Positions 1 through 32,154 of a stretch of 32,154 nt of DNA are shown here, piece after piece. Source of the stretch: a virus. A model generated the notes under the pieces. It was not told the DNA's origin, did not search any database, and saw only the letters and a list, made by a program, of their open reading frames with translations. The DNA is taken from positions 1 to 32,154 of the IMG/VR virus record IMGVR_UViG_3300006793_000136; one strand, 5' to 3'. The position numbers were made by a program, and so were the translations under genes. Positions within the stretch are counted from its first letter, which is position 1. Every line of letters starts with the position of its first letter.

Positions 1-365
1 TAAACATAATTGGTGGTACAGGAAATTATTATGCTGGTGGTGGCGGTGGTGGTATTTATCTAAGTGGTACTCCAGGTACAGGAGGTTCTAGTATAGGTGG
101 AAATGGTGGTCCAACTACTACTAATACTAATGGATTTCCAGGTGTAACAAATACAGGATCTGGTGGTGGTGGTGCCAATGCGGGTATATCACAAACAACT
201 GGATCTGGTGGATCTGGAGTTATAATATTACGTTATCCATCAGTTTATTCAGCAACTTATACGGCTGGAGGTGGAGGAATTGCAGATCCCGAACAAATAA
301 TTGGGAGTACAGGATATAAATATATAAGAATAACAGCAGGTACAGGTACTGTATCATTTTCATAA
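1..365 (+). CDS. Glycine-rich tail fibre/adhesin, C-terminal part (5' end outside window)
   Basis: Reading from base 3 gives about 120 codons to a TAA at 363-365 with no start in view, so only the C-terminal part is present. The chain is dominated by Gly, Ser, Thr and Asn, with runs such as GGGGGG. It then has the strand-like segment GSGVIILRYP and ends in a short module GYKYIRITAGTGTVSFS. The same order (Gly-rich core, GSGIVIIKY, then a FTSVGTGTLEF module) recurs in the next gene, so the two are paralogous. Gly-rich repeats of this kind form polyglycine-helix adhesin tips in T-even gp38 and related phage fibres, which makes host receptor binding the likely role. This is an inference from composition and position. 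The next gene starts 7 bases after the stop, so the two are probably co-transcribed. Confidence 0.75.
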   Translation, partial: NIIGGTGNYYAGGGGGGIYLSGTPGTGGSSIGGNGGPTTTNTNGFPGVTNTGSGGGGANAGISQTTGSGGSGVIILRYPSVYSATYTAGGGGIADPEQIIGSTGYKYIRITAGTGTVSFS

Positions 366-372
366 ATACATT

Positions 373-2133
373 ATGGCAATAACAAAGATAACAACACCCG
401 AGCTTTTAGATTTTCCAAATGATAGTACATCAAGTGCTAACACATCTGGTACTGTAATACCTACAGGCACTACGGGTTTTAACGTAGATTGTTTGATAGT
501 TGCTGGTGGTGGTGGATCTGGATATGCTGATAGTATTTATGTAACCTCAGGAGGTGGAGGAGGTGGAGGTTATCAAGAGATCACTTCTAAACTTTTACAA
601 ACAAATACTGCATATACTTTAACAGTAGGTGATGGTGGAACAGGAGGTACATCCGCCACTGTAAATGGAACTAACGGTGATAATTCTGTTTTTGATTCCA
701 TTATATCTGCTGGTGGAGGTGGAGGTGCTTCAGGCCAAAACGTTGGCGTAGGTGGTTCTGCGGGAGGTTCAGGTGGTGGAGGTAGCGGTAATAGTGGTAC
801 TTCTGTTGGAGGACTTGCAATATCTCCTTGGCAAGGTAATAATGGAGGAGATGGTGAAGATAGTGCAGGTAGTGATAATAGTGGTGGAGGTGGAGGAGCA
901 AACTCTGTAGGAGGAACTGCAACTTCAGGATCTCCAGGTAACGGAGGTGCTGGAACAACAACGTCTCTTTTCAACGGAGCTTTAAATATAGAAAGAGCTG
1001 GAGGTGGTGGTGGTGCAAATGGAAATTCAACACCTGGAGGAACAGCAACAGGTGGTGGAGGAGCTGGAGGTGAAGTAGGATCAGCTTCAGGTACAGCCGG
1101 AACAGCCAACACAGGTGGTGGAGGTGGAGGTTCTTATGGAATTGCAAATGGTGTCAATGGTGGTTCAGGAATTGTAATTATCAAATATACAACCACAGAT
1201 GTAACTAGTTTTTCAGTAACTGGAACTATAAATACTCCCACACCAATTATAGATGGGTCTTATTCTTATTTAGTATTTACTTCAGTGGGTACAGGAACTC
1301 TAGAATTTATTTTAAGTGGAAGTGTTAGACCTATTTCAAATTTAAATGAAGGTGAATTCAGATTTAATACAACAACGGATTATGTAGAATACTACGATGG
1401 TAGTGATTGGCAACAAATAGCAGATGAATATATAAGTGGTCAACCTACTACATGTTTATGTAATTACCCAACAACAGCAACTGCATTGTATCAATTTAAT
1501 GATAATGTAAATGATACTTGTGGAAATTATAACGGAATAGCATCTAATTTAAATCCTTATGTTACTGGAAAATTTGGTAAAGCAGCTAGTTTTAATGGTA
1601 CAGTGCCTAGTAGGATAGACGTTAATGGATATCCTATAGGAAATTGGAATAATGGTAGAACATTTTCATTTTGGGCTAATTGGACAAATTTTACTAATAC
1701 ATCTGTACCTTATAGTGAAATGTTTAATGATTACTTAGTAGGTCATCCAATTATTTACACTGATAATTCTGGTTTTTTTAGAATAGGATATAGTCAAACA
1801 AACGGTTCAAATAATGATTTTACTTATTGGCAATGGGTACCTGGTGCTGATATGATTACATTTAATACAGGACAATGGTATCATATAGTGTTAGCAGGTA
1901 ATGATACAAATGTAAAGTTATATGTAGATGGTATTGAACAAGGAACTCCAGCTAAAACGACCGGTGTAGGTTTTACTACAGGTGGAGTTTATAGAAACGG
2001 AGTATTTGGAGATCAAGGAGAAGGTGCTAGTTCTTATGTTTTCACAGGATTATTAGATCAAGTTAGAGTATTTCCTACTGCTTTAACAGGGTCGCAAGTA
2101 ACAGAATTATACAATGAATTAGCGTGCAATTAA
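373..2133 (+). CDS. Tail fibre/receptor-binding protein: Gly-rich domain plus LamG-like domain
   Basis: 586 residues. Residues about 45-270 are a Gly/Ser/Thr-rich low-complexity domain closing with GGSGIVIIKYTT. Residues 280-315 hold a beta module with FTSVGTGTLEF, shared with the preceding gene. Residues about 324-345 carry EGEFRFNTTTDYVEYYDGSDW, a common short module of phage fibres. From about 367 to the C terminus there is a concanavalin/LamG-type jelly roll: it opens TALYQFNDNVND and has RTFSFWANW, GQWYHIVLAG, VKLYVDGIEQG and GLLDQVRVFPTALT. LamG folds bind glycans, so surface carbohydrate recognition is inferred. It lacks the N-terminal anchor typical of T7-type fibres, so it may be an adhesin attached to another tail protein. 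The proline-rich frame opposite the Gly region is a shadow of GGN codons. Confidence 0.85.
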   Translation: MAITKITTPELLDFPNDSTSSANTSGTVIPTGTTGFNVDCLIVAGGGGSGYADSIYVTSGGGGGGGYQEITSKLLQTNTAYTLTVGDGGTGGTSATVNGTNGDNSVFDSIISAGGGGGASGQNVGVGGSAGGSGGGGSGNSGTSVGGLAISPWQGNNGGDGEDSAGSDNSGGGGGANSVGGTATSGSPGNGGAGTTTSLFNGALNIERAGGGGGANGNSTPGGTATGGGGAGGEVGSASGTAGTANTGGGGGGSYGIANGVNGGSGIVIIKYTTTDVTSFSVTGTINTPTPIIDGSYSYLVFTSVGTGTLEFILSGSVRPISNLNEGEFRFNTTTDYVEYYDGSDWQQIADEYISGQPTTCLCNYPTTATALYQFNDNVNDTCGNYNGIASNLNPYVTGKFGKAASFNGTVPSRIDVNGYPIGNWNNGRTFSFWANWTNFTNTSVPYSEMFNDYLVGHPIIYTDNSGFFRIGYSQTNGSNNDFTYWQWVPGADMITFNTGQWYHIVLAGNDTNVKLYVDGIEQGTPAKTTGVGFTTGGVYRNGVFGDQGEGASSYVFTGLLDQVRVFPTALTGSQVTELYNELACN

Positions 2134-2162
2134 AAATTCACTTAAAAACAAAGAAAAACAGG

Positions 2163-2176
2163 TAACTATATAGTTA
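2163..2176. promoter_or_regulatory. 14-bp perfect palindrome upstream of the chaperonin cluster
   Basis: TAACTATATAGTTA reads identically on both strands and lies in the 77-base gap between the fibre gene and the next ORF, 35 bases before its ATG. It is too AT-rich and loop-free to be an intrinsic terminator. A dimeric repressor operator or part of a promoter is possible. In AT-rich DNA a palindrome of this length could arise by chance, so this is a weak call. Confidence 0.25.
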
Positions 2177-2210
2177 TAAACCAAATGTCAAACAATTAAA
2201 ACCAAAACCT

Positions 2211-2498
2211 ATGACACTATTTTACCAGACTCATTCGTGGAGTAGTCAACCACAAATTTCAGAAAAAACCCAAAACCTTTGGAAGCAGATAGCGAAAAAG
2301 AAGAATTGGCGAATAACCCAATTACCTAACGGTTTTTATCAAACTGAATACCAAGATCCTGAAACTAAAGAGTGGATGGACGTAACCCGTAGAGAAACAC
2401 TCGAAGGTGCTGAAGAAGCTGTAATGGCTTCAGTAAAGCATTACGAGAAAAAAATAGAGTTCTTAAACGGTCCTAAAGTCGTTAAGACCTTTAAATAA
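2211..2498 (+). CDS. Conserved phage hypothetical protein, 95 aa
   Basis: A soluble, charged 95-residue protein with no membrane segment. The middle (WRITQLPNGFYQTEYQDPETK) looks like a small beta sheet. It is followed by a predicted helix around RRETLEGAEEAVMASVKHY, then FLNGPKVVKTFK. From memory, proteins with this WRI.QLPNG.YQTEY...RRET.EGAE pattern and the FLNGPKVVKTFK ending recur in uncultured marine phages. No function is known to me. It sits just before groEL, and the gene is somewhat richer in G/C-ending codons than the fibre genes upstream. Confidence 0.8.
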   Translation: MTLFYQTHSWSSQPQISEKTQNLWKQIAKKKNWRITQLPNGFYQTEYQDPETKEWMDVTRRETLEGAEEAVMASVKHYEKKIEFLNGPKVVKTFK

Positions 2499-2513
2499 AA
2501 TTTAAATAAATCA

Positions 2514-2531
2514 AATCTAATCTAATCTAAT
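2514..2531 (+). repeat. Pentanucleotide tandem repeat (AATCT)x3 abutting the groEL start
   Basis: Three copies of AATCT followed by AAT run directly into the groEL ATG at 2532. The start has no purine-rich Shine-Dalgarno. The array could slip and change the leader length, but nothing in the window shows that it does. Confidence 0.6.
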
Positions 2532-4103
2532 ATGTCAGACTTAATAGTCAAGAATCTTAATTTTGGGCAACAAGCTCAAAATCAAGTGTTTAAAGGAATT
2601 GATAAACTCACGCAAGCTGTTAGCTCCACTTTAGGGGCTAGTGGCAAGTGTGTTTTACTTGAAGATGATAAAGGTACCCCAGTTATAACTAAAGATGGGG
2701 TTACAGTAGCAAATTCAATAGTTTTATTAGATCCTGTAGAAAATATGGGTGCTACACTTTTAAAAGAAGCTGCAAGAAAAACAGTGAGCGAAGCAGGTGA
2801 TGGTACAACAACAGCAACAGTTTTAGCACACGCAATACTTGAAGAAGCTAAAAGTGCAGATATAAATTCTAGAGAATTAAAAGAAAATATTAATAAAGCT
2901 GTAAAAAAAGTAGTTAAATACTTAGAAAAAATTAGTATCCCTGTTAAAGGGGATATGATTGATCAAATTGCAACTATTTCTACTAATAATGAACCACAAC
3001 TTGGAAAAATTATTGGTGATGCATTCAGAGCAGTTGGTCAAACAGGGGTTGTGATGATGGAACATTCTTCATTACCTGAGACAGAAGTAGAGTTAGTAGA
3101 TGGAGTTCAGTATAATAAAGGTCTTACTAATCCTCATTTTATTACTAATAAAGCAAAAAAGACTGCAGAACTTGAAAAACCCGCAGTACTTTTAATAGAA
3201 TCTCCGATAGATAATATAAGACAAATTCAATCTATCTTAGAACATATTATAAAAAAGAATACACCTTTACTTATCATAGCAGATGTAGAAGCCCCAATAA
3301 TGGCTACTCTTGCAATGAATAAAACAAAAGGTAACATAAAAGTAAATATCATTAATGCTCCAACATTTGGAGTTAATAAAAGAGAAACATTAGATGATCT
3401 AGCTATGCTTACAGGAGCTACTGTCATAAATGAAGATCTAGGAGATGATATGGATATAATACAACCGGAATTTTTAGGGAGTTGTTTAAAGTCCGTTACT
3501 GATGAAAAAGATACTATTCTGCAAGTAGGTGAACCTACAGAAGCAGTTTTAAATGCTATAAAAGCAGTTAAAGAAGAATTAGCTAACAAACCTAATCCTG
3601 CACATCTTATAAGATTAGAAAAAAGATTAGCAAGATTATCAGCTAAAATAGCTATAGTAAAAGTAGGGGCAAATTCAGATATAGAATTAAAAGAAAAATC
3701 TGATAGAATAGAAGATGCAATTTGCGCGACAAAAGCCGCTATAAAAGAAGGTATTGTACCCGGTGGTGGTATAGCTCTACTAAACGCTGGACAAAATATT
3801 AAAACAAATACTGAAGGGGAGAAGATTTTATTAAAAGCAATAGAATCTCCATTTAGAGTTATTTTAGATAATGCTGGGATTGAATGTCCTAGTGATTCAT
3901 TGCCTAAAATAATGGGGAAATTACAAGGTAAAGGTTTAGATGTAATAACAGGTGAACCGGTTAATATGATAGAAGCCGGTATCATTGATCCTTTACTAGT
4001 AACTAAAAGTGCTTTGATAAATGCTGCTTCAGTAGCTGCAACGATATTATCAACAGATTGTGTAATCAATAATTTAAGAATTGATGAAAGCAATAGGAAA
4101 TAA
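2532..4103 (+). CDS. groEL: Phage-encoded GroEL chaperonin (60 kDa class)
   Basis: 523 residues covering all three GroEL domains. Nucleotide-site residues are kept: the TLG turn at 33-35, D55 in ITKDGVTVA, D90 in GDGTTTATVLA, D395 in RIEDAICATKAA, then VPGGGIALL and an IIDP near the end. The phosphate loop reads TLGASG instead of the usual TLGPKG. The apical domain is recognisable (DNIRQIQ..., PLLIIAD) but several hydrophobic residues that bind substrate and GroES in E. coli are replaced by eye alignment. The chain stops at ...NNLRIDESNRK and lacks the C-terminal GGM repeats. The last 20 bases overlap groES, so the order is groEL then groES, the reverse of the usual bacterial operon. Its likely job is folding phage structural proteins with the two GroES-like products encoded here. 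Confidence 0.97.
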   Translation: MSDLIVKNLNFGQQAQNQVFKGIDKLTQAVSSTLGASGKCVLLEDDKGTPVITKDGVTVANSIVLLDPVENMGATLLKEAARKTVSEAGDGTTTATVLAHAILEEAKSADINSRELKENINKAVKKVVKYLEKISIPVKGDMIDQIATISTNNEPQLGKIIGDAFRAVGQTGVVMMEHSSLPETEVELVDGVQYNKGLTNPHFITNKAKKTAELEKPAVLLIESPIDNIRQIQSILEHIIKKNTPLLIIADVEAPIMATLAMNKTKGNIKVNIINAPTFGVNKRETLDDLAMLTGATVINEDLGDDMDIIQPEFLGSCLKSVTDEKDTILQVGEPTEAVLNAIKAVKEELANKPNPAHLIRLEKRLARLSAKIAIVKVGANSDIELKEKSDRIEDAICATKAAIKEGIVPGGGIALLNAGQNIKTNTEGEKILLKAIESPFRVILDNAGIECPSDSLPKIMGKLQGKGLDVITGEPVNMIEAGIIDPLLVTKSALINAASVAATILSTDCVINNLRIDESNRK

Positions 4104-4344
4104 TATTATAATTAAACCTGAGAAAGTAAAAACCGATAAAACAAAAGGGGGATTACTAATTATTGAAAAAGATCGTGAAGATATAAGATACAGAAAAGCT
4201 ATTATAATTTCTGTAAGTGATGATATAAAAGGTTTAAAACAAGATGATGTGATTTATTATGACAGACACGCAGGTCATGGTATTGAATTCAACAAAGATA
4301 AATTTACTCTTATTAAATTACAAGATGTTGTTGTTGTTTTATGA
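4084..4344 (+). CDS. groES: GroES co-chaperonin
   Basis: 86 residues counting from ATG 4084; an in-frame TTG sits just before it but ATG is the better start. It overlaps the end of groEL by 20 bases. The N terminus GNNIIIKPEKV matches the strand HDRVIVKR of bacterial GroES. A mobile loop candidate GGLLI (residues 22-26) corresponds to the GGIVL that contacts GroEL. The second half has KQDDVIYYDRHAGHGIEF and ends DVVVVL, like VGDIVIFNDGYG...DILAIVE. It should form the heptameric lid of the neighbouring GroEL. The acidic/basic stretch EKDREDIRYRK after the loop differs from host GroES. Its TGA overlaps the next ATG (ATGA), suggesting coupled translation. Confidence 0.9.
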   Translation: MKAIGNNIIIKPEKVKTDKTKGGLLIIEKDREDIRYRKAIIISVSDDIKGLKQDDVIYYDRHAGHGIEFNKDKFTLIKLQDVVVVL

Positions 4345-4787
4345 GAAAATTAGATTCAAGTACTATAAAGGATTTAAACTTATTAAAACACTATCGGCTT
4401 ATAAGAAAATGGGCTTGTAGAAACAATGACTTAAACGATGCGGATTTAGAACTATTAATATACTTCGATTGTATGGATCTTTTTACTAAGCAAGATTTTA
4501 AGATCGGTACTTATGCTTACAGTTGGGATAATAGACGCTGGAACAAAATGATAAAAAACAATTGGATTGTAGTTTGGAGAAATCGAAACAGAACAACTCA
4601 GAAGTACAATATCTATAAAGTTTCTTTCAAGTGTAGACAACTAATAGCAAGAATGTACCGAATTATGCTTGGAGAAGAAGATGTTCCAACAAGTAAAAGA
4701 AGAAATTCTATTATGCATGGAAAAACTTATACAGATAAAGTTTTAATAACCGCAATAAAAAACGTTAACAAAGATAAAAATAGATAA
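4341..4787 (+). CDS. Probable winged-helix (MarR-like) DNA-binding phage protein
   Basis: 148 residues, rich in Lys, Arg, Asn and aromatics. Helix-rich residues 10-50 (HYRLIRKWA, DADLELLIYFDCMDLF) are followed by WDNRRWNKMIKNNWI, which looks like a recognition helix, and then NRTTQKYNIYKVSFK, which would be a wing hairpin. This arrangement resembles MarR-type winged helices, and I recall near-identical conserved proteins in uncultured marine phages with the endings LGEEDVPTS and NVNKDK. Regulation of late genes or a role in packaging are both possible. Start overlaps the groES stop by 4 bases. Confidence 0.6.
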   Translation: MRKLDSSTIKDLNLLKHYRLIRKWACRNNDLNDADLELLIYFDCMDLFTKQDFKIGTYAYSWDNRRWNKMIKNNWIVVWRNRNRTTQKYNIYKVSFKCRQLIARMYRIMLGEEDVPTSKRRNSIMHGKTYTDKVLITAIKNVNKDKNR

Positions 4788-4788
4788 A

Positions 4789-5355
4789 ATGAGTAAAAGT
4801 CCATTAAATCATAATCCTTTTGGAAGTATAGGCAAACAAATGAGAATGAGTAAAAAAAATAATTCTCAAGCAAATCAATTTCAAGGAGCATTAGGTAAAA
4901 TAAAATCTTTAGCACAAAATGATGTGGCTCAAGATCCACTAGGTCTTTTACCAGATCAAAGTATCACTAGTCAAGCAGCTAATATAACTGGTAGTAATCA
5001 AAGTATTACTGGCCAAGCAGCTAATATAGCTGGTAGTATGATGCGTAAAAAATCTAATCAAGGAATAGCAAATAGTGCTGTATCTGCAGTAGCACAAGGT
5101 ACGGGATTAAATACTTTAACTCAAGGTCCTTCGGCATCATCTACAACTGAAGCTTTAAATGCTGGAGATTATCGTCCCATGGGTGTTAGTCAAGCTTTTT
5201 TAATGAAAAGTCCTTTAAAACAAAATCACGGCGGATATCCTTCTACAAGAACAATAAAAGAAAGAGTAAAAGCAAAACAAACAAATAACCCTAGTGATAG
5301 AAACTCTAGTAATAGCAACTTAAGAAAGAGAGTAAAAGCAAGTCAAAATACATAG
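4789..5355 (+). CDS. Low-complexity basic virion-region protein with KSPL motifs
   Basis: 188 residues, rich in Ser, Asn, Gln, Ala and Lys, probably largely disordered. It opens MSKSPLNHNPFG and has a second copy of the motif, MKSPLKQN, at 139-146. Residues 57-84 are two 14-residue repeats of the form QSIT.QAANI.GS. The C terminus has two short basic repeats, RVKAKQ and RVKASQ. There is no recognisable enzyme or membrane domain. Short proteins with K.SPL/SPF motifs recur in marine phage structural regions as I remember them, so a minor virion or head-interior protein is possible. One base separates it from the previous stop. Confidence 0.6.
   Translation: MSKSPLNHNPFGSIGKQMRMSKKNNSQANQFQGALGKIKSLAQNDVAQDPLGLLPDQSITSQAANITGSNQSITGQAANIAGSMMRKKSNQGIANSAVSAVAQGTGLNTLTQGPSASSTTEALNAGDYRPMGVSQAFLMKSPLKQNHGGYPSTRTIKERVKAKQTNNPSDRNSSNSNLRKRVKASQNT
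4957..5040 (+). repeat. Two tandem 42-bp coding repeats
   Basis: Two 42-base units (4957-4998 and 4999-5040) within the KSPL protein encode QSITSQAANITGSN and QSITGQAANIAGSM. Most of the differences are single substitutions, indicating a recent in-frame duplication. Confidence 0.8.
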
Positions 5356-5366
5356 AAAAATAAATT

Positions 5367-5606
5367 ATGAAAAGTAACTCACCATTTTTAAAAACAATAT
5401 CAGAAATAAGGGAAGAACCAGGAATGTCAAATGCTGGTAAATACCCTAATGTAAATAAATCAGAATTTTGTGGACCAAAAGGTACATTTCCTGTTAATAC
5501 ATTAAAAAGAGCTAAGTCTGCTCTTCAATTAGCTCACAACGCTAAAAATCCTGATAAAATAAAAGCTTGTGTACATAGAAAATATCCACAACTAAAAAAA
5601 GACTAA
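5367..5606 (+). CDS. Small conserved phage protein with NAGKYP...CGPKGTFPV motif
   Basis: 79 residues, basic. It opens MKSNSPFLK, another SPF-type N terminus. The core NAGKYPNVNKSEFCGPKG is followed by TFPVNTLKRAKSALQLAHNA, and it ends in CVHRKYPQLKKD. The helical C-terminal part (Pro-Val-Asn, then a helix of about 20 residues, then Cys-x-x-x-KYP) resembles the small domain found at the C terminus of many phage head and hypothetical proteins. That resemblance is from memory. No catalytic residues are evident. It could act as a DNA-condensing or head-associated protein given its charge, but that is speculation. The stop overlaps the next small ORF (TAATG). Confidence 0.65.
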   Translation: MKSNSPFLKTISEIREEPGMSNAGKYPNVNKSEFCGPKGTFPVNTLKRAKSALQLAHNAKNPDKIKACVHRKYPQLKKD

Positions 5607-5674
5607 TGACAAGCTATTTAATAGCAGGTATAGTTATATTTTTATTTATAATTATACTAGAAAACGCATTATAA
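5606..5674 (+). CDS. 22-residue single-span membrane microprotein
   Basis: The ATG at 5606 overlaps the preceding TAA (TAATG), a common translational-coupling arrangement in this window. The product is MTSYLIAGIVIFLFIIILENAL: 22 residues, almost all a single hydrophobic helix with a polar start and an acidic end. It could be a small holin-associated or lysis-modulating peptide. The AT-rich reading (Ile, Leu and Phe codons) could also arise by chance. The coupling and the absence of any other gene in this 85-base gap are the main support. Confidence 0.5.
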   Translation: MTSYLIAGIVIFLFIIILENAL

Positions 5675-5691
5675 CAATTAAACAAATAATC

Positions 5692-5913
5692 ATGCATCAA
5701 GATAAAGCATACAACAAAGCAAGTAAAGAAAAGAAAATAGGTATTGTAGGGGAATCTCATATATGGGACGGTCCTTTAAATCAAGAAGGTCGTATTCATG
5801 GAGTAGGATCTAGTTCAGGGATAACAGGTATGCAAGTATCTAAATTTCCTAAATCAGCCCTAGACATGCAAGTTAAATTACCTATAACTGCTATTGTACA
5901 AGGAGATAAATAA
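5692..5913 (+). CDS. Hypothetical small phage protein, 73 aa
   Basis: A soluble 73-residue protein: basic N terminus (HQDKAYNKASKEKK), then glycine-containing IGIVGESHIWDGPLNQEG and a Ser/Gly stretch, ending in predicted strands (MQVKLPITAIVQGDK). No domain is recognised. The start follows an A-rich leader (ATTAAACAAATAATC) without a Shine-Dalgarno. It belongs to the run of short, closely spaced genes between the chaperonin cluster and the holin. Confidence 0.6.
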   Translation: MHQDKAYNKASKEKKIGIVGESHIWDGPLNQEGRIHGVGSSSGITGMQVSKFPKSALDMQVKLPITAIVQGDK

Positions 5914-5930
5914 TTTTTAAAACAATAAAT

Positions 5931-6164
5931 ATGGAAAAAGGACATTTCGGAGAATATTCTGGTAATGCTAGACATTCTCATACACCTGTTACTAAAAGTA
6001 ACGTTCATGCATCTGAAAGAGATGATGCAGCACATATAGATTATCTTAAAAGAGATGTTCTTTGGGATAACAAACATCACCATAGTGATATAGACATGAC
6101 AGCTGATGAAAAACATATATCTAAATTAGCTGGAGATATTAAATACGATAAAAAACACCACTAA
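5931..6164 (+). CDS. Hypothetical histidine-rich small protein, 77 aa
   Basis: 77 residues with unusually many His (HSH, HHH, DKKHH at the C terminus) and many Asp/Lys, with no hydrophobic core long enough for a membrane span. No family recognised. The His clusters could bind metal ions, but no spaced catalytic motif is visible. One base separates its stop from the next gene's ATG. Small size, charge and neighbours suggest an accessory virion or regulatory protein. Confidence 0.6.
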   Translation: MEKGHFGEYSGNARHSHTPVTKSNVHASERDDAAHIDYLKRDVLWDNKHHHSDIDMTADEKHISKLAGDIKYDKKHH

Positions 6165-6165
6165 A

Positions 6166-6747
6166 ATGAGTAAAACTCCATTTTATAAAACGGGAATTAG
6201 TAATTCACCTTTTCATACACATGAACCCGGTCATAACGAAGATCCTAGAGCTGGATTAGATCCTAGATTTCAATATAGTGACAGTGGTAGACCTGTTAAT
6301 ATAATTGATTCGAGAGGAGGATGGAAACCAGGCCAAAAAACAGTAACAGATGCTAAAAGTGGAACAGGTATGTTTGATCCAAATTTAGAGAGTAATAAAT
6401 CTTGGGCAGGTTTTATAAGAACTGGGGGAACTGATGCGAGAAAAATAAGTGGAGAAGAATTTGGAAATCTTACATTTAAAGATGTACAAAAAATGAATTT
6501 ACAACAAATCAATATACCTGGTCAAGACCCTCAAAGATTTAGTGGTAGTACTACACGTCGTAGTAATACATTTGATAATTATGGTGGTAGTAGTAAATCT
6601 TTAACTAAAAGTGAATTTAAAAGTATGCAAAGAAGTTATAAAAAGCATTTATTTAACAGAACTCAAAATGCAACAATGCAACAAAATGCTATTGATTATG
6701 CTGCTGCTGATGGTGAACTTAGGAAACCTAAACCTATTAAAACGTAA
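6166..6747 (+). CDS. Hypothetical protein with KTPF/NSPF N terminus, 193 aa
   Basis: 193 residues, Gly/Ser/Asn/Arg-rich, probably with little regular structure. The N terminus MSKTPFYKTGISNSPFH has two copies of the [ST]PF motif seen in neighbouring products. The middle (GNLTFKDVQKMNLQQINIPG) may be helical, and residues from about 145 (LTKSEFKSMQRSYKKHL) form a basic helix. No enzyme motif. The shared N terminus and location in the late region suggest a minor virion component. Confidence 0.6.
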   Translation: MSKTPFYKTGISNSPFHTHEPGHNEDPRAGLDPRFQYSDSGRPVNIIDSRGGWKPGQKTVTDAKSGTGMFDPNLESNKSWAGFIRTGGTDARKISGEEFGNLTFKDVQKMNLQQINIPGQDPQRFSGSTTRRSNTFDNYGGSSKSLTKSEFKSMQRSYKKHLFNRTQNATMQQNAIDYAAADGELRKPKPIKT

Positions 6748-6762
6748 AACAGAATAGAACTG

Positions 6763-6812
6763 TATAAATCTAACCAAACATAAACATTAACAATAACAAA
6801 ACAATAACAAAA
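6763..6812 (+). promoter_or_regulatory. 50-nt G-free leader before the 116-aa gene
   Basis: From 6763 up to the ATG at 6813 the + strand contains no G and has ACAATAACA repeated. With no G it can hardly fold, and it contains no Shine-Dalgarno. Unstructured A-rich leaders of this type drive strong translation in Bacteroidota, so the downstream protein may be abundant. Confidence 0.4.
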
Positions 6813-7163
6813 ATGGCAAAATTTATAAAATTTAACATTACTGCAACTGACGTTGCTAACGCACCTAAAGCTGTAGTTATTCCTTTAGACGATATTACAG
6901 GAGTGGTTGTTCAATCTAATAATGTATTAGATATACACTGTATTGGCGCTCATGCTGCTACTCAATTATGGAAATGTACTCCTTCAACTGATCAAGGAGG
7001 TGCTGCTGCACCAACAATTACGGATGGAGATTCAGTTTATGATGCACTTGTATCAGCTATGACAGCTAATCCAGGTGGTGTCGTATCAAGCGTCATCTTA
7101 GGTAAAGATCAAGCCGGAACTCCAGCTCAAATGTATTGGAGATCTGTAGCATTTACTGCATAA
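6813..7163 (+). CDS. Small probable structural protein, 116 aa
   Basis: 116 residues, mostly beta-strand forming, rich in Ala, Val and Thr, with well-balanced composition unlike the disordered neighbours. It opens MAKFIKFNITATDVANAPKA and contains AVVIPLDDITGVVVQ, DGDSVYDALVSAMTANPGG and YWRSVAFTA. No signal peptide or membrane span. The unstructured G-free leader argues for high expression. A capsid decoration or head-surface protein is a reasonable guess. No family is recognised with certainty. Confidence 0.6.
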   Translation: MAKFIKFNITATDVANAPKAVVIPLDDITGVVVQSNNVLDIHCIGAHAATQLWKCTPSTDQGGAAAPTITDGDSVYDALVSAMTANPGGVVSSVILGKDQAGTPAQMYWRSVAFTA

Positions 7164-7173
7164 TAACTAGTTG

Positions 7174-7335
7174 ATGAAATCCCAAGGATTAGGCGATTCT
7201 ATTGAAAAGTTTACTACAAGAACAGGTATTAAGACCATCGTTGATTCAGTCTCCGAAGGTCTTAATATTCCTTGTGGATGTCAACAACGAAAAGATGCAT
7301 TAAATAAAATGTTCCCATACTCAACAAAAAACTAA
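7174..7335 (+). CDS. 53-aa conserved phage protein with Cys-Gly-Cys motif
   Basis: ATG 7174 to TAA 7335 encodes 53 residues. The order is GLGDSIEKFTTRTGIKTIVDSV, then IPCGCQQRKDALNKMFPY near the C terminus. From memory this GLGD.IEK.T..TGIK...CGC..RK..LN..FPY pattern is a widely conserved short phage protein, which strongly supports a real gene despite its size. The paired cysteines followed by RK suggest a metal-binding or disulfide element. Function is unknown. It is slightly richer in GC than its neighbours. Its last base is the first base of the next start codon. Confidence 0.8.
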   Translation: MKSQGLGDSIEKFTTRTGIKTIVDSVSEGLNIPCGCQQRKDALNKMFPYSTKN

Positions 7336-7661
7336 TGGCTTTTAAATTAAACAAACCTCCTTTTGTGGAAACCGCTCCAGTTCATGAAGTTGAAATGGAA
7401 GAAGGTGTATTAGGTAAAGCTGATAGAAATGGGAATATACTAATAAATAAAAATATAAGAGATCCTAAACAAAGACAAGATGTTATTAATCATGAACAAA
7501 TTCATGTTGATGATATAAAATCTGGACTTCTTTGGTATGATGATGAAAATGTATATTGTCGTAAATCAGTAAATGATAAGTGGCAAATTCATTCTCGTGC
7601 TAATATGAAAGAAGGTAGCAAGACATTAAGTTGGGAGAAAAAAGCACATAAACACACATAA
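7335..7661 (+). CDS. HExxH metallopeptidase-like small protein
   Basis: 108 residues. The N terminus MAFKLNKPPF carries a variant of the neighbourhood's K.PF motif. Residues 53-57 are HEQIH, a zincin HExxH motif in the helix DVINHEQIHVDDIKSG. It is followed by WYDDENVYC (67-75), where E71 or a nearby acidic residue could be the third zinc ligand. The chain is far shorter than most zinc proteases and matches the compact phage peptidase-like proteins I recall, with HE..H followed by YDDENVYW. It could process virion proteins or attack peptides of the cell wall, but the substrate is unknown. Stop and start overlap the preceding gene by one base. Confidence 0.6.
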   Translation: MAFKLNKPPFVETAPVHEVEMEEGVLGKADRNGNILINKNIRDPKQRQDVINHEQIHVDDIKSGLLWYDDENVYCRKSVNDKWQIHSRANMKEGSKTLSWEKKAHKHT

Positions 7662-7672
7662 AAATAAATAAA

Positions 7673-8023
7673 ATGGGAAAAGGTAAAAAAATGGCTGGTG
7701 GTTCATTCATGAGTAAACACGCTAAAAATCTATTGAACTATATGCCTATTGATGATAGAGCTGGTTCAGGTTCAGATTCAGATTTAAATTATAATGGTAC
7801 TCCATTACATCACGATAAACAATATCAACATACGCATGAAGGCGCTTGGGATAAAGTAAAAAATACAGTAAAAGATACTGTAGATTATAGAGAATCAGGT
7901 AATAATCGTTATGCATTTAAAGGTAAAATGAAATGGAAATCTGATGATTGGAGTGCTGGATATAGTGGAGTTCAAAAGCAATTTAAAAAAGTAGCTCCAA
8001 AATTAAGTGGAAGAAACGACTAA
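7673..8023 (+). CDS. Hypothetical basic protein, 116 aa
   Basis: 116 residues, Lys/Gly/His/Asp-rich. Opens MGKGKKMAGGSFMSKHAKN. The middle (GTPLHHDKQYQHTHEG) is His-rich, and AWDKVKNTVKDTVDYRES looks helical, like an amphipathic segment. No domain recognised. It lies between the HExxH protein and the holin-like protein with gaps of a few bases and an AAATAAATAAA leader. Confidence 0.55.
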   Translation: MGKGKKMAGGSFMSKHAKNLLNYMPIDDRAGSGSDSDLNYNGTPLHHDKQYQHTHEGAWDKVKNTVKDTVDYRESGNNRYAFKGKMKWKSDDWSAGYSGVQKQFKKVAPKLSGRND

Positions 8024-8026
8024 ATA

Positions 8027-8446
8027 ATGAGTAAAAAAAAGCCTTTTAAAGATACTGGGGTGGGTAAATTTCTTATTGAAAAAGCCCCTAGTATCTTAGG
8101 AATTGTTGGTGATGCTATATTACCAGGTAATGTAATCTCGGGATTAATATCCGGTAATAGTAGTTTATCTGCTGAAGATAAAGCTATAGCATTAAAAAAA
8201 CTATCAATTGAAAAGGCTGAAATAGATGGAACAACTAAAAGGTGGGTTGCAGATGCAAAATCAGGGGCCTGGTTAGCTTCTAATGTTCGCCCGCTGGTAT
8301 TAATATTTTTAACCGTAAGTTATGTAATAGGATGGTATTTAAGTTATCCCTTAGATTCTATCACTGGACTTCTTACAATAGTAATTGGAGGCTATTTCGG
8401 TTCTCGTGGAGTTGAAAAAGTATTCGGAAATAATAAACATAAATAA
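8027..8446 (+). CDS. Holin-like 3-TM membrane protein
   Basis: 139 residues. The N terminus MSKKKPFKDTG is followed by a hydrophobic segment at about 16-43, a charged loop (44-80) and two clear spans at about 89-106 (PLVLIFLTVSYVIGWYLS) and 111-126 (SITGLLTIVIGGYFG). The motifs W.ASNVRPL before the second span and GGYFGSRGVEKV at the end match the 3-TM holin family found in marine phages and gene-transfer agents, as I remember it. The likely role is forming inner-membrane lesions at the end of infection. No endolysin lies next to it here; the small HExxH protein two genes upstream is one unproven candidate partner. Confidence 0.75.
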   Translation: MSKKKPFKDTGVGKFLIEKAPSILGIVGDAILPGNVISGLISGNSSLSAEDKAIALKKLSIEKAEIDGTTKRWVADAKSGAWLASNVRPLVLIFLTVSYVIGWYLSYPLDSITGLLTIVIGGYFGSRGVEKVFGNNKHK

Positions 8447-8454
8447 ATAAAAAA

Positions 8455-9165
8455 ATGGGATTTTATCAAAAAAATATGGTTGATGCATCTACTCATGCAG
8501 TAGCTATAGAAACAGTTGGTACTTTAAGAGCACCAGGTGCATCAGGGGCTGGTATACCTGTAGGACAATTTTCAGATACAACTGCAAATATAGTTGCGTC
8601 TGCTCAGGTTGTTGTAGCATATGCTTCTGGAGGTACTTTTTTAGGTTCAGCTGCTAATGCTCAAAATAATCAATGGGGAGCATACTACACTATTGAAACA
8701 GATGTTACTGGAGCAATAACAAATGTAAGAGTAGTACAAACAAGACCTGATGGATTAAATCAAGGCGCTGCACCAGGTGCACCCGCTAATCCAGGTTCTG
8801 GTCCAAATATGGGAGCTGCTACCCAAACTATTGTTTTTAGCACATCAGATTTAAATACTGCTTTTGGACAAACTAATATAACAGGTACACTATCAATAGC
8901 TTTAGCTGGTACAGATTTACAAGCCCCAACTACAGGTGCTGATGTTGGTACAAACGCAATATATGAAGCTGATCCTGGATTTAGTGGTTTTGGATTATAT
9001 GTAGGTGGAACTGGAGATATTAAATTAGAATTTGCTGCAGCACCACCAAATCAAACAGTAACCGTACAAAGCATTCCAGCAGGAACTACATTAAATATGC
9101 TTGTTAGAAAAGTATATACCAATGATTCTGCTACAACTGCATCAGAAATGATTGCGCTATATTAA
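8455..9165 (+). CDS. Probable virion surface/spike-base-like protein
   Basis: 236 residues, Ala/Gly/Thr-rich and beta in character with no membrane segment. The C-terminal module, from FGLYVGGTGDIKLEF through TVQSIPAGTTLNMLVRKVY to ASEMIALY, resembles the small spike-base module of gene-transfer agents (LYVGG.GDV...VPAGT.LPV.V..V...TTAT.I..L). That match is recalled, not searched. The N-terminal 150 residues look like an added beta domain with a Pro/Gly-rich linker near 105-115. A head-surface spike or decoration role is inferred. The start follows AAATAAATAAAAAA. Confidence 0.55.
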   Translation: MGFYQKNMVDASTHAVAIETVGTLRAPGASGAGIPVGQFSDTTANIVASAQVVVAYASGGTFLGSAANAQNNQWGAYYTIETDVTGAITNVRVVQTRPDGLNQGAAPGAPANPGSGPNMGAATQTIVFSTSDLNTAFGQTNITGTLSIALAGTDLQAPTTGADVGTNAIYEADPGFSGFGLYVGGTGDIKLEFAAAPPNQTVTVQSIPAGTTLNMLVRKVYTNDSATTASEMIALY

Positions 9166-9195
9166 ATAATTATTAATCAAATTAAATTAAATAAA

Positions 9196-9510
9196 ATGAC
9201 CAAAGAAGAAACAACAAAAGGATGTTCATCTTGTGACGAAAAAAATAAAAAAGTTGCAGGAAAAATAACTGAAGAACAATTATCTACTATTAAAAAACAA
9301 CAAGAAGAAATAACTCAATCATTAAGAGATATAGGATACTTAGAAAGCCAAAAACATGGTTTGTTACATAAATATGCTGGTATTGTACAAGATGCTGAAG
9401 AGTTTAAAACAAAACTTGAAGAAGAATATGGAGGTATAAATATTAGTCTTGATGACGGCAGTTATACTATGATAGAAGATAAAAAAGAAGAAGATAAAAA
9501 AAGTGAGTAG
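9196..9510 (+). CDS. Conserved coiled-coil phage protein, 104 aa
   Basis: 104 residues. An N-terminal KGCSSCDEKNKK motif with CxxC is followed by a long helix. Residues about 25-75 have heptad character (ITEEQLSTIKKQQEEITQ..., LESQKHGLLHK, ...FKTKLEEEYGG), then NISLDDGSYTMI and an acidic/lysine tail. The E..KHGLLH and LEEEYG...LDDG.Y pattern is one I recall from many marine myo- and podoviruses near structural genes, without a known function. It may be a small prefoldin-like assembly factor, but that is only shape-based. Its stop overlaps the next gene, which starts at GTG 9503. Confidence 0.65.
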   Translation: MTKEETTKGCSSCDEKNKKVAGKITEEQLSTIKKQQEEITQSLRDIGYLESQKHGLLHKYAGIVQDAEEFKTKLEEEYGGINISLDDGSYTMIEDKKEEDKKSE

Positions 9511-9733
9511 TAAAGTTATAAGAAAAATCAGTATTGGATCTGATTATAAAAATGATGCCATGCATTATGCTGTAGGCCAGCAAGTGTATGGTGGTCATAC
9601 TATCTCTCATATTTTAAACGATGAAGAAGAGCAATCTTATAATATATTTATAAAAAAAGATGACGAGGTATTACCGTGGAAAAAATTTAATTCTCAAATG
9701 GCTATATCTGTTGAATATGATTTAGAATATTAA
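9503..9733 (+). CDS. Conserved small phage protein, 76 aa (GTG start)
   Basis: 76 residues starting at GTG 9503, inside the previous gene's last codons. The GTG is preferred because the family-typical opening KVIRKISIGSDYKNDAMHY begins right after it and no ATG precedes that block. The rest (VGQQVYGGHTISHIL, an acidic loop, IFIKKDDEVLPWKKF, MAISVEYDLEY) looks like a small beta-rich domain. I recall similar proteins next to the GroES-like protein and terminase in marine phages. Function unknown. Its TAA shares one base with the next ATG. Confidence 0.7.
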   Translation: MSSKVIRKISIGSDYKNDAMHYAVGQQVYGGHTISHILNDEEEQSYNIFIKKDDEVLPWKKFNSQMAISVEYDLEY

Positions 9734-10323
9734 TGAATAGTTTATATCAATTTATTGTAAAACCTATAGGGGAAAGATATAAAAATAAAATTAATATTAA
9801 TAATAAAGAATTAATCATAAATTCTAGTATATCTAATCATAAATTTATAAATAGAGAAGCAGAAGTTGTGTCTGTTCCACTTGTATATAAAACATCTATA
9901 AATAAAGGAGATAAAGTTATAGTTCATCATAATTTATTTAGAAGATATTATAATATGAAAGGTAAGTCTGTAAATAGTAGTAAATATTTTAAAGATGATT
10001 TATACTTTGCAATTCCTTCTCAAGTTTATATGTATTATAGAAACAATACATGGAATACTCATGAAAATTATTGTTTTGTAAAACCGGTATTAGAAGATGA
10101 AAAAATTATAAAGAATACTGGTATACTAAAATATGGTAATAGTTCACTAGAAGTGCTTAATATCAATCCAGGTGATGTTATTGGATTTAATCCATTAAGA
10201 GAATTTGAATTTGTAATTGATAATGAGCTTTTATATTGTATGGAATCAAATGATATTGTAATTAAATATGAACACAAAGCAAACCAAAAAGAGTATAATC
10301 CAAGCTGGGCAAAAAGCTGTTGA
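9733..10323 (+). CDS. Tandem double GroES-like (co-chaperonin-like) phage protein
   Basis: 196 residues with two GroES-like halves. First half: FIVKPIGERY (7-16) like HDRVIVKR, a loop ELIINSSISNHKFIN where GroES has its mobile loop, then INKGDKVIVHHN like VKVGDIVIFND. Second half: YCFVKPVLEDEK, GILKYG, then NPGDVIGFN...IDNELLYCMESNDIVIKYE. The last stretch follows GroES GDIVIFN...IDNEEVLIMSESDILAIVE nearly position by position. The tail EYNPSWAKSC is one I recall as typical of a conserved marine-phage family annotated as GroES-like. It is probably a gp31-type co-chaperonin for GroEL, possibly specialised for capsid folding. It lies directly before the packaging genes, 5.4 kb from groES, and overlaps TerS by 56 bases. 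Confidence 0.75.
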   Translation: MNSLYQFIVKPIGERYKNKININNKELIINSSISNHKFINREAEVVSVPLVYKTSINKGDKVIVHHNLFRRYYNMKGKSVNSSKYFKDDLYFAIPSQVYMYYRNNTWNTHENYCFVKPVLEDEKIIKNTGILKYGNSSLEVLNINPGDVIGFNPLREFEFVIDNELLYCMESNDIVIKYEHKANQKEYNPSWAKSC

Positions 10324-10540
10324 AGAATTAATTAAGGTTGCTAAGGAAAAAATAGTAGACTCAGAAGATGATGTTTCTGCTGATAGATTAAAAAATGCAG
10401 CAGCAACTAAAAAATTAGCTATTTTCGATGCTTTTGAAATACTCACACGTATAGAAGAAGAAGAGAATATGCTAAAAGAGATTAAAGAAGAAAATCGCGG
10501 AAACAACTTTAAAGGATTCGCAGAAAATAGATCTCGATAA
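10268..10540 (+). CDS. Putative terminase small subunit
   Basis: 90 residues, almost entirely helical and highly charged. Order: basic N terminus (MNTKQTKKSI), helix with AVEELIKVAKEKIVDSE, the block SADRLKNAAATKKLAIFDAFEIL, then an acidic coiled coil (RIEEEENMLKEIKEE). The A.D..KNAAATKKLAIFDAFEIL block is one I recall from proteins directly upstream of TerL in marine phages, and small helical DNA-binding proteins are usual there. Recognition of the packaging site is therefore inferred. It overlaps the GroES-like gene by 56 bases and shares one base with the TerL start. Confidence 0.55.
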   Translation: MNTKQTKKSIIQAGQKAVEELIKVAKEKIVDSEDDVSADRLKNAAATKKLAIFDAFEILTRIEEEENMLKEIKEENRGNNFKGFAENRSR

Positions 10541-12762
10541 TGTACACACAAACTTTATATAAAATTTTACCTAATCATATTAAATCTAATGTAATAAAAA
10601 GAAACAATAGATATAAAAAATGGAAACAAGGTTATGATAAAGAAAATGATATTGTGGTTATCAGTAAAACTGGAGAAATTGGCGAAATATATGAAATCCA
10701 AGGTCTAAAGATTGCATTACCACTCGAAAAAACAGTATATAAAAGAGCAAAAAAGAAAGATGAACAGTATTGGGAGGTTTTTAATTATCCAAAAGAATTA
10801 TCAAAACTTAAAACAGTTTTTGATTGGAATGATAGATCTCTTGATTTTAAAAATAAATGGTATGATTATATTGACGAAGAATTTAAAAGACGTGAAGAAG
10901 GTTTTTGGTTCTACAATAAAGGTAATCCTACTTACATTACTGGTTCTCATTATATGTACCTGCAATGGACCAAGATTGATGTTGGGTCAGCAGAGTTTAG
11001 GGAATCGAACAGATTATTCTTCATTTTCTGGGAGGCCTGTAAGTTGGATACCAGATGTTATGGAATGTGCTACCTTAAAAATAGACGGTCTGGCTTTTCG
11101 TTCATGGCGTCTTCAGAATTGGTACACCAAGCAACCATATCCAGTGATTCACGATACGGAATTTTATCTAAGACTGGAGCCGATGCTAAAAAGATGTTTA
11201 CAGATAAAGTTGTACCGATATCGGTTAACTACCCATTTTTCTTCAAACCGATTCAAGACGGTATGGACAGGCCCAAAACAGAACTTGCCTATAGAGTACC
11301 AGCATCCAAACTTACGAGAAAGAAGTTGGACGAAAACACCAAAGTTGAAGAAATACAAGGATTGGACACAACGATCGACTGGAAGAATACCGGGGACAAC
11401 TCGTACGATGGAGAGAAATTACAACTTCTCGCCCACGATGAATCGGGGAAATGGGAGAGGCCCGACAACATCCTCAACAACTGGAGGGTCACAAAAACCA
11501 CATTAAGATTAGGGAGTAGAATAGTTGGAAAATGTATGATGGGTTCTACTTCAAATGCTTTAGATAAAGGAGGAAATAATTTTAAAAGATTATATGATGC
11601 ATCAGATGTTACAAAAAGAAACCGTAATGGACAGACTAACTCAGGATTATATAGTTTGTTCATACCTATGGAATGGAACTACGAAGGATACCTTAATACT
11701 TATGGAATACCTGTCTTTGAAACTCCGAAAAAAGCAGTACCTGGGATCGATGGATCACAAATTGAAATTGGGGTCATTTCCCATTGGGAAAACGAAGTTG
11801 AAGGATTAAAAGAGGATCAAGATAGTTTAAATGAATTTTATCGTCAATTTCCACGAACTGAAAAACATGCTTTTAGAGATGAAGCTAAGGAATCTTTATT
11901 TAATTTAACAAAAATTTACGAACAAATTGATTATAATGAGGATTTAAGAAACACAAATATTGTTACGCAAGGTAATTTTCAATGGGAAGGTGGGATTAAA
12001 GATACTAGAGTATTATTTGTTCCTAATAACAATGGGAGATTTTTTATATCTTGGGTTCCTCCAATTAATTTACAAAATAGATACTTAGTAAAAAATGGAA
12101 TTAAATATCCTGGTAATAATGATTGTGGGGCTTTTGGTTGTGACCCTTATGATATATCAGGTACAGTAGACGGTAGAGGATCAAAAGGATCTCTTCATGG
12201 TCTTACAAAATTTACAATGGAGGATGTTCCTCCTAATACATTTTTTTTAGAATATATAGCACGACCACAAACTGCAGAAATATTTTTTGAAGAAGTATTA
12301 ATGGCTTTAGTTTTTTACGGAATGCCATTACTTGCAGAAAATAACAAACCTCGATTATTATATTATTTAAAAAGAAGAGGTTACCGCGGGTACTCAATGA
12401 ATAGACCTGATAAAATTTATAATAAATTATCTGTAACAGAAAGAGAAATAGGTGGAATACCTAACTCTAGTGAAGATATAAAACAAGCTCATGCTGCTGC
12501 GATAGAAGATTATATTGAAAATTTTATAGGATATAATGGAGAAAATTATGGAGATATGTATTTCCAAAAAACTCTTGAAGATTGGGCTAAATTCAATATT
12601 AATAATAGAACTTTACACGATGCGTCTATAAGTTCTGGATTAGCAATTATGGCTTGTAATAAAAATAAATATAGACCTACTGCTGAAAGAACAATAACAA
12701 GTGTACCTTTAGGTTTTAAAAAATATAATAATAAAGGAGTAAATTCAAAAATACTAAATTAG
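10540..12762 (+). CDS. terL: Terminase large subunit (packaging ATPase/nuclease)
   Basis: 740 residues, longer than many TerL. The ATPase domain has a deviant Walker A of the terminase type, KNRRSGFS (180-187), Walker B LQLLAHDE (294-301) and a coupling motif MMGSTSN (333-339). The nuclease domain (RNase H fold) shows the first acidic residue in FGCDPYDIS (D535/D538), an acidic PLLAENN (E600) and a C-terminal HDASIS (D694). N-terminal residues 1-135 precede the motor core. The protein pumps DNA into the prohead through the portal encoded immediately downstream (stop TAG directly abuts that ATG) and cuts concatemers. Codons from roughly 10955 to 11510 are markedly more GC-rich than the rest, spanning Walker A to just past Walker B. 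A 264-codon overlapping frame there is a by-product of that composition. Confidence 0.95.
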   Translation: MYTQTLYKILPNHIKSNVIKRNNRYKKWKQGYDKENDIVVISKTGEIGEIYEIQGLKIALPLEKTVYKRAKKKDEQYWEVFNYPKELSKLKTVFDWNDRSLDFKNKWYDYIDEEFKRREEGFWFYNKGNPTYITGSHYMYLQWTKIDVGSAEFRESNRLFFIFWEACKLDTRCYGMCYLKNRRSGFSFMASSELVHQATISSDSRYGILSKTGADAKKMFTDKVVPISVNYPFFFKPIQDGMDRPKTELAYRVPASKLTRKKLDENTKVEEIQGLDTTIDWKNTGDNSYDGEKLQLLAHDESGKWERPDNILNNWRVTKTTLRLGSRIVGKCMMGSTSNALDKGGNNFKRLYDASDVTKRNRNGQTNSGLYSLFIPMEWNYEGYLNTYGIPVFETPKKAVPGIDGSQIEIGVISHWENEVEGLKEDQDSLNEFYRQFPRTEKHAFRDEAKESLFNLTKIYEQIDYNEDLRNTNIVTQGNFQWEGGIKDTRVLFVPNNNGRFFISWVPPINLQNRYLVKNGIKYPGNNDCGAFGCDPYDISGTVDGRGSKGSLHGLTKFTMEDVPPNTFFLEYIARPQTAEIFFEEVLMALVFYGMPLLAENNKPRLLYYLKRRGYRGYSMNRPDKIYNKLSVTEREIGGIPNSSEDIKQAHAAAIEDYIENFIGYNGENYGDMYFQKTLEDWAKFNINNRTLHDASISSGLAIMACNKNKYRPTAERTITSVPLGFKKYNNKGVNSKILN
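10955..11510 (+). other. GC-rich composition island inside terL
   Basis: Within the terL frame, codon choice switches from the AT-rich style of the window to GAC, AAC, ATC, CTC, AGG, GGG and CCC. Hand counts give 30 of 60 G+C at 11401-11460, against 15 of 60 at 12241-12300. The edges are gradual to within about 20 bases. The reading frame is intact throughout, so this is a composition feature and not an inserted gene. Confidence 0.7.
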
Positions 12763-15174
12763 ATGGTTAAGATTAACTATAATAGTGCTTTCCCCGATCA
12801 GGTGGTACCTGAAGAAGAGAAAAAATCTAGAGAGTATGGGTTACAAGTGGCTCAAGCTATTGAATATGAGTGGTTTAGAAATTCTAGTGGTCAAAATAGA
12901 TTTATTAATAATTTTCAAAATTTTAATAGATTAAGATTATATGCTAGAGGAGAACAACCAGTTCAAAAATATAAAGATGAATTAGCTATAAATGGTGATT
13001 TATCTTATCTTAATTTAGATTGGAAACCTGTACCAATTTTATCTAAATTTGTTGATATTGTAGTTAATGGAATGACAGATAAAGGATATGAAATAAAATC
13101 ATACGCACAAGATCCTTTTGCCACTAAACAACGTACTAACTATGCAGCTAACGCTTTAAGAGATATTCAAAATAAAGCAGAAATAGATCAATTAACACAA
13201 ATTACAGGAAGAAGTTATTATTCATCATCAGATCCTGAAAGTTTACCTGAAGATCCTGGAGAATTAGATCTTTACATGCAACTTACATATAAACAAAGCA
13301 TTGAAATAGCTGAAGAAGAAGTTATTAATAATGTATTAGATTATAATAAATATGAAGAAACTAAAAAAAGATTAGCATATGATTTAGCTGTTTTAGGAAT
13401 TGCTTGTGTTAAAACTAATTTTAATTTATCTGAAGGGGTAACTGTAGATTATGTTAATCCCGCAAATATAGTATATTCATATACAGATGATCCTAATTTT
13501 GAAGATATTTATTATGTAGGAGAAATAAAAAATATGTCTCTTTCTGAGGTTAAAAGGCAATTTCCTTATTTAACTGAAAGTGAATTAGAAGAAATTCAAA
13601 AATATCCTGGAAGAAATTCTTACGTAGAAAACACGTGGTGGGGACAAGAGACTAAAGACCAAGTTCAAGTTTTATTTTTTGAATATAAAACATATCAAGA
13701 TCAAGTATTTAAAATAAAACAAACAGAACAAGGTTTAGAAAAAACATTAGAAAAACCCGATACTTTTAATCCTCCACCAAATGATAATTTTGATAGAGTT
13801 TCTAGATCTATTGAAGTTTTATATTCCGGCGCTAAAGTATTAGGTCTTGCTAATAATTTACTTCAATGGGAATTAAGTGAAAATATGACAAGACCTTATG
13901 GTGATACTACTAAAGTAAACATGAATTATGTTATTAGTTCCCCAAGAATGTATCAAGGTAGAATTGAATCTTTAGTTAGTAAAAGTGTAGGTTTTGCTGA
14001 TATGATTCAATTAACGCATTTAAAACTACAACAAGTATTATCAAGAATGGTGCCAGATGGAGTATATCTAGATGTAGATGGACTTGCTGAAGTAGATTTA
14101 GGAAATGGTACTAATTATAATCCCTCTGAAGCGCTTAATATGTATTTTCAAACTGGTAGTATAGTTGGAAGATCTTTAACACAAGATGGGGAATTAAATA
14201 GAGGTAAAGTTCCAGTTCAAGAATTACAGACATCGAATGGAATGTCTAAAATTCAAGCTATGATTCAAACTTATCAGTATTATTTACAAATGATAAGAGA
14301 TGTCACCGGGCTTAACGAAGCAAGAGACGGTAGTATGCCAGCTAAAGATTCCTTAGTAGGATTACAAAAATTAGCTGCTGCTAATTCTAATACTGCAACA
14401 AGACATGTTCTTCAATCGCTTATGTATTTAACAGTAAGGGTGTGTGAAAATATTAGTTTGCGAGTTTCTGATATGCTTCAATTTCCTCTTACTCAACAAA
14501 GTCTAATGACGAGTATTAACACTTTTAACACTCATACTTTAAATGAAATACAAAAGTTAAGTTTACATGATTTTGGAATATTTTTAGAATTAGAACCCGA
14601 AGAGGAAGATAAAACAAATTTAGAACAAAATATACAAATAGCATTACAAGCTGGTAATATTGGATTGGAAGATGCTATAGATTTAAGAGAAATACGAAAT
14701 ATTAAATTAGCTAATCAAAGTTTAAAATCTCGTCAAAAGAAAAAACAAGAATTAGAAAGAGTACAGCAATTAGAAAATATAGAAGCTCAAGCTGCTGCTA
14801 ATGCTGAAGCAGCTGAAAAAGCAGCAGTAGCAGAAGTACAAAAACAACAAGCTTTAGCCGAAACTGAAATACAAATAGAACAAGCTAAATCTCAATTTGA
14901 AATTACTAAATTAGAAAGAGAAGCTGAAATTAAAAAACAGTTAATGGCAGAAGAATTTAATTATGATATGGAGTTAGCCCGACTTCAAGGCCAAGTACAA
15001 CAACAAAAAGAAGGAGCAATAGAAGATCGTAAGGATCAAAGAATTAAATTACAAGGTACCCAACAAAGTGAAATGATAAATCAAAGACAAAATGATTTAT
15101 TACCAAAAGATTTTGAATCTGCAGGTAATGATAATTTAGATGGATTTGGATTAGAACAGTTTGGACCATCTTAA
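12763..15174 (+). CDS. Portal protein
   Basis: 803 residues. Residues 1-100 carry a block I recognise from portals of crAss-like and marine podoviruses: EYGLQVAQAIEYEWF, NRLRLYARGEQ.VQKYKDELAING, LDWKPVPILSKFVDIVVNGM. The middle has the alpha/beta portal core (EEVINNVLDYNKYEETKKRLAYDLAVLGIACVK, then YVNPANIVYSYTDDPNF). A late segment (RDVTGLNEARDGSMPAKDSLVGLQKLAA) fits the crown/clip region. Residues about 662-740 form a long Gln/Glu/Lys coiled coil, and the C terminus is a Gln/Asn-rich tail. It should form the dodecameric ring for DNA entry and tail attachment. The ATG directly follows the TerL stop with no spacer. Confidence 0.93.
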   Translation: MVKINYNSAFPDQVVPEEEKKSREYGLQVAQAIEYEWFRNSSGQNRFINNFQNFNRLRLYARGEQPVQKYKDELAINGDLSYLNLDWKPVPILSKFVDIVVNGMTDKGYEIKSYAQDPFATKQRTNYAANALRDIQNKAEIDQLTQITGRSYYSSSDPESLPEDPGELDLYMQLTYKQSIEIAEEEVINNVLDYNKYEETKKRLAYDLAVLGIACVKTNFNLSEGVTVDYVNPANIVYSYTDDPNFEDIYYVGEIKNMSLSEVKRQFPYLTESELEEIQKYPGRNSYVENTWWGQETKDQVQVLFFEYKTYQDQVFKIKQTEQGLEKTLEKPDTFNPPPNDNFDRVSRSIEVLYSGAKVLGLANNLLQWELSENMTRPYGDTTKVNMNYVISSPRMYQGRIESLVSKSVGFADMIQLTHLKLQQVLSRMVPDGVYLDVDGLAEVDLGNGTNYNPSEALNMYFQTGSIVGRSLTQDGELNRGKVPVQELQTSNGMSKIQAMIQTYQYYLQMIRDVTGLNEARDGSMPAKDSLVGLQKLAAANSNTATRHVLQSLMYLTVRVCENISLRVSDMLQFPLTQQSLMTSINTFNTHTLNEIQKLSLHDFGIFLELEPEEEDKTNLEQNIQIALQAGNIGLEDAIDLREIRNIKLANQSLKSRQKKKQELERVQQLENIEAQAAANAEAAEKAAVAEVQKQQALAETEIQIEQAKSQFEITKLEREAEIKKQLMAEEFNYDMELARLQGQVQQQKEGAIEDRKDQRIKLQGTQQSEMINQRQNDLLPKDFESAGNDNLDGFGLEQFGPS

Positions 15175-15201
15175 AATCAATTAATTTTATATTATTATAT
15201 T

Positions 15202-16509
15202 ATGTCAAAAAAAGAAACACAAATAAAAGAAAAAGTATTAGAAAAAGTAGAAGAAGCTAAAGCAGTTACAACAGCTGAAGTGTCTGAACCTCCTAAAGAA
15301 GAAGGAAGTTTTAAAATAAAAAAAGTAACTAAACCAAAACAACTAGGTGAAGATAAAGTACCTAAAATGATAAAGGTAGATTTAAGTAAACCTAAAAAAG
15401 AAGAAAAAGATGCCATTTCAATCGGAGAAACAAAGAAAGTGGATGTGGGCGAACAAACCGGAACTAGCGAGATCATGGACGCTAAAGGAGGAAATACCAC
15501 CGAAAAGTCCATTACCCCTATTGAAGATAAAAAAGAAGAAGAAATAAAAGAAGAAAAATCTGATTCCCCAATACAAGAGATTACAGATGAAGAAGATAAC
15601 ACTGACAAGACAGGAGTGGATAGAAGCACTAAAACTACCACTACCTTACCGAAACAGGAAAAAATATTACAGGAAGATAAAACACAAGAACTCCCTGAAA
15701 ATGTAGAAAAATTAGTAAAATTCATGAAAGAAACAGGTGGAACTATTGAAGACTACGCTAGATTAAATGCTGATTATAGCAATGTTGACAATGGTCTGTT
15801 ACTACAAGAATATTACAAAAAAGCTAAACCTCATTTAAATGCTGAAGAAGTAAATTTCATTATTGAAGATACTTTTCAATATGATGAAGAGGTTGACGAT
15901 GAGCGAGAAATAAAAAAGAAAAAACTCGCTTATAAAGAAGAGGTAGCGAAAGCCACAAACTTTTTGGAAGATCTTAAAAAAGAATATTATGCCGAAATCA
16001 AGTTGAGACCCGGTGTTACTCAAGAACAACAAAAAGCTATGGATTTTTTCAATCGCTATAACGAAGACAAGCAAGCAGGTGAAGTTAAACATGAAAGATT
16101 TGTAACTGAAACAAAAAGCCTTCTCAACAACGAATTCAAAGGTTTTGATTTTAAATTAGGAGATAAAAAATTCAGATACGGAATAAAAGATCCTTCAACT
16201 GTTGCCGATAACCAAAGTGATATATCGAACTTTATTAAGACGTTCTTAAATGACAAAGGAGAGATAGAAGACACAAGAGGATATCATAAAGCTTTATATG
16301 CCGCACAAAATGCTGATACTATAGCTAATCATTTTTATGAGCAAGGTAAAACCGACGCGATTAAAGATACAATGGCTAAATCAAAAAATATAAATTTAGA
16401 GCCACGTAAAACGGCATCTGGAGAAATATTTGTTGGTGGTTTAAAAGTAAAAGCAATTAGTGGGCTTGATTCTTCAAAATTGAAAATAAAAAAGAAAACG
16501 TTTAATTAA
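15202..16509 (+). CDS. Capsid scaffolding protein
   Basis: 435 residues between portal and major capsid genes. Residues 1-160 are Lys/Glu/Thr-rich and disordered. Residues about 165-300 are helical: ENVEKLVKFMKETGGTIEDYARLN, LLLQEYYKKAKPHLNAEEV, FQYDEEVDDEREIKKKKLAYKEEVA. The C-terminal third contains DISNFIKTFLNDKGEI and ends VGGLKVKAISGLDSSKLKIKKK, a basic tail of the type that binds coat protein. Position, charge pattern and the KF.K.TGG..EDY..LN block identify it as a scaffold by family memory. No protease motif is visible. Short patches around 15405-15520 and 15600-15660 use more GC-rich codons than the rest. Confidence 0.8.
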   Translation: MSKKETQIKEKVLEKVEEAKAVTTAEVSEPPKEEGSFKIKKVTKPKQLGEDKVPKMIKVDLSKPKKEEKDAISIGETKKVDVGEQTGTSEIMDAKGGNTTEKSITPIEDKKEEEIKEEKSDSPIQEITDEEDNTDKTGVDRSTKTTTTLPKQEKILQEDKTQELPENVEKLVKFMKETGGTIEDYARLNADYSNVDNGLLLQEYYKKAKPHLNAEEVNFIIEDTFQYDEEVDDEREIKKKKLAYKEEVAKATNFLEDLKKEYYAEIKLRPGVTQEQQKAMDFFNRYNEDKQAGEVKHERFVTETKSLLNNEFKGFDFKLGDKKFRYGIKDPSTVADNQSDISNFIKTFLNDKGEIEDTRGYHKALYAAQNADTIANHFYEQGKTDAIKDTMAKSKNINLEPRKTASGEIFVGGLKVKAISGLDSSKLKIKKKTFN

Positions 16510-16526
16510 AAATTAATAAATAAATT

Positions 16527-17978
16527 ATGGGAATTTTAACTCCACAATTTGGCTCAATAGTTCCTGCTCCTAATCAGCAGCTATTAGCCAGTAATTACCT
16601 ATCTTTTACAGATGGTAATAATGATTTTGCTCAGCAATATCTACCAGAAATATATGAACAAGAAGTAGAGAGATATGGAAATAGAACTCTATCTGGTTTC
16701 TTACGTATGGTAGGTGCTGAAATGCCTCTGACTTCAGATCAAGTTGTTTGGTCAGAGCAAAATAGATTACATATAGCATATGATGGCTGTGTTAACGATC
16801 AAGCTAATCCATCTATTATTACAACACCGGCTGCTACAGCTCCTGGTGTTACAAGAAATGTAGTATCTCCAGGTCAAACCATTGTAGTTTTAGATGATAA
16901 TGGCAACGAAGCAAAGTGCGTTGTAACAGCTTCTAATACAGCTACTGGTGCTATAACTGTTGCTCCTTATTTAAGCACAGATTTAAGTGGTTTAGGTACT
17001 TCAGTAAAAATATTCGTTTATGGTTCAGAATTTGTTAAAGGCGCATCCACATCTAATGCAGGTGCTGGAGCTTTAGCTTTAAATAATACTGTACAACCAC
17101 AAATTACTATTACTCCAGCTTTTCAACAATATAATAACTCACCAGTTATTATCAGAAATGTTTATACAATAAACGGATCAGATATGGCTCAAATAGGTTG
17201 GGTTGAAGTTGCTACAGAAGATGGAACTACTGGTTATCTATGGTACTTAAAAGCAGAATCTGAAACTAGATTACGATTTGAAGATTACCTAGAAATGGTA
17301 TGTGTTGAAGGTGAGATCGCTGTGGCGGCTGCTGGAAATAATGCTGCTGCTTCAGGATTTAAAGGTACTGAAGGTCTTTTCGCCGCTATCTCATCAAGAG
17401 GTAACGTAGAAGTTGGATTTGCTGGTGCAGCTGGTATAGATGACTTTGATGAAATACTTAAAAACTTAGATACTCAAGGTGCTATTGAAGAAAATATGCT
17501 GTTCTTACAAAGATCAACTGCATTAGAATTTGATAATATGCTTGCTAATGTATCTTATGGTGCTAACGGTGGTACAGCTTATGGATTATTTGAAAACTCA
17601 GAAGAAATGGCTTTAAATCTTGGATTTAGTGGTTTCAGAAGAGGTTCTTATGACTTCTATAAAACTGACTGGAAATACTTAAATGATGCTTCTACAAGAG
17701 GAGCAATTGCAGGTACTCAATCAATCGAAGGTGTTTTAATACCAGCAGGTACTTCAACAGTTTACGATCAAATTTTAGGTACTAATATAAGAAGACCATT
17801 CTTACACGTGCGTTATAGAGCTTCTCAAACAGAAGACAGACGTATGAAGTCTTGGTTAACTGGATCAGCTGGAGGTGCTTACACTTCTAATCTTGATGCA
17901 ATGGAAGTAAACTTCCTTTCAGAAAGATGTCTTGTAACTCAAGCTGCTAATAACTTTGTATTATTCAAAGGTATTTAA
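16527..17978 (+). CDS. Major capsid protein (HK97-fold type inferred)
   Basis: 483 residues. Family blocks include QQYLPEIYEQEVERYGNRTL and GFLRMVGAEMPLTSDQVVWSEQ near the N terminus, GTEGLFAAISSRGNVEVG in the middle, and RRGSYDFYKTDWKYLNDASTRG, ASQTEDRRMKSW and NFVLFKGI at the end. These match crAss-like and marine podovirus capsid proteins as I remember them. Residues about 100-170 look like an inserted beta domain. Gly/Ala/Val-rich composition and an A-rich, SD-less leader (AATTAATAAATAAATT) fit a very abundant virion protein. A clear intrinsic terminator follows 15 bases after the stop. Tryptic peptides of this product should dominate virion proteomics. Confidence 0.93.
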   Translation: MGILTPQFGSIVPAPNQQLLASNYLSFTDGNNDFAQQYLPEIYEQEVERYGNRTLSGFLRMVGAEMPLTSDQVVWSEQNRLHIAYDGCVNDQANPSIITTPAATAPGVTRNVVSPGQTIVVLDDNGNEAKCVVTASNTATGAITVAPYLSTDLSGLGTSVKIFVYGSEFVKGASTSNAGAGALALNNTVQPQITITPAFQQYNNSPVIIRNVYTINGSDMAQIGWVEVATEDGTTGYLWYLKAESETRLRFEDYLEMVCVEGEIAVAAAGNNAAASGFKGTEGLFAAISSRGNVEVGFAGAAGIDDFDEILKNLDTQGAIEENMLFLQRSTALEFDNMLANVSYGANGGTAYGLFENSEEMALNLGFSGFRRGSYDFYKTDWKYLNDASTRGAIAGTQSIEGVLIPAGTSTVYDQILGTNIRRPFLHVRYRASQTEDRRMKSWLTGSAGGAYTSNLDAMEVNFLSERCLVTQAANNFVLFKGI

Positions 17979-17992
17979 TACTTTGTAAAGAT

Positions 17993-18016
17993 GGGGCATC
18001 TTAAATTAGATGTCCC
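17993..18016 (+). terminator. Intrinsic terminator after the major capsid gene
   Basis: GGGGCATCT, loop TAAATT, AGATGTCCC: a 9-bp stem with one G-T pair and a 6-base loop, starting 15 bases after the capsid stop. It is followed by TACCTTTACTTTT, an interrupted T-rich tract, so termination may be partial. That would let capsid transcripts outnumber downstream ones. Confidence 0.75.
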
Positions 18017-18051
18017 TACCTTTACTTTTAACTATTTAATTATATTATATC

Positions 18052-18879
18052 ATGGCAAAAAAAATGAAAAAAGAAGAGGAAGTTTTAGATGAACCAGTAA
18101 TGGTTAAAACTCCTACTAAAAAAGAAAAAATAACTCCTAAAGATAATTGGGAGGTAAAAGATAGAACTTATGTTTTAACAGGTAATAAAACTCCTTTAAC
18201 ATATAAAATTCCATCAAGACACACCGCAAGACATGCTTTATTGTGGTACGATAATAAAACTAGAGAGCAACGAGAAATTAGATATGCAACTAATCAAAAT
18301 TCTCCATTTAAAGATGAACAAAAAGGAGAATCTACTTTAGGACATATTGTTTTTAGAGACGGTGCTTTATTAGTAAAAAAAGAAAAAGAAGCATTACAAA
18401 AAATATTATCTTTATATCATCCATTAAAAGGACAACGATATAGAGAAGTAGATGAAGTCGTACAAGCTCAAGATGAATTAGTAGACTTAGAATTAGAAAT
18501 AGACGCACTTAATATGGCTAGAACTGTTGATATTGATCAAGCTGAAGCTATTTTAAGGGTAGAAGTTGGATCTAAGGTTGGAGATATGAGTTCTAAGGAA
18601 ATTAAAAGAGATTTATTAGTATTTGCTAAGAAAAATCCAAAATTATTCATAGATCTAGCAAATGATGAAAATGTACAACTAAGAAATTTTGCAATAAAAG
18701 CTACAGAAGCTGGAATAATAAAATTAAGTTCTGATCAAAGAACATTTATGTGGGCATCAAACCAAATGAAACTAATGACAGTTCCATTTGATGAACATCC
18801 ATATTCAGCTATGGCTCAATTCTTTAAAACAGATGAAGGCTTAGAGGTTTTTAAGTCAATAGAGAAAAAACTTTCTTAA
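18052..18879 (+). CDS. Conserved head-region protein of unknown function, 275 aa
   Basis: 275 residues, Lys/Glu-rich and mostly helical after residue 95. A beta section (NWEVKDRTYVLTGNKTPLTY, HALLWYDNKTREQREIRYATNQNSPF) leads into helices: LQKILSLYHPLKGQRYREVDE, DLELEIDALNMARTVDIDQAEAILR, SSKEIKRDLLVFAKKNPKLF. I recall the RYATNQNSPF, DQAEAILRVE.GSKV and NVQLRNFAIKA blocks as conserved directly after the capsid gene in marine and crAss-like phages, without a known role. It is flanked on both sides by intrinsic terminators, so it appears to be its own transcription unit or a read-through product. Confidence 0.8.
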   Translation: MAKKMKKEEEVLDEPVMVKTPTKKEKITPKDNWEVKDRTYVLTGNKTPLTYKIPSRHTARHALLWYDNKTREQREIRYATNQNSPFKDEQKGESTLGHIVFRDGALLVKKEKEALQKILSLYHPLKGQRYREVDEVVQAQDELVDLELEIDALNMARTVDIDQAEAILRVEVGSKVGDMSSKEIKRDLLVFAKKNPKLFIDLANDENVQLRNFAIKATEAGIIKLSSDQRTFMWASNQMKLMTVPFDEHPYSAMAQFFKTDEGLEVFKSIEKKLS

Positions 18880-18891
18880 TATAATATTAAT

Positions 18892-18913
18892 AAGGGAGGC
18901 TTTGGCCTCCTTT
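18892..18913 (+). terminator. Intrinsic terminator between head and tail genes
   Basis: AAGGGAGGC, loop TTTG, GCCTCCTTT: a 9-bp stem with one G-T pair and a tetraloop, 13 bases after the stop, followed by TTTATTATAATAATAAA. This is the strongest hairpin noticed in the window. It separates the head genes from the connector genes, whose first ATG is 23 bases further on. Confidence 0.85.
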
Positions 18914-18935
18914 ATTATAATAATAAAAAATACAG

Positions 18936-19712
18936 ATGGCTATAAATGTAAATACGGTATACCAAACTGTTTTACTTATCTTGAATAAAGAACAAAGAGG
19001 TTATATAACACCCACTGAGTTTAACAATTTAGGAACTCAAGTGCAGTTAGAAATATTTGAAAAATATTTTGAAGATATTAACCAACAAATAAGAGTACCA
19101 CAAACTGACACAGATTATGCGGATAGAGTTAAAAATCTTGATGGAAAATTAGCTATATTTAAAACTTTTGGAAACGCTAATTATGTTTCTACCACTCCAT
19201 CAGGAACTAATAATACTTTAACTTATTGGACATTACCTGGTTTAGATGCTTATGGTAATCAAGTAAGTTTTTACAGATTAGGAACTGTATTATACAATAA
19301 TGAAGTCGAACTCCAAAGACTTGATAGACATGAATTCTACCATGTTAATAATTCCTTATTAACAAAACCTTCTAAAACTTTTCCAGTTTATTTATTTGAA
19401 GATTATAAACTTTTTGTAAAACCGACAACTATTAATACCGCCGGAGATATACAAGTAGACTATATTAGAAAACCTGTAGATCCTATTTGGGGATTTGACG
19501 TAGGTGCTTTAGGTCAATATGTTTATAACTCTAATGCTTATAATGCAAGTACTACTCCTTCTGGTTCTAGAGATTTTGAACTACATGAATCCGAACAAAC
19601 TAATGTTATATTACAAGTATTAAAATATGCTGGGGTAATAATAAGAGATCCTGAAATTGTACAAGCTGCTACACAAGAAGTAGCGATGAATGAACAAAAT
19701 GAAAAAAGTTAA
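18936..19712 (+). CDS. Head-tail ring/connector protein
   Basis: 258 residues. The N-terminal helical block VYQTVLLILNKEQRGYITPTEFNNLGTQVQLEIFEKYF and the C-terminal block FELHESEQTNVILQVLKYAGVIIRDPEI are ones I recall from proteins preceding the gp4/tail-tubular homologue in crAss-like and marine podoviruses. In such phages these form rings below the portal. The middle, LYNNEVELQRLDRHEFYHV and VYLFEDYKLFVKP, is beta-rich. No enzyme motif. It begins a new unit after the terminator and runs with 6-base spacing into the next connector gene. Confidence 0.7.
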   Translation: MAINVNTVYQTVLLILNKEQRGYITPTEFNNLGTQVQLEIFEKYFEDINQQIRVPQTDTDYADRVKNLDGKLAIFKTFGNANYVSTTPSGTNNTLTYWTLPGLDAYGNQVSFYRLGTVLYNNEVELQRLDRHEFYHVNNSLLTKPSKTFPVYLFEDYKLFVKPTTINTAGDIQVDYIRKPVDPIWGFDVGALGQYVYNSNAYNASTTPSGSRDFELHESEQTNVILQVLKYAGVIIRDPEIVQAATQEVAMNEQNEKS

Positions 19713-19718
19713 TAAATT

Positions 19719-20942
19719 ATGGCACAACCTAACGGAGGATTAATCACAGAAACTAATTCGCAATATTATGCAGGTGCTCAAATGTTTGTAGCTACTGCTG
19801 ATCAAACAATTTTTACGGCTACTTTTAACACAGAAATAACTTTTGGAAGTGCTGATCCTACATCTGAATATTACAATCAAAATAATTTTAGGTTATATAC
19901 TAGCGCAACAGGTAATCCAGGAACTTTTGCTGAATATACTTCAGCATATACAGTATTAAATAATGTATTTACTTTACCAGCACAAGCAGTTGGTACTTAT
20001 GTAGTTATACAATTACTAACTGAAAGTGGAGGTAATTTTGGAAATAAAGATGCTTACGGAAAAGTTACTCAACATAATTATAATAATTATTCTTATATAA
20101 AAGTAGAAGATTTAATTAATAACTTCTTAGTGGCTTATGTCGGCGCGGGTAAATTAATTTCAAGTGTTAAAAAAACAGATGTTATTTTTCATACAAAAAG
20201 AGCATTACAAGAATTTAGCTATGATACATTGAGAAGTATAAAATCTCAAGAACTAACTATACCAGCTAGTTTAAGCGTACCTATACCACAGGATTATGTT
20301 AATTATGTTAATGTATCATGGGTGGATGAGTTAGGTGTTACGCATGTAATATATCCAACTACTTTAACTACTAATCCTTATACTAAACCTATTCAAGATG
20401 CTGCCGGTATACCTACACAAGATAATGAAGGAAGAAATTTAACAGGAACATCTATAACTGAAGAGCGTTGGGATAGTCAAAATACGGAATTATTAAAAGA
20501 AATAAGAGATGATATAACAGGTAGATTAATATCTGATGGATTATATGGTTTATATGGAAATTGGTTTTATGGATATGGTCAACGTTATGGTATGCAACCA
20601 GAAACTTCTCAGATAAATGGTTGGTTTACAATTAATGATCGTAACGGAATGTTATCTTTTTCTAGTGATTTAAAAGACAAGGTTATAGTATTAGAATATA
20701 TATCAGATGGATTAGGGTATGAAGAAGACATGAGAGTTCCTAAATTAGCTGAAGAAGCGGTTTATGCTTATTTAAGTCATGCTATTTTAGCTAGTAGAAT
20801 AAACCAGCCAGAATATGTAGTTCAAAGATTAAAAAGAGAGAAAAGTGCTAAATTAAGAAATGCAAAAATAAGATTATCTAATATTAAATCAAATGAGTTT
20901 GTTCAGATAATGAGAGGGAAATCTAAATGGCTTAAAAATTAA
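19719..20942 (+). CDS. Tail tubular/head-tail connector protein (P22 gp4 / T7 gp11 type)
   Basis: 407 residues. An N-terminal beta domain (residues 1-120, ATADQTIFTATFNTEITFG...YTVLNNVFTLP) precedes the connector core. Key blocks: YIKVEDLINNFLVAYVGAGKLI, FHTKRALQEFSYDTLRSIKSQ (from about 156), LSVPIPQDYVNYVNVSWVDE, QINGWFTINDRNGMLSFSS and IVLEYISDGL. The C terminus has VQRLKREKSAKLRNAKIRLSN...MRGKSKW. These are characteristic, from memory, of the tail-tubular/gp4-like family in crAss-like and marine podoviruses. It should form a 12-fold ring joining portal to tail. A KLRNAKIRL helix at the end may insert into the portal clip. Confidence 0.8.
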   Translation: MAQPNGGLITETNSQYYAGAQMFVATADQTIFTATFNTEITFGSADPTSEYYNQNNFRLYTSATGNPGTFAEYTSAYTVLNNVFTLPAQAVGTYVVIQLLTESGGNFGNKDAYGKVTQHNYNNYSYIKVEDLINNFLVAYVGAGKLISSVKKTDVIFHTKRALQEFSYDTLRSIKSQELTIPASLSVPIPQDYVNYVNVSWVDELGVTHVIYPTTLTTNPYTKPIQDAAGIPTQDNEGRNLTGTSITEERWDSQNTELLKEIRDDITGRLISDGLYGLYGNWFYGYGQRYGMQPETSQINGWFTINDRNGMLSFSSDLKDKVIVLEYISDGLGYEEDMRVPKLAEEAVYAYLSHAILASRINQPEYVVQRLKREKSAKLRNAKIRLSNIKSNEFVQIMRGKSKWLKN

Positions 20943-20947
20943 ACTAA

Positions 20948-23900
20948 ATGGCAGAAGCTAAAAATTCTTTTATTAAGTCCAAAATGAATAAAGACCTAGA
21001 TGCTAGGTTATTACCAAATGGTGAATATCGTGAAGGAATTAATATACAAGTAAGTAAATCCGAAGGAGCTGATGTAGGCGCTTTAGAGAATGTATTAGGT
21101 AACATAGAGCTTGTGGATTTAAAGACATTAAGTGGCTGTAATTGTAATCTTACTACTATTGGTTTATATACTGATGAAGTTAATAATAATATTTATATAT
21201 TTTTAACTGATTATGATGAAAGATTAGCCCCTGGTTATAATACTCAATTATTAAATTACTCTTCAAGTGCAAATAATTATATTTATGTACATAATACTTC
21301 AAATAAAGAAACTGATTTATTACTTACTGGTCCATTTTTAAATTTTTCTACAACTCATCCAATAGTATCTGTAAATTTATTAGAAGGAATATTGTTTTGG
21401 ACAGATAATAGAAATCAACCTCGTAGAATAAATATTGATAGAGCTAAAACTCTAAATTACTATTCAAATGAAGATCAAATATCAGTAGCTACGTATGCAC
21501 CTTTTCAAGCTATTGAACTATATCAACAACGGGCTGCAGAATATTGGCCAAATGGTGGTTCGGCAATAACTACTGGAACTGCTACAGCTGGTCAATCTTT
21601 GATATTATTAAGCGCAGATAATAGACTGGGTTTAGCTAATGAACTGGATGTAGGAAAAACATTAGTGGGGGCTTTAATTACATCAGATGTTGTTGGTGCT
21701 ATTCCGAATAATAGCGCTTTTTGTTGTTATTCTAATGGTAATCAAATACAATTAATAGATAGAAGTGCATTACCAGGAGCAGAAACACCAGTAAATTTAT
21801 TGCTAGATTTACCTCCAGGATCAAAAATTTATTTAAATCAAAACTTAAATCCTATAACAGGACCAACGCTAGGTACTGGTTTAGGTACTGATAATTGGGT
21901 TACAAGTATGGAGGATGCTAGTTCTCCTATGAATCCAGGTGGTACATATAACGCTGGATATCCAGGTCTTACAACAAATCCAAATTATAACCCAAAATTT
22001 AATGGAGATCCTGATTTCTTAGAAGATAAATTTGTAAGATTTAGTTATAGATTTAAATTTGAAGATGGAAATTATTCTTTAATGGCTCCATTTACTCAAG
22101 CAACTTTTATACCTAAACAAGATGGTTATTTTATAGGAGAAACAACTCCAGTAGGTATGACAACAGATGAACAAGCTACATACAGAAGTACTGTGGTAGG
22201 TTTTATGGAAAATAAAGTAAATAATATATTTTTACAAATACCTTTACCTTTAGACAAAGATAATAATGGTATTGCAGCTAACGTTTTATTTAGTGCAATG
22301 CAAGTAGATGAAATTGAAATTCTATATAAAGAATCTGATACTTTAGAAATTCAGGTTGTAGATACAATTCCACGAGTTGGAACAAATGGATATGAAAATT
22401 TTGGAACCGATACTGTTATAGAATATAATTATCAAGGAGATAAACCTTATAAAACATTACCAAGTAGTGAAATAACTCGTGTGTATGATAAAGCTCCAGT
22501 TAGAGCTCTTGGACAAGAAATTATTAGTAATAGATTAGTTTATAGTAATTTTCAAAACAAACATACTCCACCTGAAACATTAGATTACAATGTAGGTATA
22601 GGTGATAAGTATAGTGTATTTCGCGTAAATGATCCTACAGTTCCACGTCCTATAGAAAGAACGGTATCTCGGGAATATCCTATGCATACTGTTAAACAAA
22701 ACAGGAATTACCAAGTAGGAGTTGTTTTATCTGATAGATATGGTAGAAGTTCCACCACTATTTTGTCATCAGTCAATACACAAGCTCTTGATGGGGAATT
22801 AACATTAGTAGGAGACACTATTTATTTTCCTTATAATAATATTTCTAGTTCTACACCTTCTGATAATTTAATACAAAAATGGCCAGGAGATTCTATAAAA
22901 GTATTGTTTAATACTCCAGTTGAAGAAAACGTACCACATAATTTAAGTACAGGTTGGCCAGGTTTATATAATGGAGATCCAACGTCTGATGATTATAACC
23001 CGTTAGGATGGTATTCTTATAAAATTGTTGTTAAACAAACTGAACAAGAATATTATAATGTGTATCTACCAAGTATTATGAATTTTTATCCTAATCTTAC
23101 TGCTGCACAACAATCTACTGATGCTCCTGATCCTGTGAATACAGTTTCTTTTACTACTTTATTAAATGATAATATAAATAAAGTACCTAGAGATTTAACC
23201 GAAGTAGGACCTGAACAAAAACAATTTAGAAGTTCTGTACAATTATATGGAAGAATTGCTCCGCATGCTAACGCTGCACCTACTTATAATTATCAATTTA
23301 ATCCGGTAGATGCCGCAACAAGAATAGCTATTTCTGACACAGTATCTACTATTGCAGATCAAAATTATCTTTTTGATAATACTGGTAATATAAAATATGG
23401 TTCAATATATCAAACCGTATCAAACCCTTCTTTAGCACGTATATCTATTACTTCAAACCCTATTGGTACTTCGGCTAAAACAGCTGTAGCGGATGATCAA
23501 ACATCATGGTTAAGTGTTTATGAAACTCAACCTGTAGAATCAAGATTAGATATTTATTGGGAAACCTCTTCCAGCGGTACTATAGCAGAGCTAAATGAAG
23601 CTATAAAAACAGGTAGTTCAGCTATTAAAAACTTTACTACTGATCAAGATATGGCAGCTGCTCCTAAAACATGGACATTTAATTTAGCAGAAGACATAAC
23701 ACCCGGCGAATCACCTACAGCAACTTATTCTAATGGAGTATATACAGCGAAACCATTTTTTCCATACGTTCAAGATGCTTCGGGTATAAAGTTAATGGTA
23801 GTAAATAGTGAGATCGATACAACGTCAGGTTTCTGGGTAACAGATGGTGAAAATCAAGATGTAACAGAAAAATTTGAATTAATAAGAACTGCAGGTAATG

Positions 23901-26314
23901 GTGTTAATACACCTGATACTTATGTTATTCAAATATCTAGTGGAACATATTTTTATTATAATACAAACTCTCCAGTAAAAGATTCTTTTACATTTAATTT
24001 TGATGTAAAAAACAATGATAGTGGTTCACAACAAGGTATAGTTACTAAAATTGCTATAACTGAAAAGTTATTTAATGTAAAACCGGAAATAACATGCCCA
24101 AGTGAAGGTATTGTAGTAGAACCTGGTACTAGTCCTTTATATACTTTTGAAGGTGTAAATGGAAGCGCTTGGAATGAACAAAATCAAAATGATTTAACTT
24201 GGAGAATAATATCTCAGGATCCTATAGGAGATGGTGTTCCAGAATTAGTTATAAATAATAGTGGAGAAGTTACTGATCCTACTGATACATTAAATGTACC
24301 AGTAAGTTTAGAAATAGGTCTTACAGATGCTGGTACTAACGAAACCACTATAGGTGGTATTGCTGAAGGAACTTGTGCTCCAGAAGTAAGTGGAAATACA
24401 GGTTATGAGACTCTTCCATTAAACAGTACGTTTGGAAGTACTAAAAATATGTGTATTAATCAAGCCGCTGAATCTTCTGGTTACTATTGGGCTGCACCTA
24501 CTCCTGACCCTGTAGAAAGTACCCCTTTACCTCCTATAAATAGAGAAGTTGTAAGTGGTTTAGGACTAGGTACAAGTTTACCAAGTTATGCCACAAGCGC
24601 TGCAGCTGATGGTTGGCAATGGAATAATTCAAATAGAAATGCACAAGTTGAAATGAATGCTACAAATTCTGGTTTAGGAACAGTAGTGAGTTCAGGAAGA
24701 AGTAATTGTACTACTAATGTTATTCCAGTTCCTGAAGGAATTACAAATGGTAGTGCTTATATAATAGTAGATTTTGAATTAGGAAATTATGGTTCAGCCC
24801 CTAATGATAGACCAGGGGTTATATGGCCCACTTATTTACAATATAGAGAAAATAGCAGTGCAACCTGGATGACAGCCAAAGATATAGAAGGTAATGATAT
24901 AAAATTTGGAGGTGCACAAGCTGATGCATATTACAAAGATAGCGTAGGAAGTGGGGTAACAATTGGAGGTTCCCAATTTATTGGTGGTTCAGCATTTTAT
25001 ACTACTGGTGTTAAAGATAAATTAAGTAATGCAATTACTGATGAAGGTAGTGGTGCAGACCCTGCTACAGCGGATTGTTTTGAATCATGGATGGATTCAA
25101 GAGAAACTCAAGTAGATCCTTTATTAAACAGTTTAGGTAGAAAATTATTTGTTGTAGGTAGAAATCAAGCTTATAGAGATCCAGGAGGTACTGCTCCTAC
25201 AGATGCTCCAGATAGATTTGGGGAATATAGATTAATTACTCGTTATCCTTATGGTACTAATATTTCACCTACTACTTCGTCATCTGTAACTAATCCTAAA
25301 ATACCAACATTAACTCCATTTAAAACTCCACCATTTCCTTATGATAATTATACAACAGCTCAACAAAATCAAAGAGTATGGTTAAGTTTTGGAGATTTTT
25401 ATAATCCAACTCAATTAGTATCTTTTTATAGTAATGGTTCTGGTAGTGATTCAGGAGCTCCCGCATCTTTTGCTTATAGAGTAACGGCAGCTTGTGATGA
25501 TAGAACTAGTGCGGCTGGTGCATCTATAGATCAGGTTGTTTATGCAAGAGAATGGGGTTTTAAATATGTGTCTCAATTTTATACCGATCCTCAATTAACT
25601 AGTGGTTGGTCTCCAGGGGCTACAAATAAATGGTTTGGTTATACAGCTGTTTCTGATACATCATTAAATACAAAATGGGGAAATGAAAATAGTTGTACTA
25701 GAGACGGTGCCCCTTTATGGACGTGTCCTACTTGTCCTGCTCCTGATTATGTTTATGGTACTACTATGACACAAAAAAATATGAGGTGGACTGCTCAATT
25801 TGATCAAATGGGTAAAAAAATTATTCGTACTGCTGAACCTTGTGTAGCTAATTTAGATCCAGCTACTGGAGGTAATAATAACCAATGTAATTCTCCTGCT
25901 GCAGCTTATCGATTTGGTATAATGCAGGTATATGCTACAGGTAATGATAAAATAGAATTTTTACAAACTTTAGATGGATTAGCTTCGGCATCTAGCACAG
26001 GTTGTAGTATATATACGTTATTTCAAAATATAACTAATGGTAAAGGTGCTGAAGGTACTCCGGCAGCTGTGGTTGGAGTTAGTGAAATAACAGTAAGGTC
26101 TCCGAATGCTTCTAATTGTTATGAAAAAATTGGATCTGTAGGATTTGGTGGTGGATCTAGAGCAACATATCAGACCGTTAATTTAGGTGGATATAGTGGA
26201 ACTTATGTAACATTGACTATAGATGGAGCTACTTCAGCTTTAGATGCTTTTCAAAACGGAAAAGCTAACGGTGGACAAAATTGGTATCTTCAAGGGGTTC
26301 CTGCTTGTCCTTAA
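20948..26314 (+). CDS. Tail stabilization/nozzle protein, large N-terminal part (1788 aa)
   Basis: 1788 residues. The opening NSFIKSKMNKDLDARLLPNGEYREGINIQV...VGALENVLGN is the signature I know from the phage 'stabilization' (nozzle/muzzle) protein. Blade-like segments follow (GILFWTDNRNQPRRINIDRA, RFSYRFKFEDGNYSLMAPF, ISNRLVYSNFQN, QVGVVLSDRYGRSS). Then come the conserved FYPNLTAAQQS, FRSSVQLYGR and LSVYETQPVESRLDIYWETS around 700-870. From about 900 the sequence changes to Ig/cadherin-like beta domains. From about 1140 to the end there is a Cys-containing, Thr/Gly/Asn-rich region with CPTCPAPD and many paired Cys. The usual C-terminal part of this family is encoded by the next ORF, so the gene is split. 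It likely forms the distal tail with receptor or periplasmic contacts. Confidence 0.85.
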   Translation: MAEAKNSFIKSKMNKDLDARLLPNGEYREGINIQVSKSEGADVGALENVLGNIELVDLKTLSGCNCNLTTIGLYTDEVNNNIYIFLTDYDERLAPGYNTQLLNYSSSANNYIYVHNTSNKETDLLLTGPFLNFSTTHPIVSVNLLEGILFWTDNRNQPRRINIDRAKTLNYYSNEDQISVATYAPFQAIELYQQRAAEYWPNGGSAITTGTATAGQSLILLSADNRLGLANELDVGKTLVGALITSDVVGAIPNNSAFCCYSNGNQIQLIDRSALPGAETPVNLLLDLPPGSKIYLNQNLNPITGPTLGTGLGTDNWVTSMEDASSPMNPGGTYNAGYPGLTTNPNYNPKFNGDPDFLEDKFVRFSYRFKFEDGNYSLMAPFTQATFIPKQDGYFIGETTPVGMTTDEQATYRSTVVGFMENKVNNIFLQIPLPLDKDNNGIAANVLFSAMQVDEIEILYKESDTLEIQVVDTIPRVGTNGYENFGTDTVIEYNYQGDKPYKTLPSSEITRVYDKAPVRALGQEIISNRLVYSNFQNKHTPPETLDYNVGIGDKYSVFRVNDPTVPRPIERTVSREYPMHTVKQNRNYQVGVVLSDRYGRSSTTILSSVNTQALDGELTLVGDTIYFPYNNISSSTPSDNLIQKWPGDSIKVLFNTPVEENVPHNLSTGWPGLYNGDPTSDDYNPLGWYSYKIVVKQTEQEYYNVYLPSIMNFYPNLTAAQQSTDAPDPVNTVSFTTLLNDNINKVPRDLTEVGPEQKQFRSSVQLYGRIAPHANAAPTYNYQFNPVDAATRIAISDTVSTIADQNYLFDNTGNIKYGSIYQTVSNPSLARISITSNPIGTSAKTAVADDQTSWLSVYETQPVESRLDIYWETSSSGTIAELNEAIKTGSSAIKNFTTDQDMAAAPKTWTFNLAEDITPGESPTATYSNGVYTAKPFFPYVQDASGIKLMVVNSEIDTTSGFWVTDGENQDVTEKFELIRTAGNGVNTPDTYVIQISSGTYFYYNTNSPVKDSFTFNFDVKNNDSGSQQGIVTKIAITEKLFNVKPEITCPSEGIVVEPGTSPLYTFEGVNGSAWNEQNQNDLTWRIISQDPIGDGVPELVINNSGEVTDPTDTLNVPVSLEIGLTDAGTNETTIGGIAEGTCAPEVSGNTGYETLPLNSTFGSTKNMCINQAAESSGYYWAAPTPDPVESTPLPPINREVVSGLGLGTSLPSYATSAAADGWQWNNSNRNAQVEMNATNSGLGTVVSSGRSNCTTNVIPVPEGITNGSAYIIVDFELGNYGSAPNDRPGVIWPTYLQYRENSSATWMTAKDIEGNDIKFGGAQADAYYKDSVGSGVTIGGSQFIGGSAFYTTGVKDKLSNAITDEGSGADPATADCFESWMDSRETQVDPLLNSLGRKLFVVGRNQAYRDPGGTAPTDAPDRFGEYRLITRYPYGTNISPTTSSSVTNPKIPTLTPFKTPPFPYDNYTTAQQNQRVWLSFGDFYNPTQLVSFYSNGSGSDSGAPASFAYRVTAACDDRTSAAGASIDQVVYAREWGFKYVSQFYTDPQLTSGWSPGATNKWFGYTAVSDTSLNTKWGNENSCTRDGAPLWTCPTCPAPDYVYGTTMTQKNMRWTAQFDQMGKKIIRTAEPCVANLDPATGGNNNQCNSPAAAYRFGIMQVYATGNDKIEFLQTLDGLASASSTGCSIYTLFQNITNGKGAEGTPAAVVGVSEITVRSPNASNCYEKIGSVGFGGGSRATYQTVNLGGYSGTYVTLTIDGATSALDAFQNGKANGGQNWYLQGVPACP

Positions 26315-26351
26315 CAAGGTAATAATAAAAATAAATGTGCAATTATAAATT

Positions 26352-27833
26352 ATGGCTGCAACAGTAGAAGTAAAATTTTTTAATTCCTTCGTATTAAGAA
26401 AGACTTTAAATGACGGAACTAATCCCGCACCTGCAGAATGGAATGGTTCTAGAGGGGATTTAACATATCCTGCTATAGGTGGTAATCCTGATAATGAACA
26501 AGATTGGGCAGTAGAAGAAGCAAGAATTAGAGGAGGGTATAACAATACTTATGTAGGTCAAGGAGTTAAAGCATATTTAGTAGAAGATAATCCTAAATCA
26601 TCTGTAAGGATTAATTCTATGATTTATTCTGGTATATTTAATGCCAGAACAGGTATTAATGATACTAATGTTTTTTCTGTAGGAGAAGATATAATTAAAA
26701 GTGTAGATCCAGCAAATGGTAGTATACAAAAAATTTATGCTGAAGATACTAATTTAATAATATTTCAAGAGAAAAAAGTTAGTAGAGCACCTATTGATAA
26801 AGACATTATATATACAGCCGAGGGATCTACTAACGTAACTACATCTAATAATGTTATAGGTACAGTTCAAGCTTATGTAGGTAATTTTGGAATTAGTAAA
26901 AATCCTGAAAGTTTCGCTGTGTATGGTAGAAGAAAATATTTTACCGATAAAGATAGAAATGCAGTAATGAGATTATCACAAGATGGTCTTACTGAAATAT
27001 CAAACTATGGTATGATTGATTTCTTTAGAGATCAATTTGGCACAATGGGCGAAGGTAAACTAACTGGTGGTTGGGATATATATAATAAACAATATGTTTT
27101 GTCTATTCAACCAGAAAGTTCTTTAGTACCTTATAAAACATTATCTTTTGACGAAAACATACAGGGCTGGACAAGTTTGTATACTTACAAACCAGGCATG
27201 ATGTTAAGTTTAAAAAATAAATTTTATACTACAGGTCCATCAAGTACAGCTGCTACAGATAGTGCAAGTTTATATCAACATTATATTGCCACCCAACCAA
27301 GAGGTAATTTCTATGGTTTAAATAATGATTCTTCTATAGAATTTATTTTTAACCCTGATGTTAGTCTTTCCAAAGTATTTAAAACAATTAATTATGAAGG
27401 TAGTAACGGATGGGAGGTTACAAGTTTTATATCTGACTTAACAGGTATAGGATCAGTTAATACTGATTTTGAAGGATATGCCACTACAAATACTAGTGAT
27501 ACTATTGCTTCTATATATAGTTATAATGAAGGAGCATATGATAATTATGGAAATCAATTTGCTAATTTAGATAATAATCCAATTACAGCTAATACTACAG
27601 CTTTAATACCTCCAATAAATCATGCTGGTTTTGATAGGAAAGAGAATAAATATATGGCTAACTTAGTTAATAATAGTACAGCCGCACCAGGAGAAGTAAT
27701 ATTTGGTAACCAAATGACAGGTATTAAAGGTTATTATGCAACAGTTAAAATATCTACTGATACATTAACGGATCCGGGAGGAATGAAGGAATTATTTGCC
27801 GCCTCATCGGATTATGTCGAATCCGCATATTAA
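26352..27833 (+). CDS. Tail stabilization/nozzle protein, C-terminal part as separate ORF
   Basis: 493 residues. Blocks ARIRGGYNNT, KAYLVEDNPKSSVRINSMIYSG, IFNARTGINDTNVFSVGEDI, VDPANGSIQKIYAEDTNLIIFQEKKVSRA, GNFGISKNPESFAVYGRRKYFTDK and RNAVMRLSQDGLTEISNYGM resemble the C-terminal section of the single long stabilization protein I recall from related phages. Here it has its own ATG 37 bases after the upstream stop and in a different frame. A beta-propeller-like fold is likely, assembling with the preceding product. The leader AAATAAATG...AATTATAAATT is A-rich, consistent with independent initiation. Confidence 0.75.
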   Translation: MAATVEVKFFNSFVLRKTLNDGTNPAPAEWNGSRGDLTYPAIGGNPDNEQDWAVEEARIRGGYNNTYVGQGVKAYLVEDNPKSSVRINSMIYSGIFNARTGINDTNVFSVGEDIIKSVDPANGSIQKIYAEDTNLIIFQEKKVSRAPIDKDIIYTAEGSTNVTTSNNVIGTVQAYVGNFGISKNPESFAVYGRRKYFTDKDRNAVMRLSQDGLTEISNYGMIDFFRDQFGTMGEGKLTGGWDIYNKQYVLSIQPESSLVPYKTLSFDENIQGWTSLYTYKPGMMLSLKNKFYTTGPSSTAATDSASLYQHYIATQPRGNFYGLNNDSSIEFIFNPDVSLSKVFKTINYEGSNGWEVTSFISDLTGIGSVNTDFEGYATTNTSDTIASIYSYNEGAYDNYGNQFANLDNNPITANTTALIPPINHAGFDRKENKYMANLVNNSTAAPGEVIFGNQMTGIKGYYATVKISTDTLTDPGGMKELFAASSDYVESAY

Positions 27834-27842
27834 AAAAATAAC

Positions 27843-28121
27843 ATGTCAGAATTAAGCGAAGATACTAAGTTTCAAGTTAGTATAAAAACATTAGTTGCTA
27901 TTGGAGTGGCTTTGGCTACTTTAGTAGGTATGTATTATACTTTACAAGAAGAAATAGAAGAAGCAAAACTTTTACCCGAACCTCCGGTTTCGAGAACAGA
28001 ATATGATTTGAAAGATGAATTAATACGTGAGTCAATAATGAACACAGAAGAAAAAGTTCAAGAAAATTCACAAAAATTAGATAAAATAGATGAAAAATTA
28101 TATGAAATAATTAAAAAATAA
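27843..28121 (+). CDS. Membrane-anchored coiled-coil protein, 92 aa
   Basis: 92 residues. One membrane span lies at about 13-33 (SIKTLVAIGVALATLVGMYY), preceded by a short acidic N terminus. After a Pro-rich hinge (LLPEPPVSR) comes a charged helix of about 50 residues with heptad character (VQENSQKLDKIDEKLYEII). Proteins of this layout occur near the tail genes of marine phages. Possible roles are a spanin-like or holin-accessory membrane protein or an ejection-related factor. No lipobox is present. It starts 9 bases after the preceding stop and ends 4 bases before the next ATG. Confidence 0.65.
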   Translation: MSELSEDTKFQVSIKTLVAIGVALATLVGMYYTLQEEIEEAKLLPEPPVSRTEYDLKDELIRESIMNTEEKVQENSQKLDKIDEKLYEIIKK

Positions 28122-28125
28122 TAAA

Positions 28126-28470
28126 ATGAAATATATATTAACTTTGATTTTACTCTTGAGTTTCTATCTTGGCTTTAGTCAAGCTACAGACATTCAACTG
28201 TTACAAATCAATTCAAGTTGGAATTTAAAAAACGATATTCCACGTGGAGAATTACCAAGCAGATACATGGCACATAAAATAAGAATAGACCATGCTACTA
28301 TAGAACATCAAGGGCCTAACTTTAAAGAAAGTTTTTCTGGTAAACCTTTACCTATACTAATTTTATATGTAGATGGTAGAATAAAATATCAATGGACAGC
28401 AGACCTATCTTTTAAATTAAAAGTATCTAAAGGTGAAATTTTAGATGTGATCGAGAAGGTATTGAAATAA
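28126..28470 (+). CDS. Secreted thioredoxin-fold-like protein without CxxC
   Basis: 114 residues. A clear signal peptide, MKYILTLILLLSFYLGFSQA, ends in the FSQ-type junction common in Bacteroidota, so export to the periplasm is expected. The mature part (DIQLLQINSSWNLKND... then PLPILILYVDGRIKYQWTADLSFKLKVSKGEILDVIEKV) follows the late-strand pattern of thioredoxin folds: cis-Pro-like PIL, a strand, a turn with DG, a strand and a final helix. There is no CxxC, so redox chemistry is unlikely. I recall similar secreted proteins in marine phages with W.ADLSFK. It may modify the infected cell's envelope or block superinfection; that is speculative. Confidence 0.65.
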   Translation: MKYILTLILLLSFYLGFSQATDIQLLQINSSWNLKNDIPRGELPSRYMAHKIRIDHATIEHQGPNFKESFSGKPLPILILYVDGRIKYQWTADLSFKLKVSKGEILDVIEKVLK

Positions 28471-28476
28471 AATTAA

Positions 28477-28995
28477 ATGAAATTAATTAATAAGGAAAAA
28501 TACACCTTAAAAGATATAGAAAGAATAGAACAATTTAGAAACGCTATTATGGATTTTGAAAAAAAAATCGTTGAAGCTCCTGGATCTTATGGAGATCCTA
28601 ATAATCCAGGTCAAGATGAAATAGCAAATAGGATAAACCCACTAAAGCATACGTTCTCTGATGGTTTATATATACGGGAGATATTTATGCCCAAAGGTCA
28701 ACTTATTACTACAGGTATACATAAGCAAGAACACGCTTATTTTGTGCAAAAAGGGAAAGTTAGGGTATTAACAGAAAACGGTATGCAACATATACAAGCG
28801 CCACATAATGGAATTACCAAACCAGGAACTAAAAGAGTTATATATACTGAAGAGGATACTATATGGATAACAGTACACGCTACTAGAAAGAAAACTGTAA
28901 AAACTGTATTAAAACAAATTGTAGCTAAAGATTTTGATGATCCTCAAATTAGCATTGAAACTATGAAAAAAAATTTACAAATAAAAAATAAATAA
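28477..28995 (+). CDS. Cupin-domain phage protein
   Basis: 172 residues. The central part (about 55-135) has cupin/RmlC jelly-roll strands: NPLKHTFSDGLYIREIFMPKGQLI, IHKQEHAYFVQKGKVRVLTENG, IQAPHNGITKPGTKRVIYTEEDTIWITVHAT. The H-x-x-x-H (HKQEH) resembles the first metal-binding cupin motif G(X)5HXH(X)3-4E only in part, and the second His is in TVHAT. I recall the CPLKH.FSDG.Y.REIF.PKG...IHKHEHP block from conserved phage proteins of unknown role. A structural or host-modifying enzyme function are both open. The N terminus is helical and charged, as is the C terminus. Confidence 0.7.
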   Translation: MKLINKEKYTLKDIERIEQFRNAIMDFEKKIVEAPGSYGDPNNPGQDEIANRINPLKHTFSDGLYIREIFMPKGQLITTGIHKQEHAYFVQKGKVRVLTENGMQHIQAPHNGITKPGTKRVIYTEEDTIWITVHATRKKTVKTVLKQIVAKDFDDPQISIETMKKNLQIKNK

Positions 28996-28997
28996 TT

Positions 28998-30017
28998 ATG
29001 ACTGTATGGGCAGCCGGCATTTCAGCCGCAGTATCTATTGGAACTTCTATTTGGCAATCTAGCAAAGAAAAAAAGAAAGCAAGAAAGGCAAGAGATAAAG
29101 CTAGAGAGTTAGAGCGTAAAATAGCATTTGAAGAGAAGAATAGAACAACAATTATAAATCCTTTTGAAGGTATAACTGATTTATCGGCTATGGCTAGTAA
29201 TCTTAGTGGCATGGCCTCTGCACCTAAAATGAATTTAGCTGTAGCTACTAAAGCTTCTGAAATGCAAGCGGCTGAAGCTGATATAGCTTTAGCAAATACT
29301 TTAGATATGATGCAAGCTAGTGGAACATCTGCAGGTGGCGCAACAGCTTTAGCTCAAATGGCCTTAAAAAGCAAACAAGGAATTAGTGCTAATATTGAAC
29401 AGCAAGAAGCTAGGAATCAAGAAATTATGGAAAAATCTAGAATTGATGGAGAGTTAAGAATTCAAGATATTCAAATGAGTGAAGCTAAAAGAATGCAAGA
29501 TGTTCAAATGAGTCAAGCAGAAAAAGTACAAAAAGCAGAAGCTCAAGGAAAAGAGTTTATGTATCGAGAAGAAGATAGTAGAGATATGCAAAAACTTAAT
29601 AGATTAGGTGCTCAATTAACAGGACAACAACAAGCGCAAACGGCACATAGTCAAAACGCTACAGCAGCTATAACGAGTGGTATATCTGCAGTAGGACAAA
29701 TTGGGGCTAGTGTAGTTGGTAGTGGGGCTATGACAAATATGACAGCGAAACCATCGTCAACTCCATACCAGTTTGATCTTTCAAAGGTTCAAATTACTTC
29801 TGATCGTAGACTTAAAACATCTATAAAATTAATAGGTTTATCTCCATCTGGTTTAAAAATATATAGTTTTGAGTATAAAGATATTTATTTTGGTAAAGGT
29901 ATATTTCAAGGTGTTATGTCTGATGAAATTCCATCTTTTGCAGTAACAAAAGGTAATGATGGGTTTGATCGCGTTGATTATAGCAAGATAGACGTAGAAT
30001 TTAAAAATATAAAATAA
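28998..30017 (+). CDS. Ejection-type virion protein with C-terminal S74-like chaperone domain
   Basis: 339 residues. A hydrophobic N-terminal helix (WAAGISAAVSIGTSIW) precedes basic and acidic helices and Ala/Gln/Met-rich repeats (about 75-200, with QDIQMSEAKRMQDVQMSQAEK), then a Gly/Ala stretch. The last 72 residues begin ITSDRRLKTSIKLIG and continue SGLKIYSFEYKDIYF, GKGIFQGVMSDEIPS and GFDRVDYSKIDVEFK. This resembles the intramolecular chaperone/Peptidase_S74 domain, whose catalytic Ser-Lys dyad would be S268 and K273. In that family the domain self-cleaves just before the Ser. The N-terminal part looks like an internal virion (ejection) protein; no fibre repeats are present. Self-cleavage is inferred. 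Confidence 0.65.
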   Translation: MTVWAAGISAAVSIGTSIWQSSKEKKKARKARDKARELERKIAFEEKNRTTIINPFEGITDLSAMASNLSGMASAPKMNLAVATKASEMQAAEADIALANTLDMMQASGTSAGGATALAQMALKSKQGISANIEQQEARNQEIMEKSRIDGELRIQDIQMSEAKRMQDVQMSQAEKVQKAEAQGKEFMYREEDSRDMQKLNRLGAQLTGQQQAQTAHSQNATAAITSGISAVGQIGASVVGSGAMTNMTAKPSSTPYQFDLSKVQITSDRRLKTSIKLIGLSPSGLKIYSFEYKDIYFGKGIFQGVMSDEIPSFAVTKGNDGFDRVDYSKIDVEFKNIK

Positions 30018-30018
30018 T

Positions 30019-31680
30019 ATGGGAGCATATGAAAATCCAATAACAGTTATCGATAATAAGTCAGGCGCAATAATAGCTAATGCTATAGCAAATTTAGGCA
30101 CAACCACGGCTAATGCTATAAATACTTATTGGGATAAAAAGAATAAAGAAATTAAAGAGGCTGCTGAAAAACATGAAAAAGAAGTAGCCGAACAAAATAA
30201 ATATAAAGATCAAGTTTTTTCTAATATTCAAAAAAGTAATATTTTTTCTGAAAGTTGGTATAAGATGACTGATGCAGCTATTAACAGAAAGTTTGAATTA
30301 GAAGCACAATTACAAGATGCTGTTGGAAAAGATAGGGCTATAATTTCTGCCGCAATCCAAAAAGAACAACATAAAATAAGGTTATCTATGTTATCAGCTG
30401 GAAATATACAAGAATGGAAAACAACTGATGGGAAAAAATTTTCAGAAGCTACTACAAATGAACCTGGTGGTATTTTTACAGGAAGTGATGCTTCAGAGTG
30501 GTCTAAAGAAATTAATTTAAATTATCAACGTAAACAAGCTATAGTTGGTAATTTAATGAGAGATGGTAAACCTGCTACAGTGGAATATAAATTTAAAGAT
30601 ATTGATGGTGTTGATCAAATATTTGCAAGTATAAATGGAGGGGAAGATTTTAATGTTATGGATACATTAAATCAAGATTATGTTGAAATTGACAATGTAG
30701 TTACAAGATTTAATAAAATTTGGGAGGATTCGTGTATGCAAAAAAATGGTAAATTTGATAATGCATATTTAAACCAAACTATTAAAGTTATTGATATTAT
30801 AAATGAAGACACCAAGGAGGTTCAAGGTCAAGATTATATTAGAACAGTAAATACAGATGCTGTAGTAAAAAACATTATTACTGGATACAAAGCAGAGGCA
30901 ACCGGTATGGCTGAGGCTGTAGATAATAGAGATTCTTTTAATGACTTAAATGCTACATATTTAGAATTTGTACCTAAGGGAAAACCTCTTGAACCTGTTA
31001 GAGAAGGGGTGTATAAACTAAGTGAGGAATCTAAAATAAGATTTATTAAAGATATGGTAGGTTTTGCTTTAGAAGATAGAATACAGAATTATGAATATAT
31101 TACAGCTTCTAAAGATCCTATTACAGGGGAATTAACTTATATTAATAATGCAGGAGAAGAAGTAACTACTGATGATTATGAAGTATATACTACAGATAGT
31201 GGTATGACTTTTGCCGGCAAAGGTGGAGAATTTAAAACTCAAGTTCAATCAGATATTGATAAGAAACAACCACCAGCAGGACCTGAGTTCAACAAATCAC
31301 AAACTACAAAAATTAATAATACCGTTAATATGTTTAAAAACGCTAAGGATAAGGGTTATAACTTTTTAGTTGGTGTTAATCTACCAAATCTTGGGACAAT
31401 TAGTGATGTCGAATATGATAAGGAAACTAAAGAATTAATTTTTAATAAAGATAGAGGAAAACCTACACCCGGAAAAGATGGGGAAATGCGCCAAGGATTA
31501 GGAGCTATTACTGGTTACAAGAATATAAAGTTAAAAGGCGCTAAACTGAGGACTGTAATTGCAGCTTATGTAAAACAAACTTATGATTATGGAAATTCAG
31601 CTGAAAGTAGGAAAATTATAGATAACATTATGAGTCAATTAAGTGAAAAAAAATTACCTCACCAAGAAAAAGAAGGATAA
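30019..31680 (+). CDS. Probable internal virion protein, 553 aa
   Basis: 553 residues, Lys/Asn/Asp/Glu-rich. The N terminus GAYENPITVIDNKSGAIIANAIANLGTTTANAINTYWDKK is an amphipathic/hydrophobic helix, followed by a Lys/Glu/Ala-rich coiled coil to about 110. The remainder is mixed alpha/beta without a recognised fold (LMRDGKPATVEYKFKDIDGVD, LPNLGTISDVEYDKE). No protease or lysozyme motif is seen. The start lies one base after the preceding stop. N-terminal membrane-active helix plus position before another large virion-type gene suggest a DNA-ejection protein. Confidence 0.6.
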   Translation: MGAYENPITVIDNKSGAIIANAIANLGTTTANAINTYWDKKNKEIKEAAEKHEKEVAEQNKYKDQVFSNIQKSNIFSESWYKMTDAAINRKFELEAQLQDAVGKDRAIISAAIQKEQHKIRLSMLSAGNIQEWKTTDGKKFSEATTNEPGGIFTGSDASEWSKEINLNYQRKQAIVGNLMRDGKPATVEYKFKDIDGVDQIFASINGGEDFNVMDTLNQDYVEIDNVVTRFNKIWEDSCMQKNGKFDNAYLNQTIKVIDIINEDTKEVQGQDYIRTVNTDAVVKNIITGYKAEATGMAEAVDNRDSFNDLNATYLEFVPKGKPLEPVREGVYKLSEESKIRFIKDMVGFALEDRIQNYEYITASKDPITGELTYINNAGEEVTTDDYEVYTTDSGMTFAGKGGEFKTQVQSDIDKKQPPAGPEFNKSQTTKINNTVNMFKNAKDKGYNFLVGVNLPNLGTISDVEYDKETKELIFNKDRGKPTPGKDGEMRQGLGAITGYKNIKLKGAKLRTVIAAYVKQTYDYGNSAESRKIIDNIMSQLSEKKLPHQEKEG

Positions 31681-31704
31681 AACATAATTTTATAATTTAT
31701 TAAT

Positions 31705-32154
31705 ATGTGGGAATTAAACGGTGTAACATATAGTCAAAGTGAGATCCAAAGTGGAGCAGATGAAGTTGGTATTTCTTTTGATGAGTATGTAAATAAATAC
31801 AATCTTAAAAGATTAGATGAAGAAGCAAAAATAGACTCTGATCCGTTTTCGATTGATACTGTAACTGATTTAATTGGAGATGATTTCTACAAAAGTGATG
31901 CAAGAGAAAGTAGTGATAAAATTAATAAATTATTAGAAGGGAGTGATGTTAAATTTACGAGAGACGAAAGTTCATTATCTTCTTTTGGATATGGTAGTGG
32001 TTCTTCTATAAAAAGAAAATTAACTACTGGTAGATTATCTTATAGAAATGATGAAGGAGAAATTATTACCTCTGATCGTTTAGAATTAGATATAGAAAAT
32101 CCAGATAAATCAAAGAAAAACACTGCAATAATAAAAGATTTTCTTAAACAAAAA
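31705..32154 (+). CDS. Large virion protein, N-terminal part (3' end outside window)
   Basis: ATG 31705 opens a frame without stop to the window end (150 codons). The start MWELNGVTYSQSEIQSGADEVGISFDEYVNKYNLK is of the kind I recall at the N termini of very long internal virion proteins of marine podoviruses (NG..Y...E...AA...G.S.DEY...). The visible rest is Ser/Asp/Lys-rich. The function of the missing part, often a large ejection or lytic-enzyme fusion protein, cannot be judged here. Confidence 0.75.
   Translation, partial: MWELNGVTYSQSEIQSGADEVGISFDEYVNKYNLKRLDEEAKIDSDPFSIDTVTDLIGDDFYKSDARESSDKINKLLEGSDVKFTRDESSLSSFGYGSGSSIKRKLTTGRLSYRNDEGEIITSDRLELDIENPDKSKKNTAIIKDFLKQK

Follow-up and report, generated by a model that had tools for sequence, protein, structure and literature searches.

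A phage protein with two predicted GroES domains encoded ahead of the terminase gene, in a genome with its own GroEL and GroES

Chaperonin and head genes of the window

The window is a 32,154-nucleotide stretch of DNA (positions 1 to 32,154 of IMG/VR record IMGVR_UViG_3300006793_000136) from a virus of flavobacteria-like marine bacteria. As the preliminary description held, it encodes a GroEL, a single-domain GroES and a separate protein with two GroES-like halves, which we call the tandem protein; these genes, the head genes and all parts of the tandem protein discussed below are on the plus strand. The phage GroEL (2532..4103, 523 aa) keeps its ATPase motifs, with GDGTTT and the D398 equivalent in place, and lacks the GGM-rich C-terminal tail. 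In an alignment read by eye, several lid-binding apical positions of E. coli GroEL look changed in the phage protein. The 5' part of groES (4087..4344) overlaps the 3' end of groEL, and its product scores 39.5 bits against Pfam Cpn10 (cut-off 21.1), keeps the mobile loop KGGLLII and has no roof loop.

The tandem gene runs from an ATG at 9733 to a stop at 10323 and encodes 196 aa. It lies between a 76-aa open reading frame and a 90-aa one (10268..10540), followed by the genes for the terminase large subunit (terL, 10540..12762; phrog_6681, 7e-162) and the portal protein (12763..15174; phrog_6547, 4e-137). The gene had been placed right before both terminase subunits; its position ahead of terL holds, but the 90-aa frame matches a TerS family in PHROG at E 0.07 and is not accepted as TerS. 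Phages elemo, phi38:1 and Panino lack this small frame, and their tandem gene adjoins terL directly. Wherever a locus offers enough sequence, terL lies downstream of the tandem gene on the same strand (226/226 loci). A virion structural protein further along (16527..17978; phrog_13704, 3e-88) is, by position and size, a candidate for the major capsid protein. Another virion structural protein (28998-30017; phrog_6121), for which Pfam gave no match, ends in SDRRLKTSIKLIG..., which is reminiscent of the intramolecular chaperone S74 found in tail spikes.

The tandem gene belongs to a large and constrained family. Its relatives number 159 distinct proteins among the loci gathered, and each of two scans found the family in more than 500 IMG/VR stretches. 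Against relatives 85-88% identical, synonymous changes far outnumber amino-acid changes (dN/dS about 0.16-0.29), indicating purifying selection. The protein matches PHROG 13932 over its whole length (profile E 7e-21, in two stretches), each half pairing with its own part of the profile, and 51/51 relatives match the same family. A match to PF04451 (NCLDV capsid) at E 0.013, below the cut-off and in one member only, and matches to Mediator Med6 among PDB sequences at E 0.2 were set aside as chance.

Two GroES-type domains with unequal loops

Predicted models place a Cpn10/GroES beta-barrel fold in both halves of the tandem protein, so that the two-GroES-domain protein first described at this locus is confirmed; the evidence differs between the halves. 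For the N-terminal half (residues 1-105; 9733..10047), AlphaFold2 modelling of residues 1-106 alone with 50 relatives gave a pLDDT of 84. When this model was compared with the PDB by Foldseek, ranks 1-19 were all Cpn10, GroES or gp31 chains (probabilities 0.80-1.00), with the T4 gp31 structure 1g31 at rank 3, at modest E-values of 0.011 and up. The next PDB matches after these 19 are medium-chain reductases, which carry a GroES-like domain. When the N-half is aligned pairwise to E. coli GroES, 344/2000 shuffles reach its score, which is not significant, and comparison with a GroES profile is borderline (22.42 against a null maximum of 22.35; 0/300 column shuffles reach the score). Because the pairwise comparison is not significant, we assign the N-half to GroES mainly by its predicted structure.

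The C-terminal half (residues 106-182; 10048..10278) is a GroES domain on sequence grounds. Aligned by hhalign to GroES, its profile scores 35.5 against a shuffle maximum of 18.9 (0/300 column shuffles). Its motif GDVIGFN..IDNE..M.S.DI..E had been said to follow GroES nearly residue by residue; the likeness to the C-terminal segment of E. coli GroES is beyond chance, with a pairwise score reached by 3/2000 shuffles, but at 12/34 identical aligned positions the wording was generous. For the window's own tandem protein, a search with Pfam PF00166 (Cpn10) returned nothing above the gathering score and no Cpn10 match at all. Because the C-half of phi38:1 passes the Pfam cut-off (25.5 vs 21.1) and 19/51 relatives match Pfam Cpn10 at E<=1 (best 2.9e-4), the C-half belongs to the Cpn10/GroES family by descent. 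The C-half taken alone was judged by profile, and its barrel was modelled within the full-length AlphaFold2 model (196 aa; pLDDT 83.4, pTM 0.77). The profiles of the N-half and C-half match each other weakly, with a score reached by 4/300 shuffles, too weakly for an internal duplication to be demonstrable by sequence.

The halves differ most in the mobile loop. In the N-domain this loop spans residues 17-40 (9781..9852) and is modelled at low confidence, as for a flexible loop (pLDDT 70 for residues 21-30 and 56 for residues 31-40 in the full-length model). It carries a hydrophobic triad, L27-I28-I29 (9811-9819), that aligns with GGIVL in GroES and with GGLLII in the single GroES that the phage encodes, and positions 27, 28 and 29 are hydrophobic in 51/51, 51/51 and 48/51 relatives (counts by alignment column; a regular-expression tally was left out as too loose). 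At the corresponding place the C-half of the window protein has 11 residues, the shortest segment measured, against about 23 for the mobile-loop segment of E. coli GroES; most relatives have 16-18, and phi38:1 and the gathered locus L297 have 26-27.

Because the C-halves of phi38:1 (NGLRVIEEE), L297 (GSIIVPNSG) and phi18:3 (SLIYIPEDN) keep a loop-like segment, a second loop was probably present in the ancestor and lost in the window's clade, apparently stepwise across the family. In the window's lineage, then, as judged from the alignments, the two halves are not equivalent. A hydrophobic mobile loop that could reach GroEL is kept in the N-half and is gone from the C-half.

Three other features complete the protein. 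No roof loop was found by alignment in the N-half, and likewise none in the C-half, so both lids of the window phage are roofless, like T4 gp31. An insert in the N-domain (residues 66-90, 9928..10002; with the whole motif, 65-90, 9925..10002) begins in a near-invariant HHNxF and has no counterpart in GroES or in the C-half. Few parts of the protein are as well conserved: H65, H66, N67, F69 and G77 are invariant in 51 relatives, and phi18:3 departs from the motif with IDVNAL. The C-terminal tail NQKEYNPSWAKSC (10279..10320) is conserved, according to the alignments, in the window's clade only.

Whole-chain architecture and distribution

The best PDB match of the full-length model, and its sole match at E<0.001, is 7ekq_R, which it matches over both halves (208 columns, TM 0.55); single GroES chains reach TM 0.22-0.31, about half of this value. 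7ekq_R belongs to the Chlamydomonas ClpP complex and has 194 aa; according to a paper that cites the work on this complex, it includes CPN11, CPN20 and CPN23 (PMC8889267). From its chain length and that description, 7ekq_R is probably a tandem co-chaperonin (Cpn20/23). Because both domains superpose together on 7ekq_R, they are predicted to lie side by side as in Cpn20, that is, as two Cpn10 domains head to tail and adjacent like successive subunits of a GroES ring. Of the named viral models, the 'Chaperonin cpn10' of phi18:3 matches best (TM 0.73).

The preliminary description likened the protein to T4 gp31. A lid remains the best reading; in architecture, however, the protein comes closer to chloroplast Cpn20 than to gp31, and Cpn20 is its nearest parallel. 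The Cpn20 proteins of chloroplasts and apicoplasts (Chlamydomonas CPN20/CPN23, At-Cpn20, Pf-Cpn20) likewise consist of a single chain in which a second Cpn10 domain follows the first, head to tail, the modelled whole-chain fold of the tandem protein is like theirs, and in plants and algae Cpn20 occurs with a single-domain Cpn10, as the tandem protein does in phages. Pf-Cpn20 has mobile loops and a roof in both halves (PMC3542282), whereas the window's tandem protein has no roof and no C-half loop. We found no specific sequence kinship between the tandem protein and Cpn20, and the phage protein is likely a fusion independent of the plastid one, at a similarity too low for a tree to be expected to resolve. 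T4 gp31, the lid on which the capsid protein gp23 depends, has no roof loop either (PMC6318259) and shares with the tandem protein its GroES fold and its phage origin, but is a single-domain homo-heptamer and not a chain of two domains. Canonical GroES, including the window's own, shares the barrel fold, the mobile loop and the GD..IF motif; unlike the tandem protein, it is a single domain, and its gene is a separate one that adjoins groEL.

Public records already contain this gene family, and also the trio of GroEL, GroES and tandem protein. By tblastn, 77 public phage records carry the tandem gene (68 elemo Flavobacterium phages, 7 Cellulophaga phages, Maribacter phage Panino and MW202828), and further carriers are phi18:3, phi13:2, phi19:3 and phi46:3 (Pachyviridae). 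The protein has been annotated as co-chaperonin GroES or cpn10 in several of these phages (phi38:1, phi18:3, Calle, elemo), and named members of PHROG 13932 are phi38:1 gp089, phi18:3 gp096, elemo gp30, Calle and Panino. These 'chaperonin cpn10' phages share with the window the family, the position before terL and the two Cpn10 domains; the window's clade is uncultured, and its tandem protein is 28-38% identical to those of the named phages that tblastn found. The Pervagoviridae have eight core genes, among them a 'chaperonin cpn10' (PMC8776804); this core gene is likely the tandem gene and not its single-domain counterpart. A 2017 paper reported that marine phages like phi38:1 encode GroEL homologues (PMC5332604). 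In the papers searched we found no account of a tandem co-chaperonin in phages, and its likeness to Cpn20, the unequal loops and the invariable company of a single Cpn10 appear to be undescribed there.

For a census we took 30 distinct tandem-carrying records of at least 46 kb. A separate single-domain Cpn10 is present in 30/30 and GroEL in 25/30, so that the constant companion of the tandem gene is the single Cpn10 and not GroEL. Having all three genes in one phage, which had been thought unusual, is thus the usual state in this lineage, with 25/30 long genomes carrying the trio; among public phages it is found in elemo, phi38:1, Calle and MW202828. The five records that lack GroEL and keep both Cpn10 types are phi18:3, phi13:2, phi19:3, phi46:3 and the record of L297. 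Shorter IMG/VR fragments (18-42 kb contigs) were not counted as absences: neither groEL nor a single groES was found in G034, G039 and G043, and the 17.8-kb G028 carries the tandem gene alone. Phage immuto has GroEL and GroES without the tandem protein, and Gundel, with a related terminase, has neither Cpn10 nor tandem protein.

A cellular origin of the tandem gene was considered and rejected. Of 22 loci from genome collections, 19 have a TerL match downstream and in the other 3 the contig ends within about 260 bases of the gene, so that these loci look like phage contigs binned into metagenome-assembled genomes. Separately, a phage head module with tandem Cpn10 and terL lies at about 873.6-874.2 kb of CP070801.1, a 1.05-Mb contig titled 'Candidatus Aenigmatarchaeota archaeon' chromosome. 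GC content in the stretch fetched from this contig changes from 0.34-0.36 to about 0.44, and the module is there either through an error of joining or binning in the assembly or as a provirus that one would not expect.

A possible mixed lid and its alternatives

The chaperonin reading of the tandem protein, as part of a lid, is probably right. The form of it that we prefer, and hold tentatively as quite possible, is that the tandem protein joins the phage's single GroES in a mixed seven-domain lid on GroEL that encloses head proteins; we infer the mixed ring, its stoichiometry, its binding to GroEL and its head-protein substrate. Plants and algae build seven-domain lids from Cpn20 together with Cpn10 (PMC5780408). 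GroES needs four or more functional subunits out of seven to bind GroEL, and Arabidopsis Cpn10(1) is active only when it is hetero-oligomerised with Cpn20 (PMC4242682). By this arithmetic, three tandem chains and one single GroES, for example, would make seven domains with four loops. A ring built of tandem protein alone would have six domains with three loops or eight domains with four, so that the single GroES would be required for the reported minimum of four loops. Such a three-plus-one ring would explain the constant pairing of the tandem gene with Cpn10.

The mixed lid would cap the phage GroEL or, in relatives without one, the host GroEL, and proteins of the head module, such as capsid or portal protein, might fold inside the capped cage. 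Because the gene precedes terL and the portal gene, and by analogy with gp31 and gp23, its position suggests head proteins as clients. Neither phage lid has a roof, which would fit a larger or open cage. Tight co-regulation of the two lid genes is not suggested, because they lie 5.4 kb apart in the window and groEL-groES is on the strand opposite to the tandem gene in elemo; their co-occurrence may also reflect shared lineage and not a shared complex.

Alternatively, the tandem protein could be a self-sufficient lid of the gp31 kind, independent of the single GroES, in which seven tandem chains place their N-domains on GroEL, while their C-domains form a second, outer layer or raise the dome to make room for a large capsid protein. 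The presence of one good mobile loop in each chain, roof loops absent as in gp31, the gene's place within the head module, and a groES encoded with groEL elsewhere that could serve other clients would all agree with this. We consider it unlikely, however: superposition of the whole chain on 7ekq_R implies domains side by side and not stacked, the loop-like segment in both halves of phi38:1, L297 and phi18:3 fits a two-domain ring, and a single Cpn10 in every census genome, even where groEL is missing, would be left unexplained.

The fixed position before terL raises another alternative, in which the GroES fold now serves head assembly or packaging, perhaps as a partner of portal or terminase, and is no longer a chaperonin lid. 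Loss of the C-half loop and the HHNxF insert without GroES counterpart are compatible with such a role. Yet the hydrophobic triad of the N-domain is kept in essentially all relatives, the tandem gene is always accompanied by Cpn10, and the phi38:1 tandem protein is not marked structural while neighbouring proteins are. Further, the terminase does not require the tandem protein, since Gundel has a related terminase without it, and we judge this role to be improbable. That the protein regulates another ring complex, such as host ClpP, is very hard to credit: its best structural match is a co-chaperonin chain on the chloroplast ClpP core, but this match more likely arises because no tandem Cpn10 chains other than these turned up among the PDB matches, and the constant companion of the gene is a Cpn10.

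If the mixed lid is right, a bolder and rather doubtful extension of it would be that Bacteroidota phages evolved a ring of tandem and single subunits independently of chloroplasts, in which the second domain gave up GroEL binding, three tandem chains and one single GroES supply exactly four loops, and the asymmetric, roofless lid is dedicated to head proteins. Chaperonin lids are sevenfold, and the puzzle of how Cpn20, with its even number of domains, can be accommodated in such a ring has so far been studied in plastids and apicoplasts. The phage family would offer a second, genetically simple system for mixed rings and for the number of loops needed, and would reveal to what extent phages, beyond the case of T4 gp31, adapt folding cages to their head proteins. 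In phi38:1, GroEL is listed as methylated in free-virion samples alongside the major capsid protein (PMC13288928, Table 3); this table suggests that the phage GroEL either reaches high levels late in infection or accompanies the particles.

Follow-up and report, generated by a model that had tools for sequence, protein, structure and literature searches.

Two adjacent open reading frames in a 32 kb piece of an uncultured phage genome with podovirus-type tail genes (32,154 nucleotides; hereafter the window) are the two halves of one crAss-like tail nozzle ("muzzle") gene, ORF1 (20948..26314, + strand, 1788 aa) being its beginning and ORF2 (26352..27833, + strand, 493 aa) its end. The two are very probably translated separately and act as two chains of a single tail muzzle: ORF1 would retain the first part of the propeller and carry an added module at its free C-terminus, ORF2 would provide the other propeller blades, the crAss_MUZ_C domain and the final strands of the distal domain, and the chains would fold together non-covalently, one pair per hexamer subunit, by analogy with the crAss001 structure.

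The structural genes of the window are arranged in the order P22-like portal, several virion proteins, ring-type protein, ORF1 and ORF2. The portal gene lies at 12763-15174 and scores under the Pfam cut-off, yet it has full-length matches to annotated phage portals. The upstream tail ring-type protein (19719..20942, + strand, 407 aa) is matched by phrog_13977 over residues 117-395 only. Muzzle genes adjoin a ring/tail tube protein gene within the structural module both in the window, where the phrog_13977 protein is the neighbour, and in three relatives (L001, L002 and L004). The cultured relatives of the portal, ORF1 and ORF2 are phages of Flavobacteriia (Cellulophaga, Flavobacterium, Tenacibaculum and Maribacter), each at less than 60% identity. 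Elsewhere in the window, the phage encodes a GroEL-type chaperonin of 523 aa (2532-4103; Cpn60_TCP1, E 3e-63) and a 586 aa protein (373-2133), possibly a fibre or adhesin, that combines a glycine-rich domain with a concanavalin A-like lectin domain. A small ORF 3' of ORF2 (27843-28121, ~92 aa) has one hydrophobic segment, a coiled-coil-like tail and no Pfam match; its product may be a membrane protein of the holin or spanin type.

ORF1 and ORF2 match opposite ends of the same virion structural protein profile, phrog_14478, which spans 1474 positions: ORF1 residues 5-192 align with positions 2-180, at the profile start, and ORF2 residues 76-359 align with positions 942-1226. With hhalign, ORF1 1-612 was matched to residues 1-400 of the phi38:1 muzzle (E 9e-44) and ORF1 1-167 to residues 1-152 of crAss001 gp44 (E 5e-8), and profile comparison placed ORF2 80-362 on gp44 1003-1290 (E 8e-8). 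ORF2 also contains the Pfam domain crAss_MUZ_C (PF25729, E 9.6e-13) at residues 316-438 (27297..27665, +). An AlphaFold2 model of ORF2 has a moderate mean pLDDT of 67.6, and its residues ~115-365 (26694..27446, +), where pLDDT is mostly 80-90 with local dips, consist of strands predicted to form propeller blades. In Foldseek searches this model retrieved the phicrAss001 muzzle first (7qol_P, E 7.6e-13; 7qok_A, E 2.7e-12; TM 0.38 and 14% identity to 7qol), followed by podovirus nozzles including those of SU10, P22 (gp10) and T7. Direct sequence searches of the PDB with either ORF brought no useful match. The nozzle-type propeller fold is predicted by structural match of the model for the ORF2 half and by sequence for the ORF1 half, in which residues ~1-885 (20948..23602, +; omega 0.06-0.2) are likely to be the inherited muzzle core, comprising a ring-joining part, the first propeller blades and an IG1/IG2-type region. 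Given that ORF1 matches the start of the family and ORF2 its end, neither chain is expected to contain the whole propeller. An earlier note on this DNA had proposed a nozzle-family gene split in two, with its usual C-terminal blocks in the second ORF; both points were borne out, and its boundaries, gap length and change of frame between the ORFs proved exact.

The reference structure for this family is gp44 (MUZ) of Bacteroides phage phicrAss001 (Crassvirales, Steigviridae; PDB 7QOK, 7QOL), which has a ring-joining domain and a seven-bladed propeller like that of the T7 nozzle, together with the domains IG1 (163-292) and IG2 (318-1021), the latter containing a 'crass fold' at 453-904 and 940-1012 that has been proposed to touch the cell (PMC10172136). 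The N-terminal part, propeller half and C-terminal domain of gp44 are all detectable here, in that order, and gp44, the best structural match of ORF2, is likewise encoded directly 3' of the ring protein gene; however, gp44 is one chain, whereas the window has two and a module with no detected gp44 counterpart. The closest sequence homologues of both halves are muzzle-type proteins of phi38:1 (Pervagoviridae), elemoviruses, phi13:2/Gundel (Pachyviridae) and Manatee Spring ctfjg026. Most of these share the portal ... ring - muzzle order of the window, but their muzzles are single ORFs that lack the insert of ~900 aa, and their ring proteins are ~100 aa shorter. The nozzles of T7 (gp12), P22 (gp10) and SU10 resemble ORF2 in overall propeller/nozzle fold by Foldseek. 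To our knowledge, these nozzles are single chains without a crass-type or cadherin-like distal module.

Beyond the window's group, homologues are encoded by one ORF: phi38:1 (1324 aa), elemoF (1493 aa), Gundel_1 (1386 aa), phi13:2 (1613 aa), Manatee Spring ctfjg026 (1551 aa) and crAss001 gp44 (1371 aa). In a first sample, restricted to uncultured relatives with both genes readable, 78 of 78 possessed two ORFs, as does the window. A widened search yielded 321 non-redundant muzzles, which were sorted by ORF state: 162, including the window, are cut at the window's site, 151 are single and eight are broken elsewhere. ORF2 starts at one alignment column throughout, and in all 162 the C-block begins no more than a few residues from where ORF2 starts. 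This start falls on the strand 'MPAIIEVKYFNSF' (in the spelling of relative L051) and corresponds to 'PAIIDLDFFNCY' of one-ORF muzzles and to 'LPAIIDLDFFNCY' in phi13:2, where it is internal to the single protein. The single-polypeptide rule of the muzzle/nozzle family, which is general rather than strict, is therefore broken in every member of the split clade.

Two FastTree trees, neither formally rooted, were built from the muzzle C-block and from the neighbouring ring protein. In both, a single branch (support 100; lengths 0.80 and 0.98) separates the 97 representative split rows from all single-ORF rows, and intermediates on this long branch were seen neither in the trees nor among the 162 split relatives. 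The simplest reading of these sequences is that the split arose once, without re-fusion in the sample. Two ORFs are always present within the clade and one outside it, indicating an old, fixed clade feature and not a local accident; the objection raised in the earlier note, that homologues might always be two ORFs, applies inside the clade but fails outside it. The same two groups are separated by a second change, as the ring-type protein has a median length of 407 aa in the split clade versus 307 aa in one-ORF relatives. Other interruptions were also observed. The muzzle gene of Maribacter phage Panino (L003) is broken around 8000-8130, inside the propeller half, and those of L134 and L144 near residue ~357, in the N-terminal part; these may be genuine further splits or may result from frame errors. 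In L148/L200, which represent the same contig, a one-ORF-type muzzle is interrupted near residue 574 by ~864 nt (5753-6619), possibly an intron or inserted element.

The direction of change appears to be fission, given that all outgroups are single chains and that one-ORF muzzles surround the single split branch, as the earlier note had supposed. The reverse, in which two ORFs are ancestral and one-ORF muzzles are fusions, draws on the lack of formal rooting and is quite improbable: crAss001, Pachyviridae, Pervagoviridae, elemoviruses and the T7/P22/SU10 nozzles all have single chains, a single branch sets the split rows apart, and all of the deepest, longest-branched rows are among the one-ORF forms. 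As the window is a single metagenome fragment, two ORFs might also result from errors of sequencing or assembly or from a single gene in decay, and the earlier note had allowed that the stop and frame change near 26314 could be such errors. The probability of this is negligible, since the same break occurs in 162 non-redundant relatives from many samples and purifying selection acts on both sides of it. Recurrence at an identical residue in these relatives also excludes chance.

ORF1 ends with TAA and is followed by 37 bases (26315..26351, +), an A-rich leader for ORF2, before the ORF2 ATG in a different frame. Across the 162 split relatives the median gap is 33 nt, and the two ORFs are adjacent in all but a few. 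Five relatives carry a whole extra ORF between the halves: L308 (6340-6841, 159 aa), L315 (5857-6895), L319 (5965-6922) and L320 (5903-6895), the last three of 312-339 aa, and L349 (6473-7000, 145 aa). The extra genes of L315, L319 and L320 are related to one another, with common ends 'KVPIINTTI', and resemble structural or fibre proteins. A gap that is short and conserved in most relatives, mostly 29-41 nt, could suit a programmed frameshift, ribosome bypass or readthrough that fuses both ORFs into one polypeptide. Frameshifting or bypass, however, requires a fixed phase, and gap length modulo 3 is distributed as 53/62/47 among the 162, so that the relative frame is random and a programmed frameshift is excluded. 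Moreover, the ORFs never overlap, ORF2 begins with ATG in every case, and the 30 bases 5' of its start are A-rich, as they are before many other genes of the window. Together with the genes lying in the gap, this leader indicates that ORF2 initiates separately; fusion by any of these routes is extremely unlikely, and on sequence grounds ORF1 and ORF2 are read as two independent genes.

The site of the break also carries an insertion. In one-ORF muzzles the block 'IFETEP..FYEIGRTYEI.NG.H' mostly lies ~5-26 aa before the residue equivalent to the ORF2 start. A simple motif search missed this block in split ORF1s and profiles were used instead; these identified 'VYETQPVESRLDIYWETSSSGTIAELN' (ORF1 residues ~857-885; 23516..23602, +) as its homologue and the last inherited block before the insert (P 90%, E 1.6e-6, a good but not overwhelming match). 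Because whole-profile alignment of ORF1 with one-ORF muzzles is unreliable in the middle of the protein, segments were compared one by one: 1-612, 560-780 and 760-930 were found in one-ORF muzzles, whereas 900-1300, 1280-1660 and 1600-1788 had no match there. Blocks that are neighbours in one-ORF muzzles are thus far apart here, so ~900 residues have been added between them, with the stop and start at the far edge, as the earlier note had suggested. The block is present in 161 of 162 split relatives, with 248-985 residues between it and the stop. None of the 162 split relatives was seen to lack an insert, nor was any single-ORF relative seen with a comparable insert at this site, the largest distances from block to start being ~76-96 aa. 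The order of events in the earlier note, insertion followed by fission, gains no support from these sequences: inserts shorter than 248 aa are missing from the split relatives, and the long branch holds no intermediate.

The insert comprises a beta module at ORF1 residues ~886-1640 (23603..25867, +), with tandem Ig/cadherin-like domains first and then unmatched beta domains, and a C-terminal extension at residues 1641-1788 (25868..26314, +) that is limited to the window's subclade, being present in 33 long relatives and absent from 44 short ones. The AlphaFold2 model of ORF1 840-1788 (mean pLDDT 80.9) is nearly all beta, and its confident fold begins at ~890, in agreement with the homology boundary of the insert, with pLDDT mostly 80-95 from there on; its beta domains are predicted to fold independently. 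The PDB matches listed by Foldseek for the insert are cadherin tandem domains (E ~1e-6, TM by query 0.1, 10-17% identity), and Pfam Big_9 was detected in four of 43 members, suggesting a likeness of fold to Ig/cadherin domains and not kinship. No convincing counterpart of the insert turned up in the viral structure library, and no muzzle, that of crAss001 included, was among the PDB matches listed for ORF1 840-1788. The earlier note had described Ig-like and Cys-rich adhesin domains at residues ~900-1788. The all-beta, Ig/cadherin-like character is upheld by the model, but the Cys-rich label was overstated: the ~900-residue insert has 14 Cys, against four in the rest of ORF1 and none in ORF2. 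A Cys-rich adhesin was rejected, as none of the Cys columns is invariant across 43 relatives.

The ratio dN/dS was determined for the window against six relatives, four more distant and two nearest. Against the four more distant, inherited ORF1 gives 0.15-0.20 and the insert 0.29-0.36, the C-terminal extension reaches 0.56-0.94, and ORF2 stays at 0.06-0.15; for the two nearest, values in the ORF1 core and ORF2 are 0.03-0.08. Both chains are thus constrained, with omega of 0.03-0.2 in the core and ORF2 denoting strong purifying selection, and the free C-terminal end of ORF1 is the most changeable part and the fastest-evolving, to which domain replacement and misalignment may contribute. The edges on either side of the break are also weakly modelled. 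ORF1 840-889, the inherited edge, is the main low-confidence stretch of the ORF1 840-1788 model, and ORF2 1-114 (26352..26693, +) is conserved in the alignment but not folded alone (pLDDT mostly <50) and is presumed to form the rest of the IG2/crass region together with ORF1. In the models these edges behave as if each needs the other chain, although low confidence can have other causes. Sequence comparison gave no significant placement of the break site in the residue numbering of crAss001.

By analogy with known muzzles, both chains most likely co-assemble into one hexameric muzzle. The gate-bearing propeller and the IG2-like platform would be closed only when both chains are present, and the module, with its variable tip, would hang from the tail end and contact the cell surface, this contact triggering gate opening. 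Given its distal position in the muzzle and its rapid evolution, the module may serve in receptor or envelope contact, as the earlier note proposed. A plausible course would be a big insertion in a surface loop, a break there that was harmless, and growth of the resulting free C-terminus; the extension in the window's subclade plausibly agrees with this insertion-then-growth course, without proving it.

A functional role for the fission itself is unlikely though not far-fetched: ORF1, tethered to the cell through its distal module, would be pulled out of or against ORF2 to open the gate, the ORF1 C-terminus would be a plug-in site for exchangeable host-contact domains, and the ring protein, longer by ~100 aa, would be co-adapted. 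Less probable still is that the halves have parted functionally, with ORF2, alone or with another protein, forming a reduced nozzle and ORF1 becoming a separate tail fibre or adhesin that docks elsewhere. The almost unconstrained evolution of the free ORF1 C-terminus and the insertability of genes between the halves would fit such a parting, but within the subclade most of ORF1 1-~600 (except for the variable stretch ~200-320) keeps the muzzle core, with 58-94% identity to the window, the first blades are missing from ORF2, whose N-edge is disordered when alone, and no other first-half muzzle was seen. A single muzzle built from two chains is accordingly the preferred reading.

Open-access papers yielded no description of a muzzle or nozzle encoded by two genes, and no member of the split clade was seen among 50,697 phage records, from which the window's own genome or near records were possibly left out. 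The split group is a large, uncultured, environmental (marine) group of crAssphage-related phages, and its two-chain state is a variation on a protein already known and does not amount to a novel type of system. For annotators, it provides a reason against labelling ORF1 and ORF2 as unrelated hypothetical proteins. It also singles out the segment of the tail tip that most likely governs host contact in uncultured environmental crAss-like phages. The nozzle/muzzle gate is among the core components of short-tailed phages, and the structures matched here have it as one chain; a split that arose once and spans a whole clade, if true, would mean that two chains can make up the gate, and would provide a natural example of a two-chain DNA-release gate.
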